DNA from: Micromonospora arborensis
GTDB taxonomy: Bacteria; Actinomycetota; Actinomycetes; Mycobacteriales; Micromonosporaceae
Reading direction: 5' to 3'
Length of the DNA stretch: 64,000 nucleotides
Assembly: GCF_003205615.1 (NCBI RefSeq)
Contig: NZ_PYBV01000021.1
Coordinates: 62,001 to 126,000 of the forward strand
Each line of letters begins with the position of its first letter. Within the stretch, counting starts at the first letter, position 1. This document shows, piece after piece, positions 1-64,000 of this stretch. Under the pieces are notes generated by a model. It was not told the DNA's origin. It did not search any database and worked only from the letters and a program-made list of their open reading frames with translations. Made by a program: the position numbers and the translations under genes.

Positions 1-279
1 CTCGTGCAGACCGATCCAGACGAAGCCGTGCTCCTCGCGACGGGCCGCGGCCAGCGCGTCCGCGTACGTCCAGTCGCCGGGTTGCCGCTTACCGTCGACG
101 TAGAGCGCGCAGTCGACCACCGCGCTGCGGCCGGTGCCGGCGGGGGCCGGCGCGGGCGGCGAGCCGTCGGCGTTGAGCATCCGGGTCATCGCCCGGACCG
201 GGGACGGCCACGCCCGAGGTCGCAGCACCCGACCGGTGGCGGACGGTGCCGTCCGGTCCCGCTCTGTCCGATCCGTCAT
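1..279 (-). CDS. corA: CorA-type Mg2+/Co2+ transporter, N-terminal fragment
   Basis: The first 93 codons of a gene that continues beyond the window's left edge. The readable part has a basic, Pro/Ala-rich head, then VVDCALYVDGKRQPGDW and ARREEHGFVWIGLHE, which match the start of the cytoplasmic domain of actinobacterial CorA-family channels. The pore helices and the GMN signature lie outside the window, so transport cannot be confirmed here. ATG at 279 is preceded by a GGAGGTGGCGCG Shine-Dalgarno stretch. CorA proteins form pentameric inner-membrane channels for magnesium or cobalt. Confidence 0.75.
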   Translation of the reverse strand, partial: MTDRTERDRTAPSATGRVLRPRAWPSPVRAMTRMLNADGSPPAPAPAGTGRSAVVDCALYVDGKRQPGDWTYADALAAARREEHGFVWIGLHE

Positions 280-370
280 CGCGCCACCTCCCACGCTCAG
301 CTGCGGCTTGCAGGCTACGCCGACCGCAGTCGAGGACACGTGTGACGGCGGTCGCGTGGGCGTCGCCGGG

Positions 371-403
371 CAGGCCGGCCAGGCCTTGTGAAACAGGCCC
401 TTG
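371..403 (-). repeat. Dispersed repeat copy (AGGCCGGCCAG...GAAACAGGCC)
   Basis: The sequence AGGCCGGCCAG, then CCTTGTGAAACAGGCC, closely matches 55184-55213, where the same motif forms the right arm of a terminator-like hairpin. The two copies differ at only a few positions. Here there is no obvious opposite arm, so this may be half of an old element. Its function is unknown. Confidence 0.5.
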
Positions 404-624
404 GGGCGGCGCCGGGCGGGCCGGGCCGCATCGGGGGGGGGGTGCGGGGACGACACGGCCCACCCGGCGCCAGTGGGGGCGGGAGGTTGTGCTGCCGCGT
501 CACCCGGGCTGCGGCCGGCCCGAACGTCGGCGGTGATCTCCGCTACGTCTGACGGGTGACGCTCGCAGCATTGTGGGCCGCCGGCCGCCCGGAACGGGAG
601 TCCCGGGACGGCCGGCATCGTCGT

Positions 625-644
625 TCTGTCGGGAACCCGACAGA
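625..644. terminator. Hairpin after aminotransferase gene
   Basis: Perfect 9-bp inverted repeat TCTGTCGGG / CCCGACAGA with only two bases between the arms, 5 bp beyond the TGA of the minus-strand aminotransferase. It probably acts as an intrinsic terminator without a U-tract, as is common in high-GC actinobacteria. Confidence 0.5.
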
Positions 645-648
645 TGAT

Positions 649-1743
649 TCAGCTCCGGACGGCCTCGACGGCCTCCGCGAGCCGACGGACGCCCTCGTCG
701 ATCCGGTCGACGGTCACCGCCGAGAAGGCCAGTCGCAGGGCATGTCGCCCACCGTCCAGCACGAAGTCGCTGCCCTTCACCACGGCGACCCCACGCTCGG
801 CCGCCGCCGGGGCGAGCCGGTCGACCAGCACGTCCTCCGGGAACTCCACCCAGAGGAAGTAGCCACCGTCGGGCTCCACGAACCGGGCCTGCGGCAGGTG
901 CCGGCGCAACGACTCGGCGAGCACCCGGGCCCGCTCGCCCAGCGCCGCACGGACGGTCTCGATCGAGCGGTCGATGTCACCGGACACGCAGAACTGGTGC
1001 ACGATCGCCTGGGACACCATCCCGGGCGAGATGTAGAGGCTCGTCGCGTTCTTGGCGATGTCGGCGACCAGACCCGCCGGGCCGACCAGGTAACCGACCC
1101 GCACGCCCGGGCAGACCGTCTTGGTGAAACTCGACGCGTGCACCACCACGTTGCGGGTGTCCAGCGAGAGCATCGACGGCAGCGCCTCACCACGGAAACG
1201 GATGTCCGCGTACGGGTCGTCCTCGAAGATCGTGAACTCGTACTCGGCGGCCAGGTCGAGCAACTCCCGACGCTTCTCCAGCGAGAGCGTCATGCCGGCC
1301 GGGTTCTGGTAGTTCGGGATGACGTGGGCGAGCCGGGGCCGGACCCCGGACTCCAGCAGCTTGCGCAGCTCGGCGGTGTCCAGGCCATCCGGCTGGACCG
1401 AGATGCCGTGCAGCTCACTGCCCATCCGCTGGAGGTTGAGCAGCGTCCGGTCGTACGTCGGGCGTTCCACCACCACCGCGTCGCCCGGACGGACCAGGTG
1501 CTCGAAGAGGAACGCGTCGGCCTGAAGCGACCCGTTGGTGACCAGCACCTGGTCGGCCTGGACCCCGTGCTTCTCGGCGATCCACTTCCGCAGCGGAAGG
1601 TAGCCGACGGAGGTGCCGTATGCCGTGACCCCTGCGGGGTCGGCGTCGAAGGCGCGGACGGCGGCGGCCTTGAGCCCCTCGACATCGACGATGTCCAGCG
1701 AGGGAGCCCCACGGGCAAAGGAGATCAACTGCTCGGCGGTCAT
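649..1743 (-). CDS. PLP-dependent aminotransferase, class I/II fold
   Basis: 364-aa fold-type I aminotransferase, of the kind annotated as 2-aminoadipate or MocR-like transaminase but lacking a GntR DNA-binding domain. It would swap amino groups between an amino acid and a 2-oxo acid in the cytoplasm. Visible marks are the cofactor loop TNGSLQ (about 69-74), the aromatic stacking region ERPTYDR (93-99), NPAG (147-150), EDDPYAD (174-180), and the Schiff-base lysine at about K208 in SSFTKTVCPG, followed by RVGY. The ATG at 1743 is chosen because TACGCT (1752-1757 on the minus strand) lies 8 nt upstream, typical of a leaderless start. An open frame extends to 1911, but that extension is low-complexity. 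Substrate unknown. Confidence 0.88.
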   Translation of the reverse strand: MTAEQLISFARGAPSLDIVDVEGLKAAAVRAFDADPAGVTAYGTSVGYLPLRKWIAEKHGVQADQVLVTNGSLQADAFLFEHLVRPGDAVVVERPTYDRTLLNLQRMGSELHGISVQPDGLDTAELRKLLESGVRPRLAHVIPNYQNPAGMTLSLEKRRELLDLAAEYEFTIFEDDPYADIRFRGEALPSMLSLDTRNVVVHASSFTKTVCPGVRVGYLVGPAGLVADIAKNATSLYISPGMVSQAIVHQFCVSGDIDRSIETVRAALGERARVLAESLRRHLPQARFVEPDGGYFLWVEFPEDVLVDRLAPAAAERGVAVVKGSDFVLDGGRHALRLAFSAVTVDRIDEGVRRLAEAVEAVRS

Positions 1744-1849
1744 GGATGTTGAGCGTACGGGCGGCGGTGGGGGACGCGCCGACGGCACGGCGATGTCCGC
1801 ATCCTGAGCCACCGGGTCGGGTGACCCGACTCCGCCGGTCGGCGACAGA

Positions 1850-2308
1850 TCAGACCGGAAGGGCGAGCGCGTCGTGCTGCGCTGCGCGGGAAAGTCCCTC
1901 CAACTGCACACCGAGCGCGTCGAGGAGCTGGCTCCAGTCGAAGTAGGAACGCCAGGCGACGATCCGGCCCTTGCGAGCCCGGACCACGTCGGCCACCTCC
2001 CAGGTCACCGTCCGACCGGTGGGCGCGACGGTGCCGTACGGCGAATGCAGCGTGCCGGTGTGGGTGCCGGTCAGGCGCAGCTCGACCGCCGCACCACCAC
2101 CCGTGCGGACCGCGCCGACCGGGTCGACCCGTAGGTCTGGAAAAGCGCCGGTCCAGGTGCGCAGGAGCGCGGGCAACTCGATTGGACGGACCGTCACACC
2201 CGGCATGGCGTAGAACGCCTCCGGGGCGTAGAGATCCGGTAGACGGGCCACGTCCCGACTCAGGAGCATGGCGTACTGCTGCTCGACCAGGCGCTCCGCG
2301 TCACGCAT
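1850..2308 (-). CDS. SnoaL/NTF2-like polyketide-cyclase-fold protein
   Basis: 152-aa single-domain protein of the SnoaL-like/ester cyclase group (cone-shaped alpha+beta barrel). It opens with an amphipathic helix (RDAERLVEQQYAMLL), then YAPEAFYAMPG, and ends with the typical strand pattern WEVADVVRARKGRIVAWRSYFD. Members bind or act on hydrophobic ligands, or have unknown roles; nothing here fixes the ligand. ATG 2308 follows GGAGGGCCC, better than the in-frame ATG at 2335. It ends about 107 bp upstream of the aminotransferase start on the same strand, so the two may be transcribed together. Confidence 0.7.
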   Translation of the reverse strand: MRDAERLVEQQYAMLLSRDVARLPDLYAPEAFYAMPGVTVRPIELPALLRTWTGAFPDLRVDPVGAVRTGGGAAVELRLTGTHTGTLHSPYGTVAPTGRTVTWEVADVVRARKGRIVAWRSYFDWSQLLDALGVQLEGLSRAAQHDALALPV

Positions 2309-2391
2309 CGGGCCCTCCCGCGCGGGCCACGGCACCTCCGCGCCCGCAGGGGATGTCTACCCATCGATCCGGCCCGGCACACCACCCCCGG

Positions 2392-2784
2392 TCAGCTCGT
2401 GGCGACCGCCTGGCTCTCCGCCCAGACCCGCATGATGTCCCGAACGGAGATCACCCCCGCCACCTCCCGGCCGTCCAGCACCACCAGGTGCCGGAACCCG
2501 CCCCGGGCCATCGCGGCGGCCGCCTCGGCCACCGTCCATTCCGGGCCCGCGTAGACCACGTCCCAGGTCAGGTGGGCGCCGGTGCGTTCCACGTCGCAGT
2601 CGAGGCCAGCGCCGATCGCCTTCAACACGTCGCGTTCGGTCATGATCCCGACCCCCTCGGAATCCGGGTCGATCACGACCGCCGACCCGACACCGCGGGC
2701 CGACATCATCCGGGCCGCCTGGCGAAGCGTGTGCTCCGGACCGACGACGAGGACCTCGCTGGACATCGCATCGCGTACCTGCAT
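2392..2784 (-). CDS. CBS-domain pair protein
   Basis: 130-aa protein made only of two tandem CBS motifs (about residues 7-60 and 72-125), with signatures VGSAVVID, GIMTERDVL, GGFRHLVVLDG and GVISVRDIM. Stand-alone CBS pairs bind adenine nucleotides or act as dimeric regulatory modules, and in actinobacteria they are often linked to dormancy or stress. The partner enzyme cannot be inferred. AAGGAG lies 9 nt before ATG 2784; a GTG immediately upstream (2787) is an alternative start. Confidence 0.88.
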   Translation of the reverse strand: MQVRDAMSSEVLVVGPEHTLRQAARMMSARGVGSAVVIDPDSEGVGIMTERDVLKAIGAGLDCDVERTGAHLTWDVVYAGPEWTVAEAAAAMARGGFRHLVVLDGREVAGVISVRDIMRVWAESQAVATS

Positions 2785-2897
2785 CACCCATCACTCCTTC
2801 GGGACGGCGGCATTCGGTACGGACATCGTGGTCCGTGGATGTTTCCGGGACAAGTGCGGCATCGCAGTTGCAGCGGGCGCTCGCTACTGTCGGACGG

Positions 2898-3347
2898 GTG
2901 TCCACCGAGCCTCTGCGCTGCGCCGGCGCGCTGATCGCCGACCACGACGGTCGCATCTTCTTCCAGCGCCGCTCACCGCACCGACGCCTCTTCCCCGACT
3001 GCTGGGACATCGTCGGTGGCCACCTCGAACCGGGCGAGGACATCGACGAGGCACTGCGCCGGGAGATCACCGAGGAGACCGGCTGGGTCCTCTCGCACGT
3101 CCTGGGCCAGGTGGGCGAGTACAGCTACGTCGGTGCCGACGGCCTGGCCCGGACCGAGTACGACTTCCTGGTCCGGGTCGACGGTGACCTGGACCGCCCG
3201 ACGCTGGAGGCCGGCAAGCACACCGAGTTCCGCTGGCTGGCCGAGCACGAGGTGGCCATGCTGGACGAGCACCGCGACGTCGACGACGGGCTGATCCGAC
3301 GGATCGCGGAGGAGGGCTTCGCCGTCCTGCGGTCGATCGGTCGGTGA
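2898..3347 (+). CDS. NUDIX hydrolase
   Basis: 149-aa NUDIX hydrolase, which cleaves a nucleoside diphosphate linked to another group X in a Mg2+-dependent way. The Nudix box is complete at about residues 41-63: GHLEPGEDIDEALRREIT then EETGW, with the REITEE metal-binding core. An upstream in-frame ATG exists at 2835, but GTG 2898 has TACTGT 7 nt before it, indicating a leaderless start, and the protein then begins close to the domain. Its stop overlaps the next gene's GTG by 4 bp, so the two are translationally coupled. Substrate unknown. Confidence 0.88.
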   Translation: MSTEPLRCAGALIADHDGRIFFQRRSPHRRLFPDCWDIVGGHLEPGEDIDEALRREITEETGWVLSHVLGQVGEYSYVGADGLARTEYDFLVRVDGDLDRPTLEAGKHTEFRWLAEHEVAMLDEHRDVDDGLIRRIAEEGFAVLRSIGR

Positions 3348-4111
3348 ACACCGTCGAGTTGGCACCGCACCGCGTCGCCGGGCTGCTCGCCCCGGCCGTG
3401 GACCGGGTCTTCCGCGCCGGCATGCTGGCCGGCCGCGACGGCGGAGGCGCCGAACTGAGCCAACGCTACGGCGGAGTGACGGCGACCGGTTTCCTGGTCG
3501 ACCTGCGTACCCGGCTGGCCGCACCCGGTGGCACTGTCGACGGGCCTGGGTTCGCGGCGATCACCCGCTACCAGGACCCGGTCGCCTGCCGGCGGACCGT
3601 CGACAAGCAGGTGGCGCACGGAATGCTCCACCGCCGCCCGGACGGCGCGCTCTCCGCCACCGAGCGGGGCGCGGCCTTCCTCACCGAGCTGTACCAGGTG
3701 CACGCCGAGGTCACCGAGGAACTGTGGGCCGGGCAGGACGAGCGGGTGCTACGGCTGGTGGCGGCGCTCGGCCGGGTGCTGGCGTACGCCCTGGTGTTGG
3801 CCGACGAGGAGGGCGACCAGACGGGCTCCGCGTTCGCCGCGCTGGCGCCCCCGTACGAGCCGGACGGCGCCGCAGCGGGCGTGCTGCTGCTCAACCGGCT
3901 CGGCACGCTGCGCTACCACCGGGCCGACGCGCACGCCGCTGCCTGGACCGCCGCCGGGCACACCGCGTCGAGCATCGCCGCCCTACCGCCCGGCCCCGAA
4001 CGGGTCGCCATCGAGTTGGAGACCGACCGTCGGGCCGCCGGACCGTACGCCGCGCTCGGCGCGGACGAGCGGCTGACCATGCTCGCCGACCTGGCCGCCC
4101 TTCCCGGCTGA
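3344..4111 (+). CDS. Conserved actinobacterial protein, SCO6745-like, coupled to NUDIX gene
   Basis: 255-aa cytoplasmic protein with no membrane segment. It resembles the SCO6745-type family of actinobacterial proteins: an N-terminal helical region (APAVDRVFRAGMLAG), a winged-helix-like centre (RRTVDKQVAHGMLHR, then ATERGAAFL), and a C-terminal RYHRADAHAAAW motif characteristic of the group. The central part resembles MarR-like wings, so DNA binding is possible but unproven. GTG 3344 overlaps the NUDIX stop (GTGA), implying the two are made together. Confidence 0.6.
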   Translation: MNTVELAPHRVAGLLAPAVDRVFRAGMLAGRDGGGAELSQRYGGVTATGFLVDLRTRLAAPGGTVDGPGFAAITRYQDPVACRRTVDKQVAHGMLHRRPDGALSATERGAAFLTELYQVHAEVTEELWAGQDERVLRLVAALGRVLAYALVLADEEGDQTGSAFAALAPPYEPDGAAAGVLLLNRLGTLRYHRADAHAAAWTAAGHTASSIAALPPGPERVAIELETDRRAAGPYAALGADERLTMLADLAALPG

Positions 4112-4190
4112 CCCGGTTGACCGGAGCGGCCCGGCCAACCGGCGCTATCCTCCAGCGGTGACGGGGAGCAGGACTAGGGAGGATGTCGCG

Positions 4191-4922
4191 ATGATCGGAA
4201 TGGTGCTCGCGGCCGGAGCGGGACGCCGGCTGCGCCCGTACACCGACACCCTGCCGAAGGCGTTGGTGCCGGTGGACGGCGAGACCACGATCCTGGACAT
4301 CGCGCTGGGCAACCTCGCCGAGGTCGGGCTCACCGACATCGTGATCGTGGTCGGCTACGCGGCGGACGCGGTCCGCGAGCGGCAGGCCGACCTGGAGAAG
4401 AAGTACGGGGTCACGCTCACCCTGGTGCACAACGACAAGGCCGAGGAGTGGAACAACGCCTACTCCCTCTGGCTGGCCCGGGAGTACTTCGCACGCGGGG
4501 TGCTGCTGGTCAACGGGGACACCGTGCACCCGGTGAGCATCGAGAAGACCCTCCTCGCCGAGCGCGGCCCGGGCATCCTGCTCGCGGTGGACACCCTCAA
4601 GCCGCTGGCCGAGGAGGAGATGAAGACCACCTTCGACGCCGCCGGCCAGCTCACCCGGATCACCAAGATCATGGACCCGGGCGAGGCGTACGGGGAGTAC
4701 ATCGGCGCCACGCTTATCGAGCCGCAGGTCGCCGACGCCCTCGCCGACGCGTTGGAGGCGACGTGGCGGCGGGACCCGAACCTCTACTACGAGGACGGCT
4801 ACCAGGAGTTCGCCGACCGGGGCGGGGAGGTGCGGGCGGCACCGATCGGTGACGTCCCGTGGGTCGAGGTCGACAACCACGCCGACCTGGCCCGCGCGCG
4901 GGAGATCGCGTGCCGCTACTAG
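4191..4922 (+). CDS. LicC-like phosphocholine/sugar-phosphate cytidylyltransferase family protein
   Basis: 243-aa nucleotidyltransferase of the NTP_transferase/LicC type. It would activate a phosphorylated small alcohol or sugar with an NTP, probably CTP by family. Visible are the nucleotide loop LAAGAGRRLRPYT (5-18) with PKAL (K23), the LicC-type NNAYS motif, LLVNGD (metal-binding Asp) and a C-terminal VEVDN. ATG 4191 follows GGGAGGATGTCGCG. TATCCT at 4146-4151 lies 6 nt before an in-frame GTG (4158), so transcription probably starts near 4158 and an 11-residue longer leaderless form is possible. First gene of a three-gene cassette with 4910-5977 and 5952-6674. Confidence 0.8.
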   Translation: MIGMVLAAGAGRRLRPYTDTLPKALVPVDGETTILDIALGNLAEVGLTDIVIVVGYAADAVRERQADLEKKYGVTLTLVHNDKAEEWNNAYSLWLAREYFARGVLLVNGDTVHPVSIEKTLLAERGPGILLAVDTLKPLAEEEMKTTFDAAGQLTRITKIMDPGEAYGEYIGATLIEPQVADALADALEATWRRDPNLYYEDGYQEFADRGGEVRAAPIGDVPWVEVDNHADLARAREIACRY

Positions 4923-5977
4923 CTCGGAGCGTCCTCACCCCGCTGCACATCGACGTGCGACGGGGGGCGGTGGCCGACCTGGCGGCGATCCTGGCCGACG
5001 GGCGAATCTCCTCCGGCGGTGACGTCGCGGTGGTGGTCGGCCCAGGTCAGGGTGCCCAGATCGCCGAGCTGATCCGACCGTCACTGCGAACTGCCGACGT
5101 GTTCACCGTCTCCGGGGGGACTCTGGACGCCGCCGACGACCTCGGCGGCAAGCTCCGCGCCCGGTCGTACGACGCGGTGGTCGGCATCGGCGGCGGCAAG
5201 ACCATCGACGTGGCCAAGTACGCGGCGACCCGCCGAGGGCTTCCGATGGTGTCGGTGGCGACCAGCCTCGCCAACGACGGGATCGCCTCCCCGGTGGCCA
5301 GCCTCATCACCGACGGGATCAAGGGCTCCTACGGGGTGCACATCCCGATCGCGGTGATCGTCGATCTGGACTTCGTGGAGAGCGGCCCGGACCGGCACAA
5401 CCGGGCCGGCATCGGCGACGTGATCAGCAACATCAGCGCGCTGGCCGATTGGGAGTTGGCCCGCCAGGTACGCGTCGAACCGTTCGACGGGCTCGCCGCC
5501 TCCCTGTCCCGGGCAGGCGCCGAAGCGGTGCTCAACCACCCGGGCGACATGGCCGACGACGCCTTCGTCACCGTGCTGGCCGAAGCGTTGATCTCCAGCG
5601 GCCTGGCCATGGCCATCGAGGGCACCAGCCGCCCGTGCAGTGGCGGATGCCACGAGATCATGCACGCCATCGACGCGCTCTTCCCCGGCACCGCCTCGCA
5701 CGGTGAACTCGCCGGGTTGGGCGCGCTGTTCTGCACCTGGCTGCGCGGGGACCTGCGCCGCTTCAGGGAGATGTCGGCCTGCCTGACCCGGCACGGTCTG
5801 CCCCGACTCCCCGCCGAGGTGGCGCTCACCGACGACCAGTTCGTGGAGGCGGTGCAGTTCGCGCCGCGTACCCGACCGGACCGGTACACGATCCTCGAAC
5901 ACCTGGCACTGTCGCCTACCGAGACCCGGGAGCGGCTGGCAGACTACGCCGGTGCAATCCGCGACCAGCTTGGCTGA
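4910..5977 (+). CDS. Iron-containing alcohol dehydrogenase / sn-glycerol-1-phosphate dehydrogenase-like
   Basis: 355-aa dehydrogenase of the EgsA/AraM-type group, which reduces dihydroxyacetone phosphate to sn-glycerol 1-phosphate with NAD(P)H and a divalent metal. Seen: the dinucleotide-binding GIGGGKTIDVAKY (about residues 86-98), ATSLANDGIASP, and candidate metal-binding residues in GDVISN, GGCHEIMHAID and TASHGELAG. GTG 4910 has GGAG 5 nt upstream and overlaps the preceding stop by 13 bp, indicating coupling. Other sugar-phosphate or aldehyde substrates are possible. In bacteria, glycerol-1-phosphate dehydrogenases of this kind are rare compared with archaea. Confidence 0.78.
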   Translation: MPLLARSVLTPLHIDVRRGAVADLAAILADGRISSGGDVAVVVGPGQGAQIAELIRPSLRTADVFTVSGGTLDAADDLGGKLRARSYDAVVGIGGGKTIDVAKYAATRRGLPMVSVATSLANDGIASPVASLITDGIKGSYGVHIPIAVIVDLDFVESGPDRHNRAGIGDVISNISALADWELARQVRVEPFDGLAASLSRAGAEAVLNHPGDMADDAFVTVLAEALISSGLAMAIEGTSRPCSGGCHEIMHAIDALFPGTASHGELAGLGALFCTWLRGDLRRFREMSACLTRHGLPRLPAEVALTDDQFVEAVQFAPRTRPDRYTILEHLALSPTETRERLADYAGAIRDQLG

Positions 5978-6674
5978 CCCCCGTCCCACCGTCGCCGACT
6001 TTCACCGGGTGAACCGGGGCGGCGGCCTGTTCAGCGAGTCGATCAGCCAGTGGCTGGGTGCCGTCTTCGCGTTTGTCGCCCAGCGCCTCGGGTTGCGCCC
6101 GACGGCGCTGACCATCACCAACCTGGTGCTCGGCCTGGCCACCTCGGTCACCGTGGTGGCACTCGCCGGTCCGGTCGCCGACGGCGACGTACCGGCCTGG
6201 ATGGTCGGCCTGCTCGCGCTGATCGGCTGGCAGGTGGCGTACTCCCTGGACTGCGCCGACGGGCAGCTCGCCCGGGTGACCGGCCAGGGCAGCGCGGCCG
6301 GGGCCCGGGTCGACGTGCTCTGCGACGTGGCCGCGCAGATCGCCCTGGTCGCCGCGTTGGCCGCCACCGCCGTGGCGCAGGAACCGTCCACCCCGACCTG
6401 GCTGGTGGCGACGTTCGCGGGCACCTGGATGGTCAACCTGGTCACCTCGGTGATGCAGGCCGGCCCGAACGCCGCCAGCATGGTCACCTCGACCGCACTG
6501 CCGGTCCGCCTGGTCAAGCTGATCCGCGACTACGGCGCGGTGATCTTCGTGGCCGCCGTGGTGCTGGCCGTGGCCCCCGCGCTGGTCCTCTGGGTGATTG
6601 TCGCCTTCACGATCGTCAACGGTGGCTTCCTGCTGGCCAGCATCGCCTTCTCCGCCCGCGCCTCGCTCCGCTGA
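5952..6674 (+). CDS. CDP-alcohol phosphotransferase family membrane protein
   Basis: 240-aa integral membrane enzyme that joins a CDP-activated alcohol to a second alcohol, releasing CMP. The full signature DxxDGxxAR...GxxxDxxxD is present at about residues 100-125 (DCADGQLARVTGQG, then GARVDVLCD). About five or six hydrophobic helices surround it. GTG 5952 lies inside the preceding gene (26-bp overlap), so the three genes from 4191 form one coupled unit: make the phosphate, activate it, transfer it. The acceptor is not identifiable from sequence. Confidence 0.88.
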   Translation: MQSATSLADPRPTVADFHRVNRGGGLFSESISQWLGAVFAFVAQRLGLRPTALTITNLVLGLATSVTVVALAGPVADGDVPAWMVGLLALIGWQVAYSLDCADGQLARVTGQGSAAGARVDVLCDVAAQIALVAALAATAVAQEPSTPTWLVATFAGTWMVNLVTSVMQAGPNAASMVTSTALPVRLVKLIRDYGAVIFVAAVVLAVAPALVLWVIVAFTIVNGGFLLASIAFSARASLR

Positions 6675-6752
6675 CGCCGCGCCCCGCGCCCCGCGCAGCC
6701 GACGGTCACTCGAGCCCCACCCTGCTCGCCCACACCGCCCCGCTGCGCCTCG

Positions 6753-6832
6753 CAAGATCCACACAACTTCCCCGATGTTGCTGCTTCCGAGAGCCGGGAG
6801 GCAGCAACATCGCTGATGTTGTGTGGATCTTG
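6753..6832. repeat. Nested inverted repeat, 15-bp outer and 11-bp inner arms
   Basis: The outer arms CAAGATCCACACAAC (6753-6767) and GTTGTGTGGATCTTG (6818-6832) are exact reverse complements. Inside, GATGTTGCTGC (6774-6784) and GCAGCAACATC (6801-6811) are also exact. A symmetrical 6+6 internal loop separates the two stems. It is far more AT-rich than its surroundings. It could end transcription in both directions, or be one copy of an intergenic palindromic family whose members end in AAGATC. Confidence 0.8.
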
Positions 6833-6882
6833 CCGGGCAGATCCGCCGCGCCGGTCCGTACCTTTGCCCTGCCGCGACAGCC

Positions 6883-6970
6883 GCCGCCAAGATCGCGCTC
6901 GATCCACGAAGTAGGGCCATCCCGCTACCGCGAGACCGCTACATCCTGGATCGAGCGCGATCTTGGCGGC
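6883..6970. repeat. Perfect 24-bp inverted repeat with 40-nt centre
   Basis: The arms 6883-6906 and 6947-6970 are exact 24-bp reverse complements, beginning GCCGCCAAGATCGCG and ending CGCGATCTTGGCGGC. The 40-nt centre contains a weaker GTAG/CTAC pairing. Like 6753-6832 and 48054-48120 it contains AAGATC near its ends. No ORF lies inside. This stem is much longer than a terminator needs. Confidence 0.8.
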
Positions 6971-7060
6971 ACGGCACGGGCACGGCGCGGCACGGGCGCG
7001 GGCGCGGCACGGACGCGGGCGCGGCGCGGCGCGGCGCGGGCGCGGCGCGGCGCGGGCGGT

Positions 7061-8329
7061 TCAGGTGTGGCTGGGGGTGCGGGCCACGCCTGCGTAGATG
7101 TCGATGAGCTGCTTGGTGACGACGTCGGGGTGGAACATGCGCTCGTAGCGGGCGCGGGCGGCCAGAGCCAGCCCGGCCGCACCAGCGCGGGCGACCGGCA
7201 GGGCGGCCGCGAGCGCGGCGGGCTCGGGCGCGACCACCCATCCGGCCTCGCCCAGGCCGATCCCCGCCGGCATGGGAGACCCGCCACCCCCGGCGACCGC
7301 GGATGCGACCTCGGCCGGGCCGGTGCCGGCCGGTTCGTGCGGGGCATCCGCCCCGACCAGGTACGGAATGCCGCCCAACGCCGTGCCGAGCACCGGCCGG
7401 CCGCTCGCCAGCGCCTCGATGATCGCGGTCGGCAGCACGTCGTGCCACATGGAGGCGACGATCACCACCGCGCTCGCCTCGACCGCGGCCCGCACGCCGG
7501 CCCGGTCGAGCTGACCGAGGTAGACCACGTCGGGTCGCTCGGCGGCGACCGCCTCCACGAGTGGGCGCAGCTCGCCGTCGCCCGCCACGCGTAGCGTGCC
7601 CAGCGCACCCACCGGGTGTCGACGCCAGGCGTCCAGCAGCAGGTCGACGCCCTTCTCCGGGGAGAGCCGGGCCAGGTAGAGGAACCCGTCACCGAGCGGG
7701 GTCGGCCGACCCGGGTCGGGCACGGAATTCGGCTTCACCACGACCCGTTCGTCCGGAATGCCGTAATCGTGGAGGTGGTCGGCGATGGCCGAGGTGAGTG
7801 CGATGTACCGATCCACCGAGCGCCAGGTGCCCCGGTGCACGGCCAGGGTGGTCGCCATCAACGCGCTCTGCGCCGCCGAGTCGCGGTAGCAGCGGTGCTT
7901 GATCGCCGGCACACCCAGCGCCCGGCCCTTGCAGTCCTGACAGATCACGCCGTCCCGGAAGTAGATCCCCGACGAACAGACCTGCCGGTAGTTGTGCACC
8001 GTCTGCACCACCGGCACGCCGTGGCGGTGCGCGGTCCGAACCACCCAGGGCGACAGCAGAGGGTACGGATTGTGCAGGTGCAGAACGTCCGGTCGATGCT
8101 CGGTGAGCAGCCGGCTCAGGTCGTGCTGGGCGCGCGGCGCCCAGATCGGCGAGATCGGCAGCAGCGCCTTCGCCACCTTCGACATCGACGGGATCTCGTC
8201 GGAACTCCGGAGGAAGGGCAGCACCTCGACGCCGGCGGCGGTGAGCTGGGCGATCTCCGCGTCGACGATGATGTTCTCGCCGGAGGGCTGAGCTTCCCGG
8301 TACCGGTTGTGCGCCACCACGATTCTCAC
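7061..8329 (-). CDS. Glycosyltransferase family 4 protein
   Basis: 422-aa GT-B fold, retaining glycosyltransferase (GT4), probably cytoplasmic and acting on a nucleotide sugar for an exopolymer, glycolipid or cell-wall glycan. The N-terminal half has HNRYREAQPSGEN and VLHLHNPYPL, with a Cys-containing insert (CSSGIYFRDG, CQDCKG, HRCYR) common in this subgroup. The C-terminal half has LYLARLSPEKGVDLLLDAW, GDGEL and the donor-site region MWHDVLPTAIIEALASGRPVL (E-x7-E type). GTG 8329 has TAGCCT 8 nt upstream. That hexamer overlaps the one serving the divergent gene at 8354. Confidence 0.88.
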   Translation of the reverse strand: MRIVVAHNRYREAQPSGENIIVDAEIAQLTAAGVEVLPFLRSSDEIPSMSKVAKALLPISPIWAPRAQHDLSRLLTEHRPDVLHLHNPYPLLSPWVVRTAHRHGVPVVQTVHNYRQVCSSGIYFRDGVICQDCKGRALGVPAIKHRCYRDSAAQSALMATTLAVHRGTWRSVDRYIALTSAIADHLHDYGIPDERVVVKPNSVPDPGRPTPLGDGFLYLARLSPEKGVDLLLDAWRRHPVGALGTLRVAGDGELRPLVEAVAAERPDVVYLGQLDRAGVRAAVEASAVVIVASMWHDVLPTAIIEALASGRPVLGTALGGIPYLVGADAPHEPAGTGPAEVASAVAGGGGSPMPAGIGLGEAGWVVAPEPAALAAALPVARAGAAGLALAARARYERMFHPDVVTKQLIDIYAGVARTPSHT

Positions 8330-8337
8330 GGGAAAGA

Positions 8338-8347
8338 AGGCTACCGT
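8338..8347. promoter_or_regulatory. Overlapping divergent leaderless promoters
   Basis: Minus-strand TAGCCT (8338-8343), 8 nt before GTG 8329, overlaps plus-strand TACCGT (8342-8347), 6 nt before GTG 8354. Only 24 bp separate the two start codons, so RNA polymerase probably cannot occupy both -10 elements at once. Confidence 0.6.
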
Positions 8348-8353
8348 TGGCTG

Positions 8354-9214
8354 GTGCCCGAACTACCGGAGGTTGAGGCGCTCGCGGGTTACCTGCGCCA
8401 GCGCGCGGTGGGGCGGCGCGTCGATCGGCTGGAGATCGCCGCGATCAGCGCCCTGAAGACGTACGAACCGGCACCCACCGCAGTCGCCGGTCGGGCCGTG
8501 GTCGACGCCAGCCGACACGGCAAGTTCCTCGACGTGCTCTTCGAGGGCGACCTGCACCTGGTGGTGCACCTGGCCCGGGCGGGCTGGCTGCACTACCGGG
8601 AGGCGTTCCCGGCCACCACCCCGCTGCGTCCCGGCAAGGGCCCGATCGCGGTGCGCGTACGCCTGGACGACGGCTCCGGCTTCGACCTCACCGAGGCCGG
8701 CACCCAGAAGAAACTGGCCGCGTACCTGGTCACCGACCTGGCGGCGGTGCCCGGAGTGGCCAAGCTGGGCCCGGACGCGCTCGCGGCCGACCTACCCACG
8801 TTCGCCGAGCGGCTGCGTAGCCGGCGGGGGCAGGTCAAGGGGGTGCTGACCGATCAGTCGGTGCTGTCCGGGGTGGGCAACGCGTACTCCGATGAGATCT
8901 TGCACTCCGCGAAGCTGTCCCCGTTCGCGATCACCGATCGGCTCACCGACGCCCAGATGGCCACCCTGCACGCGGCCACGCGGCAGGTCCTCGGCGACGC
9001 CGTCGAGCGGTCCCTGGGTCAGCGGGCGGCTGAGCTGAAGGGCGAGAAGCGCTCCGGGTTGAAGGTGCACGCCCGCACGGGGCTGCCCTGCCTGGTCTGC
9101 GGAGACACGGTGCGCGAGGTCTCGTTCGCCGATTCCAGCCTCCAGTACTGCCCCACGTGTCAAACCGGTGGAAAGCCCCTCGCTGACCGACGGTTGTCCC
9201 GCCTCGTACGGTGA
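8354..9214 (+). CDS. Fpg/Nei family DNA glycosylase
   Basis: 286-aa bifunctional DNA glycosylase/AP lyase of base-excision repair that removes oxidised bases. Once the GTG-encoded Met is removed, the protein begins PELPEVE, so the catalytic N-terminal Pro and Glu are in place. SDEIL and the helix-two-turn-helix region sit centrally, and a C-terminal zinc finger C-x2-C-x16-C-x2-C spans CLVCGD to YCPTCQ. An open frame runs upstream to 7616, but PELPEVE must be N-terminal, and TACCGT lies 6 nt before this GTG. It could be Fpg- or Nei-like in base preference. Confidence 0.92.
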   Translation: MPELPEVEALAGYLRQRAVGRRVDRLEIAAISALKTYEPAPTAVAGRAVVDASRHGKFLDVLFEGDLHLVVHLARAGWLHYREAFPATTPLRPGKGPIAVRVRLDDGSGFDLTEAGTQKKLAAYLVTDLAAVPGVAKLGPDALAADLPTFAERLRSRRGQVKGVLTDQSVLSGVGNAYSDEILHSAKLSPFAITDRLTDAQMATLHAATRQVLGDAVERSLGQRAAELKGEKRSGLKVHARTGLPCLVCGDTVREVSFADSSLQYCPTCQTGGKPLADRRLSRLVR

Positions 9215-9302
9215 GTAATTCCACTCGGTGACTACGGAGCGGAATCGTCCCGAGTGAGCGGAAGCTCCGGTCCGCCGCTCTCGCCTCTCGCGCATCCATC
9301 GG

Positions 9303-9477
9303 TATAGTGGCCCGGTCCCCGGCTTCTGAAATGGTGCGGAGCCGGCCAGATCCCGCCGGCACCATCGGTCGCCAATCTCCTTCGGGCGGCGACTGGTCGG
9401 AGCCCGCGTGGGAGACTGGGACGGTGGGCGACCCGGGCCCTCACGCCGAGTGAGCGGCCCGTGTCATGCGGGAGGAC
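9303..9477 (+). promoter_or_regulatory. Probable promoter and long structured leader of the sugar transferase
   Basis: TATAGT at 9303-9308 is the best -10 hexamer upstream of 9478. If used, the leader is about 160 nt and includes a GCCGGC/GCCGGC stem inside GGTGC...GCACC (about 9332-9364). I could not match it to a known riboswitch class. Confidence 0.35.
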
Positions 9478-11049
9478 ATGGGTGAGGTGACGGCAAGCCT
9501 CCAGCGCCCGGTAACCGACGAAGGCCGGAGCAAACTCGTGCGGCACGTGGACAGCTTCGAGATCCAGCCGCCGACGCCGCCGTCGCACAACGGCGTTCCT
9601 CGGTCGGCGTGGACCAGGGCGCGACGACGTGTCTCCCGCTGGCACCGGCCCTACATCGCGACCCTGCTGCTGCTCGACTTCGCCGCGGCGGCGTTCGCCA
9701 GCTGGATCGCGATCCAGCTCTTCGACCAGGCGCCCTCCGGCTTCTCCGGCACGCACAAGGACCTCACCTGGTTCCACACCGTCTCCTACCTGCTGCTCCC
9801 GCTCGGGTGGGTGGTCATCCTCTGGAGCAACCGGGCCTACGACCGGCGCTACCTGGGCCTCGGGCCTGACGAGTTCAAACGCGTGATCCGGGGCGCGGTG
9901 ACAGTCACCGCCACCCTCTCCTTCCTCGTCTTCTCCACCAAGACCGCGCCGTCCCGGTGGACGGTGGGCACGGCGCTACTCGGGGCGCTTCTGCTGATTC
10001 TCTGGTGCCGGTTCGTGGCTCGTTGGGCGCTGCACTACATCCGTCGGCGGGCCGGTCAGGCCGCGCATCGGATGGTGCTGGTTGGCACCCTGCCGGAGTG
10101 CCTGGAGGTCTACGCGGCGGTCACCCGCAACCCGAATGCCGGGCTGGTGCCTGTCGCCATCCACATCACCGACGGCTACGCGGCGGCGCGGGGAATGCCG
10201 ACCCCGGTGCCGGTGTACGCCGGGCGGGACGTCCTGGCCCTGGTCCGCGAGGTCGGCGGGGACACCATCGCCGTCTGTGGGTCGGCCAGCGCCGAGCCCG
10301 GCGAGCTGCGCCGGCTGGCCTGGCAACTCGAAGGCTCCGGCGTCGACCTGGTGGTCGCCCCGCAGCTCACCGACATCGCCGGCCCCCGGGTGCACATCCG
10401 GCCGATCGAGGGCCTGCCACTGCTGTACGTCGAGGAGCCGACCCTCTCCGGGCCGGCGCTGCTGGCCAAGAACCTGATGGACCGGGTCGCCGCCGGCCTG
10501 GGCCTGCTGCTGCTGATCCCACTCTTCGTGATCATCGCCGTGGCGATCCGGATCTCCGACCGTGGGCCGGTCTTCTTCCGCCAGCCCCGCGTGGGGCACG
10601 AGGGGCGCACGTTCCGGGTGTGGAAGTTCCGGACGATGTACGTCGACGCCGAAGATCGACTGGCCAGCCTGGTCGACCGGAACGAGACCGACGGCATGCT
10701 GTTCAAGATGAAGCAGGACCCCCGGGTCTTCCCGGTGGGCGGCTTCCTGCGGGCCTCGTCGCTGGACGAACTGCCGCAGCTGATCAACGTGCTCTGGGGT
10801 GAGATGTCGCTGGTCGGGCCACGTCCGCTGCCCGCCGACGACGGCGACTTCCTCGGTGACGTGCGCCGTCGGCTGCTCGTCCGCCCCGGCATGACCGGCC
10901 TGTGGCAGGTCTCCGGCCGCTCCGACCTGTCCTGGGACGAGTCCGTCCGCCTGGACCTCTACTACGTCGACAACTGGTCGTTGGCGTACGACCTGAGCAT
11001 CCTGTGGCGCACCGTCGGGGTGGTGCTCGCCCGCAAGGGCGCGTACTAG
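9478..11049 (+). CDS. Polyprenyl-phosphate sugar-phosphate transferase (WcaJ/bacterial sugar transferase)
   Basis: 523-aa membrane enzyme that moves a sugar 1-phosphate from its nucleotide carrier to undecaprenyl phosphate, starting exopolysaccharide or glycan repeat synthesis. It has a basic N-terminus, four hydrophobic helices (about 50-190), a CoA-binding-like Rossmann domain, another helix (LGLLLLIPLFVIIAVAIRI), and the C-terminal catalytic domain with PVFFRQPRVG, WKFRTM, SLDELPQL, VGPRPL and RPGMTGLWQVSGR. ATG 9478 follows GGGAGGAC; ATG 9466 is an alternative. With the glycosyltransferase at 7061 it suggests surface-glycan synthesis here. Confidence 0.92.
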   Translation: MGEVTASLQRPVTDEGRSKLVRHVDSFEIQPPTPPSHNGVPRSAWTRARRRVSRWHRPYIATLLLLDFAAAAFASWIAIQLFDQAPSGFSGTHKDLTWFHTVSYLLLPLGWVVILWSNRAYDRRYLGLGPDEFKRVIRGAVTVTATLSFLVFSTKTAPSRWTVGTALLGALLLILWCRFVARWALHYIRRRAGQAAHRMVLVGTLPECLEVYAAVTRNPNAGLVPVAIHITDGYAAARGMPTPVPVYAGRDVLALVREVGGDTIAVCGSASAEPGELRRLAWQLEGSGVDLVVAPQLTDIAGPRVHIRPIEGLPLLYVEEPTLSGPALLAKNLMDRVAAGLGLLLLIPLFVIIAVAIRISDRGPVFFRQPRVGHEGRTFRVWKFRTMYVDAEDRLASLVDRNETDGMLFKMKQDPRVFPVGGFLRASSLDELPQLINVLWGEMSLVGPRPLPADDGDFLGDVRRRLLVRPGMTGLWQVSGRSDLSWDESVRLDLYYVDNWSLAYDLSILWRTVGVVLARKGAY

Positions 11050-11088
11050 GGGGTTGGCGCGCTGGCTCGCAGCGGCAAGGATCGCTGC

Positions 11089-12315
11089 GTGGGTGCCAAC
11101 CTCTCCGCCGTGGTCGGCGTCGTCTCCCTCGTCACCGCGCTGACCGCTGCCCTGTTGGCGGTGCTGCGGCTACGGGCCCGCCGTGGCATCGCCACCGCCA
11201 CCCAGCGGGCCACCTACGAGGTGCTGCACACCGCCGGCCTGGCCGCCGAGCCGCTGCGGGCGGGGCTGAGCGAGGCGGGGGCGGCGAAGGCCGTACGTCA
11301 TCTGCGGGCCCTGGTGGGCGCGGCCGGGCTGGCGCTCACCGACGCCGACCGGGTGCTGGCCCTCGATGGGCGCGGCACCCACCACGGTGAGCAACTACTC
11401 TCGGCCGCCCGACGGACGGTGGACACCGGCCGTTCGACGGTGCTCGGCGAGCAGGAACTGCACTGCGACCGGGTGGACTGCCCGGTTCGAGGGGCGGTGG
11501 TCGCGCCGCTGCAGGGGGCGGACGGCCGGGTGGTTGGCGCGCTCGTGGCCATCGCCGACAGCCCGCCGGCTCCGGGCCTGGTGCAGGCCACCCTGGAGAC
11601 CGCGCACTGGGCCGGCAACCAGCTCGCCCTGGCCGAGTTGGACTCGTCGCGGGAACGGCTGGCCCGAGCCGAGGTCCGGGCGTTGCGGGCGCAGATCAGC
11701 CCGCACTTCATCTACAACGCGCTGACCGCGATCGGCTCGTTCGTCCGCACCGATCCGGAGCGGGCCCGGGAGCTGATCCTGGAGTTCGCGGAGTTCACCC
11801 GGTACTCGTTCCGGGCGCACGGGGAGTTCACCACCCTCGCCGAGGAGCTGCGGTCGATCGACCGCTACCTGACCATCGAACGGGCCCGGTTCGGCGACCG
11901 GTTGCAGGTGCGGTTGCAGATCGCCCCGGAGGTGCTGCCGGTGATGCTGCCGTTCCTCTGCCTGCAGCCACTGGTGGAGAACGCCGTCCGCCACGGGTTG
12001 TCCCGCAAGCCGGGCACGGGCATGGTGAGCATCGAGGCCCGGGACGCGGGCGCCGAATGCCACATCACGGTGGAGGACGACGGAGTGGGAATGGACCCGA
12101 CCACGCTGACCGCCGGCATCGCCGAGCTGGCCAGCGGCACCGGCGACCCTGGTGACGACACGGGCCAGCATGTCGGCCTCTCCAACGTCGACGAGCGGCT
12201 GCGGTCGGTTTTCGGGGATCGGTTCGGCCTGGTCGTGGAGACCGGGCTGGGCTCGGGTACGAAGGTGAGCATGCGGATCCCGAAGTTCCACGCTGGCGTG
12301 CGGGCAGGGTCGTGA
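11089..12315 (+). CDS. LytS-type sensor histidine kinase
   Basis: 408-aa membrane kinase. One N-terminal helix (VVGVVSLVTALTAALLAVL) is followed by a GAF-like sensing region (about 70-190), the LytS-type His_kinase phosphoacceptor ALRAQISPHFIYNAL (His in SPHFIYN) and a HATPase domain with VENAVRHGL, VEDDGVGM and GLSNVDERL. It pairs with the LytTR regulator 19 bp downstream. LytS-type systems in enteric bacteria (BtsSR, YpdAB) sense pyruvate and control transporters; the nearby symporters make a carboxylate-sensing role plausible, but this is inference. Start is GTG 11089. Confidence 0.9.
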   Translation: MGANLSAVVGVVSLVTALTAALLAVLRLRARRGIATATQRATYEVLHTAGLAAEPLRAGLSEAGAAKAVRHLRALVGAAGLALTDADRVLALDGRGTHHGEQLLSAARRTVDTGRSTVLGEQELHCDRVDCPVRGAVVAPLQGADGRVVGALVAIADSPPAPGLVQATLETAHWAGNQLALAELDSSRERLARAEVRALRAQISPHFIYNALTAIGSFVRTDPERARELILEFAEFTRYSFRAHGEFTTLAEELRSIDRYLTIERARFGDRLQVRLQIAPEVLPVMLPFLCLQPLVENAVRHGLSRKPGTGMVSIEARDAGAECHITVEDDGVGMDPTTLTAGIAELASGTGDPGDDTGQHVGLSNVDERLRSVFGDRFGLVVETGLGSGTKVSMRIPKFHAGVRAGS

Positions 12316-12334
12316 GCGGGCGCGGGGCGGCGCG

Positions 12335-13096
12335 GTGAATGCGTCCGGTTTTCTCCGGGTGTTGGCGGTGGACGATGAGCCGCCCGCGCTCGACGAGTTG
12401 GCGTACCACCTGCGGGCCGACCCCCGGGTGGCTCGGCTGAACACCGCCGGGGACGCGACCGAGGCGCTGCGGCTGCTCCGCGACGGTGACGTGGACGTGG
12501 TCTTCCTGGACATCCGGATGCCCGGGCTGGACGGGATGGAGCTGGCCCGGGTGCTGCGGCGGTTCGCCCGGCCACCGGCGATCGTCTTCGTCACCGCGTA
12601 CGACGACGGCGCGGTGGACGCCTTCGATCTGGGCGCCACCGACTACGTACGCAAACCGGTCCGCGCCGACCGGCTGGCCGAGTCGTTGCGCCGGGTGATC
12701 GGTTCCCGGGTGGTGCCGTCGCACCCGGCGGCGCTGGCCCGCGCGGAGGAGGACCCGACCATCCCCATCGAGTTGGCTGGCACCACCCGGATGCTGCCGC
12801 GCTCGGCGGTGCGGTGGGTGGAGGCGCAGGGGGACTACGCCCGGTTGCACACGGCGGAGGGGTCACATCTGGTGCGGGTCTCGCTGGCCACGCTGGCGGA
12901 GCGGTGGGCTGATGCCGGTTTCGTCCGGGTGCACCGGTCGTACCTGGTGCAGTTGAAGCTGATAGCGGAGCTGCGGCTGGTCAACTCCGGCTATGTCGTG
13001 GTGATCGACGGTACCGAGCTGCCGGTGAGTCGGCGACACACCCGGGAGCTGAAGGACAAGCTGGTCAGGGCCGCGAAGCAGGACTGGAGTCGCTAA
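12335..13096 (+). CDS. LytTR-family response regulator
   Basis: 253-aa regulator. The receiver domain (about 1-125) has VDDEP, the phosphoacceptor D59 in FLDIRMPG, TAYD and K107 in VRKPV. The C-terminal LytTR DNA-binding domain (about 145-250) has VRWVEAQGDYARLH, FVRVHRSYLVQ and LPVSRRH. LytTR proteins bind paired imperfect direct repeats upstream of targets. It lies directly after its cognate kinase. GTG 12335 is the first start in frame and no strong ribosome site is visible. Confidence 0.93.
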   Translation: MNASGFLRVLAVDDEPPALDELAYHLRADPRVARLNTAGDATEALRLLRDGDVDVVFLDIRMPGLDGMELARVLRRFARPPAIVFVTAYDDGAVDAFDLGATDYVRKPVRADRLAESLRRVIGSRVVPSHPAALARAEEDPTIPIELAGTTRMLPRSAVRWVEAQGDYARLHTAEGSHLVRVSLATLAERWADAGFVRVHRSYLVQLKLIAELRLVNSGYVVVIDGTELPVSRRHTRELKDKLVRAAKQDWSR

Positions 13097-13163
13097 GCCG
13101 GAAATGGGCCGGGCGCGCCACCGTACGTCGTACGCTAGTCCGTACGACTTCCGGGAGGCCGCC

Positions 13164-13826
13164 ATGACCGTCACTCCGTTCGACGCCGAGACCGAGTTCG
13201 ACCGCCAACTCGACCGACTGGTGCAACTGGGTTACCCGGCCCTGGCCGGGCTGCCCGAGACCGCGTTCCGCGACCTGGTCGCACCCCTGCGGGCCAGGGC
13301 GGTCGAGGGCGCCGCAGGCCTCCCCGCCCCGACCGACGCCCGGGTGCCATTCCTGCTGGTCATCACCCGGGACCTGATCGGGGTGGTGGAGCGGCTAAAG
13401 CTCACCACCATGGCCGGCAAGCGCAAGCCCGGCATCCTGGACCGCAACTACGCCGAGGCAGACCTGCCAAGCTTCGACCCGATCAAGGAGTTGGAGGCCC
13501 CGACCGGGCCGGCGTACCTGCTCTTCGACGTCGACCGGGGCGAGGAGTTCCGCAACCTACCGCCGATCACCGCCATGGAAGGGATGACCACCCAGGGGCG
13601 GCTGCCGATCAGCATCGACGAGGGGCTCGCCTTCATCACGCTGCACCCGGCCGCGCTGGCGAGCAACAGGTGCTTCTCGCTTGTCGGTTCCCGATGCGGC
13701 GACAGACGGGTGCCGGCGCTCTGGATCAGCCAGGGCGCACCGAAGCTGGGTTGGTGCTGGTACGGCAATCCGCACACCTGGCTCGGCTCCGCCGCGGCCC
13801 GGCCGGAGCGCGTCGGCCTGGAGTGA
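13164..13826 (+). CDS. DUF5701 family protein
   Basis: 220-aa cytoplasmic protein of unknown function found across actinobacteria. Its C-terminal block LPISIDEGLAFITLHP, NRCFSLVGSRCGDRRVPALW and GAPKLGWCWYGNPHTWLG is the conserved hallmark. The Cys, His and Trp residues there suggest a binding site, but no reaction is known. ATG 13164 follows GGGAGGCCGCC. TACGCT at about 13131-13136 would give a leader of roughly 20 nt. Confidence 0.82.
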   Translation: MTVTPFDAETEFDRQLDRLVQLGYPALAGLPETAFRDLVAPLRARAVEGAAGLPAPTDARVPFLLVITRDLIGVVERLKLTTMAGKRKPGILDRNYAEADLPSFDPIKELEAPTGPAYLLFDVDRGEEFRNLPPITAMEGMTTQGRLPISIDEGLAFITLHPAALASNRCFSLVGSRCGDRRVPALWISQGAPKLGWCWYGNPHTWLGSAAARPERVGLE

Positions 13827-14127
13827 CCGCCGGACCGACCAGATCCACCTGGTGACCCAACCGGACGGCACCCGCAAGTTGCCGTTCCGGCCAGCGGCAG
13901 CATGTCCGTGGAGCTGGTCGTACCGACCAGCTGACGGTTCGGCACAGCGGGGCCGGTGGCGCTGCCGCCGGCCCCGCTTCGTGTTCTCCGGTCAGCAGAT
14001 GTCAGAAGAGCGGGCGTGTCCGCTGGGAGCGTGAACGCGTCCGGCTGACAGAGGCGGGCCGGGCGCGTTCTGCCGGAGGATCGGACCATCCAATCCGCGG
14101 CGTCGCCGCCTTTTTCAGGAGGTCCTC
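13827..14127. other. Gap with possible decayed ORF and repeat copy 1
   Basis: 301 bp without a convincing gene. At the left, a short frame ending ...SVELVVPTS at the TGA near 13932 reads like the tail of a lost gene. At 13928-13977 is the first copy of a 50-bp hairpin repeat. The rest is leader for the monooxygenase, which has AGGAGG just before its ATG. Confidence 0.5.
13928..13977 (+). repeat. 50-bp hairpin repeat, copy 1
   Basis: Begins CAGCTGACGGTTCGGCACAG and continues into the stem GGGGCCGGTGGC - GCT - GCCGCCGGCCCC. It matches 15236-15285 at 47 of 50 positions, and two of the three differences lie at paired positions in the stem. It brackets, with copy 2, the monooxygenase and AraC genes. 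Confidence 0.8.
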
Positions 14128-14430
14128 ATGATCATCGCGATCATCGACTTCAGGACTGCTGCCACCGACCGGCCCGCTGCCCTCGCCCAGTTGGACGGGG
14201 AGGGTGATCGGGTACGCGCCATGCCGGGCAACATCGCTTTCCGGGTCTACGCCGCGCGTGAGGACGACACCGCAGTCGCCGTGATCCACGAGTGGGAGGA
14301 CGAGGCTTCGCTCGCCGGCTACCTGAGGTCGGACTCCTTCGCACGATTCGGCGAGGTAATCCGGCCGATGATGATCGGAGCGCCGGTGAGCCGGCGCTTT
14401 CGCGCCGACCTGCTGGAGACGGTGGCCTGA
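14128..14430 (+). CDS. Antibiotic biosynthesis monooxygenase (ABM)-fold protein
   Basis: 100-aa single ferredoxin-like ABM domain: strand MIIAIIDFRT, helix DRPAALAQLDG, FRVYAAREDD, then VIHEWEDEASLAGYL-type motif and a helix. Proteins of this size are cofactor-free oxygenases of quinols or polyketides, or small-molecule-binding dimers. Here the substrate is unknown. ATG follows AGGAGGTCCTC. It lies directly upstream of an AraC regulator, with which it probably forms a small regulated unit. Confidence 0.78.
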   Translation: MIIAIIDFRTAATDRPAALAQLDGEGDRVRAMPGNIAFRVYAAREDDTAVAVIHEWEDEASLAGYLRSDSFARFGEVIRPMMIGAPVSRRFRADLLETVA

Positions 14431-14450
14431 CCGGCGTCGCGACGGACTTC

Positions 14451-14480
14451 TAGGATCGGCCGGTGCGAGGCCATCGATGA
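14451..14480 (+). promoter_or_regulatory. Promoter with five-codon leaderless minigene ahead of AraC gene
   Basis: TAGGAT (14451-14456) lies 6 nt before GTG 14463. From there GTG CGA GGC CAT CGA TGA is a five-codon frame whose stop overlaps the AraC start codon (ATGA, 14477-14480). It may deliver terminating ribosomes to the AraC start. This is inferred from spacing only. Confidence 0.4.
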
Positions 14481-15229
14481 CCCGCAGGGCGTACAGCTTC
14501 GTCCGCACAGTCGCGCCGGAGTTCGCTCGCGACCTGTGTGTGGACCGCCACTACCTGCTCTGCGCCTCCGCCGGGACCCTCCGGCTGGAGGCGCAGGGTC
14601 AGGCGTGGTTGCTGCCACCGGCGCGGGCCGCCCTGATCGAGGCAGGCCGGCCGATCCGGGTGAGCATCCCGCGGCCGGTCACTACCGCGTCGGTGCTGTT
14701 CGATACCGGATTCACTCCGGCCCCGCCAGCGCCCTTGACCGTATTCGACCTCAACCCGCTGGCACGCGCACTGCTGACCGAGTGCCGCACGTGGATCGAG
14801 TGCGACGAACCCCTCACGGCGTACGCCGAGACGCTGTTCGCCGCGCTCGCGGCGGTGACCTGGCGGCTCGCGCAGCAGCCGAGCCCGGTCGTCGTGCCGG
14901 CGGGGCGATCACCGGAGCTGCGCCGGGCCCTTGAGCTGACCGAGCAGCGGCTCGGCGGTGAGGTCCGCTTCGAGGACGTGGCAGTCGACGTTGGCCTCGC
15001 GCCACGGTCGCTGGCACGGCGCTTCGCGGAGGAGACCGGCATGACCTGGCGGGCAGTCCTGCGCCGAATGCGGGTGTTGGGCGCGATCGAGGAACTCGCC
15101 GCGGGTGACACCCCGGTAACCAAGATCGCATTCATGGTCGGGTACACCTCACTGTCGGCGTTCAACGCCGCATTCAGGGAGCTGACTGGCCGCACGCCGA
15201 CGGAGTACCGGGCCAGCTTTCGGCCCTGA
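14477..15229 (+). CDS. AraC-family transcriptional regulator
   Basis: 250-aa regulator. The N-terminal cupin-like ligand domain (about 1-140) contains LEAQGQAWLLPP. The C-terminal double helix-turn-helix (about 155-248) contains VRFEDVAVDVGLAPRSLARRF and the family signature ITKIAFMVGYTSLSAFNAAFRELTG-like segment VTKIAFMVGYTSLSAF. It probably senses a small molecule and controls the adjacent monooxygenase. No good Shine-Dalgarno precedes ATG 14477; see the overlapping minigene. The next feature downstream is the second 50-bp repeat. Confidence 0.9.
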   Translation: MTRRAYSFVRTVAPEFARDLCVDRHYLLCASAGTLRLEAQGQAWLLPPARAALIEAGRPIRVSIPRPVTTASVLFDTGFTPAPPAPLTVFDLNPLARALLTECRTWIECDEPLTAYAETLFAALAAVTWRLAQQPSPVVVPAGRSPELRRALELTEQRLGGEVRFEDVAVDVGLAPRSLARRFAEETGMTWRAVLRRMRVLGAIEELAAGDTPVTKIAFMVGYTSLSAFNAAFRELTGRTPTEYRASFRP

Positions 15230-15235
15230 GCGGAT

Positions 15236-15285
15236 CAGCTGACGGTTCGGCACAGCGGGGCCGATGGCGCTGCCATCGGCCCCGC
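15236..15285 (+). repeat. 50-bp hairpin repeat, copy 2
   Basis: Same sequence as 13928-13977 except three bases. The stem is here a perfect GGGGCCGATGGC / GCCATCGGCCCC. It starts 7 bp after the AraC stop and probably ends transcription of the cassette ahead of the convergent gene. Confidence 0.8.
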
Positions 15286-15308
15286 CCTCGATCGGCGTGC
15301 CCGCGACG

Positions 15309-16559
15309 TCAATCCGGAAGCGGGAAGCGGGTCCAGGTCTTTCCGTCACTGGTCAGCAACACGTGGTCCGGCCCAAGCACCGTCATGTCGTCACGGCCGT
15401 AGAGCCAGGCGAGCCCAGGGGCGGCACCCACCCCTCCGTCATTTCGCCGGTACGCCTGCTCCACGGTGAAGTGCCGCCCATCGTCCCGACTCGTCCACAG
15501 CCGCGAGGTGTTGGTTGGCGGTGGATCGGTCTCGAGGGCGAAATTGCCCGACTCGGCGACCAGCAAACTGCCGTCCGCGCCCACGGTGATCTCCAGCGTC
15601 TCCTGCGTGTCGGGCAGATCGGTGCCGACGTCCGCCCAGCTCCTCCCGCCGTCGGTGGTCCGCAGCAGCTGGACCGGCCCGACCACCGTCATCGGTGGGG
15701 CCCCTGGCGGTGGCGGAGGATCGATCAGCAGGTACGCCTCCTGCTCGCTCAGCCCTACCACTGCTCGCACATCCGCGCCCTTGGGCGGCCGCCAGGTGTT
15801 CCAGGTGGCACCCCGGTCCACGCTCCGAGCGACAACCATGACGTCGAGGTCACCCGGCCAGTAGGTCACCCAGATCGTTCCGTCCGCGCTCTCGTAGATG
15901 CTGTGCGGCGGAACAGGTGACGTCGGTTTGCCACGGAGCTGGTACACCGTCCCTGTCGACGGGTCCACGGCGAGCGGCCGCTGGATCGCAGAGCAGCCAT
16001 CCTGGCAGGACACGGCGCGGGCCTTTTCCGGGAAGGCGGGCACCGCCACCATCGCCTGCGCCGCGTCTCGCCAGGTCCGGCCGTAGTCGGTGGAGAGTCT
16101 CGTCAGATCGCCGTCCCGGATCAGATAGGAGCGGTCCCCGAGGACGGAGATTCTTAGGTCGGCGTATCCCACGCCATAAGCCCGGCACGACGTGGCCTGG
16201 TAGCGGGCCGCGTCGTAGTCGCTCCATCTCCGTCCTCCGTCGTCGGTGTATGTGAAGCGGATCGTGCAACTGTCGATCTCCACACCCACACCGGAGTTCG
16301 GACCTGTCATGAAGAGTTGGGTGGCGCGGTCTCGTGCCTGCGGAATGGGGGTCGGCTCGGCCCAGCCATCACCACCGGTAGGGGCAACCAGCGGTAGCGC
16401 CGCCATGCCAGCGAAGACGACCACGAGGGCCAGTGCCACCCCGCCGATCCGCCGCCGCCGACGCGACCGAGCAGCCGAGCGCAGGTCATCGAGGGGCGGC
16501 TGACGGACGACCTCGCTTATGGTGTCGGCGTCGAAGCCTGAGAAGTCACGATCGGACAC
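15309..16559 (-). CDS. Membrane-anchored BNR/sialidase-like beta-propeller protein, sigma-factor partner
   Basis: 416-aa protein. A cytoplasmic head of about 40 residues (VSDRDFSGFDADTISEVVR) is followed by a basic stretch RSRRRRR, one transmembrane helix (IGGVALALVVVFAGMAALPLV, about 45-65) and an extracellular domain with repeated DGGRRWSDY, STDYGRTWRD, VDRGATWNTW, TDGGRSWADVG and SDGKTWT motifs: BNR/Asp-box repeats of a propeller. GTG 16559 follows GGGAGGATCA and lies within the sigma gene (14-bp overlap). The layout resembles an anti-sigma partner: short cytoplasmic segment, one helix, external sensor. No zinc-finger motif is visible, so regulation is inferred. Confidence 0.75.
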   Translation of the reverse strand: MSDRDFSGFDADTISEVVRQPPLDDLRSAARSRRRRRIGGVALALVVVFAGMAALPLVAPTGGDGWAEPTPIPQARDRATQLFMTGPNSGVGVEIDSCTIRFTYTDDGGRRWSDYDAARYQATSCRAYGVGYADLRISVLGDRSYLIRDGDLTRLSTDYGRTWRDAAQAMVAVPAFPEKARAVSCQDGCSAIQRPLAVDPSTGTVYQLRGKPTSPVPPHSIYESADGTIWVTYWPGDLDVMVVARSVDRGATWNTWRPPKGADVRAVVGLSEQEAYLLIDPPPPPGAPPMTVVGPVQLLRTTDGGRSWADVGTDLPDTQETLEITVGADGSLLVAESGNFALETDPPPTNTSRLWTSRDDGRHFTVEQAYRRNDGGVGAAPGLAWLYGRDDMTVLGPDHVLLTSDGKTWTRFPLPD

Positions 16560-17076
16560 TGATCCTCCCGGTGCTCGTGCTATCGGTGACGTCACGGTCA
16601 GTGAGGAGCGCCGCGAGCGTCTGCCGCCCTCGGGACATGCGGGACTTGACCGTGCCGACGGAGACGCCGAGGGTTGCCGCGACCTCCTCGACGGGCAGGT
16701 CAACGAGGTAGTGCAGAGCTAACGCGTTCCGCTGCCCGTCAGGCAGACCGCGCAGCGCGGCTAGCAGCGCCAGGTGCTCGGGTGAGCGGTCGGCGACTGC
16801 GGGCGGCGGGCCGATCCGGCGCAGCAGCCCGTCGAGCACCCGCCGTCGTCGATGTCGGCTCCGGGCGACGTTTACCGCGACCCGGCGCAGCCATGCCTCC
16901 GGGTTGTCCAGGCGGGTAAGCCGACCGGGTGCGGCCAGGGCACGGGTGAACGCCTCCTGGACCGCCTCCTGCGCCTCGTTCAGGTCTCCGGTCACCGCGT
17001 AGAGCTGGACCACAAGTCGTCGGAAACAGCCCGCGTAAAGCTCGGCAATCAGATCAGCGTCGAACACCCTCACCAC
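16546..17076 (-). CDS. SigE-family RNA polymerase sigma factor
   Basis: 176-aa ECF-type sigma factor of the actinobacterial SigE family. Region 2 (FDADLIAELYAGCFRRLVVQL to VQEAFTRAL and NPEAWLRRVAVNVARS) recognises the -10. Region 4 (ALRGLPDGQRNALALHYLVDL, then VEEVAATLGVSVGTVKSRMSRGR) binds the -35. GTG 17076 is preceded by GAAGAGGGGT and followed by another GTG. The propeller gene overlaps its 3' end, so the two are coupled. Confidence 0.9.
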   Translation of the reverse strand: MVRVFDADLIAELYAGCFRRLVVQLYAVTGDLNEAQEAVQEAFTRALAAPGRLTRLDNPEAWLRRVAVNVARSRHRRRRVLDGLLRRIGPPPAVADRSPEHLALLAALRGLPDGQRNALALHYLVDLPVEEVAATLGVSVGTVKSRMSRGRQTLAALLTDRDVTDSTSTGRISVRS

Positions 17077-17127
17077 CCCTCTTCACCTGTCCCACTCCTG
17101 GGCGGAGGGAAAGGTTCCGGGCGACGG

Positions 17128-17679
17128 TCAGAAGATGTCGGCGAGCGTCAGGGCGAGGGGGAACGGCTGCTCGGTGCGGTAGACCTCGCCGACCGGGAGC
17201 AGTGCCTGCTCGCGGTAACCGCCCGCGCCGTTCGCCAACACGGTCAGGGTCTGCTTCCGCGGCTCCACCAGCCAGTAGAGGGGGATGCCGGCGGCCGCGT
17301 ACTCGTGGCGTTTGAGCACCAGGTCGCGGCCGGCGTTGCTCGGCGAGATCACCTCGACGACGAGGAGCACGTCGGCCGGGTCGAGCGCCGCACCGCCCCG
17401 ATCCACTGCGCTCTCGCGGGCGACGAAGAGATCCGGCACGAAGTAGGAGGAGCGTTTGGCGCTCACCCCGATGTCCTGACCGACGAGCACGCCAGTGGGG
17501 GCCTGCCGGTCGAGGAGCCGGCGGAGGCGGTTGGCGACCGCGCCGTGGAAGACGTCCGCGTGGGGGGACACGAGCAGGCTCCCGTCGAAGATCTCGTAGA
17601 CCTGGTCGTCCTCCGGAAGACTCTGGAGGTCGTCCACCGTCCAAGCGGCCCCGTGGTCGGGCCGAGCAGGATTGGTCAC
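17128..17679 (-). CDS. Uma2-family putative endonuclease
   Basis: 183-aa Uma2 (DUF820) protein with a PD-(D/E)xK nuclease-like core: YEIFDGSLLVSP, VPDLFVARE, VLLVVEVISPSNAGRDLVLKR with catalytic-type Asp, Glu and Lys, then YAAAGIPLYWLVEP. These proteins are common in multicellular bacteria and their biological targets are unknown. GGAGG lies 7 nt before the GTG at 17679; another GTG at 17685 sits directly against that site and is therefore less likely the start. Confidence 0.88.
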   Translation of the reverse strand: MTNPARPDHGAAWTVDDLQSLPEDDQVYEIFDGSLLVSPHADVFHGAVANRLRRLLDRQAPTGVLVGQDIGVSAKRSSYFVPDLFVARESAVDRGGAALDPADVLLVVEVISPSNAGRDLVLKRHEYAAAGIPLYWLVEPRKQTLTVLANGAGGYREQALLPVGEVYRTEQPFPLALTLADIF

Positions 17680-17777
17680 CGTCACACCTCCTCTCTACCG
17701 GACCACCCTGACACCTCCGTCGATCGTCCACAACGAGTCACGGGTCTTCGCACAGGCCAGCCAGCACGTCTGCCGAG

Positions 17778-17817
17778 TTATCCACAGGCGTGAACGGTTC
17801 TCCACAGGTTATTCACA
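17778..17817 (+). promoter_or_regulatory. Cluster of DnaA-box-like 9-mers
   Basis: TTATCCACA (17778-17786), TTCTCCACA (17798-17806) and TTATTCACA (17809-17817) lie 45-84 bp before the response regulator ATG. The first and last are exact matches to TTATNCACA. DnaA could bind here as a regulator. No replication gene is near, so it is not an origin. Confidence 0.45.
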
Positions 17818-17861
17818 ACGCGACCCAATGATCTCCACGGCGGCTCCCTACTGTCAGGACC

Positions 17862-18539
17862 ATGAAGGAACGCCGGGTACTGGTGGTCGAGGACGAACGG
17901 ACCATTGCCGAGTCCATCGCCGCCCGATTGAGGGCAGAGGGTTTCACCGTGCAGATCGCGGCGGACGGGCCGAGCGCGGTCGCGCAGTTCCACGCCGGGC
18001 AGCCGGATCTCGTCGTACTCGATGTGATGCTGCCGGGCTTCGACGGCCTGGAGGTGTGCCGCCGGATCCAGGCCGAACGGCCGGTGCCGGTGCTGATGCT
18101 CACGGCCCGCGACGACGAGAACGACCTGCTGGTGGGGCTCGCGGTTGGCGCGGACGACTACCTCACCAAGCCGTTCTCGATGCGGGAGTTGGCGGCTCGG
18201 GTGCACGTCCTGCTGCGACGGGTGGAGCGGGCCGTCACTCCGACGCCGCCCGCCATCCGCCTCGGTGACATCGAGATCAACGAGGCCGAGCGGCGGGTCC
18301 GCCGGGACGGCACGGACGTGCATCTCACGCCGACCGAGTTCGACCTGCTGGTCCACCTCGCCGGGCGACCGCGCACGGTGCTCCCCCGGGAACGGCTGCT
18401 CGCCGACGTGTGGGGATGGGCCGACAGGAGCGGCACCCGCACGGTGGACAGCCACATCAAGGCGCTGCGCCGCAAGTTGGGTGCGGGCCTCATCCGTACC
18501 GTGCACGGTGTCGGCTACGCCCTGGAGCTGCCGTCATGA
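17862..18539 (+). CDS. OmpR/PhoB-family response regulator (no adjacent kinase)
   Basis: 225-aa regulator. The receiver (1-120) has VEDERT, phosphoacceptor D54 in VVLDVMLPG, TARD and K103 in LTKPF. The winged-helix output domain (about 130-225) has LTPTEFDLLVHLAGRP, RLLADVW and TRTVDSHIKALRRKLG. TACTGT lies 7 nt before the ATG, so it is probably leaderless. Such genes usually precede a histidine kinase. Here the overlapping downstream gene encodes only 65 residues, and no matching kinase is in the window. Confidence 0.93.
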   Translation: MKERRVLVVEDERTIAESIAARLRAEGFTVQIAADGPSAVAQFHAGQPDLVVLDVMLPGFDGLEVCRRIQAERPVPVLMLTARDDENDLLVGLAVGADDYLTKPFSMRELAARVHVLLRRVERAVTPTPPAIRLGDIEINEAERRVRRDGTDVHLTPTEFDLLVHLAGRPRTVLPRERLLADVWGWADRSGTRTVDSHIKALRRKLGAGLIRTVHGVGYALELPS

Positions 18540-18733
18540 CCGCCACCGTGCTCGCCCGGCTGGACCGGGTGCTGGAGCTGCTGCGCGTCTGCGCGCTGGG
18601 TCAGATCGCCGCCGAGTTGCCCCACGACGGCCTCTGGGCGACGAACGTCGGCCGGGAGCGGGCCCGCCGGAAGCTCGAGACGGTCCCGCTGACCGGCAGT
18701 GCGACGGACTGTCTCGGTCTGCGGGGCTGGTGA
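18536..18733 (+). CDS. Small protein coupled to response regulator
   Basis: 65-aa reading frame whose ATG overlaps the regulator's stop (ATGA), with the regulator gene's coding end as leader. It starts MTATVLARLDRVLELLRVC and ends DCLGLRGW. No kinase motifs, signal peptide or membrane helix are present, and I do not recognise it. The first 40 residues look helical. It may be a genuine small partner of the regulator, or the stub left after a kinase gene was lost. Confidence 0.45.
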   Translation: MTATVLARLDRVLELLRVCALGQIAAELPHDGLWATNVGRERARRKLETVPLTGSATDCLGLRGW

Positions 18734-18777
18734 GCGGGAACGCTTGACAATCCCGCACGGCGGGCAAGACTGCCGGG

Positions 18778-19191
18778 GTGGCCAAGCAACTCCCTGACGT
18801 GGGGTCGGGCGGTACGGTACCGCCGCCCCGGCGGGCCCGGATCGTGCTGGCCGAGATCACCCGGCAGGACACGCGCGCCGAGCGGACCCGCGCCGAGTTG
18901 GCCCAGCAGACGCAGGTGGGCGAGGCGCTGGTCCGTGGCCTGGTCCGGGCTCAACTCGCGCTGGCGCTGCGGCTGTCCCTGGTGGTGGTCATCGGGTTGG
19001 GCGGGCTGCCCTGGCTGTTCGCCATCGCACCGTCGCTCGGCCGGACCACCGTGGCCGGCGTCAACCTGCCGTGGCTGCTGCTCGGGGTGGCGTCCTTCCC
19101 GTTCCTGATCGCCGTGGGCTGGGCGTACGTGCGGTTGGCCGAGCGCAACGAACAGGACTTCACCGATCTGGTGCAGCGGCCGGAGCGCTGA
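18778..19191 (+). CDS. Small two-helix membrane protein ahead of symporter
   Basis: 137-aa protein with a charged N-terminal half (IVLAEITRQDTRAERTRAEL) and two hydrophobic helices (about 62-85 and 98-120), ending RLAERNEQDFTDLVQ. In size, topology and position it parallels DUF485 proteins that accompany acetate-type symporters, as at 24354. It is likely an accessory subunit of the transporter 2 bp downstream. TTGACA (18744-18749), 16 nt, then AAGACT (18766-18771) form a good promoter 6 nt before GTG 18778. Confidence 0.7.
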   Translation: MAKQLPDVGSGGTVPPPRRARIVLAEITRQDTRAERTRAELAQQTQVGEALVRGLVRAQLALALRLSLVVVIGLGGLPWLFAIAPSLGRTTVAGVNLPWLLLGVASFPFLIAVGWAYVRLAERNEQDFTDLVQRPER

Positions 19192-19192
19192 G

Positions 19193-20833
19193 GTGGGCAA
19201 CGACTTCGTGGTCCCGGCCATTGTCGCGGTCACCCTGGTCACCGTCGGGATCGGCTTCTACGGGCTGCGGCTGGCCCGGACCACGTCTGACTTCCTGGTC
19301 GCGTCCCGGGCGATCAGCCCGACGTGGAACGCCGCCGCGATCGGCGGGGAGTACCTGTCGGCGGCGAGCTTCCTCGGCATCGCCGGGCTGGTCCTCAAGT
19401 ACGGCGTGGACGTGCTCTGGTATCCGGTCGGGTTCGCCGCCGGCTACCTGGCTCTGCTGCTCTTCGTGGCGGCGCCGCTGCGCCGCTCCGGCGCGTTCAC
19501 CCTGCCCGACTTCTGTGAGTTGCGGCTGGGGTCCCGCCGGCTGCGCATCCTGGCCACCGCCTTCGTGATCTTCATCGGTTGGCTGTACCTGGTGCCGCAG
19601 CTCCAGGGCGCCGGGCTCACCCTGGCCACGGTGGCCGGCTCCCCGTACCCGCTCGGTGCCCTCCTGGTGGCCACCGTGGTCACCGCGAACGTGGCGCTGG
19701 GCGGGATGCGGGCCATCACCTTCGTGCAGGCGTTCCAGTACTGGCTCAAGTTGACCGCGCTCGCCGTACCGGTGATCTTCCTGGCGCTGCAGTGGCAGGC
19801 CGACGGCCGCCCGGCGGTGACCCCGCCCGACGGGCCGACGTTCCGGGCCGCGACCACCGTCGTGGTCGAGCACCGCGCGACCCTCACCCTGCCCGACGGC
19901 GACATCCAGGAGGTACGCCCCGGCGACGAATTGACCTTCGCCGCCGGTGATCCGGTGCCGGAGGTGTCCGGAGTGGCCACCGACGCCAGCGACTGGCTGC
20001 TGCCCAGCGCCGCGGGCAACGACGACCGGGGGCTGTTCGCCACGTACTCGCTGATCCTGGCCACGTTCCTGGGCACCATGGGCCTGCCGCACGTGCTGGT
20101 CCGCTTCTACACCAACCCGGACGGCGCGGCGGCCCGCCGGACCACCCTGGTCGTGCTGGCCCTGGTCGGGGTCTTCTACCTGCTACCCACCCTGTACGGG
20201 GTGCTCGGCCGGATCTACACGCCACAACTGCTGGTCAGCGGGCAGACCGACGCGGTGGTGGTGCTGCTGCCCGGCGCGGCCCTCGGCGACGGGACACGTG
20301 GGCGACTGCTCGCGGCGCTGGTCTCGGCGGGCGCGTTCGCGGCCTTCCTCTCCACCTCGTCCGGACTGCTGACCAGTGTCGCCGGCGTGATCTCGACGGA
20401 TGTGCTCGGCCGGGGCTCGGTACGCGGCTTCCGGTTCGCCACGGTGATCGCCGGAGCTGTGCCGACGGTGCTGGCGCTGCACGTCTCCGGACTGGACGTC
20501 TCGCAGGTCGTCGGTTTGGCCTTCGCGGTTGCCGCGTCGAGTTTCTGCCCGCTGCTGGTGCTCGGTATCTGGTGGCGTGGGCTGACCGACGTGGGCGCCG
20601 CCGCCGGCGTGGTGGTCGGCGGCGGTGCGGCGATCGGGGCCGTACTGGTCACCGTGCTCGGGCCACCGCTGTCCGGGTGGCCGGCCACGCTCACCTCGCA
20701 GCCGGCCGCCTGGACGGTGCCACTGGCCTTCACCGTGATGGTCGCGGTGTCGGTCGCCACCCGCCGCCGCGCGCCCGCCGACGTCGCGGCCACCATGCTC
20801 CGCCTGCACACCCCCGAGGCCCTGCGCCTGTAG
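19193..20833 (+). CDS. Sodium/solute (acetate-type) symporter
   Basis: 546-aa integral membrane protein of the SSS family, with about 13 hydrophobic helices in the LeuT fold. Conserved marks include TSDFLVASRAISPTWNA, GGEYLSAASFLGIAGL, YLVPQLQGAGL, GTMGLPHVLVRFYTNPD and STSSGLLTSVAG. An extra hydrophilic segment (about 205-265, TLTLPDGDIQEVRPGDE) lies between helices. It likely imports a monocarboxylate such as acetate or pyruvate with Na+ or H+. GTG 19193 starts 2 bp after the preceding stop. It is a distant paralogue of 24697-26388. Confidence 0.9.
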   Translation: MGNDFVVPAIVAVTLVTVGIGFYGLRLARTTSDFLVASRAISPTWNAAAIGGEYLSAASFLGIAGLVLKYGVDVLWYPVGFAAGYLALLLFVAAPLRRSGAFTLPDFCELRLGSRRLRILATAFVIFIGWLYLVPQLQGAGLTLATVAGSPYPLGALLVATVVTANVALGGMRAITFVQAFQYWLKLTALAVPVIFLALQWQADGRPAVTPPDGPTFRAATTVVVEHRATLTLPDGDIQEVRPGDELTFAAGDPVPEVSGVATDASDWLLPSAAGNDDRGLFATYSLILATFLGTMGLPHVLVRFYTNPDGAAARRTTLVVLALVGVFYLLPTLYGVLGRIYTPQLLVSGQTDAVVVLLPGAALGDGTRGRLLAALVSAGAFAAFLSTSSGLLTSVAGVISTDVLGRGSVRGFRFATVIAGAVPTVLALHVSGLDVSQVVGLAFAVAASSFCPLLVLGIWWRGLTDVGAAAGVVVGGGAAIGAVLVTVLGPPLSGWPATLTSQPAAWTVPLAFTVMVAVSVATRRRAPADVAATMLRLHTPEALRL

Positions 20834-20934
20834 CTGGTTCGGGGCTGAGCCGCCGGGCCGTCCGCCTTGGGGATGATCGCGAATCCACCCGCTGCCGGAC
20901 GGCGCAACCGGCGACCGCCGGTTACCGTCGGCGC

Positions 20935-21699
20935 ATGACTGTTGAGCACTCCGCGCTCGCACTGCGTGGCCTGGCCAAGCGGTTCGACGGCACGATCGCG
21001 GTGGCCGGCGTCGACCTCGACGTTCCCGCCGGTTCCTTCTACGGCCTGCTCGGCCCGAACGGTGCCGGCAAGACCACCACCCTGTCGATGGCGGTCGGGC
21101 TGCTGCGGCCGGACGCCGGTTCGGCCTGGGTGCTCGGGCACGACGTCTGGCAGGACCCGCTCACCGCGAAGCGACTGCTCGGTGTGATGCCGGACGGCGT
21201 CCGGCTGTTCGACCGGCTGACCGGGGCGGAACTGCTGGCGTACAACGGGTTGTTGCGCGGGATGGACCCGGCGGTGGTCGACCAGCGGGCCGCGGAGCTG
21301 CTCGACGTGCTGGCGCTCGGCGACGCCGGACGGACGCTGGTGGTGGACTACTCGGCCGGCATGAAGAAGAAGATCGGCCTGGCCTGTGCGCTGCTGCACG
21401 GTCCCCGACTGTTGGTGCTGGACGAGCCGTTCGAGGCGGTCGACCCGGTCTCCGCCGCGCTGATCCGGGACATCCTCACCCGCTACGCGGCAGGCGGCGG
21501 CACGGTGGTCTTCTCCAGTCACGTGATGGAGGTCGTCGAACGCCTCTGCTCACACGTGGCGATCCTCGCCGGAGGCACCATCAAGCGGTTCGGCACTCTG
21601 GACGAGGTACGCGGGGAACGCTCGCTGGAGCAGGTCTTCGTCGAGGTGGTCGGCGGGCGCACCGCAACCGGTGAGGAGCTGTCGTGGCTCTCCCAGTGA
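20935..21699 (+). CDS. ABC transporter ATP-binding protein
   Basis: 254-aa ATPase subunit: Walker A GPNGAGKTTT (about 41-50), signature YSAGMKKKIGLA in place of the classic LSGGQ, Walker B LLVLDEPFEAVDP and a switch His in SSHVMEVVE. The degenerate signature (YSAGM) is typical of the exporter group that pairs with large fused permeases. TACCGT lies 6 nt before the ATG. The permease gene overlaps its 3' end by 16 bp. Confidence 0.92.
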   Translation: MTVEHSALALRGLAKRFDGTIAVAGVDLDVPAGSFYGLLGPNGAGKTTTLSMAVGLLRPDAGSAWVLGHDVWQDPLTAKRLLGVMPDGVRLFDRLTGAELLAYNGLLRGMDPAVVDQRAAELLDVLALGDAGRTLVVDYSAGMKKKIGLACALLHGPRLLVLDEPFEAVDPVSAALIRDILTRYAAGGGTVVFSSHVMEVVERLCSHVAILAGGTIKRFGTLDEVRGERSLEQVFVEVVGGRTATGEELSWLSQ

Positions 21700-23387
21700 G
21701 CGCGGACGCCGCGCCCGACGCGCCGGCACGCGCCGTCACCGCTGGGCACTTCGTGCGGCTCAAGCTGCGGGTGATGGGCAACAGTTTCCGGGGCCAGGGC
21801 CGGCGGATCGCCATGTTCATCGGTGGCGTGCTGCTTGGGCTCTGGTTCGCCGTCAGTGGTTTCTTCCTCTTCGCCGCGCCCGGTCTGGCGGGCGACGGCC
21901 AGTACGCCGTGCTGGTCGCCGCGGCCGGCGGTGGGCTGCTGGTGCTCGCCTGGCTGCTGCTGCCGCTGGTCTTCTTCGGGGTGGACGAGACCCTGGATCC
22001 GGCCCGGTTCGCGCTGCTGCCGCTGTCCCGGCGCACCCTGGTCACCGGTCTGTTCGCCGCGGCCCTGATCAGCGTGCCCGCGCTGGCGGTGCTGGTCGCG
22101 TCGTTCGGGCTGGTGCTCACCGCCGGGGCGTTGGGCGGTTGGACCGCCGGCCTGGTGGCCGTCGTCGGCGTGGTGGGCGGGGTGCTGCTCTGCGTGGCCA
22201 CGAGTCGGGCGGTGACCAGCGCTTTCGCCACCATGCTGCGCTCCCGCCGGGTGCGTGACCTGGCGGCCGTGCTGCTGGCGGTGACCGCCGCGCTGCTCGG
22301 GCCGTTGCAGGTGTTCGGCCTCGCCGCGCTACGGGAGGCGGACTGGGACCGACTGGCCGGGGTGGCGACGGTGCTCGGTTGGACACCGCTCGGCGCTCCG
22401 TGGACCGCCGGCATCGACGTGGCGCAGGGGCGGGTCTGGGCTGCGCCGGTCAAGCTGCTGATCACGGTTGCGTCGCTCGGCGTCCTGTTGGCGTGGTGGT
22501 CGCGGTCGCTGGAATCGGCGATGGTGGGCGCGGTGAGTGCCGGTAAGGCTCCGGTGCAGCGCGGTGCCACCGGCGGCGCGGTCAGCCAACTGTTTCCCCG
22601 GATCGCCGGCTGGGCCCGTCGGGACCGGTTCGGCACGTTGGTCGCTCGGGAGGCCCGCTACTGGTGGCGGGACGCCCGCCGCCGGGCGAATCTGATCACG
22701 ATCGCGGTGGTCGGCATCTTCGTGCCGGTGATGGTCAACCTTGGCGGCTCGGGCTTCGCGTCGACGGCCGGAGAGGGCTTCACGACGGGCACCGGCGGCA
22801 GCTCACCGGTGTTGGTCACCATCTCGATGCTCTTCGTGGGCGTGCTCGCCGCCGTCACCCTGGCCAATCAGTTCGGCTTCGACGGCAGCGCGTACGCCGC
22901 GAACGTGGTGGCCGGTGTGCCGGGCCGGGTCGAGTTGCGTGCGCGGATGACGGCCTTCTCGCTGTATGTGCTGCCGATGCTGGCGATCGTCGCGGTGGTG
23001 CTGTCGGTGCTGCTCGGTCGGCCCGAATGGATCGGGCTGACGGCGGGCAGCCTCGCCGCCACCTACGGCGCGGGGTTGGCGGTGAACAGCTTCGTCTCGG
23101 TGCTCGGGGCGTACTCGCTGCCGGAGACGAGCAACCCGTTCGCGATGAACAGCGGCGCCGGCATGGCGAAGGGGCTGCTCACCATCCTGTCCATGGTCAT
23201 CTCCGCGGTCGTCGCGGTGCCGATGGTGGTGGCGGCGGCCCTGCTCGGCGACGCCTGGCTCTGGCTGGCCCTGCCGGTGGGCATCGCGTACGGGCTGGGC
23301 ACGGCTCTGCTGGGCGCGTACCTGGCCGGTGACGTGCTGGACCGGCGTCAGCCGGAGCTGCTGGCCACGGTCACGCCGCGCCGTTAG
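21684..23387 (+). CDS. ABC exporter permease
   Basis: 567-aa membrane subunit with about 12 hydrophobic segments in two similar halves: FIGGVLLGLWFAVSGFFLF early, NLITIAVVGIFVPVMVNLG mid-protein and AVVAVPMVVAAALLGDAWLWL late. The double length suggests a fusion of two half-permeases. With the upstream ATPase it forms an export system of unknown substrate, possibly a lipid, peptide or antibiotic. GTG 21684 has GAGGAG upstream and overlaps the ATPase gene. Confidence 0.85.
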   Translation: MALPVSADAAPDAPARAVTAGHFVRLKLRVMGNSFRGQGRRIAMFIGGVLLGLWFAVSGFFLFAAPGLAGDGQYAVLVAAAGGGLLVLAWLLLPLVFFGVDETLDPARFALLPLSRRTLVTGLFAAALISVPALAVLVASFGLVLTAGALGGWTAGLVAVVGVVGGVLLCVATSRAVTSAFATMLRSRRVRDLAAVLLAVTAALLGPLQVFGLAALREADWDRLAGVATVLGWTPLGAPWTAGIDVAQGRVWAAPVKLLITVASLGVLLAWWSRSLESAMVGAVSAGKAPVQRGATGGAVSQLFPRIAGWARRDRFGTLVAREARYWWRDARRRANLITIAVVGIFVPVMVNLGGSGFASTAGEGFTTGTGGSSPVLVTISMLFVGVLAAVTLANQFGFDGSAYAANVVAGVPGRVELRARMTAFSLYVLPMLAIVAVVLSVLLGRPEWIGLTAGSLAATYGAGLAVNSFVSVLGAYSLPETSNPFAMNSGAGMAKGLLTILSMVISAVVAVPMVVAAALLGDAWLWLALPVGIAYGLGTALLGAYLAGDVLDRRQPELLATVTPRR

Positions 23388-23487
23388 CCGGCGAGCTGAC
23401 CGGGGGCCTGGGCCGCCGGTGGCGAGGGCCTCGATGGTGGCGACACCTGCGACCCGGGTTGATCGCGGTGGGACCCCAGTGTCCCCA

Positions 23488-23537
23488 TGAGTGATATGAC
23501 TCAGAGTCATAAATATACCTCTGAGTCATATCACTCA
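23488..23537. repeat. AT-rich perfect 19-bp inverted repeat
   Basis: TGAGTGATATGACTCAGAG (23488-23506) and its exact reverse complement (23519-23537) flank a 12-nt AT-rich loop TCATAAATATAC. The left arm and loop also contain an odd palindrome, TATGACTCaGAGTCATA. Base composition is sharply different from the surroundings. It could be a strong terminator after the ABC operon, an operator, or a transferred element. An 18-codon frame (from ATG 23487) runs through it, but this is probably incidental. Confidence 0.85.
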
Positions 23538-23644
23538 ATCTGAAGTTGCCGGCCGACGCGGCCCATCAAATCGCCCGGCTCAACGGGCGCCCCGCCGGCC
23601 TGCACGAGCGCTTCCTTGGTTGGGCGAGGGTCCGGGGCGGCACA

Positions 23645-24178
23645 ATGTTTCACGTGAATCATGAGCCGGGCGCCGAGATCCATTCCACCGACCCGTTCGC
23701 GGTGCCGAGCGGGCAGCGGTCGCCGGTACGCCGACTGCGCGGTCGGCTGGCCGCCCCGGTGACTCTCTGGACGGCGCCCGGCCCCGCCGGGCTGACGGTG
23801 TCGTCCACGCTGGTCGCCGAGGGGGAGCCGGACCGGCTGCTCGGGCTGATCGACGCGGAGTCCGATCTCTGGGCGGCAGTGGAGGAGGCGGGCCGGTTCG
23901 CGGTCGCGCCGCTCGGTCCGCCGCACCGGCAGCTCGCCGATCGGTTTGCGGGCCTCTTTCCCGCCCCGGGCGGGCTGTTCGCCGCCGGGGAGTGGATCGA
24001 AACGCCGTACGGGCCGGTCCCGGCGGACGCCGGCGGCTGGGCCGGGTGCCGACTGGACAGCGCCCGGGAGTACGGCTGGGGCCTGCTCGTGGAGGCCACC
24101 ATCGAGACGGTCGACCTGGCCAAGGAGTCCTCTCCGCTGCTGCACTATCGCGGTCGGTACCACGAGCTGCCGTCCTGA
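23645..24178 (+). CDS. Flavin reductase-like / FMN-binding split-barrel protein
   Basis: 177-aa protein resembling flavin reductase-domain proteins (split beta-barrel): LAAPVTLWTAPGPAGLTVSSTLVAEGEPDRLLGLID, then a central APLGPPHRQLADRFAGLFP and a C-terminal WGLLVEATIETVDLA with LLHYRGRYHEL. It would bind FMN or FAD, but the redox partner is unknown. ATG 23645 begins MFHVNHEPG, and its first codons carry the parS-like sequence 23646-23661. An open frame continues upstream to 23546 with no better start. Confidence 0.72.
   Translation: MFHVNHEPGAEIHSTDPFAVPSGQRSPVRRLRGRLAAPVTLWTAPGPAGLTVSSTLVAEGEPDRLLGLIDAESDLWAAVEEAGRFAVAPLGPPHRQLADRFAGLFPAPGGLFAAGEWIETPYGPVPADAGGWAGCRLDSAREYGWGLLVEATIETVDLAKESSPLLHYRGRYHELPS
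23646..23661. promoter_or_regulatory. parS-like ParB-binding site
   Basis: TGTTTCACGTGAATCA matches the bacterial parS consensus TGTTTCACGTGAAACA at 15 of 16 positions (13 of 14 of the Streptomyces core). It lies over the start codon and first codons of the flavin reductase-like gene. Confidence 0.65.
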
Positions 24179-24353
24179 GCGGACGCCTCACCCAGACCGA
24201 CCGATCACCGCAGTGACCTGAGTCACTTGGCGCAGCCAACCAACCGCTCGGCGCACTCGCCGACCGGCATCGATCTCGGCCTTCCCTGTCGGGGAGTGCG
24301 CTCTTTACGGTGCGCGAAACTCCTCTGACGCCTGTGAAGGTGGTGATCCACAG

Positions 24354-24719
24354 ATGTCCACGGACACACCCGCTCCGGCCGCTTCCCAGTCGGACAAGTA
24401 CCTGGCCGTACAACGGTCGGACGAGTTCGCCGGGCTGCGGCGTGCGCTGCGCGGCTTCGTCTTCCCGATGACCGTCGCGTTCTTCCTGTGGTATGCGCTC
24501 TACGTCATTCTCTCCGCGTACGCCCGGGACTTCATGGGCACGAAGCTGTTCGGCAGCAACATCAACGTCGCGCTCGTCTTCGGCCTGCTCCAGTTCGTCT
24601 CCACGTTCCTGATCGCCTGGCTCTACTCCCGGTACGCGGATCGGAAGATCGACCCGATCGCCGACCGGATCCGCGAAGAGATCGGGGAGGTGACCCATGA
24701 GCAAGGTCCACGCGGTTGA
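24354..24719 (+). CDS. DUF485 membrane protein, symporter partner
   Basis: 121-aa DUF485 protein with two transmembrane helices. The signature RRALRGFVFPMTVAFFLWY, then LSAYARDFMGTK and LLQFVSTFLIAWLYSRYAD, is textbook. DUF485 genes almost always precede acetate/solute symporters, and the protein is thought to accompany the transporter. It overlaps the symporter start by 23 bp. TACGGT at 24306-24311 is a candidate -10, giving a leader of about 35-40 nt. Confidence 0.95.
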   Translation: MSTDTPAPAASQSDKYLAVQRSDEFAGLRRALRGFVFPMTVAFFLWYALYVILSAYARDFMGTKLFGSNINVALVFGLLQFVSTFLIAWLYSRYADRKIDPIADRIREEIGEVTHEQGPRG

Positions 24720-26388
24720 GACGTTCCTGGCGGCTGAGGCGGGCAACCACACCGCCCGCAACCTGACCATCACGCTCTTCCTGGTCTTCGTGGCGGTGAC
24801 CCTGGCCATCACGATCTGGGCCAGCCGGCAGACCAAGACGGCAACCGACTTCTACGCGGGCGGCCGGTCCTTCTCCGGCTTCCAGAACGGCATGGCGATC
24901 GGCGGCGACTACATGTCGGCCGCCTCGTTCCTCGGCATCGCCGGCATCATCGCCCTCTACGGCTACGACGGCTTCCTCTACTCGATCGGCTTCCTGGTCG
25001 CGTGGCTGGTGGCCCTGCTGCTGGTCGCGGAACTGCTGCGCAACTCGGGCCGGTACACGATGGCCGACGTGCTGGCCTTCCGGATGCGGCAGCGTCCGGT
25101 GCGTACGGCGGCGGCGGTCTCCACCATCACGGTGTCGATCTTCTACCTGTTGGCGCAGATGGTGGGTGCCGGTGCGCTCGTCGCGCTGCTGCTCGGCATC
25201 CGGCCGGGGACGACCTTCCTCGGCATGGACGCGGCGACCGCCAAGGTGGCGACCATCATCATGGTCGGCGCCCTGATGATCATTTACGTGACCGTGGGTG
25301 GCATGAAGGGCACCACGTACGTGCAGATCGTCAAGGCGTTCCTGCTGATGAGCGGCGCGCTGCTGATGACCGTGCTGGTGCTGGCGAAGTACAACTTCAA
25401 CCTGTCGGAGCTGCTCGGCGCCGCCGCCGCGGCCTCCGGCAAGGGCGACGCCCTCCTGAACCCGGGCTTGCGGTACGGCGTGGAGGTCGCCGGGAACGCC
25501 ACGCAGACCTTCTACAACAAGATGGATCTGCTCTCGCTCGGCATCGCCCTGGTGCTCGGCACGGCCGGCCTGCCGCACATCCTGATCCGCTTCTACACCG
25601 TGCCGACGGCCAAGGCGGCCCGCAAGAGCGTGCTCTGGGCCATCGGCATCATCGGCACCTTCTACCTGCTCACGCTGGCCCTCGGCTTCGGCGCGGCGGC
25701 GCTGGTGGGCAGCGAGGCCATCACCGCACAGGACAAGGCAGGCAACACCGCCGCACCACAGCTGGCGGAGGCGCTCGGCCTGGAGTTCTTCGGCGGCGAG
25801 CTGGGCGGCGCGGCCCTGCTGGCGATCATCGCGGCGGTCGCCTTCGCCACCATCCTGGCGGTGGTCGCCGGGTTGACCCTGGCTTCCTCGTCCAGCCTGG
25901 CGCATGACTTCTACGCGAACGTCATGAAGAAGGGGGAGGCGTCGGAGCGTCAGGAGGTGAAGGTCGCCCGGATCTCCGCCCTGGTGATCGGCGCGATCTC
26001 CATCCTGCTGTCGATCTACGCGCAGAACCTCAACGTGGCGTTCCTGGTGGCGCTGGCCTTCGCGGTCGCCGCCTCGGGCAACCTGCCGGCGATCCTCTAC
26101 AGCCTGTTCTGGAGGCGGTTCAACACCTCCGGCGCGGTCTGGGCGATCTACGGCGGCCTGCTCTCGGCCGTACTGCTGGTGTTCTTCTCGCCAGTGGTCT
26201 CCGGCGCGGCGACGTCGATGTTCCCGGATCACGACTGGCAGTGGTTCCCGCTGTCCAACCCGGGCATCCTCTCCATCCCGTTCGGTTTCCTGTGCGGGTG
26301 GATCGGCACGGTCATCTCCAAGGAGCACGACGAGGACAAGTACGCGGAGCTGGAGGTGCGCGCCCTGACCGGCGCTGGCGCCCACTGA
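24697..26388 (+). CDS. Cation/acetate symporter (ActP/MctC-like)
   Basis: 563-aa SSS-family transporter with about 13 helices: TKTATDFYAGGRSFSGFQNG, GGDYMSAASFLGIAGIIALYG, QMVGAGALVALLLGI, GTAGLPHILIRFYTVP and ASSSSLAHDFYANV are close to known acetate/propionate/pyruvate permeases. It drives uptake of short carboxylates with a cation. ATG 24697 follows GGGGAGGTGACCC. Ends with charged KEHDEDKYAELEVRAL. It is closer to the ActP/MctC core than the 19193 copy. Confidence 0.95.
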   Translation: MSKVHAVETFLAAEAGNHTARNLTITLFLVFVAVTLAITIWASRQTKTATDFYAGGRSFSGFQNGMAIGGDYMSAASFLGIAGIIALYGYDGFLYSIGFLVAWLVALLLVAELLRNSGRYTMADVLAFRMRQRPVRTAAAVSTITVSIFYLLAQMVGAGALVALLLGIRPGTTFLGMDAATAKVATIIMVGALMIIYVTVGGMKGTTYVQIVKAFLLMSGALLMTVLVLAKYNFNLSELLGAAAAASGKGDALLNPGLRYGVEVAGNATQTFYNKMDLLSLGIALVLGTAGLPHILIRFYTVPTAKAARKSVLWAIGIIGTFYLLTLALGFGAAALVGSEAITAQDKAGNTAAPQLAEALGLEFFGGELGGAALLAIIAAVAFATILAVVAGLTLASSSSLAHDFYANVMKKGEASERQEVKVARISALVIGAISILLSIYAQNLNVAFLVALAFAVAASGNLPAILYSLFWRRFNTSGAVWAIYGGLLSAVLLVFFSPVVSGAATSMFPDHDWQWFPLSNPGILSIPFGFLCGWIGTVISKEHDEDKYAELEVRALTGAGAH

Positions 26389-26399
26389 TCCAGGCACCG

Positions 26400-26434
26400 G
26401 GCCCCCTGCAGACGCCACGCGTCTGCGGGGGGCC
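26400..26434 (+). terminator. Terminator hairpin after symporter
   Basis: The arms GGCCCCCTGCAGACGC and GCGTCTGCGGGGGGCC pair over 16 positions with one G-T wobble and a 3-nt loop. The hairpin lies 12 bp after the symporter stop. Confidence 0.85.
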
Positions 26435-26469
26435 TCTCGCCGTAATCGGGGATCGGTAGGCTGACCAGC

Positions 26470-27447
26470 ATGAAGGTTGCTGAGCGCTTCGGGTCCGGTC
26501 ACCGCGTCCTCGTCACCGGCGGCGCTGGTTTCGTCCCGTCGCACCTGGTGGACGTCCTGATCGCCCGCGGTTGCACGGTGGTGGCGCTGGACAACTTCGT
26601 CACCGGCTCCAAGGAGAACGTCACTCACCTGCTGGACCAGCCAACCTTCACGCTGGTCGAGGCGGACATCTCCGACGGCCTGCCGGCCCACCACCCAGCG
26701 CTGGCCGAGCGGTTCGACGCGATCCTGCACATGGCCTCACCGGCCAGCCCCACCGACTTCGCCCAACTGCCGGTGGAGATCCTCCGGGTCGGCTCGGTCG
26801 GCACCCTGCACCTGTTGGAGCGCGCGGCCGCCGACGGCGCCCGGTTCCTGATGGCCTCCACCTCCGAGGCGTACGGGGACCCGAAGGAGCACCCGCAGCG
26901 CGAGACCTACTGGGGCAACGTCAACCCGATCGGGGTCCGCAGCGTCTACGACGAGGCGAAGCGGTTCTCCGAGGCGGCCACCATGGCGTACCACCGTTAC
27001 CGCGGGCTCGACGCGGCGATCGTCCGGATCTTCAACACGTACGGCCCGCGGATGCGCCCGGACGACGGCCGCGCCATCCCCACCTTCATCTCCCAGGCGC
27101 TGCGCGGCGAGCCGATCACCGTGCACGGCACCGGCAACCAGACCCGATCCATCTGTTTCGTCGAGGACCTGGTGCGGGGCATCCTGCTGCTGCTCGACTC
27201 GACCGAGACGGGCCCGGTCAACTGCGGCACCGAGCACGAGCTGTCCATGCGGCAACTCGCTGAGTTGATCGTGTCGCTCTCCGACAGCAACTCGCAGGTG
27301 ACCTACGTCACCCGCAGCTCCGACGATCCGGAGATGCGTCGGCCCGATCTCACTCTCGCCCGCGAACTGCTCGGCTACGAGCCGACGGTGGCGCCCGAAG
27401 ATGGCCTGCGACGCACGATTGACTACTTCCGGGCGCGGCTAGGGTAA
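26470..27447 (+). CDS. NAD-dependent epimerase/dehydratase, UDP-glucuronate decarboxylase-like
   Basis: 325-aa extended SDR. NAD-binding VLVTGGAGFVPSHLVD (about 13-28), ALDNFVTGSKENV, catalytic Ser/Thr in MASTSEAYGDP, YDEAKR (Tyr-x3-Lys) and RIFNTYGPRM. The overall pattern resembles UDP-glucuronate decarboxylase (UDP-xylose synthase) and dTDP-glucose dehydratases. The usual GxxGxxG appears as GGAGFVP, with Pro where Gly is common. It probably makes a nucleotide sugar for the envelope glycans suggested by neighbouring genes. TAGGCT lies 7 nt before the ATG. Confidence 0.85.
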   Translation: MKVAERFGSGHRVLVTGGAGFVPSHLVDVLIARGCTVVALDNFVTGSKENVTHLLDQPTFTLVEADISDGLPAHHPALAERFDAILHMASPASPTDFAQLPVEILRVGSVGTLHLLERAAADGARFLMASTSEAYGDPKEHPQRETYWGNVNPIGVRSVYDEAKRFSEAATMAYHRYRGLDAAIVRIFNTYGPRMRPDDGRAIPTFISQALRGEPITVHGTGNQTRSICFVEDLVRGILLLLDSTETGPVNCGTEHELSMRQLAELIVSLSDSNSQVTYVTRSSDDPEMRRPDLTLARELLGYEPTVAPEDGLRRTIDYFRARLG

Positions 27448-27523
27448 CCGGTTCGTTGGGCATCGGCTGTCTCTGAGTGTCGCCTGAAGGCGGCGGTGGC
27501 TTCCGCTACGTACCCTGAGTTAC

Positions 27524-28750
27524 ATGTCAGCGACTTCGCCTGCCGGCGTCCCGCGTCCGCATCTGCACCGCAGCGCCGGGCGCGCGTCGGTTCCCGGCCC
27601 TGATCGGGGTGCCTCCGGGCGTGCCCGACCGACCGAGGCGCGCTTCTACCCGTCGTACGACGAGGAGCAGCCCGGGCCCGGCGGCCCGGCGGGGCCGCGA
27701 GGGCCTGGTGGGCCGGGTGGGGCCGGCGGGTCGGGGCGGCGTGGCCCGCGACCGCGCTGGGGTCGGATCGCTCTCGTGGCCGGGGTCGCGGTGCTGGTGT
27801 TGGCGCTGCTCGGCAGCGTGGGCGCCTGGCTGTACGCCCGCAACCTCAACGGCGACCTGGCCCGCACCGATCCGTTCGCGGAGATCACCGGTGGCCGCCC
27901 GACCAAGACCGTCGACGGGGCGCTGAACATCCTGTTGGTCGGTAGCGACTCGCGGGACCCGGACGCCCCGGTCGACACCAAGAGTCAGTGGCGGGCCGAC
28001 ACGATCATCGTGATGCACATCCCGGCCGATCATCAGGAGGCGTACCTGGTCTCCATCCCGCGGGACCTCTACGTGCCGATTCCGGAGAGCGCCGGCGCGG
28101 ACTGCGACTCCGGCAAGCGCGCGAAGATCAACGCGGCGTTCGCGTTCGGCGGGCTGCCGCTGGCGGTACGCACGGTGGAGTGCTTCAGCGACGTCCGGAT
28201 CGACCACGTGATGGCGATCGACTTCGGCGGTTTCAAGGAGGTCACCGACGCTCTCGACGGGGTGGACCTCAAGGTGGAGCGGACCATCACCTCGATCCAC
28301 AAGCCGTACCGGACGTTCACCAAGGGCACCAACCACATGGACGGCGCGGAGGCGCTGGACTGGATCCGTCAGCGCAAGCAGTTCCCGGACGGAGACTTCG
28401 CCCGGATGCGGCACCAGCAGGAGTTCCTCCGGGCGTTGATGGACAAGGCGGCGAGCACCGGCACGCTGGCAAACCTGTCGAAGCTCAACAATTTCCTCCA
28501 ATCGGTCACTGCGGCCGTAACCGTCGACCAAGGTTTCTCGGTTACAGACATGGCGCTGCAGTTCCGCAACCTGCGCGGCCAGAACCTCACTTTCGTAACC
28601 AGCCCGAACACGGGCAGTGACACGATCAACGGCGAGTCGGTGGTGGTCTCCGACCGGGAGAAGGCGCTCGCCATGTACCGGGCCATGTCGGCGGACACCA
28701 TGGCGGACTGGGTCAAGGCCAACCCGCCGAAGAGCAAGGACGGCGGCTGA
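27524..28750 (+). CDS. LCP (LytR-CpsA-Psr) family glycopolymer ligase 1
   Basis: 408-aa membrane-anchored phosphotransferase that attaches lipid-linked glycopolymers to peptidoglycan. A Gly/Pro-rich cytoplasmic head (about 1-80) is followed by one helix (IALVAGVAVLVLALLGSVGAWLY) and the LCP domain: NILLVGSDSRDP, DTIIVMHIPADHQEAYLVSIP plus RDLY (lipid phosphate-binding Arg/Asp), KINAAFAFGG, and DWIRQRKQFPDGDFARMRHQQ. First of three tandem paralogues. TACCCT lies 7 nt before the ATG. Confidence 0.93.
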   Translation: MSATSPAGVPRPHLHRSAGRASVPGPDRGASGRARPTEARFYPSYDEEQPGPGGPAGPRGPGGPGGAGGSGRRGPRPRWGRIALVAGVAVLVLALLGSVGAWLYARNLNGDLARTDPFAEITGGRPTKTVDGALNILLVGSDSRDPDAPVDTKSQWRADTIIVMHIPADHQEAYLVSIPRDLYVPIPESAGADCDSGKRAKINAAFAFGGLPLAVRTVECFSDVRIDHVMAIDFGGFKEVTDALDGVDLKVERTITSIHKPYRTFTKGTNHMDGAEALDWIRQRKQFPDGDFARMRHQQEFLRALMDKAASTGTLANLSKLNNFLQSVTAAVTVDQGFSVTDMALQFRNLRGQNLTFVTSPNTGSDTINGESVVVSDREKALAMYRAMSADTMADWVKANPPKSKDGG

Positions 28751-28928
28751 CCGCAGCAGGAGCGGCTGTCGGCGGCCCGACGACCACCCCGCCGTTCGGG
28801 TCATCGAGCGGCGACGATCGACTGAGTACGAGAAAACAGACGTCCGGATGATCCGGGATGAACTCGCCAAGTCGAATCGATGTACGTACAGTGGTGCCGC
28901 CCCCTCCTGATCACGAGCTGGAGCACGC

Positions 28929-30191
28929 ATGCCGGTTCAGGCCAGTCGTCGCCCTTCGTCCCCCGGGTCCGCCGCCCCCAGCGGCCGTGTCGCCGCAGCC
29001 ATACCCGTGCAGACGCGCCCCTCGCGCGGCGGGCCGGGCGGTCGCCCGCCCGGCGGCGGCGATGGCGGCCGGGTGGGTGGCGGTGGGTCGGCGAAGAAGC
29101 GGACCAAGCGCAAGGACCCGCTCTGGGCCCGGCTGACCGTGGTGTTCGGGGCGGTGCTGATGCTCAGCAGCGGGGCCGTCGTCGTCGGCAGCAAGGTGAT
29201 GATCGGTCAGGCGACCGGTGACATCGCCCAGCGCAATCTGCTGGGTGGGGCCGGCAAGTCCGACGCCGAGGGCGGGGCGAGCCTGGACGGGCCGATCGAC
29301 ATGCTGCTGCTCGGCGTGGACGCACGGGAGCGCTGGGCAGCCGACAACGTCCGCTCGGACAGCATCATCATCCTGCACATCCCGGCCACGCACGACCAGG
29401 CCTACCTGATCTCCATCCCTCGGGACACCGAGGCGCAGATCCCGGCATTCCAGAAGAGCGGTTGGGCCGGCGGCACCGGGAAGATCAATTCAGCCTTCGA
29501 GGCCGGCGCCCGCAACGGCGGTAACTGGGAGGGCGGCGCACAGCTGATGGCCGAGACGATCAAAAGACTCACCGGCATCAGCTTCGACGGCGCGGCGATC
29601 ATCAACTTCGGCGGTTTCAAGAACGTCATCGACACCCTCGGCACGGTGAAGATCTGCGTGAGCCACGAGGTCAAGTCGAAGCACATGTCGTACGTCGACG
29701 GCAAGCCGATGTGGAACGCCGACGCCAAGAAGACCGGCAAGAAGATGACCCCGGTGCTGCACAAGAAGGGTTGCCAGGAGATGGAGGGCTGGGCGGCCCT
29801 GGACTACTCCCGGCAGCGCTACGGACTGCCCGGCGGCGACTACGACCGGCAGCAGAACCAGCAGCAGCTGATCAAGGCGATGGCCCGGAAGGCGACCGAC
29901 GGCGGCATGCTGACCAAGCCCGCCAAGCTCCAGCAGCTGGTCAAGACGGCGGGTAAGGCGCTCGTGCTGGACACCGGCGGCGTGCCGATCGAGAACTTCA
30001 TCTTCACCATGCGCGGGGTCACCGCGAACGAGCTGACCATGCTCAAGACCAACAACGGCACCTTCAACGGCAACGGCAACGGCAACGAGGCGTTGAGCGA
30101 AGAGACGCTTGCCATGTTCCGCGCCGTGAAGCAGGACAAGCTCGCCGAATTCGTCTTCACCCACCCCGAGGTGATCTCCACTCGTAAGTGA
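28929..30191 (+). CDS. LCP family glycopolymer ligase 2
   Basis: 420-aa paralogue. A long Gly/Pro/Arg-rich head is followed by a helix (LTVVFGAVLMLSSGAVVVGSK) and the LCP domain: MLLLGVDARE, DSIIILHIPATHDQAYLISI with PRDTE, KINSAFEAG, GAAIINFGGF and DYSRQRYGLPGGDYDRQQNQQ. A Lys-rich insert (MWNADAKKTGKKMTPVLHKK) is absent from the other two copies. ATG 28929 has GGAG 4 nt before it. The gap before it holds no other gene. Confidence 0.93.
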   Translation: MPVQASRRPSSPGSAAPSGRVAAAIPVQTRPSRGGPGGRPPGGGDGGRVGGGGSAKKRTKRKDPLWARLTVVFGAVLMLSSGAVVVGSKVMIGQATGDIAQRNLLGGAGKSDAEGGASLDGPIDMLLLGVDARERWAADNVRSDSIIILHIPATHDQAYLISIPRDTEAQIPAFQKSGWAGGTGKINSAFEAGARNGGNWEGGAQLMAETIKRLTGISFDGAAIINFGGFKNVIDTLGTVKICVSHEVKSKHMSYVDGKPMWNADAKKTGKKMTPVLHKKGCQEMEGWAALDYSRQRYGLPGGDYDRQQNQQQLIKAMARKATDGGMLTKPAKLQQLVKTAGKALVLDTGGVPIENFIFTMRGVTANELTMLKTNNGTFNGNGNGNEALSEETLAMFRAVKQDKLAEFVFTHPEVISTRK

Positions 30192-30327
30192 GGGCAGCGG
30201 CCGGAAGTCCCGAAACCCGGCGGCGGCACCGTCACCGCCCGTAGCCTTACGTGAGCAGGTTTCACGTATCGGCCGCGGGGAGGCTGTCACGTCCAGGTCG
30301 GGACGGAACACGGCGGGCCGGGCCGGA

Positions 30328-31335
30328 GTGCCCCCAACCGCCCGACCACGCCGCGCCCGTGGGTCGCGGATCCTGCTCGGCATCGGCCTGGCCCTCGTCC
30401 TGCTGGCCGGCCTCGCCCTGGTCGGGCTCAAGACGCTCAGCCACCGGTACGACCGCACGGTGACCAAGGAGCAACTGCTCGACCCCGACGCCCGCACCGA
30501 CCGGACCGACCTGGACGGGCCACTCAACTATCTCCTGGTCGGCTCCGACCGGCGCCCCGGCGACAGCGGCCCGGACCAACGCTCGGACACCATCCTCATC
30601 GTGCACGTGCCCGCCGGCCAGCGGGAGGCCTACCTGGTCTCCATCCCGCGCGACCTGCTGGTCGCCATCCCACCCGGGAACGGCTTCGGTGGCGGGCAGG
30701 ACAAGATCAATGCGGCGTACGAGCACGGCGGTGGCGGGCAGGCCGGAGCCCAACTGCTCTCCGCCACCCTGAACCGGCTCACCGGAATCCGGTTCGACGG
30801 CGCCGCGCTGATCGACTTCTCCGGCTTCCGGAAGGTCATCGACCTGCTCGGCGGGGTGCAGATGTGCGTGGACACCGAGGTCCGCTCGATCCACACCAAC
30901 CGGGTCTTCCCCACCGGATGCCAACAGATGGACGGGGCGCAGGCGCTCGACTACGTACGACAGCGCTATGACCTGCCCGGGGGCGACTACGACCGGCAGC
31001 ACCACCAGCAGCAGTTGCTCCGGGCGATGCTGGACAGCGCCGGCAAGGCGGACCTGCGGAGCAACCCGGTCAAGTTGGACCAGGTGCTCCGGGCGGTCGG
31101 CGGCTCGTTGACCATGGACACCAACGGCGTACCCCTGGAGGATCTGCTCCTCGCGCTGCGCGCGCTGCCGCCCGACGGAATGCGTGGCGTCCAGGTGCCG
31201 TCGTCCCCACAGACCATCGACGAGGTCTCGTACGTGGTGCTGGACAACGGGGGCAACGGGCTGTTCGAGGCGGTTCGCGGCCGAGCGATGCCGGCCTGGG
31301 CCCAGGCCAACCCGCGTTGGGTGACCCGGTTGTGA
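30328..31335 (+). CDS. LCP family glycopolymer ligase 3
   Basis: 335-aa, the shortest of the three, with a 15-residue head, one helix (ILLGIGLALVLLAGLALVGL) and the LCP domain: NYLLVGSDRRPGDS, DTILIVHVPAGQREAYLVSIP then RDLL, KINAAYEHGGG and DYVRQRYDLPGGDYDRQHHQQ. TAGCCT at about 30241-30246 suggests a separate promoter with a leader of roughly 75 nt. GTG 30328 is the first good in-frame start. Three copies imply several glycopolymers or acceptor sites. Confidence 0.92.
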   Translation: MPPTARPRRARGSRILLGIGLALVLLAGLALVGLKTLSHRYDRTVTKEQLLDPDARTDRTDLDGPLNYLLVGSDRRPGDSGPDQRSDTILIVHVPAGQREAYLVSIPRDLLVAIPPGNGFGGGQDKINAAYEHGGGGQAGAQLLSATLNRLTGIRFDGAALIDFSGFRKVIDLLGGVQMCVDTEVRSIHTNRVFPTGCQQMDGAQALDYVRQRYDLPGGDYDRQHHQQQLLRAMLDSAGKADLRSNPVKLDQVLRAVGGSLTMDTNGVPLEDLLLALRALPPDGMRGVQVPSSPQTIDEVSYVVLDNGGNGLFEAVRGRAMPAWAQANPRWVTRL

Positions 31336-31381
31336 CGGTGCCGACGGCCAGGTCGGTGCCGAACCGGTCGATGAGGATCTA

Positions 31382-31729
31382 GTGTTGGTTCCTGTGTTCG
31401 GACCCCAGGTTCCCACCGTGCCCGTGACCGAGATCGCCGACGAGACCTACCTGCTGGATGTGCGGGAGGACGACGAATGGGCGGCCGGCCACGCTCCCCA
31501 TGCCCACCACCTGCCGATGATGGAGCTGCCAGCGCGGCTCGCGGAGGTGCCCACCGACCGTGACGTGGCGGTCGTCTGCCGCTCCGGGGGGCGTTCCGCC
31601 CAGGTCGTCGCCTACCTGATCAACAACGGGTGGGAGCAGGTGCGTAACGCCGACGGCGGGATGCGCCAGTGGGCTGCGGTCGGCCGACCGGTGGTCGACG
31701 CGAACGGGCAGCCCGGCCAGGTCATCTGA
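31382..31729 (+). CDS. Single-domain rhodanese-like protein
   Basis: 115-aa rhodanese domain: TYLLDVREDDEWAAGHAPHA and the active-site loop VVCRSGGRSAQV with the catalytic Cys that carries a persulfide. These proteins transfer sulfur or detoxify cyanide or sulfide; the in vivo acceptor here is unknown. GTG 31382 follows GAGGATCTA. A second option is GTG 31394 with TAGTGT 8 nt upstream. The next gene follows after 10 bp. Confidence 0.9.
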   Translation: MLVPVFGPQVPTVPVTEIADETYLLDVREDDEWAAGHAPHAHHLPMMELPARLAEVPTDRDVAVVCRSGGRSAQVVAYLINNGWEQVRNADGGMRQWAAVGRPVVDANGQPGQVI

Positions 31730-31739
31730 GGCGGCCGGG

Positions 31740-32528
31740 ATGGCTGGGCCACTGGTCTTCGCGCACCGCGGAGCCTCGTACGACCTTCCCGAGCACACCC
31801 TCGCCGCGTACCTGCGCGCGCTCGACGAGGGCGCCGACGGCCTGGAGTGCGACGTCCGGCTGACCCGGGACGGGCACCTGGTCTGCGTGCACGACCGACG
31901 ACTCGACCGCACCAGCAACGGTCGCGGTCTGGTCAGCGCGCGTACGCTCGCCGAGCTGGACGCGCTGGACTTCGGCTCGTGGCATCCGGGCAGCGCGCCG
32001 AACGGGGACCTACCGCCGGACGAGTCGCACACCCGGCTGCTGACCCTGGCCCGGCTGCTGGACGCGGTGCTCGCCGCCGGCCGGCCGGTCCGGCTGCTGG
32101 TGGAGACGAAACATCCGTCCCGCTACGGCTCGAACGTGGAACGGCGACTGGTCACTCTGCTGCGCCGGTACGGGCTGGCCGACCCGGCGCCGGACGACCC
32201 GGTGCAGGTCACCGTCATGTCGTTCTCCCCGCTGGCGGTCCGTCGGGTACGCGAGCTCGCTCCGAAGCTGCCGACGGTGCTGTTGCTGGAGGTGTTGCCG
32301 CCCTGGCTGCGGCTGGGTCGGCTGCCGTTCGGCACCCGTATCGCGGCGCCGGGCATCGGCCTGGTCCGGGCCCGTCCGAAACTGCTGCCCGCACTTCGGA
32401 CGGCCGGCAACCAGGTGTACGTCTGGACGGTCAACGAACCGACCGACCTGGAGCTGGTGCTGGCCGCCGGGGCGGACGGGATCATCACTGACCGGCCGGC
32501 GTACGCCCTCGCCCGGCTGGACCGCTGA
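31740..32528 (+). CDS. Glycerophosphodiester phosphodiesterase
   Basis: 262-aa TIM-barrel GDPD. It hydrolyses glycerophosphodiesters to glycerol 3-phosphate and an alcohol. Key parts are FAHRGASYDLPEHT (catalytic His, Arg), GADGLECDVRLTRDG with metal-binding Glu and Asp, VHDRRLDRTSNG (second His), VETKHP, and the C-terminal VYVWTVNEPTDLELVLAAGADGIITD-type motif. No signal peptide, so cytoplasmic. Its presence next to LCP ligases fits recycling of lipid or glycopolymer headgroups. ATG follows GAGGCGGCCGGG. Confidence 0.93.
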   Translation: MAGPLVFAHRGASYDLPEHTLAAYLRALDEGADGLECDVRLTRDGHLVCVHDRRLDRTSNGRGLVSARTLAELDALDFGSWHPGSAPNGDLPPDESHTRLLTLARLLDAVLAAGRPVRLLVETKHPSRYGSNVERRLVTLLRRYGLADPAPDDPVQVTVMSFSPLAVRRVRELAPKLPTVLLLEVLPPWLRLGRLPFGTRIAAPGIGLVRARPKLLPALRTAGNQVYVWTVNEPTDLELVLAAGADGIITDRPAYALARLDR

Positions 32529-32574
32529 CCGGGCGGGGGTGCCCAAAACCTCATCGGCGGGGCAGACTCGGCAC

Positions 32575-34029
32575 ATGCCGGAGCGTATCGATTTTCCCGC
32601 TCTCCTCGCTGGCCACACCATCATGATCGAGATGATCAATTCGGGGGAGGCGGGCCTTCCGGTCCTCACCCAACTGCTCCGAATGGTCCAGCCAGCCCTC
32701 GGTGCGACAGGTATGGCGTTCGTCGAGTTCGGTCCGACCGGCGGTCGCGTGATCGCCGCGACCGGCGCGGCGGAGTGGGCGCTCGGCCGTCCGCTGGCGG
32801 TCGACGACCCGGACACCGTCTGCCTGCTCGCCGGCCCACGGGTGCAACAGGTGCCGGTGGGCCACCTCAACGGCAAGCTGGCCGGCGAACTGGCCGGCAG
32901 TGGCCTGCGCCAGATGGTGGTCGCCCGGGCCGAGATCGGCGGCCACACCGTCGGCAGTCTGCACGCCCTCTATTCGAGCGACGATGAGCCGGGCGCCGAT
33001 CGGCAGGGGGTGGTCGCCTACCTCGCGTCCTGCGTCGGGCACATGTACGGCGACCAGACCGGCCTACCCGTACACGGCGACGGGCCGGTGGTGGCGGCAC
33101 TCGCCGACGGGCTGGCCGTCGTCGACCGGGACGGGCACGTCCGACTCTGGAACCCGGCCGCCGCCCAGGTCACCGGCCGATCGGTCGAGCAGGCGCTGAG
33201 CCGTCCACTGCCGTTTCCGCTGCCGCCCTCCGGCCAGGTTCGCGACCACCGGATGCCGGACGGTCGCTGGCTGCGGATCACCTCCGGCGACCTACCCGGC
33301 CCGGGCACGCTGCGGGTGGTCACCTTCCGCGACATCACCGACCAGCAGCGCCGCGACCACGACCGGGAGCTGTTCGTCGCGGTGACCAGTCACGAGCTGC
33401 GCACCCCGGTCACCGTGATCAAGGGGTACGCGGACACCCTCACCGACCACTGGGAGTCGCTGACCGAGGTCGACCGACGGCAGGCTGCCCGGGTGATCGG
33501 GCAACGCGCCAACGAGTTGGCCCGCCTGGTCGACCGTCTCCTCAGCTCGGCGGCCGAGGCGGGGCCGGGGGACGAACCACCCACCCTGTTCGACCTCTGC
33601 GACGCGCTGCGTTCCGCGGTCGTGGACCTGCCGGCGGAGTTGCGTCGCCGGCTGACGATCCTCCTCCCGGCCGACCTGCCCAAGGTGCTCGGCCACCGGC
33701 CCAGCCTGGCCACCGTGCTGACCGAGCTGACGACCAACGCCGGCAAGTACTCCGCACCGGACACTCCGATCGAGATCACCGCCTCGGTCGACGGTCAACT
33801 GGTGGCGTTCCGGGTCAGCGACCGGGGCATCGGCATCCGCCCGGAGCACGTGGAGCGGGCGTTCGACCGGTTCTGGCAGGGCGAGTCCGGCGACCGGCGC
33901 GGCTACCCGGGGGCGGGGCTCGGCCTCTATCTCGTCCGTCGAATCGTTGAACAGCAGAATGGATGGGTATCCCTACGTCCGAGGACCGGCGGCGGTACGG
34001 TCGCAGAGGTGCGGCTACCGCGCGGTTGA
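32575..34029 (+). CDS. GAF/PAS sensor histidine kinase
   Basis: 484-aa soluble kinase with no membrane helix: a GAF-like region (about 20-160), PAS (about 165-260; LADGLAVVDRDGHVRLWNPAAAQVTG), HisKA with SHELRTPVTVIKGYADTL, and HATPase with LTTNAGKYSAPD, FRVSDRGIGI and GAGLGLYLVRRIVEQQNG. The N-box is TTNAGKYS rather than NLxxNAxKYS. It senses a cytoplasmic signal. No response regulator is adjacent; the next gene encodes an RsbW-like ATPase. ATG 32575 has CAGACT 6 nt upstream. Confidence 0.9.
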   Translation: MPERIDFPALLAGHTIMIEMINSGEAGLPVLTQLLRMVQPALGATGMAFVEFGPTGGRVIAATGAAEWALGRPLAVDDPDTVCLLAGPRVQQVPVGHLNGKLAGELAGSGLRQMVVARAEIGGHTVGSLHALYSSDDEPGADRQGVVAYLASCVGHMYGDQTGLPVHGDGPVVAALADGLAVVDRDGHVRLWNPAAAQVTGRSVEQALSRPLPFPLPPSGQVRDHRMPDGRWLRITSGDLPGPGTLRVVTFRDITDQQRRDHDRELFVAVTSHELRTPVTVIKGYADTLTDHWESLTEVDRRQAARVIGQRANELARLVDRLLSSAAEAGPGDEPPTLFDLCDALRSAVVDLPAELRRRLTILLPADLPKVLGHRPSLATVLTELTTNAGKYSAPDTPIEITASVDGQLVAFRVSDRGIGIRPEHVERAFDRFWQGESGDRRGYPGAGLGLYLVRRIVEQQNGWVSLRPRTGGGTVAEVRLPRG

Positions 34030-34045
34030 CCGACGGTGACGCGAC

Positions 34046-34513
34046 GTGGAGGCGACGGTGGCAGCGGCAGCGGCAGCGAGGGATCGGGCGTGGTGCGTGG
34101 TGGTTCCCCACCACCCGGCCGGGGCACGGCTGGCCCGGCACCGGCTCGCGGGTGAGCTGGCGGACGTCGTACCCCCGACGCTCTTGGCGGATCTGATCGC
34201 GGTACTCGCGGAGCTGGTGGGCAACGCGGTGCGGCACGCCCGACCGCTGCCCGGCGGAGTGGTCCGGGTGGCCTGGCGGTTGCGACCCTCGGCGGAGGGC
34301 GCAGTGATCCAACTGGGGGTCACCGACGGCGGCGCGAGCACCGGGCCTCGGCTCCGGACGGCCAGCACCGACGCCGCGGACGGGCGAGGGCTGCACATCG
34401 TGGCCGGTCTGGCCACCCGCTGGGGCGTCGAGCGGGACGGCATGGGCCAGCGCGTCTGGGCCGAGTTCGACCCGGCGCCGACACACCTACCGGACCTGGT
34501 GCCAGCGGCCTGA
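34046..34513 (+). CDS. RsbW-like HATPase_c protein
   Basis: 155-aa protein containing only a GHKL ATPase domain of the anti-sigma/serine-kinase type: LADLIAVLAELVGNAVRHARP (N-box), LGVTDGGAS (G1) and GRGLHIVAGLATRWGVE (G2). Such proteins are abundant in filamentous actinobacteria and can phosphorylate anti-anti-sigma partners. It follows a sensor kinase and precedes an ECF sigma operon, but no STAS partner is present. GTG 34046 has only a weak ribosome site. Confidence 0.85.
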   Translation: MEATVAAAAAARDRAWCVVVPHHPAGARLARHRLAGELADVVPPTLLADLIAVLAELVGNAVRHARPLPGGVVRVAWRLRPSAEGAVIQLGVTDGGASTGPRLRTASTDAADGRGLHIVAGLATRWGVERDGMGQRVWAEFDPAPTHLPDLVPAA

Positions 34514-34571
34514 GTACGGCTCGGGCCGGTCCAGCCCACGAACGCGGTCGATCCGCTGTGGCGTGGGTCAC

Positions 34572-34604
34572 AGAGGTTGAACCTCTCCGGTGGTGGCCGA
34601 TACT
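34572..34604 (+). promoter_or_regulatory. ECF operon promoter with palindrome over -35
   Basis: TTGAAC (34577-34582), 16 nt, then GATACT (34599-34604) fit a promoter 8 nt before ATG 34613. The palindrome AGAGGTT-G-AACCTCT (34572-34586) covers the -35, an ideal repressor position. Confidence 0.5.
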
Positions 34605-34612
34605 CACCAGCG

Positions 34613-35167
34613 ATGGACGAGTCGGACGCGGCGTTGCTCGCTCGTACCGCTCTGGGTGAGGAGCGGGCGTTCGAGTTGCTCTACGCGCGCCACGCGACGC
34701 CACTGATCGCTTACGCACAGTCAATTCTCGGCGAGCGCGGGCTGGCCGAGGAGACGTTGCAGGACACCTTCGTCGCGGTCTGGCGTGGTGCTGGTGGCTT
34801 CGAGCACCGGTCAGCGGTGCGCACCTGGCTGTTCGGGATCTGCCGCCGTCAGGCACTCAAGCGGCTCCGTGGCCGCCAGCCCCAGACGGCGCCCGCCGAG
34901 TGGGCCGAGGGCGTGCCGAGCACCGATCCGTCGCCGGAGGCGGTCGTGATCGCGCGGGCCGACGCCGCCGCGGTCGCGGGTGCGCTGGTGACGTTGTCGG
35001 TCCAGCATCGCGAGGTGCTCGACCTCGCGTTCGGGGCACGCCTGTCGCAGACCGATATCGCCGAGGTGCTCGGTGTGCCGCTCGGCACCGTCAAGAGCCG
35101 GCTCTTCCACGCCCGTGCCGTGCTGGCCAGGGCGTTGCCGGCAGAGGTCGAGAGGACAGCGGGATGA
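34613..35167 (+). CDS. ECF RNA polymerase sigma factor
   Basis: 184-aa sigma factor. Region 2 is LLYARHATPLIAYAQSILGE to LQDTFVAVWRG and VRTWLFGICRRQALKRLRG. Region 4 is LSVQHREVLDLAFGARLSQTDIAEVLGVPLGTVKSRLFHAR. ATG 34613 is chosen over an upstream in-frame ATG because it directly follows the promoter. Its stop overlaps the anti-sigma ATG. First gene of a five-gene operon with an ABC exporter. Confidence 0.92.
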   Translation: MDESDAALLARTALGEERAFELLYARHATPLIAYAQSILGERGLAEETLQDTFVAVWRGAGGFEHRSAVRTWLFGICRRQALKRLRGRQPQTAPAEWAEGVPSTDPSPEAVVIARADAAAVAGALVTLSVQHREVLDLAFGARLSQTDIAEVLGVPLGTVKSRLFHARAVLARALPAEVERTAG

Positions 35168-36048
35168 TCCACCCCACCGAATCCCTGTCGGCCTATGTCG
35201 CCGGCACCCTCGCCGAGGGCGCGGCCGAACCGGTCCGTGCCCACCTGGACGTCTGTGCGACCTGCCGCGACGACGCCCTGGTGTGGACCCGGCTCGCCGA
35301 GGGCGTCCAGAGCGCGACGGCGCAGGTCGCGCCGCCGGCACCGGCACTGTTCGACCGAATCAGGCGCAGGATCAAACCACCCATTCCACGGTACGGAAAG
35401 AGCCTCGGCGCGGCACCGTTGCGGCGGGCGGCCGGCATCCTCGCCCACCAGTGGCGCCTGGTGACGTGGCAGGTGTGGGCGGTCTCGGCCGTCGCACTGG
35501 TCGCCGGGGCGCTGCTCGCCGCGTTCGTGCCGGCCGAACAGTCTCGGGGTGTTCTCGGGTCCGTGGTCCCGCTCGCCGCCGCGTTCCTCGTCGCGGCGTC
35601 CTGTGGCACCGGGCCAGCCGACGAGATCGTCCGCGCCACGCTGACCTCTCCCCGGGCGGTCCTCCTCGGCCGACTCACCGTCGTGATGGCCACCGTCACG
35701 GCCGGCGGGGTGCTGGCCACTCTCGGCTTCGCCGCGCTCGACGGCACCGGAGGCGGCGGCACCGCCTCCGGTGTGCCTGAGCTGCTGTTCGCGTGGCTCG
35801 GCCCGCTGGTTCCCTTGTGCGCGCTGAGTTTTGCCCTGTCGGTGCTGTGGCGGCCGGCGGTTGGGTTCGGCTTCGCCACGGGTCTGTGGGTGCTGCGGAA
35901 TGTCACCGGAATCGGTCTCGCGGACCGCTGGGTCTCCGCGGTGGCCGAGCACATGTGGGCACCGGGGGCGGCCGTGTTCGCCGGCGCCGCCGCGGTCGTC
36001 GCCGTCACCGTCTTCTTCGCGCCCCGCCGAATCCCCGGATCGGGCTGA
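35164..36048 (+). CDS. zf-HC2 anti-sigma factor with multi-helix membrane domain
   Basis: 294-aa partner of the ECF factor. The N-terminal zinc-binding anti-sigma domain shows the H-x3-C-x2-C motif in HLDVCATCRDD (about 24-34). The remainder has about six transmembrane helices (AVSAVALVAGALLAAFV, VVPLAAAFLVAASC, LTVVMATVTAGGVLATLGF and more), so it is larger than a usual one-helix anti-sigma and resembles an ABC-2 permease-like sensor. ATGA overlap with the sigma gene ensures coupled synthesis. The membrane region may monitor the exporter encoded next. Confidence 0.88.
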   Translation: MIHPTESLSAYVAGTLAEGAAEPVRAHLDVCATCRDDALVWTRLAEGVQSATAQVAPPAPALFDRIRRRIKPPIPRYGKSLGAAPLRRAAGILAHQWRLVTWQVWAVSAVALVAGALLAAFVPAEQSRGVLGSVVPLAAAFLVAASCGTGPADEIVRATLTSPRAVLLGRLTVVMATVTAGGVLATLGFAALDGTGGGGTASGVPELLFAWLGPLVPLCALSFALSVLWRPAVGFGFATGLWVLRNVTGIGLADRWVSAVAEHMWAPGAAVFAGAAAVVAVTVFFAPRRIPGSG

Positions 36049-36114
36049 ACCTTTCCGGCCGGCGCGGTACCCAGTGACGTGAAAGTTCAGACGCTCCGGC
36101 AACGGAGACCTCCG

Positions 36115-36813
36115 ATGAGCCGTCAGGCTCGCAGCGAGTTGTGGCGGCATGACTTCCGCCGGGCCGGTTGGGCGGCGTGGGTGGCCCCGTTGGGCGCGCT
36201 GGTGGCGACGCTGGCCATGACGACGTTGGCCGTCGGGGGCGGTGCCGGTCGGCAGCAGGTGCGGGATCTGCTCCTCACCGGGCTCGAGGCCATCGTGCCG
36301 CTTGCCGTGGCGATGGCGGCCGTGACGGCGATCGCCGGTGACCGCAGTCGTGAGCTGCAACTGTCGCTGCCGGCGAACTACGTGGCGACGCTGGGCCGGC
36401 GGGTCGGCTCGCTGGTCGGGGCGGCGTTCGCCGTGTGCGTCGTCTTCTCCGTCGGCGTCCTCGCCGCCGGTTGTTGGTCCGGGCCCCGTTTCGTCGCCTC
36501 ACCGCTGGTCTGGGCGCCACCGACGATCGCGCTGGTCGGCCTCGGCGTGTTCATCGCCGTGTTGACCCGCAGCGTCGTGCTCGCCACGAGTGGTCTGGCC
36601 GCGTTGTGGCTCACCCAGCAGATCTACGCCAGCGCGATCGGGGCGGTCGATTGGGCCCGGCCGTTCCTGTTGTTCCAGACGACCCGGGTGGGAGTCACCG
36701 ACGGGTGGGCCCTCGACCGGACGCTGCTCGCCGTCGTCGGCGTGGCGTTGGTGGCCGCCGCCGCGGCGCTGCTGCGCCGCCCCGACCGGCTCCTGACAGA
36801 GGAGGAAGCATGA
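36115..36813 (+). CDS. ABC-2 type permease subunit 1
   Basis: 232-aa membrane protein with about six helices: WVAPLGALVATLAMTTLAVG, LEAIVPLAVAMAAVTAIAGD and LVWAPPTIALVGLGVFIAVL. The segment GDRSRELQLSLPANY between helices resembles the loop of ABC-2 permeases. Likely half of a heteromeric exporter with 36810-37586 and the ATPase at 37620. ATG 36115 follows GGAGACCTCCG. A longer frame from GTG 36079 is less likely. Confidence 0.8.
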   Translation: MSRQARSELWRHDFRRAGWAAWVAPLGALVATLAMTTLAVGGGAGRQQVRDLLLTGLEAIVPLAVAMAAVTAIAGDRSRELQLSLPANYVATLGRRVGSLVGAAFAVCVVFSVGVLAAGCWSGPRFVASPLVWAPPTIALVGLGVFIAVLTRSVVLATSGLAALWLTQQIYASAIGAVDWARPFLLFQTTRVGVTDGWALDRTLLAVVGVALVAAAAALLRRPDRLLTEEEA

Positions 36814-37586
36814 TCCGCTACGAGTTCCTGATGCAGATCCGCAAACGGTCGCTGTGGATCACCACCGCGATCCTGGCCGTCGTCATGCCGCTCCTGCAGG
36901 GCAACCGGGGCCCGAGCTCGCTTCCGGACGATATGTCGGCCCGAGCGGTCATGGGCACCTGGGCGTTCCTGTTCTCGATCCTGCTGCCGATCGGGTTCGG
37001 GACGGTGCTGGCCGACCGACTCGTCCGCGACCGGCGGTTGGGGATCGTGGGACTGCTCGACAGCCTCCCCGTCGGCCCGGGCGCGCGGGTGCTGCGCCGC
37101 TACGTCGGCAGCGTCGCCGCCACCGCCGTACCGGGTCTCGCGATCATGATGGCCGCCGCGGTCTTCGAGCTCGCGACGGGACGCCACGACCCGGCCCTGC
37201 TGCTCTGGGCGCCGATCGCGTTCGCGCTGGTGATGCTTCCCGGCCTGGCGTTCATCGCCGCGTTCGCACTGGTGGCACCGCTGGTGGTGACCGCGCCGCT
37301 GTTCCGGGTGCTGTTCGTCGGCTACTGGTTCTGGGGCAACATGCTGCCCACGAACTTCCTTCCGTCGCTGACCGGCTCGTTGATCGCACCGATCGGCGAC
37401 TACCCGGCAAGTTGGCTGACCGGCGAACGGATGCTCTGGGCCGGCGACGACGGCTGGCTCGGCTTCCTGCGGCCCGACGTGACCGGTGCGACAGCCGCGC
37501 TCAGCATCGCCCTTCTCCTCCTCGTCGCGCTCGTTCCCCTCGCGGCGAGCGGGCCACTGCTGGCCCGCCGCCGGGTCGCCGGCTGA
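36810..37586 (+). CDS. ABC-2 type permease subunit 2
   Basis: 258-aa membrane protein, about six helices: short cytoplasmic MIRYEFLMQIRKRSLW, then ITTAILAVVMPLLQG, WAFLFSILLPIGFGTVLAD, RRLGIVGLLDSLPVG (ABC-2 loop), and later ALSIALLLLVALVPLAASGPLL. ATG overlaps the previous stop (ATGA) with GGAGGAAGC just upstream. Partner of the preceding permease. Confidence 0.85.
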   Translation: MIRYEFLMQIRKRSLWITTAILAVVMPLLQGNRGPSSLPDDMSARAVMGTWAFLFSILLPIGFGTVLADRLVRDRRLGIVGLLDSLPVGPGARVLRRYVGSVAATAVPGLAIMMAAAVFELATGRHDPALLLWAPIAFALVMLPGLAFIAAFALVAPLVVTAPLFRVLFVGYWFWGNMLPTNFLPSLTGSLIAPIGDYPASWLTGERMLWAGDDGWLGFLRPDVTGATAALSIALLLLVALVPLAASGPLLARRRVAG

Positions 37587-37619
37587 CGCCCGTACCCCCT
37601 CTGTTTGGAAGGTTTTGAC

Positions 37620-38510
37620 GTGGATCTGAAGATCAGTGACCTGCGGCGCAGGTTCGGCAAGGTCGAGGCGTTGCGCGGGGTGGACCTGGAGATTCCCGGC
37701 GGCATGTTCGGGCTACTCGGAGCGAACGGCGCGGGCAAGACGACGCTGATGCGCATCATCGCCGGTGTCCTGCCACCGACCAGTGGACTGGCCATCGTCG
37801 GCGGCAACGATCTGAGCACCCGCGAAGGGCGGGTGGCGGTACAGCGGCGGCTGGGTTACCTGCCGCAGGACGTCGGGCTCTACCCGGACCTGACACCGGT
37901 GGAGTTCCTGGACTACGTCGGACTTCTCAAGGGGCTCGACGACAAACCGGCGCGGACCCGCCAGATCGGTGAGCTGCTGGAGATGGTCGGGCTCTCCGAT
38001 GTGGGCCGACGCAAGCTGAAAGGCTTCTCGGGTGGGATGCGCCGTCGGGTCGGGATCGCGCAGGCGCTGCTCGGTGACCCGTCGATCGTGGTCGTCGACG
38101 AGCCGACCGCGGGGCTCGACCCCGAGGAGCGGATCCGTTTCCGCACGGTGCTCGCGTCGCTGGCCGGACATCGCACCGTCATCCTGAGCACGCACGTGGT
38201 CGAGGACGTGGCGCAGACCTGCCGGGAAACGGCGGTCATGGCCGGCGGACGGGTGATGTTCACCGGGCCGGTGACCGATCTGGTCCGGCACGCCGAGGGT
38301 GCGACGTGGGAGGTCACGACATCGGGGCCGGCACCGACCGGAGGCGTGGTGGTCTCGGCGGTGGGCCGGGCCGACGGCACCCACTACCGGGTGGTGAGCC
38401 CGAGCCGCCCCGACCCGGAGGCGACACCGGTCGCACCGACGTTGGAGGAGGGCTACGTCGCTTTCATGCAGACCGTCTCGGCCGGCGCCGAGAGAGTCGG
38501 CTCGTCCTAG
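37620..38510 (+). CDS. ABC exporter ATP-binding protein
   Basis: 296-aa ATPase: Walker A GANGAGKTTLMR (about 34-45), Q-loop YLPQDVGLYPDLT, signature FSGGMRRRVGIAQALLG, Walker B IVVVDEPTAGLDPEE and switch STHVVED. The C-terminal 60 residues are of the export-accessory type. GTG 37620 has GGAAGG 8 nt upstream. It closes the sigma/anti-sigma/permease operon. The cargo is unknown; self-protection against a membrane-active compound is one possibility. Confidence 0.92.
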   Translation: MDLKISDLRRRFGKVEALRGVDLEIPGGMFGLLGANGAGKTTLMRIIAGVLPPTSGLAIVGGNDLSTREGRVAVQRRLGYLPQDVGLYPDLTPVEFLDYVGLLKGLDDKPARTRQIGELLEMVGLSDVGRRKLKGFSGGMRRRVGIAQALLGDPSIVVVDEPTAGLDPEERIRFRTVLASLAGHRTVILSTHVVEDVAQTCRETAVMAGGRVMFTGPVTDLVRHAEGATWEVTTSGPAPTGGVVVSAVGRADGTHYRVVSPSRPDPEATPVAPTLEEGYVAFMQTVSAGAERVGSS

Positions 38511-38535
38511 CGGCCCGGCCCGTGCGCGGCACCGA

Positions 38536-39180
38536 TCAGTCGGTGTGGCCCTCGCCGCCGCTCTGACCGGTGAGGTAGACGTGCTGGTGCCCGAGGCCGG
38601 CGTCGACGTTGATCTGGTCCAGTTGGTCCGCCGCCACCGACCACGCGGCCGCGGCGGCGGTCCGGGACCGCTTCACGATCTCGATCAGGCGAGGGCGCTG
38701 CGCCTCCGGGCCGGCCAGCGCGGCGGCGAACAGGTCGACGGTGACCGCGAAGTCGTTGATCGCGCCACGGAATGCGCCGCGGGCCACATTGGTCGCGGTC
38801 GTCCCGGACGGGCTCTCGGCGTGCTTGGCGACGAGTTGTGTGATCGTCGTCTGCCAGCCCTGGACCGTGGCGGCGTCGGCGGGCTGGCCCTTCTCCAGTG
38901 CCCCGTCGAACGCGGTCAGCAGGGTGTCGAGCGCCTTCTGCGAATCGCCGACGACGGCGGTCAGCTCCTGAATCTGCTGCTTGTCGCGCACGGCCTCCTG
39001 GGCCCGCAACCCGTCGACCGCACGAGTGGTGCTGTCGGGCCGGCCGATGAGGAAGCCGCTGAGGCCACCGGCGAGCACGGCCACGACGACGAGCACGATG
39101 ACGACGGTCAGCGGTATCCGGCGGGTCTGCTCCGCCTGGGCCTGACGCACGTACGAGGGCTTCCCGGTCTTGCGCGACAC
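38536..39180 (-). CDS. Single-pass membrane protein, unknown function
   Basis: 214-aa protein. A short basic cytoplasmic head (SRKTGKPSYVRQAQAEQTRR) is followed by a helix (IPLTVVIVLVVVAVLAGGLSGFLIG) and an extracellular, mostly alpha-helical domain rich in Ala, Asp and Gln. It ends in a His-rich tail (GLGHQHVYLTGQSGGEGH). Not recognised. GTG 39180 has GGAG 5 nt upstream; a GTG at 39186 is an alternative. It converges on the ABC operon and is divergent from DUF5926. Confidence 0.7.
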   Translation of the reverse strand: MSRKTGKPSYVRQAQAEQTRRIPLTVVIVLVVVAVLAGGLSGFLIGRPDSTTRAVDGLRAQEAVRDKQQIQELTAVVGDSQKALDTLLTAFDGALEKGQPADAATVQGWQTTITQLVAKHAESPSGTTATNVARGAFRGAINDFAVTVDLFAAALAGPEAQRPRLIEIVKRSRTAAAAAWSVAADQLDQINVDAGLGHQHVYLTGQSGGEGHTD

Positions 39181-39339
39181 CGGCACTCCATGCGAATCCG
39201 TCGATAAGGAGGCTGACCTTATTACGGGCGGGCCCACCCCTTCAAGGGCACCGTGCTCTGCCTGGTCGGCCGGCTTCGCCGATCCGGTCCGTTCCAACCC
39301 CCGAAGAACCGACGCGGCACTGCACTAGGCTGTGACGCC

Positions 39340-40227
39340 GTGAGTAAGCGTCGAAAGAGCCAGCGCCCCGCCGCCGACACCGCCCCTCGCCGAGACAAGG
39401 TGCGCGACGTCTTCGTGCCGCGTCCGTTCGACGGGCTGGTCGACGAGCCCGAGTGGATCGCGCTGCGCGAGTTGGTGCCCGCCGCGTCCGCGCCGCTGCG
39501 GCTGGCGCCCGCCCTCATCGAGGAGTTCGGGGACCGGCCGGCGACGCTCGCCACGGTGCTGCCGATGGCCGCCCCGGCGATCACCAAGCCGGACGGCCGG
39601 GTGCTCATCGGTCTCCAGCGCCACCAGCAGTCCGGTGACGTCTCCCGGGACCTGGCCGAGGCGCTGCTCAGCGCACTGCGGACCGAGCCGGGCGGCCAGG
39701 TGGCCGTGCCGCCGTTGCCCGGCCCCGGCCCTCGCCTGCAGGACATCCTCGTCGACGGCCCGCTGGAGATCAGCATGCACGACGGGTTCGAGTTCTGGCT
39801 CGACCCCGGGGCCGCCGACGATCCGACCGTCCAGGCGTCGCTGGAACGGGCGAACGCGGCCATCTACCCGACGGTGCGGCTGACCGCGGCGAAGGCCGCG
39901 TACTGGTGCCAGGTCCCGGAGAAGGCACACGTGCGCTGGGTGCTGCCGGACGACGAGGACGCCGCCCTGGACGCGCTGGCCCGCCTCGGTGCGGCCGGCC
40001 TGCTGCCGCTCGGCGAGCAGACGCGGTTCGCCGGCATGTTCCGCGCACACGGTCGGCTGGTGCCGGTCTGGGACCTGCCGGAGGAGACTCCGGCGTCCGA
40101 GTGGGAGGAGCCGGTGGCGCAGTTCGCCAAGCGGTACGCCGAGGCGCTCAGCTCCACCGACCCGCTCGACGCCGCCGGCCGGCGCTCCCGCCAGGGTCTG
40201 CTCGGCCGCCAACTCACCCTTCGCTGA
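39340..40227 (+). CDS. DUF5926 family protein
   Basis: 295-aa soluble protein conserved in actinobacteria, with a basic head (SKRRKSQRPAADTAPRRDKVRD), then FVPRPFDGLVDEPEWIALRELVPAA and CQVPEKAHVRWVLPDDEDAALDALARL. Its function is unknown; the basic tail and SecC-like relatives hint at nucleic-acid or ribosome association, which is speculation. TAGGCT lies 8 nt before GTG 39340, so it is probably leaderless. Confidence 0.85.
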   Translation: MSKRRKSQRPAADTAPRRDKVRDVFVPRPFDGLVDEPEWIALRELVPAASAPLRLAPALIEEFGDRPATLATVLPMAAPAITKPDGRVLIGLQRHQQSGDVSRDLAEALLSALRTEPGGQVAVPPLPGPGPRLQDILVDGPLEISMHDGFEFWLDPGAADDPTVQASLERANAAIYPTVRLTAAKAAYWCQVPEKAHVRWVLPDDEDAALDALARLGAAGLLPLGEQTRFAGMFRAHGRLVPVWDLPEETPASEWEEPVAQFAKRYAEALSSTDPLDAAGRRSRQGLLGRQLTLR

Positions 40228-40236
40228 GCCGCGTTT

Positions 40237-40263
40237 GGGCGCCTTCTCCCGGAGAAGGCGCCC
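40237..40263. terminator. Bidirectional terminator between DUF5926 and arcA
   Basis: Perfect 12-bp stem GGGCGCCTTCTC / GAGAAGGCGCCC with a CCG loop, 9 bp after one stop and 4 bp before the convergent gene's stop. Confidence 0.9.
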
Positions 40264-40267
40264 ATTC

Positions 40268-41473
40268 TCACAACGGGTCGCGGGTGATCGGGCAGGACAT
40301 GCAGCGCGGCCCGCCGCGGCCGGAGCCCAACTCGGAGCCGGCAATCGGGATCACCTCGATGCCGGCTCGCTCCAACTGGGCGTTGGTTTCGGTGTTGCGC
40401 TCGTAGCCGACGCAGAGCCGGGGCGCCAGCGCGAGGGTGTTGTTGCCGTCGTCCCACTGCTCGCGTTCCGCGGTGACCGGGTCCAGCCCGGTGTCGATGA
40501 CCCGGAGCAGGTCCAGGTCCATCGCGTCGGCTGCCGCCCGCAGGAACGGCGCGGGCCCGTCCACGCGCGGGTCCTCGCCGTCCGCGCCGGCGATCACCGT
40601 GTACGCGGACAGCGTGCTCGCGATGTTGGGATACATCAGTACGGCGTCGACGTCGACCATCGTGCAGACCGTGTCGAGGTGCATGGTGGCGCGCTTCTGG
40701 GCGATCGGCACCACCAGGATGGTGTGGGCCAGTCCGGCGGCGAAGACCTGCCGGCCGAGGCGTTCGGCACCGGCCGGTGTCGTCCGCTCGCCCACCCCGA
40801 CCGCCAGCACCCCGGGTGCGAGCAGCAGCACGTCCCCGCCCTCCAGGTGCTCAAGGTTCGGGCGGTAGACGAACTCGGTGCCGGCGAAGCGTGGGTGGTG
40901 GCGGTAGATGGCGTCGGTCAGGGTGGTCTCGCGGCTGCGGGCCGGCATGGCCAGGCTGGTCACACCGACCCGATCGCCGATCCACAGCGACGAGTCTCGG
41001 GTGAACAGCAGGTTGGGCAGCGGGTCGATGACGAAGTCGTGTCGGTCCATCAGGGTGTAGACCAGCCCGCCCGGCCGCTCTGAGCTGATCCGCAGTTCCT
41101 CGTGGGCCAGCCCGGCGGTGAGCACGTCGGCGAGGGCGGCCGGGTCCAGGTAGGAGAGGTGGTCGGCGACGCGGGCCCGCAGGGTGTCGCCGAGCCGCCG
41201 GGAGCGCAGCACCTCCTCGGTGAGTTCGGCTCGGGCCTCCGCGACGGCGAGCGTCTCGGTCAGCAGGGTGGCCAGGTAGAGCACCTCGACCCCGCGCTCG
41301 CGCAGTGCGGCGGCGAACGCGTCGTGCTCCTCCTGGGCACGCCCCACCCAGGGGATCGCGTCGAACAGGAGCGAGTCGTTGTTGCGCGGGGTGAGCCGGG
41401 CCAGTTCGGGGCCGGGCCGGTGCAGCAGTACGGTGCCGAGCCGGCCGACTTCGCTGTCGACGTAGTGGGTCAC
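40268..41473 (-). CDS. arcA: Arginine deiminase
   Basis: 401-aa enzyme that converts L-arginine to citrulline and ammonia. Signature pieces: [62 protein letters not shown] and the catalytic Cys near the C-terminus in [11 protein letters not shown] (about C391). GTG 41473 has TACGCT 6 nt upstream (leaderless). No carbamoyltransferase or carbamate kinase lies beside it, so a full arginine deiminase pathway is not clustered here. A 13-bp palindrome lies about 43-73 bp upstream. Confidence 0.96.
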
Positions 41474-41515
41474 TACCGCAGCGTAGGGCAGGGTTTGGCG
41501 GCATCCGAGAAAAGA

Positions 41516-41546
41516 ACTGTGGATGAATATGGCATTCATCCACAGT
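41516..41546. promoter_or_regulatory. 13-bp perfect palindrome upstream of arcA
   Basis: ACTGTGGATGAAT - ATGGC - ATTCATCCACAGT, an exact inverted repeat centred about 58 bp from the arcA start. It sits between the divergent arcA and NERD-like genes, in the right place for an activator or repressor site of either. Each arm contains ATCCACA, as in the 17778 cluster. Confidence 0.65.
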
Positions 41547-41636
41547 CACTCCGGCGCTCCGGCTTGCAGAACACCGGTAGTAGCAACGTAGGGTAGTGAG
41601 GACATAACTTCGAGGGACCTTTTGCCGGAGGTCGCG

Positions 41637-42374
41637 ATGACTGTCTTTCCCGCACGACGAGCCGTACCGTCCGCTCGGGCACTGCCGCCCGTCGCGGTGC
41701 CACACCCCCGCGTCGAGTCGCCGGGGGTTCTTGAGCCGGCCCGTCCGACACCGCTCGAATGGGCCCGCCGCCGTCGTGCCGAGCGAGGTGCGCGCCGACT
41801 GGAGGCGGCCGGGGCGCGGGCGCTGGGTCAACTCGACCACCTCGGGCCCGCCTGGCACGTCATCGAGTGGCCACGCACAGACGTGACCGACGTTCTGGAC
41901 CGCGGTCAGGACGAACGCGCCGGGTTCCTCGCCATCGGGCCGAGCGGCCTCTTCGCCGTGACCATCGCCGACCACGGCCGGGCGAGGGTGCTCGTCGCCG
42001 GGGACGTCGTGCAGATCAACGGCAAGCGTCCACCGTACGTGGCCGAGTCTCGCCGGGACGCCAAGCGGGCCAGCAAGGCCCTCTCCGACGCGGTGGGGCT
42101 GACCGTTCCGGTGACACCGGTGCTGACCTTCGTCGGCTCCGGCGTGATCAGCGTCTACGGCCTTCCAAAGGACTGCCTGATGGCCACCCACCGGGAGTTG
42201 GACCGGCTCCTCGTGGCCGGGGGCAGCCGGATCAGCCCTGCTACCGCCGAGAAGCTTTCCCGGGTCGCCCAGCACCCTGGGACCTGGCTGAACGGCACGT
42301 ACCGTCCAACTGCCGACTACCGGTGGTATGACGAGGGCCGAATGGCCGCTGACAAGCCGGCTCACCGCCGGTAA
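41637..42374 (+). CDS. NERD-like (nuclease-related domain) protein
   Basis: 245-aa cytoplasmic protein. A Pro/Arg-rich head and helical linker (LEWARRRRAERGARRLEAAG) precede a domain resembling NERD: LDHLGPAWHVIEWPRT, HVID-like GFLAIGPSGLFAVTIADHG, a basic stretch (SRRDAKRASKALSDAVG), then VTPVLTFVGSG and LMATHRELDRLL. NERD domains are predicted to bind or cut nucleic acid, but catalytic residues are not clear here. ATG follows CCGGAGGTCGCG. Confidence 0.6.
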   Translation: MTVFPARRAVPSARALPPVAVPHPRVESPGVLEPARPTPLEWARRRRAERGARRLEAAGARALGQLDHLGPAWHVIEWPRTDVTDVLDRGQDERAGFLAIGPSGLFAVTIADHGRARVLVAGDVVQINGKRPPYVAESRRDAKRASKALSDAVGLTVPVTPVLTFVGSGVISVYGLPKDCLMATHRELDRLLVAGGSRISPATAEKLSRVAQHPGTWLNGTYRPTADYRWYDEGRMAADKPAHRR

Positions 42375-42543
42375 CGTCACCAACGACGCCACGCGGCTCC
42401 GGTCCCCCCGTCCACCTCACCGGTTCTCGCGCCGTCACCGGCCGCCTCGCTTCAGGCTGCGCGGCTCGGTGACCCGGTGCGCTCGGTGATTCCGTCGGCG
42501 ACCCGCTAGCGTGGACAGTCGATCGGTGCACATAGGAGGCGCG

Positions 42544-43002
42544 GTGGCCCACGTCGAACTTTCGCTCTCGGAAGCGTTCGTGCCGGCGGCACGGGCCTCG
42601 ACAGAGCCGGAGTCCGGCAATGTCGGCCAATGGTCCTCGACGGTGTCCCGAGCCGATGAGCCCTGCGTGCTGATCGATGCCGACACCCGGGTCGTGGCGA
42701 TCTCCACGGCCGGCTGCGAGCTGCTCTGTCTGGGCGAGCCGGACGGCCTGATCGGGCGACCGCTGCTCGACGGAGGGCTACGCCTCCTCGACTTCACCGC
42801 CAACCGGGGCGAGTTGACCGAGGCCGAGATCGACAAGATTCCGCCCCTGCTGGCGCTCTCCTCCGGCCGACTCGCCCGCGGGCTGCTCCGTGTCCAGGCC
42901 GCCTCGGCGAACAGCTCCGACGCCACCGTCGACGCGATCTCCACCCCGGTGCTCACCGACGGCAACGTCGCCGGTTCACTCACCTTCTTCTCCGAGGTCT
43001 GA
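42544..43002 (+). CDS. PAS-like small sensory protein
   Basis: 152-aa protein with a central PAS-like segment: ADEPCVLIDADTRVVAISTAGCELLCLGEPDGLIGRPLLDGG, then a helix and a final strand pair (ISTPVLTDGNVAGSLTFF). No output domain, so it probably works by protein interaction or ligand binding. GTG 42544 has AGGAGG 5 nt upstream. TAGCGT at about 42508-42513 suggests a leader of roughly 25 nt. The end of the gene is part of a 27-bp tandem duplication. Confidence 0.6.
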   Translation: MAHVELSLSEAFVPAARASTEPESGNVGQWSSTVSRADEPCVLIDADTRVVAISTAGCELLCLGEPDGLIGRPLLDGGLRLLDFTANRGELTEAEIDKIPPLLALSSGRLARGLLRVQAASANSSDATVDAISTPVLTDGNVAGSLTFFSEV

Positions 43003-43047
43003 CCTGCGGCGCAGCCGCACGAGGTCTGACCTGCGGCGCAGCCGCAC
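42994..43047 (+). repeat. 27-bp tandem duplication over a gene end
   Basis: Two exact consecutive 27-bp copies (42994-43020, 43021-43047), each starting GAGGTCTGACC and containing the stem TGCGGC-GCA-GCCGCA. The first copy includes the last codons and TGA of the PAS-like gene, so the gene end and its terminator stem are duplicated. Confidence 0.9.
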
Positions 43048-43094
43048 ACGGCGTTGCCGGGGTGGGCCCACCACGCAGGCCGTAGGGTGCCCTC

Positions 43095-43484
43095 ATGCTC
43101 GATATCGCTCTGCTGCCAGGGGAATACGCTGTGTGGCGGCTGCCCGCTGGCGCCGCCCTGCCGTACGCGCTGTCGAGCGGGCTGAGGGGCGCCGACGTGG
43201 TGACGGTGAGCTGGACCTCCGACGGGATCTCCGTGATCTGCCCAGCGGACCGGGCCCCGGTGCAGGCCGTGGCGGAGACCGCTTGGCGCTGTCTACGGGT
43301 CACCGCGTCGGTGGAGTTGGCCGACACGGGCAGCCTGGCCGCACTCGTCGACCCGCTCGCCGAGGCACGGGTCAGCGTGGTCACGTTCTCCACCTTCGAC
43401 ACCGACTATCTGCTGGTCCCGACCGTCCGGCTGACCGAGGGCACGGCCGCGTTGCAGCGCGCCGGGCATCGCGTCACCGGCTGA
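43095..43484 (+). CDS. ACT-domain protein (CASTOR-like)
   Basis: 129-aa protein of two ACT-like repeats. The C-terminal block ARVSVVTFSTFDTDYLLVPTVRLTEGTAALQRAGH is typical of the small ACT/CASTOR family that binds amino acids. It may sense an amino acid, fitting the nearby prephenate dehydratase that also ends in an ACT domain, though regulation is not shown. TAGGGT lies 6 nt before the ATG. Confidence 0.82.
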   Translation: MLDIALLPGEYAVWRLPAGAALPYALSSGLRGADVVTVSWTSDGISVICPADRAPVQAVAETAWRCLRVTASVELADTGSLAALVDPLAEARVSVVTFSTFDTDYLLVPTVRLTEGTAALQRAGHRVTG

Positions 43485-43568
43485 GCTTCACCCGATCGGC
43501 CGCTCACCCTACGATGGGCTCGGCCGACCCGGCCGCGACGAATTCTCCGATGTCCCGAGGATCGGCCC

Positions 43569-44195
43569 GTGCCGTTCACCCCACCCCGCCCCGCGTCTTC
43601 CCCACCGCGGGCGACGGTCCACATCCCACCGGCGACCGGCGACCGGGCGGCCGACCGCGTCCCTGCCCGGACGGCGTCCCGGATCCTGCCGGTAGCCCTC
43701 GCGACGCTCACCGTCGCGGCGTTGGCCGGCTGCGGCGCCCCACCCGGGTTGCGGGATCCGGCCGACGTGCCCACCCACACCGCAGCCCCGACGACACCCG
43801 CCGCGAGCACCGCACCTGCCACCCCACCGGCCACCGCACCGTCACTCGGTGGGGTCACACCCACTCCGGACGCCGGGCTGGTCGCGACGGCCTGCCGGAA
43901 CGGGCCGACCGCTGCGCGGGTGGTGCAACTGCTGCACGGCCGGACAGGAGTGCTCCCGCCCAACGTCCGGGTCCAGGTCCGCACCGGGCCACTCTGCGCC
44001 GCTGACTGGCAGTTCACCCTGGTCGAGGTGACCGGGCACGAGGAACTTCAGGTGGTCACCCGGGGCCAGCCCGCCGCACCGGCGCTGATCACCGCCGGCA
44101 CCGACGTCTGCACCATCGAGGTACGCGCCACCGCCCCGGCCGGAATTCGCGCCCTCGCCTGCGACGCGGGTCCGGTCACCCGGCCGAGTGCGTAG
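43569..44195 (+). CDS. Putative lipoprotein, unknown function
   Basis: 208-aa protein with a long N-terminal region, then a hydrophobic stretch and lipobox (LPVALATLTVAALAGCG, Cys at about 57), a Thr/Pro/Ala-rich linker (HTAAPTTPAASTAPATPP) and a globular C-terminal domain with four Cys (TACRNG, GPLCAADW, DVCTIEV, ALACDAG) that could form two disulfides outside the cell. GTG 43569 has GAGGA 7 nt upstream. It ends 10 bp before pheA but is unlikely to be functionally linked. Confidence 0.7.
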   Translation: MPFTPPRPASSPPRATVHIPPATGDRAADRVPARTASRILPVALATLTVAALAGCGAPPGLRDPADVPTHTAAPTTPAASTAPATPPATAPSLGGVTPTPDAGLVATACRNGPTAARVVQLLHGRTGVLPPNVRVQVRTGPLCAADWQFTLVEVTGHEELQVVTRGQPAAPALITAGTDVCTIEVRATAPAGIRALACDAGPVTRPSA

Positions 44196-44205
44196 GCTGA
44201 CCGGC

Positions 44206-45162
44206 ATGCCGGGAACACCGCCGACACGCTTCGTCTACCTCGGACCCGAGGGCACCTTCGCCGAACAGGCACTGCGCTCCGTCCCCGCCGCCGAGCGCGG
44301 CGCCCGCACGCCGGCCCGCAGTGTCGGGGAGGCCCTGGACAGCGTCCGGGTCGGGGATGCCGACGCCGCGCTGGTGCCGCTGGAAAACTCGATCGGCGGC
44401 GCGGTGGGCGTCACGCTGGACGAGATGGCCGAGGGGGACCCGTTGGTGATCACCCGGGAGGTGATCCTGCCGGTGGAGTTCGTGCTCGGTGCCCGACCCA
44501 ACACCCCGCTGACCTCGATCCGCACCGTGGCGGCCCACCCGCAGGCGTCCACCCAGTGCCGGGGTTGGCTGCGTGACCATCTGCCCGACGCCGTGGTGGT
44601 CGACGTGCTCTCCAACGGCGCGGCCGCCGCCGGTGCCGGTGCCGGCGAGTACGACGCCGCCATCTGCGCGCCGATCGGGGCGACCCGGCACCGGCTCGCG
44701 ACACTCGCCGAGAAGATCGCCGATCATCCGGACGCGGTGACCCGGTTCGTGCTGGTGTCCCGCCCCGGGCCGCCCCCGCCGGCGACCGGCGACGACCTGA
44801 CCTCGCTCGCGGTCTACATCGCCCACGACCGGGTGGGAGCGCTGCTGTCCGTGCTCATGGAGTTGGCCGTCCGTGGGGTCAACCTGACCCGGATCGAGTC
44901 CCGCCCGACCGGCGAGGCGCTGGGCCGGTACGTCTTCTTTCTGGACTGCACCGGGCACGTGGCCGACGTACGGATGGGTGAGGCGTTGCAGGGGCTGCGC
45001 CGGGTCTGCGCCGACGTCCGTTTCCTGGGCTCGTACCCCCGGCACCGGTGGGCCGAGTCGGCGGGCGAGCGGCCGGTGCCCGCGCCGGCGGGTCTCTCCG
45101 ACGCCGATTACGTCGACGCGGCGGCCTGGCTGACCCGACTGCGCACGGGTGAGTTGACCTGA
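44206..45162 (+). CDS. pheA: Prephenate dehydratase
   Basis: 318-aa enzyme that decarboxylates and dehydrates prephenate to phenylpyruvate, for phenylalanine synthesis. The catalytic part has VYLGPEGTFAEQAL, VPLENSIGGAVG and TRFVLVSRPG (the conserved Thr-Arg-Phe). The C-terminal ACT domain has VNLTRIESRPTGEALGRYVFFLD, the Phe-binding feedback site. It lacks the N-terminal chorismate mutase found in enteric P-proteins. TAGGCT lies 7 nt before the ATG. It converges on AIM24 across the 39-bp repeats. Confidence 0.97.
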   Translation: MPGTPPTRFVYLGPEGTFAEQALRSVPAAERGARTPARSVGEALDSVRVGDADAALVPLENSIGGAVGVTLDEMAEGDPLVITREVILPVEFVLGARPNTPLTSIRTVAAHPQASTQCRGWLRDHLPDAVVVDVLSNGAAAAGAGAGEYDAAICAPIGATRHRLATLAEKIADHPDAVTRFVLVSRPGPPPPATGDDLTSLAVYIAHDRVGALLSVLMELAVRGVNLTRIESRPTGEALGRYVFFLDCTGHVADVRMGEALQGLRRVCADVRFLGSYPRHRWAESAGERPVPAPAGLSDADYVDAAAWLTRLRTGELT

Positions 45163-45183
45163 CCGGGCGGGGCGCCCCCAAAG

Positions 45184-45318
45184 ATCGGGAGCGCCCGCGC
45201 CCGCTCCAGATCAACTCAACAGACCGGGAGCGCCCGCGCCCGCTCCAGATCAACTCAACAGACCGGGAGCGCCCGCGCCCGCTCCAGATCAACTCAACAG
45301 ACCGGGAGCGCCCGCGCC
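45184..45318 (-). repeat. 39-bp tandem repeat array (3.5 copies) at gene ends
   Basis: Copies 45184-45222, 45223-45261 and 45262-45300 plus a partial copy 45301-45318. Read on the minus strand, each unit has CTGTTGAGTTGA, close to the AIM24 gene's last codons and stop CTGCTGAGCTGA, followed by the stem GGAGCG...CGCTCC. The array looks like repeated duplication of the gene's 3' end with its terminator. Confidence 0.9.
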
Positions 45319-45325
45319 GAGGTGG

Positions 45326-46048
45326 TCAGCTCAGCAGACCGCCGAGCAGACCGCCCTCCTGCTGCTGCTGGCCACTGCCCATGACCGGCGGCTCCTCGGA
45401 CGGCTGCACCACCACGAACCCCTGGCCGGCGAAGCTCATCGTGAACGACTCACCGGTCCGCCGACCCAACAGCGTGCCGAGACCCAACTGCTCGGCCCGG
45501 TGGTAGCCGGTCTGGAGGTTGGCCGACCAGCAGACCGCGGCCTGCGGGTCGACGTACGTCGGGGCGTCCACGTTGAGCACGACCGGGGTGCCCTTGGTGG
45601 TGATGGCGATCCGTCCGTGGCCGCTGAAGACACAGTTGAACAGGCCGGACGAGGAGGCCATCCCGGCACCGCCGACCATCCTGATGTCGTACTGGAGGGT
45701 CGAGTCGAAGGCGAGCACGCTGGAGCCGTTGATGGAGAGCGCGTCACCCGGCTCCAGGTCGATGATGTGCACGTCCTTGGCCAGCTCGGCGAGGAAGACG
45801 TCACCCTGGCCGGAGACCTTCATCAGCGGGACACCCTCGCCGGTGAGCTTCTGCTTGAGGAACTTGCCGAGCCCGCCCGAGCCCAGCGCCTGGAACTGCA
45901 CATTCCCCTGGTAGGCGACCATCGACCCGACCCGGGCCATCGCCTCGCCGTTCAGCTCGATCTTCAACATCTTGGAGTTCTGCAGCCGCATGCCGGGCTG
46001 CGCGGACTCCTTCTCCAAATTCTCCGAGGAGAACAGCTCACTGCGCAT
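45326..46048 (-). CDS. AIM24 family protein
   Basis: 240-aa member of the AIM24 family, which forms beta-rich, TRAP-like folds. In order: MARVGSMVAYQGNVQFQ, GEGVPLMKVSGQGDVFLA, DLEPGDALSINGSSVLAFD, a central GGAGMASSSGLFNCVFSGHG and the C-terminal GESFTMSFAGQGFVVVQPSE, ending in a Gln/Gly-rich tail (SGQQQQEGGLLGGLLS). Bacterial roles are unclear; it could scaffold at the membrane. ATG 46048 has GGAGG 9 nt upstream. Confidence 0.9.
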   Translation of the reverse strand: MRSELFSSENLEKESAQPGMRLQNSKMLKIELNGEAMARVGSMVAYQGNVQFQALGSGGLGKFLKQKLTGEGVPLMKVSGQGDVFLAELAKDVHIIDLEPGDALSINGSSVLAFDSTLQYDIRMVGGAGMASSSGLFNCVFSGHGRIAITTKGTPVVLNVDAPTYVDPQAAVCWSANLQTGYHRAEQLGLGTLLGRRTGESFTMSFAGQGFVVVQPSEEPPVMGSGQQQQEGGLLGGLLS

Positions 46049-46165
46049 GAAAGGGTGCCTCCTGACAGGGTTTTGCGGTCGCTGCACCGACGGTAGGCGA
46101 CCACGGCAACCACGGTCCATCGGCCGGGGGCGTGCCGTGGTCTGGCCGGCGGCTGCCGGTGGTGC

Positions 46166-46528
46166 TCAGCCCCAGCCCAGCGAGTGCAGCCGCTCGTCGT
46201 CGATGCCGAAGTGGTGGGCGATCTCGTGCACGACGGTCACCGCGACCTCATCGACGACATCGTCGTCGTTGTCGCAGATCCGCAGGATCGGGTGCCGGTA
46301 GATGAAGATCCGGTCCGGCAGCACGCCCGAGTAGTCCCAGCCACGGGTGGTGAGCGCATGGCCTTCGTAGAGGCCGAGCAGGTCGGGCTCGCCCTGCGGC
46401 GGGTCGTCCTCGACGAGGATCACCACATTGCTCATCAGGCCGAGCAGTTCCTCGGGCACCTCGTCGAGGGCATCGGCGACCAGCTCCTCGAAGCGCTCGC
46501 GGGTCATCTCCACCGGCACCTCGCCCAT
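46166..46528 (-). CDS. Zincin-like metallopeptidase family protein
   Basis: 120-aa minimal zinc metallopeptidase domain. The HExxH motif is in VVHEIAHHFGIDDERL, with a further Glu/Asp beyond, and the start is MTRERFEELVADALDEVPEEL. Such small proteins (DUF1025-type) are widespread in actinobacteria; substrates are unknown. ATG 46528 opens the frame, but ATG 46507 (MTRERFEEL) may be the true start, since family members begin there. Confidence 0.85.
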   Translation of the reverse strand: MGEVPVEMTRERFEELVADALDEVPEELLGLMSNVVILVEDDPPQGEPDLLGLYEGHALTTRGWDYSGVLPDRIFIYRHPILRICDNDDDVVDEVAVTVVHEIAHHFGIDDERLHSLGWG

Positions 46529-46536
46529 TGTGCCCG

Positions 46537-46752
46537 ATGTCGGATCGGTTGACCCGGCCGAAGCGTGCGGCCGACCAGATCCGCAGGCCCGGTCACCGCG
46601 TGCCGTCGAGCGGGCCCGTGGGCCTGCCGCCGCGTGCCGTCGAGCGGATCCGCGGGTTCACGGAGAGAGTGACCGCCCAGGGGCGGGCGGAGACTCTGTC
46701 CGTGAACGAGCGGTTGTGGGTCGACCGGCTCAGGAGGCCAGACGCGCGCTGA
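46537..46752 (+). CDS. Small hypothetical protein
   Basis: 71-aa frame, divergent from the zincin gene. It is Arg-rich, with a C-terminal half (AVERIRGFTERVTAQGRAET, then LSVNERLWVDRLRRPDAR) that looks like a natural helix rather than a shadow frame. Its 3' end overlaps the OsmC gene by 23 bp. No clear ribosome site. Not recognised. Confidence 0.35.
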   Translation: MSDRLTRPKRAADQIRRPGHRVPSSGPVGLPPRAVERIRGFTERVTAQGRAETLSVNERLWVDRLRRPDAR

Positions 46753-47161
46753 GGGTGATCTCGGCGCCCGGCGAGAGCAGGCGGGAGATCGGGCAGTTGG
46801 CCTTGGCTGCCTCGGCGAGCTTCTGGAACTCGGCGTCGTCGATCCCGGGGACCTGGCCAACGGTCTCCAGGTCGATCCGGGTCACGGTCATCCCGGCGTC
46901 GGTCTTGTCCAGGTGGACCTTGGCGGTGGTCTCGACCGAGGTGGCCGTCGAGCCGGCGTCGGCGAGCGCCTTCGAGAACGCCATCGAGAAGCAGCCCGCG
47001 TGCGCGGCGGCGATCAGCTCCTCGGGGTTGGTGCCCTCGCCCTCCTCGAAGCGCGACTTGAAGGAGTAGTTGCCCGACAGGCCGCCCTTACCGGTGCGGA
47101 CCGTGCCGGCGCCCTCGGTGAGATTGCCCTGCCATTGTGCTGAAGCGGTACGGATAGGCAT
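46730..47161 (-). CDS. OsmC family peroxiredoxin
   Basis: 143-aa thiol-dependent hydroperoxide reductase. The family Cys pair is present in AAAHAGCFSMAFSKALADAG and AAKANCPISRLL. It begins MPIRTASAQWQGNLTEGAG. It detoxifies organic hydroperoxides in the cytoplasm. TAGCGT lies 7 nt before ATG 47161, a probable leaderless start. Confidence 0.95.
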   Translation of the reverse strand: MPIRTASAQWQGNLTEGAGTVRTGKGGLSGNYSFKSRFEEGEGTNPEELIAAAHAGCFSMAFSKALADAGSTATSVETTAKVHLDKTDAGMTVTRIDLETVGQVPGIDDAEFQKLAEAAKANCPISRLLSPGAEITLSARLAS

Positions 47162-47292
47162 GAGGAGAACGCTAGCGGAAAGGTGACCGCCGAGCGACCG
47201 ACCGGCACGGACGCCCGCCCTGCGATCCCCGTCACTAACAGGTGACTGTGCCATGATGCGAGCCAGGTCCGTGACCGGCGGAAGGATGGCCG

Positions 47293-48030
47293 ATGTCCGA
47301 CGAGCTTCCAGTCCCACGGCAGACTGACCGGTCCGAGGGGCCGGCCGTGATCGAGTGGGGTGCGGTCGACCCGGCTCCGCGGCACCGCTTCGGCTTGTCC
47401 CTGGCCGGTCTCACCCAGGACCCTCGGCTGCCCCTGCTGCTCGCCGGTCTGGGCGCGGTGGCCGGGATCGCCTCGCTGGTCGGTGAGTGGCTGGTGATGA
47501 TCCTGCCGCACGGCGGGCCCGAGGGACAGGGCACGCTCGAGGTGCCCGCCGGGGTGTCCGACGTCGGGGGCTTCGGGGTCGGCTACCTGGTCGGGCTGCT
47601 CGGCCTCGTCTGTGCCGTGTCGCTGGCGCTGCGGGGCACGGCGGCCGTGCGGCCGAACGCCCGACTGGCCGGTCTCACGCTGGCCGGCGCGCTGTTGGGG
47701 CTGCTGGTCGCCGCCACGGCCACCCTCAACGACCCTGGTCAGCGAAACTTCTTCTACTCGCCGGAGGACGGCGTCCAAGCCGAGTACGGCCGCGGACTGG
47801 TGATGGCGTTCGTCGCCTGCGTGCTGCTCGGCGCGGCTCTGCGGCTGGCCCCGGCCGTGCCGCCCGGCGCACTGGTCGGGCCACCCGAGGACGACGGGCC
47901 TGGGGGTGTGCCAGCACCTCGGCTGTGGCGCCGGCACCGGGACCCGGTCCAGGAGGACGGCCTGCCCGCGCCGGCCGACCTGACCGTCACCCCGGCCGCC
48001 CCGTTCGCCCGCCCCGACCACCCCGCCTGA
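47293..48030 (+). CDS. Membrane protein, unknown function
   Basis: 245-aa protein with about four hydrophobic helices (LPLLLAGLGAVAGIASLVGEW, GYLVGLLGLVCAVSLALRG, LAGLTLAGALLGLLVAATA and GLVMAFVACVLLGAALRLA). The extracytoplasmic loop contains NDPGQRNFFYSPEDG; the N- and C-termini are hydrophilic and Pro-rich. Not recognised. ATG follows GGAAGGATGGCCG. A repeat element begins 24 bp after its stop. Confidence 0.75.
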   Translation: MSDELPVPRQTDRSEGPAVIEWGAVDPAPRHRFGLSLAGLTQDPRLPLLLAGLGAVAGIASLVGEWLVMILPHGGPEGQGTLEVPAGVSDVGGFGVGYLVGLLGLVCAVSLALRGTAAVRPNARLAGLTLAGALLGLLVAATATLNDPGQRNFFYSPEDGVQAEYGRGLVMAFVACVLLGAALRLAPAVPPGALVGPPEDDGPGGVPAPRLWRRHRDPVQEDGLPAPADLTVTPAAPFARPDHPA

Positions 48031-48053
48031 GCGGCACGCCCGCCCGCTGCGCC

Positions 48054-48120
48054 GATCTTGCGCCTGCTGTCCCGACATAAGGCGCATCCCACACATGCTG
48101 GCGACCGAAAGTGCAAGATC
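48054..48120. repeat. Palindromic element with AAGATC ends
   Basis: The arms GATCTTGCGC (48054-48063) and GTGCAAGATC (48111-48120) pair with one mismatch across a 47-nt centre holding CCCACACATGCTGG. It shares the GATCTTG/CAAGATC ends with 6753-6832 and 6883-6970 and likewise sits directly after a gene. Confidence 0.6.
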
Positions 48121-48276
48121 GCGCGGGAGAGTTGGGGGCACCGCTTGTTGGCGTCCGATTCGCCTGGAAGCCATGGATGCGACCCGTTCCGCGAGGTACG
48201 GTTGCTGCCCGCCGTCACTCCGGGACTCGGTTTCATTGACCCTGGCGGTGCGACGGCGGCGGGCGAAGGAGGAACG

Positions 48277-49098
48277 ATGACCCGCCCGGGACTACCCAAG
48301 CTGATCGCGACCGACCTCGACGGGACGCTGGTCCGCAGCGATGACACCGTCTCCGCGTACACCCATGGGGTGCTCGACCGGGTGCGGGCCGCCGGAATCC
48401 CGGTGGTCGGCGCGACCGGTCGCGGCCCTCGGCTCACCGAGTTGACCCGCAACGACATCCGCGCCGCCGATTTCCTGGTGCTGGCCGGCGGCGGACGGGT
48501 GGTCGACCAGAGCGACCCGAGCGGCCCGCTGGTGCTCCGCGACGAGCGGCTGCCCGCCGAGGTGCTGGCCCGGCTGCTCGCCGACCTGGAGGCCGAAGTC
48601 GGCCCGCTGACCGTGATGGTCGAGGCGTCCGACGAGCACGACGCCCCGCTCTGGGGCGACTACCACGAGAGCTGGCCCTACCAGGACCGGTTCGAGGCGC
48701 GCAGCCGCGCGGAGTGCCTCTCCTGCGACGTGATCAAGGCGTTCGCCCGGACCGCCGACCACCACGTGGACGAGCTGCTGGCGGTGGCCCGCCGGATCGT
48801 CCCGCCGCAGGTCGCCACCCTCACCCAGGCCGGGCTCGGCTTCATCGAGATCTGCCCGCCGGGGGTGGACAAGGCGACCGGACTGGCGGTGGTGGCGCAG
48901 AGCCTCGGGGTGGACCCGGCCGACGTCCTGGTCTTCGGTGACATGCCCAACGACCTGCCGATGTTCGAGTGGGCCGGCTGGTCCCGGGTGGCGGTGGCCA
49001 ACGCGCACCCCGCCCTGCGGGCCGTCGCCGACGAGATCACCCTGCGCAACGACGACGACGGCGTGGCGGTGTATCTGGACCGGCTACTGTCCCGGTGA
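48277..49098 (+). CDS. HAD-superfamily (Cof-type) phosphatase 1
   Basis: 273-aa class IIB HAD hydrolase: motif I ATDLDGTLVRSDD, motif II GATGRG, conserved Lys in PPGVDKATGL and motif III VFGDMPNDLPMFEWAG. It would dephosphorylate sugar phosphates or similar small molecules. ATG follows GAAGGAGGAACG. The next gene is a tandem paralogue overlapping by one base. Confidence 0.92.
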   Translation: MTRPGLPKLIATDLDGTLVRSDDTVSAYTHGVLDRVRAAGIPVVGATGRGPRLTELTRNDIRAADFLVLAGGGRVVDQSDPSGPLVLRDERLPAEVLARLLADLEAEVGPLTVMVEASDEHDAPLWGDYHESWPYQDRFEARSRAECLSCDVIKAFARTADHHVDELLAVARRIVPPQVATLTQAGLGFIEICPPGVDKATGLAVVAQSLGVDPADVLVFGDMPNDLPMFEWAGWSRVAVANAHPALRAVADEITLRNDDDGVAVYLDRLLSR

Positions 49099-49910
49099 TG
49101 GGAGAGACGCCCCGCCTGATCGCCACCGACATCGACGGCACGCTGATCCGCGACGACCACACCGTCAGCCCGCGCACCGCCGACGTGCTCGCGCGGATCT
49201 CCGCGCGAGGCACGCCGGTCGTCCTGGTCACCGGCCGTCCGGTCCGCTGGCTCAAGATGGTGTACGAGCAACTGGCCGAGCCACTGCCGGCCGTCTGCGC
49301 CAACGGGGCGGTGGTCTACGACCCGGTCGACGATGAGGTGCTGCGGGCCGACCCGCTCGCGCCACACCACCTGGCCGAGGTGGCCCGGAGGCTGCGTGCC
49401 GAGGTGCCCGGCATCAGCTTCGCCGTGGAGATCCTGGACAGCCGGGAGATGCGGCACGAGGCGCACTACCCGCTGCGCTGGGACGTCGACCCCGCCGGCA
49501 TCCGACCGATCGAGACGCCGGAGGAGTTGCTCTCGGTGCCGGCGGTGAAGCTACTCGCGCGGGCCGGCGAGCAGGACCCGGATGCCTTCGTCGAGCTGAT
49601 CGCCGCAGCGGTGGTGGGGCTGGCCGAGGCCACGCACTCGTCCTCCTCCGGTCTGGTGGAGATCTCCGCGGCCGGAGTGACCAAAGCCGCCGGGCTGGAC
49701 TGGTACTGCGACCGGCTCGGGGTCAGCGCGGCGGACGTGCTGGCCTTCGGCGACATGCCCAACGACGTGCCGATGCTGAGCTGGGCCGGGCGCGGTGTGG
49801 CGGTGGCCAACGCGCACCCCGCCGTCCTGGCGGTCGCCGACGAGGTGACGACGACGAACTCCGAGGACGGCGTGGCGGCGTACCTGGAGAAGGTTTTCGG
49901 GGTGGACTGA
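49098..49910 (+). CDS. HAD-superfamily (Cof-type) phosphatase 2
   Basis: 270-aa paralogue of the preceding gene: motif I IATDIDGTLIRDDH, II VTGRPVRW, Lys in AAGVTKAAGL and III AFGDMPNDVPMLSWAG. Shared order and motifs indicate tandem duplication followed by divergence, so substrates may differ. Its ATG overlaps the previous stop (TGATG), but TACTGT 7 nt upstream suggests it also has its own leaderless promoter. Confidence 0.92.
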   Translation: MGETPRLIATDIDGTLIRDDHTVSPRTADVLARISARGTPVVLVTGRPVRWLKMVYEQLAEPLPAVCANGAVVYDPVDDEVLRADPLAPHHLAEVARRLRAEVPGISFAVEILDSREMRHEAHYPLRWDVDPAGIRPIETPEELLSVPAVKLLARAGEQDPDAFVELIAAAVVGLAEATHSSSSGLVEISAAGVTKAAGLDWYCDRLGVSAADVLAFGDMPNDVPMLSWAGRGVAVANAHPAVLAVADEVTTTNSEDGVAAYLEKVFGVD

Positions 49911-49918
49911 GCCGACGG

Positions 49919-50512
49919 TCAGAGGTATTGACCGGTGCTGTGGCCCTCACCAGCGCCCGGCTGGCCGATGCCCGGCATCCCGGGCACCATCCCACCGGGA
50001 CCGCTGGGCAGCGCCTGCCGGCCACCGCGCATCTGCTCCAGCTGGACCCGGGCGGCCATCTGCTGGGCCACCAGGGCCGCCTGGATGCCGTGGAACAGGC
50101 CCTCCAGCCAACCGACGAGCTGGGCGTGCGCGATCCGCAACTCGCTCTCGCTGGGGGCCTTGTCCTCGGCGAAGGGCAGCGAGATGCGCTCCAGCTCGTC
50201 ACGCAGCTCGGGGGCGAGGCCTTCCTTGAGCTCGACGATCGACCGCTCGTGGATCTCGCGCATCCGGTTACGGCTGGCGTCGTCGAGGGGCGCGGCCTTC
50301 ACCTCCTCCAGCAACTGCTTGATCATGCTGCCGATCCGCATCACCTTCGCCGGCTGTTCGACCAGGCGAGTCGGGTCCTCACCCTGACCCTCGTCGGTCT
50401 GCATCGTCCCGATCGGCCGGCCGTCCGGGCCGACCACCACAACGGTGCCGGGGTGGCCGGAGTCGTCGGAGCCGGGCTCGTCGGTCTGTCCAGCTGAGCG
50501 CGCGTCGGTCAT
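49919..50512 (-). CDS. bpa: Bacterial proteasome activator Bpa/PafE
   Basis: 197-aa ATP-independent activator that forms a ring on the 20S proteasome and feeds it unfolded proteins. Recognised by the helical core KVMRIGSMIKQLLEEVKAAP, RNRMREIHERSIVELKEGLAP, LPFAEDKAPSESELRIAHAQ and LVGWLEGLFHGIQAALVAQQ, and by the C-terminal GQYL that inserts into proteasome pockets. An acidic, disordered head precedes it. ATG 50512 is preferred; ATG 50521 is close by. Its presence implies a Pup-proteasome system elsewhere. Confidence 0.95.
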   Translation of the reverse strand: MTDARSAGQTDEPGSDDSGHPGTVVVVGPDGRPIGTMQTDEGQGEDPTRLVEQPAKVMRIGSMIKQLLEEVKAAPLDDASRNRMREIHERSIVELKEGLAPELRDELERISLPFAEDKAPSESELRIAHAQLVGWLEGLFHGIQAALVAQQMAARVQLEQMRGGRQALPSGPGGMVPGMPGIGQPGAGEGHSTGQYL

Positions 50513-50604
50513 GAGGTCCATTTTTACTCAGCGGGCTCGACCCGCGGCGCCCGGGACCGGCTACCGGGCCAAAACACCCGGGCGGGGCGCGCTACCGTCG
50601 CGCC

Positions 50605-51402
50605 ATGTCTGCCGACCCGCGCGCCGTGTTGACCCGGCCCGCACCGGAGCCCGATCGGACCGTGGCGTACGGCGACCACCCGGATCAGGTGGCCGACCTG
50701 CGGTTCCCGGCGGGAGTCGGCCCGGCGCGGCCACTGGTCGTCGTCCTGCACGGTGGTTTCTGGCGGTTCGAGTACGACCGGCGGCACACCGGCCCGCTGG
50801 CTGCCGCGCTCGCCGCCGGTGGCTACCCGGTGGCGCAGGTGGAATACCGGCGGACCGGCCAACCGGGAGGTGGTTGGCCGGGCACGTTGACCGACGTGCT
50901 GACCGGGGTGGCCGAGCTGCCCGTGCTGGCCGCCGAGGCGCTGCCCGACCGGGTGACCCTGGCCCCGCCGATTCTGATCGGGCATTCCGCCGGCGGCCAT
51001 CTGGCGCTGTACGTGGCGGCCACCGCCCCGGCGACGGTGGGCGGAGTGCTCGCTCTGGCCCCGGTGGCGGACCTGGGTGAGGCGTACCGGCGGAATCTGG
51101 ACTCCGGTGCGGTGGCCGCGCTGCTCGGCGGCGGCCCGGCCGAGGTCCCGGATCGGTACGCGGCAGCGGATCCACGATCATTGGTACCCATCCGGACACG
51201 GACAGTAGTTTTACACGGCTCCGAGGATCAACAGGTTCCGGCGGAGATGAGCCGGGACTTCGTCGCTGCGGCGACTACCGCAGGTTCCGATATTTCCCTT
51301 GTTGAGCTGCCCGGATGTGAGCATTTCGGGCTGATCGACCCGGAGTCTGCCGCCTGGCCTCAAGTCCTGCAGGCGTTGCGGTCCTTGCACGATCATCACT
51401 AG
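50605..51402 (+). CDS. Alpha/beta hydrolase (kynurenine formamidase/esterase-like)
   Basis: 265-aa hydrolase: oxyanion VVVLHGGFW (HGG), nucleophile elbow GHSAGGH with catalytic Ser, GSEDQQVP holding the acid and GCEHFGLI with the catalytic His. The HGGFW and GHSAGG pair is typical of kynurenine formamidase-like and BD-FAE esterases. Exact substrate unknown. TACCGT lies 6 nt before the ATG. Confidence 0.9.
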   Translation: MSADPRAVLTRPAPEPDRTVAYGDHPDQVADLRFPAGVGPARPLVVVLHGGFWRFEYDRRHTGPLAAALAAGGYPVAQVEYRRTGQPGGGWPGTLTDVLTGVAELPVLAAEALPDRVTLAPPILIGHSAGGHLALYVAATAPATVGGVLALAPVADLGEAYRRNLDSGAVAALLGGGPAEVPDRYAAADPRSLVPIRTRTVVLHGSEDQQVPAEMSRDFVAAATTAGSDISLVELPGCEHFGLIDPESAAWPQVLQALRSLHDHH

Positions 51403-51482
51403 CCGTTGACGCAGCGTCGCGGACCAGGTAGAACGCCGGAGGGGCGGTGTTCGGCCCTGCAACGCTCCTTGGAAGGAACTCG

Positions 51483-52670
51483 GTGTCGCAGATGAATCGC
51501 AGGCGGGCGCTCCAGCTGTTGGCCGCGCTCGGTACCACCGGTTTCGTCGCCGGGTGTGGCTCCGACACCGATCCCCAGCCGACCACCAACGCGAGCCCGA
51601 TCAAGATCGGCCTGATCACGCCGCAGGCCGGTGGCTTCAAGAGCATCGGCGACGAGATCATCAACGGCTTCCAGCTCTTCCTCGACCTGCACGACAAGCG
51701 GCTGGGCGGCCACCCGGTGGAGCTGCTGACCGCCGACGAGGGGGACACCGCGAAGACCGGCAAGGCAGCCGTCGACGGCCTGCTCAAGCAGGGCGTGCTG
51801 GCGCTCACCGGGGTCGTCAACTCGGCGGTGATGGTCGGCATCCGGGACACCGTTGAGCAGGCCCGGGTCCCGCTGATCGGCTCCAACGCCTCGCCGAGCA
51901 GCCTGCAGAGCGTCTTCTACATCTGGCGCACGTCGTACGTGCTCGATGAGGCCGGCCGGGCGCTGGGCGGCTACCTGCGTGACCAACTGCCGGCGAACGG
52001 CCGCGTGGCGATCATCATGCCGGAGAACGTCGGCAGCCCCGACGTGGTGCGCGGCTTCCGGCAGGCGTTCGGCGCGAGCGACCCGCGCATCGGTGACCCG
52101 GTGACCTACACCAACCCCACCAACACCCCCGGCAAGACGACATACTCCTCGGACATCACCAAGGCACTGGCCAAGAAGCCCACCGCGGTCTTCTGCTTCT
52201 TCGCCGGAGCAGCCGCGGTCGAGTTCATCAAGCAGTTGCGGGAGAAGTTCTCCGGGCCGATCTACGCACCCGGCTTCCTCACCGAGGGCACCGTGCTGGA
52301 GAACCTGAAGGAAGACGCGCTGGGCATCCAGACCGCGCTGAACTACTCGGCCGACCTGAACAACACGTCCAACCGGGTCTTCGCCTCGGCCTACCGGAAG
52401 AAGCACCAGGTCACGCCCACCACCTACGCCATGGCGTCGTACGACGCGGCGCAGGTGCTCGACCAGGCGATCCAGCTTGCCGGCGGCTCGCCCAACTCGC
52501 AGCAGGTCAACCTGGCCCTCGGCAAGCTCGGTCAGATCGACAGCCCGCGCGGCATCTGGCAGTTCAACCAGCCGCGTACCCCGCAGCAGAAGTGGTACCT
52601 GCGGGAGGTGCAGCGCGATGGCCAGGTCATGTCGAACGTGCTGATCAACGAGCTGGCCACACTGGGCTGA
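51483..52670 (+). CDS. Branched-chain amino acid-type ABC substrate-binding lipoprotein
   Basis: 395-aa periplasmic-binding protein of the LivK type. It begins with a signal peptide containing NRRRALQLL (possible twin-arginine) and the lipobox GFVAGCGS, so it is a lipoprotein. The mature part has KIGLITPQAGGF, VELLTADEGDTAKTGKAAV, GVLALTGVVNSAVMVGIRD and GPIYAPGFLTEG. No permease or ATPase gene is adjacent, so it may serve a transporter encoded elsewhere or a sensor. GTG 51483 has GGAAGG 6 nt upstream; ATG 51492 is an alternative. Confidence 0.9.
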   Translation: MSQMNRRRALQLLAALGTTGFVAGCGSDTDPQPTTNASPIKIGLITPQAGGFKSIGDEIINGFQLFLDLHDKRLGGHPVELLTADEGDTAKTGKAAVDGLLKQGVLALTGVVNSAVMVGIRDTVEQARVPLIGSNASPSSLQSVFYIWRTSYVLDEAGRALGGYLRDQLPANGRVAIIMPENVGSPDVVRGFRQAFGASDPRIGDPVTYTNPTNTPGKTTYSSDITKALAKKPTAVFCFFAGAAAVEFIKQLREKFSGPIYAPGFLTEGTVLENLKEDALGIQTALNYSADLNNTSNRVFASAYRKKHQVTPTTYAMASYDAAQVLDQAIQLAGGSPNSQQVNLALGKLGQIDSPRGIWQFNQPRTPQQKWYLREVQRDGQVMSNVLINELATLG

Positions 52671-52692
52671 ACGCCCGCCCGCAGCACGATTC

Positions 52693-52723
52693 GGGGCCGG
52701 TCTCCCACTGGGAGGCCGGCCCC
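52693..52723. terminator. Bidirectional terminator
   Basis: 14-bp stem GGGGCCGGTCTCCC / GGGAGGCCGGCCCC with one wobble pair and a 3-nt loop, between two convergent stops (52670 and 52738). Confidence 0.88.
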
Positions 52724-52737
52724 GGGGCCTTCGTGGG

Positions 52738-53562
52738 TCAGTGCCGCAGTTCGGCGATGCAGCACTTCACACTGCCGCCGCCCTTCTTCAGCTCGGCCAG
52801 CTCGACGGGGACCGGTGTGTAGCCGGCGGCCTTGAGCTTGCCGGCCAACCGGGCGGCTTCGCTGTTGAGCACCACGTTCGCGCCGTCGCTGACCAGGTTG
52901 AGCCCGAAGGCCAGAGCGTCCTCGTCGTCGGCGATCACCGCGTCCGGGAAGAGTTGGGTGAGCACCCGCTGGCTGGCCGCGGAGAACGCGCCCGGGAAGT
53001 AGACGACGTTCGAGTCGTCGATGGCCGCCAACGCCACGTCCAGGTGGTAGAAGCGGGGATCGACCAGACGTAGCGACACCACCGGCCGCCCCAACGCCTC
53101 CTGCGCCTCGGCATGCGCCGGGATCTCGGTGCGGAAGCCGTGGCCGGCCAGGATGAGCCCGCCGTGCGTCTCCGGGACGTACGCGAAGTCGCCCTCACCC
53201 TCGTTGGTCTCGCTCGGCGCGATGAACCGCCACCCCTGCGACTCGTAGAAGGCGTGGTGGGCGGCGGCCTCGGCGGCCCGCTGTTCGTGCTTGAACCGTG
53301 CGCCGTACGCGGTGCCGTCCACCATGAAGGCACCGTTTGCGGCGTAGACCATGTCGGGCAGGCCCTGCTCGGGGGTGAGCAGGTGCACCTCGTGGCCGAG
53401 GCCGACAAGCGTCTCGCGCAGCCGGTCCCACTGCTTGACGGCCAGGTCCCGGTCGACCGGGGTGGTCACGTCCATCCACGGGTTGATCGCGTACTCGACC
53501 GCGAAGTGCTCGGGCGAGCACATGAGATATGTCCGCTTTCGCGGGACTCGCTGCTGGTTCAC
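52738..53562 (-). CDS. ddaH: Dimethylargininase (DDAH)-type amidinohydrolase
   Basis: 274-aa enzyme of the guanidino-group-modifying superfamily that hydrolyses methylarginines (or arginine-like guanidines) to citrulline and an amine. Seen: RTYLMCSPEHFAVEYAINPWMD, ANGAFMVDG, NEGEGDFAY, FYHLDVALA (catalytic His region) and the C-terminal GGGSVKCCIAEL with the catalytic Cys (about 267/268). GTG 53562 has TACTCT 8 nt upstream. Divergent to an Lrp/AsnC regulator, its likely controller. It is distantly related to arcA at 40268. Confidence 0.92.
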   Translation of the reverse strand: MNQQRVPRKRTYLMCSPEHFAVEYAINPWMDVTTPVDRDLAVKQWDRLRETLVGLGHEVHLLTPEQGLPDMVYAANGAFMVDGTAYGARFKHEQRAAEAAAHHAFYESQGWRFIAPSETNEGEGDFAYVPETHGGLILAGHGFRTEIPAHAEAQEALGRPVVSLRLVDPRFYHLDVALAAIDDSNVVYFPGAFSAASQRVLTQLFPDAVIADDEDALAFGLNLVSDGANVVLNSEAARLAGKLKAAGYTPVPVELAELKKGGGSVKCCIAELRH

Positions 53563-53630
53563 GGTCACCAAGAGTAGGTACCGTGGAACTTTGGTAACAG
53601 CCACAACCGTTGCTTCCCAGAGGCGGAACG

Positions 53631-54095
53631 TTGCAGATAGACGCGGTAGACCAGCGGATCATTGCGTTACTCGTCGCCGACGCCCGTGCGTCGTACGCCG
53701 ACATCGGTACCCGGGTGTCACTCTCCGCCCCGGCCGTCAAGCGTCGCGTCGACCGACTGCGCGCCACCGGTGTGATCAGGGGATTCACGGCCGTGGTTGA
53801 CCCGGCCGCCGTCGGCTGGACCACCGAGGCGTTCGTCGAGCTGTTCTGCGCCGGACGAACCACCCCGGCGCAGATCGGTGTGGCCACCCGGCGACACCCG
53901 GAGGTGGTCGGCGCGTACACCGTCTCCGGGGAGGCGGACGCGCTCGTGCACCTGCGCGCCGCCGACATCGCCCACCTGGAGGCGGCGCTGGAGCGGCTGC
54001 GTGGCGAGCCCTTCGTGACCTCCACCCGCAGCACGATCGTGCTGTCCCGGCTGGTCGAGTCCCCCGGCGTGGGCCCGTCCACCCGCACCCCTTGA
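53631..54095 (+). CDS. Lrp/AsnC-family transcriptional regulator
   Basis: 154-aa regulator: helix-turn-helix at about 3-55 (VDQRIIALLVADARASYADIG, VSLSAPAVKRRVDRLRATG) and RAM/ligand domain (about 65-145; VVGAYTVSGEADALVHLRAAD). TTG 53631 has AGGCGG upstream and gives the family-typical start LQIDAVDQRI; a longer frame opens at 53610. Lies head-to-head with the dimethylargininase gene and probably regulates it in response to an amino acid. Confidence 0.9.
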   Translation: MQIDAVDQRIIALLVADARASYADIGTRVSLSAPAVKRRVDRLRATGVIRGFTAVVDPAAVGWTTEAFVELFCAGRTTPAQIGVATRRHPEVVGAYTVSGEADALVHLRAADIAHLEAALERLRGEPFVTSTRSTIVLSRLVESPGVGPSTRTP

Positions 54096-54122
54096 CCTCA
54101 ACCCAGGTTGAGGAGATGGACT
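54092..54122 (+). promoter_or_regulatory. SoxR-type operator in a stretched promoter
   Basis: CCTCAACCCAGGTTGAGG (54096-54113) is a perfect 18-bp palindrome of the SoxR-box type. It lies between -35 TTGACC (54092-54097) and -10 TGGACT (54117-54122), spaced 19 bp, the elongated spacing typical of MerR-family activation. It drives the oxidoreductase at 54168. Confidence 0.8.
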
Positions 54123-54167
54123 GGCCCGAAGCGTGGGCGGGCCGCCCACCACAGTCGAGGGGATGTC

Positions 54168-55121
54168 ATGCGAGCAGTCTGGTTACGTGAGTTCGGTGGA
54201 CCCGAGGCGCTGGTGCCCGACGCGGCGCCCGACCCGACGCCCGGCCCCGGTCAGGTGCTGATCGACGTCGCGCACGCGAACATCACCTTCGTCGAGACGC
54301 AGCAGCGCTCGGGTCGCCCCGGGCCGTTCCAGGTCACCCCACCGCTGATCCCCGGCAACGGCGTGGGCGGGCTGATCGCCGCCGTCGGGCCGGACGTCGA
54401 CCCGGCACTGATCGGGCGGCGAGTGGTCAGCGCCACCGGCGGATCCGGCGGATACGCCGAACGCGCGGCAGTGGACGCCGCCGCGCCGTTCGAGGTGCCC
54501 GCCGGGTTGGCGCTGGACGAGGCGGTGGCGCTGCTCGCCGACGGGCGTACCGCCACCATGCTGGTCCAGGCCGTCGGCGTCCGCCCCGGTGACCGGGTGT
54601 TGGTGGAGGCCGCCGCGGGCGGCGTGGGCAGCCTGTTGGTGCAGCTCGCGGACCAGGCCGGCGCCCAGGTGATCGGCGTCGCCGGTGGGCCGGGCAAGGT
54701 GGACCTGCTACCCGGCCTCGGTGCCGACCTGGCGGTCGACTACCTCCTGCCCGACTGGGCCGACCGCGTCCGTGCTGCGCTGGGCGGGGTCGACGTGGTG
54801 CTCGACGGGGTCGGCGGCGCGGTGGCCCGAGCGGCCTTCGACCTGCTGACCCCGGGCGGCCGCATGATCAGCTTCGGGTTGGCGAGCGGGCAGTGGTCCC
54901 CGGTGTCGCCCGAGGCCGCCACGGAACGGCAGGTCACCCTGGTCCGACCGGACGTGCCACCCGCGCAACTGCGGGCGTACACCGAACAGGCCCTGGCGGA
55001 CGCGGCAGCCGGCCGCCTGCGACCGCTCATCGGCCAGCGCTTCCCGCTGGAGCGCGCCGCCGACGCGCACGCCGCCATCGAGGCACGCGCGACGGTCGGC
55101 AAGACCCTGCTGGACGTCTAA
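54168..55121 (+). CDS. Zinc-binding/quinone oxidoreductase (MDR family), SoxR target candidate
   Basis: 317-aa NAD(P)H-dependent medium-chain reductase: GroES-like N-terminal half (PTPGPGQVLIDVAHANITFVE, IPGNGVGG) and a Rossmann half with VLVEAAAGGVGSLLVQLADQ (about 145-165) and VVLDGVGG. It lacks zinc ligands, as expected of quinone oxidoreductases. The promoter carries a SoxR operator, matching the known SoxR control of such reductases in Streptomyces, so it likely handles redox-active compounds. ATG follows GAGGGGATGTC. Confidence 0.92.
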   Translation: MRAVWLREFGGPEALVPDAAPDPTPGPGQVLIDVAHANITFVETQQRSGRPGPFQVTPPLIPGNGVGGLIAAVGPDVDPALIGRRVVSATGGSGGYAERAAVDAAAPFEVPAGLALDEAVALLADGRTATMLVQAVGVRPGDRVLVEAAAGGVGSLLVQLADQAGAQVIGVAGGPGKVDLLPGLGADLAVDYLLPDWADRVRAALGGVDVVLDGVGGAVARAAFDLLTPGGRMISFGLASGQWSPVSPEAATERQVTLVRPDVPPAQLRAYTEQALADAAAGRLRPLIGQRFPLERAADAHAAIEARATVGKTLLDV

Positions 55122-55213
55122 GGCCTGTTTCACAAGGGCGGTCGAGCCGAGGCGGAGTCCGGGCGGCGGTCCGGGCCCGCCGCAGGCCGGCCAGTTCTTA
55201 TGAAACAGGCCTT
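55122..55213. terminator. Long inverted repeat between convergent genes
   Basis: AAGGCCTGTTTCACAAG on the left and its near-exact complement, ending GAAACAGGCCTT, on the right (one mismatch in 17) flank about 58 nt, much of it GC-rich. The arms abut both stop codons. A second copy of the right arm is at 371-403. Confidence 0.7.
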
Positions 55214-56318
55214 ATAGATACATGCCGGTGCGGTGCTCCGACTCGTCGCGCCGGACCGGCTTGTCGCCCTCGCCGAAGAACCGCCTGCCACCGAACTCGC
55301 CGTGCAGACGGTCGTCCAACTCGTCGGCGAGACCGGTCATCACCTGCACCGCCAGCATGAGGTGGGTGGCCTGGAAGTTGCGGCCGAAGACCGGAATGGA
55401 CGCCCAGACCGTGTCGTCGGCGCAGTAGAGGCGGCCGATCGGCATCCGGTTGGTCAACTCGGAGAGCTTGACGTAGAGCCGTTCGGTCGGCTCCACCTCC
55501 GTGAGCACCGGGGAGAAGACGTCCACCAGAGGCGGGTTGTCCCGCACCCGCACGAAGACCATCGCCGAGCCCGCGCGGATGGTGATGTCGCCGTCCGAGT
55601 CGATCTGCAACCGGTCGGTGTCCGACTTCAGCATCGTGGAGACCACGGTCCGAACCCGATCCGCCAGGTCGAGCACGTCGTCCCGCTCGACCTGCGCGGC
55701 GGCGGCCTCCGCCAGCGCCTCCTCCAGGTCGGCCTCGACGTCGGCGTCCGGGCCGAACTCGCTGCGCGCGGTGCCCAGCGGGTCCACGGCCAGCGGCTCA
55801 CCCTCGGTGTCCTGCACCAGATAGACGAGGAACGCCGGGTGCGGGGCGCCATAGACGTCTCGCAGCGTGCGGGAGAGCAGCGCGGCGATCCGGGTCGACT
55901 CGGCCGTCGTAGCGTCCAGGCCGAAGGAACCACCGGAGCCGGCGACCACCCCGGGTGGCGACCAGCCAAGCGCGATCATGTCCGCCACCGCGCTGCGGTC
56001 CAGTCGGTAACCCGCCGGCAGGGCGGCGTTTCCGACCGCCCGGGCGGACAGCCCACCGTCGTCGTTCACGTCGACGCTGATCGAGTAGACGGCATCCCCG
56101 GTCCCGGAGGCGGTGGGGTCCAGGGTCAACTCCAGGTGCGTGCCGACCGGAAGTTCCCGCAGCCGCACGGCGAGTGCCCGGGCGAACTCCCGCCACGCCT
56201 CGGTCACCTTCGCCCGCAGGTCGGTGGTGCTGGGTTCGTCGAGCAGGATCGATTCTGCCGGCTCAGCCGTAGCGCCGGGCAGCTCATCCTGCGGCGCCGA
56301 GGGGTGGTCAGCCGTCAT
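55212..56318 (-). CDS. YbjN/T3SS-chaperone-like domain protein with HbYX-like C-terminus
   Basis: 368-aa soluble protein. After an acidic, Pro/Ala-rich head, the middle has TEAWREFARALAVRLRELP and LGWSPP, and the C-terminal half has the YbjN/TY-chaperone pattern: VSTMLKSDTDRLQIDSDGDI, RAGSAMVFVRVRDNPPLVDV, LYVKLSELTNRMPIGRLYC. This fold binds unfolded peptides. The last residues are TGMYL; hydrophobic-Tyr-X at the very end is the proteasome-docking motif also seen in Bpa (GQYL), which may be coincidental. The stop lies within the terminator arm. Confidence 0.8.
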   Translation of the reverse strand: MTADHPSAPQDELPGATAEPAESILLDEPSTTDLRAKVTEAWREFARALAVRLRELPVGTHLELTLDPTASGTGDAVYSISVDVNDDGGLSARAVGNAALPAGYRLDRSAVADMIALGWSPPGVVAGSGGSFGLDATTAESTRIAALLSRTLRDVYGAPHPAFLVYLVQDTEGEPLAVDPLGTARSEFGPDADVEADLEEALAEAAAAQVERDDVLDLADRVRTVVSTMLKSDTDRLQIDSDGDITIRAGSAMVFVRVRDNPPLVDVFSPVLTEVEPTERLYVKLSELTNRMPIGRLYCADDTVWASIPVFGRNFQATHLMLAVQVMTGLADELDDRLHGEFGGRRFFGEGDKPVRRDESEHRTGMYL

Positions 56319-56399
56319 GATCGCCTCCGTCCGTCACGATCACCCTACCCACGCCCATCGGCAGCCCGATCAGCCCGGACCGGGATCGGACAACAGCGG

Positions 56400-56666
56400 T
56401 CAGCGGGCCGTCGGATCCGCCGGGTCCGCGCCCAGCTCGACCGGCCAGCTGCCCGCCAGGGCGCTGAGCCGGGCCGCGGCGTCCGCCGGGTCGGCACCCC
56501 GGCCGACCGCCAGCCCAAGCAGGTACGCGGTGACCGGCGCACCCGGCCGTAGCACCTGGTGGGCGACGTCGCGGGCCAGATCCAGCACCGCCGGCACGGG
56601 CACCCCGGCCGGGTCCAGATCCAACTCGGCGCAGACCGCCGTGACCCAGTCGTCCAGCACCGTCAT
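56400..56666 (-). CDS. DUF6457 family protein
   Basis: 88-aa helical protein ([60 protein letters not shown]). It is the DUF6457 family, which commonly sits beside molybdenum cofactor guanylyltransferase genes, suggesting a role in cofactor handling. ATG 56666 has GGAGGA 9 nt upstream and overlaps the mobA stop (ATGA). Confidence 0.88.
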   Translation of the reverse strand: MTVLDDWVTAVCAELDLDPAGVPVPAVLDLARDVAHQVLRPGAPVTAYLLGLAVGRGADPADAAARLSALAGSWPVELGADPADPTAR

Positions 56667-57340
56667 CGCACCCACTCCTCCGCCCGGCGTACGTCCTCGT
56701 CAGTGTCGCAGTCGAACCAGGGCGGCGGGCCGTCGCCGGACCACGGGACCTCCCGTACTACGAGGTTGGCCAGCAGCGCCCGGACCGGGGCCCCGGCCAG
56801 GTTGCCACCCCGCTCAACCGTCAGCCGGTCCAGCTCGGCCCGCAGCGCCGCTACCCGCCAGACACCGCAGAGCGACTGCCGCCGTCCGTCCCCGTCGACG
56901 AAGCACGCCCCGTCCGGCCCCCGCTCGCTGCCGCCGAGGCCGCTACGGGCTGGCGGTGCCGGAGCAGAGCCGCCGCCCGCCGGTTCGGTGTCGATGGTCT
57001 CCCGGTCGAGGTGGGTCAGCAGGGAACCGATCGCGGCCCGGGTGAGTAGCGGCAGGTCGGCGGCGAGCAGCGCGACCAGGGTGGCGTCGGAGTCGAGCAG
57101 CGCCAGGCCGGCCGCCGCCGCTGCGACCGGGCCCCCGCCGGGCGGGTCCTCCCGGACGACCCGCACGCCCGCCGGCACGGCGTCGGCCGTACCGACCAGC
57201 ACCCGTGGCGTCGCATCGGTGACGGCGGCCAGAACCCGGTCACGCATCGGCCGGCCGCCGACCGGGAGCGCGGGCTTGTCGACCCCGCCCATCCGTCGGG
57301 CGGACCCACCTGCGAGCACCACGGCGGCGTACGTCCCCAC
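56663..57340 (-). CDS. mobA: Molybdenum cofactor guanylyltransferase
   Basis: 225-aa nucleotidyltransferase that adds GMP from GTP to molybdopterin, making the guanine dinucleotide form. N-terminal [19 protein letters not shown] (LAGGxxxRMG...K) is diagnostic, with [18 protein letters not shown] and [10 protein letters not shown] following. The Asp in AADLP binds metal. GTG 57340 has TACGGT 6 nt upstream. A Gly/Pro-rich insert lies at about 130-150. It is divergent from fdhD, another molybdoenzyme factor. Confidence 0.93.
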
Positions 57341-57356
57341 CCGGTCACCGTAGCCG

Positions 57357-57417
57357 TGCCGGCGCTCGGTCGTGCCGGCCCTCGGTCCAGCCAGCGCTCG
57401 GTCGTGCCGGCGCTCGC
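57357..57417. repeat. Imperfect tandem repeat in mobA-fdhD gap
   Basis: GCGCTCGGTCGTGCCGG occurs twice, 32 bp apart (starts near 57362 and 57394), with a further partial GGCGCTCG. It lies between divergent mobA and fdhD starts. No function evident. Confidence 0.45.
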
Positions 57418-57475
57418 GGGTACCCGATGTCCGGTGGCCGTGCGGGCGTGCCGGTGCGGGGTGGAGGATGGCGGG

Positions 57476-58342
57476 ATGGGACGGGCAACTGATCGACGGG
57501 GCGTACTCCGGATCGACCTGGACGCTGCGACTGCCGGGCGCGGGGCCATCCGTCGGCCGGACACCCTGGCGGTGGAGGAGCCGCTGGAGATCCGGGTCGG
57601 CGCGGCCGGTCCCGGTCGGCGACGGCCGCTCGCCGTCACCATGCGCACCCCCGGGGACGACCTGGATCTGGCCATCGGTTTCCTGCTGACCGAGGGGCTG
57701 ATCAGGTCGACCGACGACGTGCTCACCGCGCAACTCTGTGCCGGCGCGGAGACACCGAACACGTACAACGTGGTGGACGTGGTGCTCGCCCCCGGTGTGC
57801 CGGAACCGACCACCGACCCGTCCCGCAACTTCTACACGACAAGTTCCTGCGGGGTCTGTGGCAAGGCCAGCATCGACGCGGTCCGCACCCGGTCGCTGTT
57901 CCCGGTCTCGGCCGACCCACTCAGCGTGCCGGCAGTGCTCCTCGCCGAACTCCCCGACCGTCTGCGGGCCGCACAGCGCGGCTTCGACCGGACCGGTGGG
58001 CTGCATGCGGCGGGTCTGTTCACCCCCGACGGAGAGCTGGTGGTGCTCCGGGAGGACGTCGGCCGGCACAACGCGGTGGACAAGGTGATCGGCTGGGCCG
58101 TGCGGGAACGTCGCCTGCCATTGGCCGGGCACCTGCTGCTGGTCTCCGGCCGGGCCAGCTTCGAGCTGACCCAGAAGGCGTGGATGGCCGGATTGCCGCT
58201 GCTGGCGGCGGTGTCCGCCCCGAGCACCCTCGCCGCCGAGTTGGCCGACGAGGCGGGGATGACGCTTGTCGGCTTCCTGCGCGGCCGGACCATGAACGTC
58301 TACACCGGGCCGCACCGGATCACGATGGAACTGCCCGCCTGA
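57476..58342 (+). CDS. fdhD: Formate dehydrogenase accessory sulfurtransferase
   Basis: 288-aa FdhD. It transfers sulfur from a cysteine desulfurase to the molybdenum cofactor of formate dehydrogenase, without which that enzyme is inactive. Key motifs are [12 protein letters not shown] (the sulfur-carrying Cys pair), [23 protein letters not shown] and [14 protein letters not shown] 57476 follows GGAGGATGGCGGG. No formate dehydrogenase is in the window. Ends 15 bp before a convergent gene. Confidence 0.96.
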
Positions 58343-58357
58343 CCCGCGGGCGGATGG

Positions 58358-59065
58358 TCACCGACCGATCAGGTCGAACAGTTCCAGCCGCGCGGCGGCG
58401 TCCCGGGCGATCAGAAAGCCGGCGATGCCGAGGATCCAGCCCAGCGCGTTGCCCGCCTTCGTGACGATCCAGGCGTTCAGGCGAGCCAGCACCGGCTCGA
58501 CCAGCGCCGGACGGGCCACCCTGGCAGCCAGCAACAGCACCGCCGGCAACACCATGACCAGGCAGTATCCGGCGAGCAGCACCACCACGGCCACCGCGCC
58601 GACCCCCGAGGTGGCCAACAGACCCACCGCACCGAGGTACGGAAGCATTGTCGCCACCTCGGCAAGTGCGGCGAGCAACGCGAGCCCGACCAACCAGCGG
58701 GCCGAGGAGTCACCGGCGGTGGCCCGGTCCCGCCACCGCAACACACCACCGGTGCGGGGACGCCGTTTGCCGTCGTAGCGAAAGCTGAGCGCCAGCATCG
58801 CGACGCCCAGGACGAGTTGCGCCCAGAGCACACCCCGGTTGTCCAGGGCGCCGCCCAGCGCGTCGGCCAACCTGCTGCCGCCCCAGACCAGCAACAGCCC
58901 CACCGCGAGGTAGAACGCCGCGATCGTGGCGAGATAACCCAGGATCCGTCGGGCGTTGACCGGCCCGGGGGCGAGTAACAACCAGACCGGGATGAAGAGG
59001 GTGCCGATGCTGGTGCTGTCGATCAACGCCAGCCCAGCCAGCGACAACAGCAACGCGACGGTCAT
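58358..59065 (-). CDS. GAP (Sap, sulfolipid-addressing) family membrane protein
   Basis: 235-aa protein with about six helices: LLLSLAGLALIDSTSIGTLFIPVWLLLAP, LATIAAFYLAVGLLLVWGG, LVLGVAMLALSFRYDGKRRP, and others. It is of the GAP/Sap family related to lysine exporters, implicated in glycolipid export in mycobacteria. The cargo here is unknown. Start ATG 59065, since the preceding residues are poor in conserved features. Confidence 0.82.
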   Translation of the reverse strand: MTVALLLSLAGLALIDSTSIGTLFIPVWLLLAPGPVNARRILGYLATIAAFYLAVGLLLVWGGSRLADALGGALDNRGVLWAQLVLGVAMLALSFRYDGKRRPRTGGVLRWRDRATAGDSSARWLVGLALLAALAEVATMLPYLGAVGLLATSGVGAVAVVVLLAGYCLVMVLPAVLLLAARVARPALVEPVLARLNAWIVTKAGNALGWILGIAGFLIARDAAARLELFDLIGR

Positions 59066-59184
59066 GTCGTACCGGTTCGAAGAGCGGACACGCAATCAGT
59101 GTCCGGCCTTGATTGCGCCGCCGAGTCGGCCGCGATCAGGAGAAACGCGTACATCCTTCGACGGAGGCTCGCGGAGTCGGCGGG

Positions 59185-59430
59185 CTAGCGGGCCTGGGCC
59201 CAGCCGGTGAAACGTTCGGTCAGGTTGCCCGGAGGTGTGCCGCCGTGCAGATCGGTGAGTTCTTCGGTTGCCTCGGCCTGCACCTGCCTCAGGTGCTCGA
59301 TCAGCTCGTCGCGGCGACCGCGATACTCGCCGAGCAAGCGCAGCTTCGCGGCCGAACAGGGCCACGCGATCCCGCAGGTTCGGCAGCGCCACGCCGGCTT
59401 CATGGCCACGTGCTCCGAGCGGCCGGCCAT
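59185..59430 (-). CDS. Small CxxC protein, operon with 59431-59748
   Basis: 81-aa protein with two Cys pairs in WRCRTCGIAWPCSAAK, then LLGEYRGRRDELIEHLRQVQ, a helix. Such small proteins are often found beside DUF5753/DUF397 regulators in actinomycetes. The CxxC-x5-C layout suggests metal or disulfide use. Its ATG directly follows the neighbour's stop (TAGATG). MKPAWRC (from 59403) is an alternative start. Confidence 0.6.
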   Translation of the reverse strand: MAGRSEHVAMKPAWRCRTCGIAWPCSAAKLRLLGEYRGRRDELIEHLRQVQAEATEELTDLHGGTPPGNLTERFTGWAQAR

Positions 59431-59748
59431 CTAGCGAGCCCGCACTGGGAGACGTCGGACCTGCTGACGGGTCGCGGGGCGAGTTGGCTCGGACGGACCG
59501 GATGGCAACAGGTCGACCCCTTCGCGGAGCACGAACAACTCCCGCTTGGCCCGTGCGCAGCCGTCCGGTCCCACCTCGTACGCCTCGATCCAGGTCCATC
59601 CGTGATAGGTGTGGCGGTCGGTCAGTTCGCGAATGATCCGAACGTTGATTGGACGGACGAACTGCGGGCTGGCGGCGCGGGTCAGGCGAACGAGGTCGCC
59701 GGCCTTCATCGTCCCGATCATTTCGGTGGTCTTCGACTTGTCCGGCAT
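59431..59748 (-). CDS. Small hypothetical protein divergent from DUF5753 regulator
   Basis: 105-aa protein beginning MPDKSKTTEMIGTMKAGDL, then VRLTRAASPQFVRPINVRII and a basic tail. Not recognised; the SH3-like feel (DLVRLTR) is tentative. ATG has an exceptionally strong GAGGAGGGGG 6 nt upstream. A perfect 11-bp stem (59772-59808) lies in its leader and may influence translation. Confidence 0.6.
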   Translation of the reverse strand: MPDKSKTTEMIGTMKAGDLVRLTRAASPQFVRPINVRIIRELTDRHTYHGWTWIEAYEVGPDGCARAKRELFVLREGVDLLPSGPSEPTRPATRQQVRRLPVRAR

Positions 59749-59771
59749 GGGTTCCCCCTCCTCGTTCGGGA

Positions 59772-59808
59772 GGGGCCGCCTCTGAGTGCTCGCCCACGAG
59801 GCGGCCCC
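59772..59808 (-). promoter_or_regulatory. 11-bp stem-loop in leader of 59748 gene
   Basis: GGGGCCGCCTC and GAGGCGGCCCC pair exactly around a 15-nt loop, starting a few bases upstream of the ribosome site of the minus-strand operon. It could be an attenuator, protein-binding site or a terminator for upstream transcription. Confidence 0.45.
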
Positions 59809-59948
59809 GTTACGAACGCGACCGCCGGGTCTCGGGTAGTCCCTGCCGGTCACGCCGTCTCAGACACACGCTGCCAAGGGTTGCGAGCCGAATACACTGC
59901 GTAGGAATATCTCTTGTGGACGTCTCGGACGTACTTGAGGAGAAGCGG

Positions 59949-60698
59949 ATGAACCGGGCAGTCGCCGACGCCATGTCGAAATCCGGCCTGACCGCCGACA
60001 GTCTCGCCGCCCAGATCGGGGTGGATCCCAAGACGGCGGCCAAGTGGGCGAACCCGGGACGGATTCCGCAGACTCGTCACCGGTCAAAGGTCGCGGAGGT
60101 GCTCGGCCGCGACGAGGGCGACCTGTGGCCCGACCTGTTCAAGAGGCGCGAGCCGGCGTGGTTCCGGCCCTGGACGGACATCGAGCGCGAAGCGACGGGA
60201 CTCCGGTGGTACGAGTCCGCGGTGTTGCCCGGTCTCCTACAGACCGAGGCGTACGCGCGGGCCGTGTTGAGCAGCGGGCTCTGGGCCGATGACGACCTGG
60301 AGGCACACGTGGAAACCCGCCTCCGCCGGCAGGCCGCCGTGTTCGATCGGCCTCGCCCACCGTTGAGTGTCTTCGTCATCGACGAGGCCGCGCTGCGCCG
60401 GGGAAGACCCGACATCATGGCCGACCAACTCGATCATCTGATCGTGCTCGCCGAGCGGCCGGCCGTGATGATCCACGTGCTCCCGCTGACCGCCGGCCTC
60501 CACCCCGGCCAGGCCGGCCCGTTCGTCATCGCCAGCACCCCGGACGGCGGGGATGTCGGCTACCTCGACGACCAGGCGGCTGGGCGCCTCAGTAATGACG
60601 TTGCTCCGCTGTGGGCCGTCTGGGATAGCGTGAGGTCGTTAGCGCTACCGCGAGACCTGACCATCGACCTGATGAGAGCGCGAGCATGGATGACCTGA
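59949..60698 (+). CDS. XRE-family DUF5753 regulator
   Basis: 249-aa regulator with N-terminal helix-turn-helix (MNRAVADAMSKSGLTADSLAAQIGVDPKTAAKW, about 1-35) and the long DUF5753 domain (RPWTDIEREATGLRWYES, LPGLLQTEAYARAVL, VFVIDEAALRRGRPDIMADQ, VGYLDDQAAGRL). These partner with DUF397 proteins in filamentous actinomycetes, where they affect development. ATG 59949 follows GAGGAGAAGCGG. An upstream GTG (59917) would add 11 residues. Its 3' end overlaps the DUF397 gene by 13 bp. Confidence 0.92.
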   Translation: MNRAVADAMSKSGLTADSLAAQIGVDPKTAAKWANPGRIPQTRHRSKVAEVLGRDEGDLWPDLFKRREPAWFRPWTDIEREATGLRWYESAVLPGLLQTEAYARAVLSSGLWADDDLEAHVETRLRRQAAVFDRPRPPLSVFVIDEAALRRGRPDIMADQLDHLIVLAERPAVMIHVLPLTAGLHPGQAGPFVIASTPDGGDVGYLDDQAAGRLSNDVAPLWAVWDSVRSLALPRDLTIDLMRARAWMT

Positions 60699-60889
60699 CC
60701 GGCGCCCGTTGGCGCAAGAGCACCCGCAGCAGCTCGAACGGTGGGGCGTGCGTGGAGGTGGCCGACAATCTGCCGGGTGTCGTGCTGGTCCGCGACACGA
60801 AGGACCGCGACGGCGGCACGCTGACGTTCGGGCCGGCCGCCTGGGCGGGCTTCGTCCGGCTGGCAACGAAGATCGGCCCCGTCGGCTGA
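60686..60889 (+). CDS. DUF397 partner protein
   Basis: 67-aa DUF397 protein (ARWRKSTRSSSNGGACVEVADN, VLVRDTKDRDGGTLTFGPAAW). These small proteins are encoded with DUF5753 regulators and likely bind them. Start ATG inside the regulator's coding end. Ends 70 bp before a convergent toxin gene. Confidence 0.95.
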   Translation: MDDLTGARWRKSTRSSSNGGACVEVADNLPGVVLVRDTKDRDGGTLTFGPAAWAGFVRLATKIGPVG

Positions 60890-60959
60890 CACGTTGGTCC
60901 AGCTCGGCCGCCTGCGACAGGTGACGCGGCGGTGTCGGCGTCGACCACCCTGCCGCCCT

Positions 60960-61358
60960 TCAGGCCAGGTCGAGGATGCTCCAGTTGGCCGGGAGGACCT
61001 TCGCCGCCGCTTTGGGCTGCGCGGTCGCGTAGTGCGCCTCGTGGGTGAGTGCCGCACTGGCGGCCTGACCGAGCGAGATGTCCCCGCCGACAGCGCGGGC
61101 CAGCGTGCCCGTCGCTCGCACATCGTCGGCATCGAGCGGCAGCACGCAAATCATCGGGGCGCTCACCATCAGGGCCAGCAGCGCGGCGCCAACCTCGTCG
61201 CCCGCGCCCGCGATGGCGACCGCCAGACAGGCGGCCGGAACGGCCACCTGCCGGCCCTCGTCGGCGACCTCCAGCATCAGCTCCCCCACCGATACGTTGC
61301 CCTCGATGTAGGCCGTCAACGCCGACGCGTCGAACACGGCCGCGATCCGATCGCTCAT
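60960..61358 (-). CDS. PIN-domain toxin (VapC-like)
   Basis: 132-aa PIN-fold ribonuclease-like protein. Acidic residues in VFDASALTAYIEG, and ISLGQAASAALTHEAHYAT near the third motif. It matches type II VapC toxins, which cut RNA, usually tRNA or rRNA. Its ATG overlaps the antitoxin stop (ATGA). The N-terminal Asp is in FDASA rather than VDASA. Confidence 0.82.
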   Translation of the reverse strand: MSDRIAAVFDASALTAYIEGNVSVGELMLEVADEGRQVAVPAACLAVAIAGAGDEVGAALLALMVSAPMICVLPLDADDVRATGTLARAVGGDISLGQAASAALTHEAHYATAQPKAAAKVLPANWSILDLA

Positions 61359-61606
61359 CCGGCACGACCCAACATCCGACGACCTTCGGCCAGGGCGTCG
61401 GCCGGAATGGGCGTCGCCAGCCGCTCCCGCCACCGCGCCCTGCCCGCCTCGGTCACCTCGATGCCAGCCCGGCGCAGCACCTCCTGAAGGTGCGCGGCGG
61501 CCATCTGCGCCCGTACCGCCGCGGTGATCGCGGCCGAGACGTTGGGCTGCTGGTCGAGCCACTCCGCGACGTCGTCGGGGAGGCTCACGGAGCGCTTCAC
61601 GGTCAT
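61355..61606 (-). CDS. Ribbon-helix-helix antitoxin (VapB-like)
   Basis: 83-aa antitoxin. N-terminal RHH DNA-binding segment MTVKRSVSLPDDVAEWLDQQ (a single beta strand then helix) and a C-terminal helical toxin-binding tail. It would neutralise the PIN protein and repress its own promoter. TAGGCT lies 7 nt before the ATG, so the mRNA is probably leaderless. Confidence 0.82.
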   Translation of the reverse strand: MTVKRSVSLPDDVAEWLDQQPNVSAAITAAVRAQMAAAHLQEVLRRAGIEVTEAGRARWRERLATPIPADALAEGRRMLGRAG

Positions 61607-61614
61607 GTCCGTCA

Positions 61615-61648
61615 GCCTACCAATTTCGGTAGCACCGATGGTATTACC
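61615..61648. promoter_or_regulatory. Toxin-antitoxin operator repeats
   Basis: GGTAGCACC (61628-61636) and GGTATTACC (61640-61648) are near-palindromes 12 bp apart, and CTACC-N6-GGTAG overlaps them. They lie just upstream of the TAGGCT -10 (minus strand), where RHH antitoxins usually bind. Confidence 0.5.
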
Positions 61649-61667
61649 GTGCACCTGGTGAGGGCGG

Positions 61668-62714
61668 TCAGCGGCGGCCACGTCGACTCCGTCGGCGCGG
61701 CCGGACCACTCCGGGCATCCCCGTCGACGGCCACCCGTCCAGCTCGGACGGGGGCACGCCGCGCCGGAGCAGGTCGTCCAGCAGCAGGGCCAGCGAGTAG
61801 TCGGGGTGCAGGCTCAGCGTGCGCTCCAGCGCGACCGCCGCCAACGCCCCCTGCCCCGCACGCCAGGCCGCGAACGCCAGCAGAGCGCCCGGCGCGGCGG
61901 CCAACGTCGGCTCGGCCCGGCGCAGCACGTCGGTCCAGAGGGCGATGTCCCGGTCCCGACCGTCGGTGCGCTCCCAGGCGTGATCGCGGATCGGCAGGTG
62001 GGTCATCAGCAGGCTCAACCAGGCCACCTCGTCGTCGTCCAGCCGCTCACCGCGGCGTTGCCGACGTTGGGCCTCGCGGACCGCCGCGACCCCGGCGGAG
62101 TACATCGTCCGGCTGCCGAGCAGGTCCTCCGGGGGCGCCTGTTCCAGCAACTCGGTCAGTCGGAGCCGAGCGCGGGCGGTGGCCGCGCTCGCCGCCTCCC
62201 GGGCCGGGCCGTCCACCGGTGACACCTGCGCCACGAGAGCGGCCCGGTCGGGGAGTGCGACCTGGCCGGCGAAGACCGCCGAGGCGGTCACCGGGTTGGC
62301 GACCGGGTCGTAGCGCCGCCCCTCGGGCGGGCAGCAGTCGGGCTCGGTGCACAGGTAGGACCACCACCGGCCCTCGGTCACCCGCAGCGCGTCGAGCACC
62401 TCCAAGCCGGCAGCGCCCAGTGCGGCGCGCACCGCGTCCACGGCCGGAGTGACACGGTCGGGCGGCCCGTAGCCGACCACGGTGGCGGCATCCGCCCCCT
62501 GCCGGCGGATCACGGCGGCCAGGTGCCGGGCGCGCTCGACGAGATCGGCCGACGGGTCGGGCAGGTCTGCGCGGGCGGCGAAGATGATCTGCCGGCCGAG
62601 CAACGCCACGGCGACCACGCTGTCGGTGGGATGGAAGCCGAGCAGGTACGGCACAGCGGCGATCAGGTCGGCGGGCGAGCGGACGGCGAGCTGGGGGCGT
62701 TCGGTCGAGGTCAT
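61668..62714 (-). CDS. DUF4192 domain protein
   Basis: 348-aa actinobacterial protein. N-terminal [24 protein letters not shown] is the DUF4192 signature, with [17 protein letters not shown] (a conserved Cys cluster) and [16 protein letters not shown] following. Function unknown; the repeated-Ala helices at the C-terminus suggest a TPR-like region, ending [14 protein letters not shown] 62714. A TTATCCACA box (62772-62780) lies about 58 bp upstream. Confidence 0.9.
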
Positions 62715-62771
62715 GGCGGAAGCCTGCGGCGGGCCGACCCGGCTCCGCCGCCCCTGTGGACGACACGCGGC

Positions 62772-62780
62772 TTATCCACA
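62772..62780 (+). promoter_or_regulatory. DnaA-box-like TTATCCACA
   Basis: Exact match to TTATNCACA between DUF4192 and fructosamine kinase genes. An isolated site; binding not shown. Confidence 0.3.
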
Positions 62781-62887
62781 GTTACTCAGCGTGTTCTCCC
62801 TGCTCATCCCGCACCCACGGGTCCCGAAAGAGAGCCGATGTCCTCGGGCGGCGGCGTGGTGTCGTGGGGAGCGGTTACCGTGCGCTG

Positions 62888-63799
62888 ATGGACCTGGCGT
62901 ACCTGCGCGCACACCCGGCACACCTGCCGACCTTCCGGACCCACCAGCGGATCCGGGAGACGCCGGTCGCCGGTGGGCAGATCTGCGCCGCCGCTCGGCT
63001 CACCCTGGACGACGGCCACTCGGTCTTTGCCAAGTCCTGGCCGGAGGGGGCCGGGCGGCCGGCGCCGGAGGGTTTCTTCGCCGCCGAGGCGGCCGGCCTC
63101 CGTTGGCTGCGGGAGGCCGACGCGGTCGGCGTACCCGAGGTGATCGTGGCGTTGCCCGACCTGCTGGCGCTCGACTGGGTGGAGCCCGGCGAGCCGACGC
63201 CGGAGGCCGCGGAACGCTTCGGCCGGGAGTTGGCCGACCTGCACCGGGCGGGTTCAGCCGCCTTCGGTGCGACCTGGCCGGGTTTCATCGGGTCACTTCC
63301 ACAAGACAACACCCCCGCCGACGGGCCGTGGTCGACGTGGTTCACCGAGCGACGCCTCTCCCCCTACCTGCGCCGCTCGGTCGACGGAGGCGCGTTGACC
63401 AGCGCCGACGCCATGCTGGTCGAGCAGGTGATGGATCAGGTCGGCGGGCTCGGCGGCGACGAGCCGCCCGCACGCATCCACGGCGACCTGTGGCCGGGCA
63501 ACGTGCTGTGGGGCTTCGACCGGGCCTGGCTTGTCGACCCGGCGGCGCACGGCGGGCACCGCGAGACCGATCTGGCCCAGCTCGCACTCTTCGGCGGCAT
63601 CCCCTATCTGGATCGGGTGCTGGCCGCCTATCAGGAAAGTTGGCCGCTACCGGAGGGCTGGCGCGAACGGGTGCCGCTGCACCAACTGCATCTGCTGCTC
63701 GTGCACACCGCGCTCTTCGGCGGCGGTTACCGAGATGCGGTCGTCCAAACCGCCCGTGCCGTCCTGGGCCGGGCCGAGCGCGCTACGGTCGACAGGTGA
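62888..63799 (+). CDS. Fructosamine kinase family protein
   Basis: 303-aa kinase of the fructosamine-3-kinase/aminoglycoside phosphotransferase fold. It phosphorylates sugars attached to protein amines, aiding their removal. Visible are FAKSWPEG (nucleotide Lys), [12 protein letters not shown] (catalytic loop), [21 protein letters not shown] (metal binding) and an N-terminal P-loop-like [18 protein letters not shown] lies 6 nt before ATG 62888. It overlaps moaA by 4 bp. Confidence 0.93.
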
Positions 63800-64000
63800 G
63801 CGTCGCCCCGGGGACCGACGGCGTCCTCGTCGACCGGTACGGCCGCGTCGCTCGGGACCTGCGTGTGTCCCTCACTGACAAGTGCAACCTGCGCTGCACC
63901 TACTGCATGCCGGCCGAGGGGCTGCCCTGGCTGGCCGGCCCGGAGGTGCTGACCGACGAGGAAGTCGTCCGGCTGGTCCGGGTGGCCGTCGAGCGGCTCG
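63796..64000 (+). CDS. moaA: GTP 3',8-cyclase MoaA, N-terminal fragment
   Basis: 68 codons before the window ends. Radical-SAM enzyme that starts molybdopterin synthesis by cyclising GTP. The SAM/[4Fe-4S] motif is in [15 protein letters not shown] (C-x3-C-x2-C). GTG 63796 overlaps the kinase stop (GTGA), and TACGGT 6 nt upstream suggests an additional leaderless promoter within the kinase gene. With mobA and fdhD upstream, it shows the organism makes molybdoenzymes. Confidence 0.96.

Follow-up and report, generated by a model that had tools for sequence, protein, structure and literature searches.

The window analysed here, a 64-kb stretch of Micromonospora arborensis (C97:62001-126000), carries on its plus strand a gene (54168-55121) for a 317-aa zinc-binding-dehydrogenase-like (MDR) oxidoreductase, a putative quinone oxidoreductase placed by Pfam, TIGR02824 and its PDB relatives. 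Upstream on the same strand, the ORF list and Pfam place an ORF for an Lrp/AsnC-type regulator (53610-54095), whose TGA stop codon (54093-54095) falls within the -35 hexamer of a promoter at 54092-54122. The oxidoreductase ATG (54168) stands 45 bp past the end of this promoter. The likely ribosome-binding site, judged by its placement, is GAGGGG (54157-54162), which ends 5 bp short of this codon.

The promoter and the gene behind it

The promoter combines the -35 hexamer TTGACC (54092-54097), read directly from the sequence, with the -10 hexamer TGGACT (54117-54122), placed from the columns of aligned orthologue promoters. The hexamers and the 19-bp spacer between them (54098-54116, TCAACCCAGGTTGAGGAGA) are as the initial annotation described. 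A predicted SoxR-type operator, CCTCAACC-CA-GGTTGAGG, occupies 54096-54113 as a dyad of 8+2+8 layout, recognized from its sequence and from its retention in orthologues. This 18-mer, CCTCAACCCAGGTTGAGG, had been called a palindrome lying exactly between the hexamers; its two 8-bp arms are indeed perfect, but the 2-bp centre CA is not palindromic, and the first two bases of the dyad are the last two of TTGACC. Soxbox promoters are defined by hexamers 19-20 bp apart, and here an 18-bp dyad with CCTCAA and TTGAGG half-sites is set between hexamers 19 bp apart, with the -10 of the orthologues equally distant. TTGACC, the dyad and TGGACT form a MerR-type promoter, and the site is real. A generic sigma-70 scan allowing only 16-18-bp spacers called no promoter in 53900-55300, as expected for a 19-bp spacer.

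Even with three mismatches allowed, the pattern CCTCAACCNNGGTTGAGG matches the window once, and that match is perfect; shuffled windows gave a mean of 0.36 matches at up to three mismatches, with at least one match in 31 of 100. The genome-wide search for further copies that the initial annotation proposed left the window site as the only perfect CCTCAAN6TTGAGG in 7.3 Mb.

The enzyme itself carries the Pfam domains ADH_N, ADH_zinc_N and ADH_zinc_N_2, and its PDB relatives bear the names oxidoreductase or quinone oxidoreductase. The ADH_N/ADH_zinc_N pair fits the original label of quinone oxidoreductase, but the score against TIGR02824 (quinone_pig3) is 169.6 bits, under the cut-off of 296.8. 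The label therefore reflects homology alone, and the enzyme is related to the PIG3 family without being filed as a member. A long hairpin at 55120-55214, with arms AAGGCCTGTTTCA and a folding energy of -75.2 kcal/mol (z -7.6), begins at the oxidoreductase stop codon and lacks a T run; one further copy of its arm is found on another contig (C115).

Conservation of the box

A protein search of the genus gave oxidoreductase matches at E 1e-60 or better, paralogues included, in 113 of 160 genomes. Orthologues were taken at 68% identity or above; duplicates, matches shorter than 140 aa and genes starting no more than 40 bp from the end of a locus were excluded. The box assigned to each was the best-matching site no further than 150 bp from the start. 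All 86 orthologues so defined keep the box with at most three mismatches in 16 positions (0, 1, 2 and 3 mismatches in 26, 24, 21 and 15, respectively). The partial orthologue G041 and most paralogues of about 47-56% identity lie outside this count, as do six listed homologues below 68% identity, which were left out because they have the box by selection.

For the 85 of these 86 orthologues with sufficient flanking sequence, the aligned promoters average 1.49 bits of information per column in the region spanning -35 to -10, whereas the upstream flank averages 0.27 and the downstream flank 0.21. TTGAC is present in all 85 and is followed by C in 98%, the box and -35 columns being favoured by the picking of sites for their match to a consensus that contains TTGACC. 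The -10 columns, which played no part in picking, hold T, A, C and T at positions 1, 4, 5 and 6 in 99%, 86%, 91% and 99% of promoters at the fixed distance, with the first T and the last T each kept in 84 of the 85. Mismatches, of which at least one occurs in 60 of the 86 orthologue boxes, fall mainly in the right half-site. The left half-site is almost invariant (CCTCAA 62, CCTGAA 13, others 10; n=85) and the right half-site varies (TTGAGG 35, TTCAGG 16, TTCATG 11, TTCACG 7, others 16).

Beyond this set, the 80 best of 486 named relatives were compared, nearly all of them Actinomycetota by name. A box within three mismatches precedes the gene in 63 of them and is missing from the other 17; 20 shuffles of each gave none. 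A few of these 80 are genomes also among the 86, and the query alignment included paralogues found via their boxes, which may bias the figure. The strict form of the box, TTGACCTCAAN6TTGAGG with all 16 defined bases matched, is present in 92 of 160 genus genomes and 154 of 394 class genomes, and the same string read backwards occurs in 0 of 160 and 0 of 394.

SoxR and its association with the box

The initial annotation had made its case depend on a MerR/SoxR homologue in the genome and, seeing no soxR in the window, had assigned control in trans. One SoxR is encoded (C97:48492-48905, minus strand), 67 kb from the promoter on the same contig as the window, which bears out both points: it scores 198.8 bits against a TIGR01950 cut-off of 116.9, carries the CX2CXCX5C cluster motif (CIGCGCLSLQRC) and has E. 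coli SoxR (2zhg, 154.8 bits) as its best PDB relative. MerR-type matches to PF13411 number 23 in the genome, and the runner-up against TIGR01950, at 48.8 bits, lacks the GNQRRY stretch found in SoxR.

The recognition helix of the resident SoxR reads SALRYYE, that of E. coli SoxR SALHFYE, and all 19 SoxR proteins beside strict boxes read S(A/T)LHFYE. The SALR(Y/F)YE form is found in the resident protein and in eight similar SoxR from relatives, and in the myxobacterium Hyalangium a SoxR of this type stands divergent from an oxidoreductase homologue with the box TTGACTTCAAGTGAACTTGAAG. Arginine in the helix is compatible with the box, since SoxR-like proteins that lack the cluster motif and stand beside eight strict boxes read SAIRFYE. 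The resident SoxR is likely to bind the window box. Its own promoter holds a different palindrome, GTTGAAGTGCACTTCAAC (22-bp perfect, GAGTTGAAGTGCACTTCAACTC, at about 1938-1960 of locus L039), and similar palindromes precede several other soxR genes of the same kind in the genus. Convergent with soxR and adjoining it is a second quinone oxidoreductase-like ORF (L039 458-1432), which at 442.7 bits passes the TIGR02824 cut-off of 296.8.

SoxR is present in 158 of 160 genus genomes. A single SoxR match is present in 63 of the 86 orthologue genomes, more than one in 22 and none in 1; G035, a draft of about 560 contigs, has the orthologue with its box and no SoxR match. Where both genes are listed on one contig (58 genomes), the distance between them is 56-98 kb, with a median of 68 kb; additional soxR copies such as that of G130 are left out of these figures. 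In the wider class, by tables of co-occurrence and soxR counts compiled by hand from search listings, the strict box is found in 152 of 236 SoxR-positive and 2 of 158 SoxR-negative genomes (n=394), which leaves 84 SoxR-positive genomes with the strict box missing. Restriction to genomes of at least 4 Mb gives 135 of 204 with SoxR against 1 of 25 without, and within a single genus (g2) the box is present in 15 of 21 genomes with SoxR and in 0 of 7 without it (Fisher p 0.0014, ignoring relatedness); such p-values are not independent tests because the genomes are related.

Physical adjacency adds to this picture. The 128 strict genus sites are distinct sites, one palindromic place being counted on both strands, and 11 of them lie no more than 700 bp from a MerR-type ORF. 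Each of these ORFs is divergent, and its helix motif is located 70-86 bp upstream of the box; three encode SoxR with the cluster motif and eight encode SoxR-like proteins without it. At all 16 class loci picked for closeness, the box adjoins a gene for a cluster-motif SoxR, which is divergent in 15 cases and in the remaining one stands in tandem, followed by the box. Since these loci were picked by box-soxR closeness among the matches listed, they establish that adjacency exists and not how frequent it is. Strict boxes thus adjoin soxR genes at 19 loci (3 genus and 16 class). A divergent partner is no general rule for the oxidoreductase, an idea rejected on finding a MerR-type ORF within flanks of up to 1.5 kb in only 3 of the 80 named relatives (best 80 of 486), one of these being a cluster-motif SoxR.

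The eight cluster-less SAIRFYE proteins (L055, L056, L070, L074, L075, L190, L212 and L220) end before the Fe-S cysteines and are divergent from NmrA-like genes, and the box beside them is CCTCAACAATTGTTGAGG in all except L220. They are possibly redox-blind relatives that use the SoxR box. Because they adjoin 8 of the 128 strict sites, the box alone is no proof of a redox-sensing Fe-S regulator.

Proposed SoxR control, its alternatives and other candidate targets

We consider 54092-54122 to be a SoxR-controlled promoter of the downstream MDR-family oxidoreductase, at a probability of roughly 85%, with binding and induction predicted from sequence comparison. Such control was the central proposal of the initial annotation, and it is supported by the box in 86 of 86 orthologues and in 63 of 80 named relatives (best 80 of 486), and by the way in which the box follows SoxR across the class. 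The argument for activation by SoxR joins the conserved box and spacing, the SoxR of this genome, the co-occurrence in the class, the adjacency of boxes to soxR genes and the precedent in Streptomyces coelicolor (PMC4146615).

In mechanistic terms, hexamers 19 bp apart would be too distant for good engagement by RNA polymerase. A SoxR dimer, encoded 67 kb away on the same contig, would occupy the dyad, and oxidation of its [2Fe-2S] cluster by a redox-active compound would be the activating signal. DNA distortion by SoxR and MerR proteins is established, and oxidised SoxR would similarly distort this site, bringing the two hexamers into alignment and allowing transcription of the oxidoreductase gene. 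The substrate that the enzyme reduces is probably quinone-like or a related redox-active metabolite.

Known systems offer close parallels. The E. coli soxS promoter has a CCTCAA-N6-TTGAGG dyad that overlaps the -35 hexamer and a 19-bp spacer. The window promoter is like it in each of these respects, but differs from it in the inner bases (CC..GG in place of G..C). The two SoxR proteins are likewise homologous and share the cluster motif; they differ in the recognition helix, and the predicted Micromonospora target is an enzyme gene directly. In S. coelicolor, EMSA is reported to show SoxR binding at the promoter of the putative quinone oxidoreductase gene SCO0320ext, whose expression requires SoxR, and the regulon consists of transporters, including an ABC transporter, and redox enzymes (PMC4146615). 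The Streptomyces precedent invoked in the initial annotation is therefore real and includes a gene of the kind found here. The window promoter would be another case of this known arrangement, in which a promoter with the common SoxR layout carries a soxbox and precedes a gene for a putative quinone oxidoreductase, and Micromonospora box genes also comprise transporters and redox enzymes. The same study reports a soxbox in only 23% of SCO0320ext homologues over the 55 Streptomyces species surveyed, and a frameshift in SCO0320ext in S. coelicolor (PMC4146615); in Micromonospora, by contrast, the reading frame is intact and all 86 close orthologues have the box within three mismatches, the two genes being compared by description. 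Homologues with boxes occur in other Streptomyces among the named relatives. SoxR of Stenotrophomonas maltophilia is reported to act directly on the MFS transporter gene mfsA (PMC4411124), and an MFS gene is likewise the commonest strict-box neighbour in the genus Micromonospora (46 of 128), although phylum and gene differ and the window target is not of this kind.

Other explanations must be weighed against control by SoxR. The box could be bound by another MerR-family regulator, either a cluster-less SoxR-like protein or a paralogue with another ligand, so that the gene would answer a different signal. The eight strict sites beside cluster-less proteins divergent from NmrA-like genes lend this some substance, as does the resident recognition helix, which is unlike those of the SoxR proteins beside boxes. 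It is nonetheless unlikely: the best TIGR01950 match in the genome after SoxR reaches only 48.8 bits and lacks GNQRRY, a MerR-type ORF is near the gene in only 3 of the 80 named relatives (best 80 of 486; one a cluster-motif SoxR), and the presence of the box tracks SoxR across the class. A MerR gene near an ABC transporter (L017) was rejected as the binder, as its own promoter lacks such a box.

Regulation by the upstream Lrp/AsnC-type protein, or transcription mainly by read-through from its ORF, is suggested by the adjacency and shared strand of the two genes and by a search for a terminator-like site in 53900-55300 that found none. Such an origin is highly improbable, given that the kept element matches MerR-type promoters in its half-site spacing and its 19-bp geometry and that the same box stands before unrelated genes; basal read-through from the Lrp/AsnC-type ORF is possible and compatible with SoxR control. 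That the dyad arose by chance and is functionless has a negligible probability and is ruled out by the footprint in orthologues, all 86 of which have the box within three mismatches, and by the reversed-pattern controls in 160 genus and 394 class genomes.

Micromonospora is a major source of antibiotics. SoxR control of the oxidoreductase would extend the antibiotic-linked SoxR response of Streptomyces to this genus, with a highly conserved predicted target. Within the titles and abstract openings listed for literature naming both SoxR and Micromonospora, no study of a SoxR regulon in the genus was found.

The analysis also yields a set of candidate SoxR promoters. The genes behind the 128 strict genus boxes are mostly of three kinds: 46 encode MFS transporters, 36 the oxidoreductase or homologues of it, and 13 plus 3 NmrA-like proteins. 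These counts come from gene calls that used a home-made score, with MFS and NmrA labels taken from Pfam scans of single representatives. The NmrA-like products are NAD(P)-binding proteins, other box genes include MFS and ABC transporters, and a cluster of 155-aa proteins (6 box genes) had no Pfam family match in the one member scanned. In the M. arborensis genome itself, most other box-like sites are, by number, attributable to chance, with 50 forward matches at up to two mismatches of 12 against 77 for the reversed control, and 7 and 7 matches at up to three mismatches of 16 against 5 and 3. Eleven places besides the window site were inspected. Three were kept, in which a box with one or two mismatches is followed at 19-bp spacing by a -10-like hexamer and then closely by a gene.

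The first of these, before an ABC transporter gene (C165:43894-43915; L272/L415), has one mismatch, with TAGCCT 19 bp on. At the loci of the 30 top matches drawn from 81 genomes, 18 of 18 close orthologues have the box with one or two mismatches, against five to eight mismatches in 12 of 12 paralogues (61-63% identity). A second box, with two mismatches, precedes an MFS transporter gene (C97:221250-221271; L273) about 105 kb from the window site. The protein matches the 46 box-gene products of this family at 49-91% identity, and the support for this site consists of those 46 strict sites before homologous genes in relatives. In several MFS homologues the distance from the first base of the box to the start codon is just 37-38 bp.

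The third precedes a second nickel superoxide dismutase gene, sodN (C123:39061-39082, minus strand; L274/L365), whose product matches Pfam Sod_Ni, and reads TTGACATGAAGCTCGGTTGAGG-TTC-TAGCGT with a 19-bp spacer. It is kept at 30 of 30 loci (the best 30 matches, own included, from close relatives), with two mismatches at 23 and three at 7, and 600 shuffles never gave fewer than five. The universal sodN copy lacks the box in 4 of 4 genomes checked, with four or five mismatches. The CATGAA/TTGAGG pair of the second sodN mirrors the CCTCAA/TTCATG pair seen in oxidoreductase orthologues (TTCATG is the right half-site in 11 of 85), and this mirror relationship suggests one reader for both.

We put forward, at even odds, that one SoxR, with an altered helix that also accepts CATGAA and TTCA-type half-sites, joins detoxification and export (the oxidoreductase, MFS and ABC genes) with superoxide removal by the second sodN, which would place a superoxide dismutase gene under direct SoxR control outside enteric bacteria. 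SoxR is named among the regulators of E. coli sod genes (PMC3919588), and the titles and abstract openings listed for SoxR together with sodN or nickel superoxide dismutase in Streptomyces held no report of SoxR control of sodN. Should SoxR indeed control the second sodN, it would be necessary to qualify the view that in antibiotic producers this regulator serves the response to redox-active metabolites and not superoxide defence. Two further box-like sites with three mismatches lie just before genes (C135:61325, L280; C194:198564, L284) and could be weak SoxR-type promoters or chance matches.
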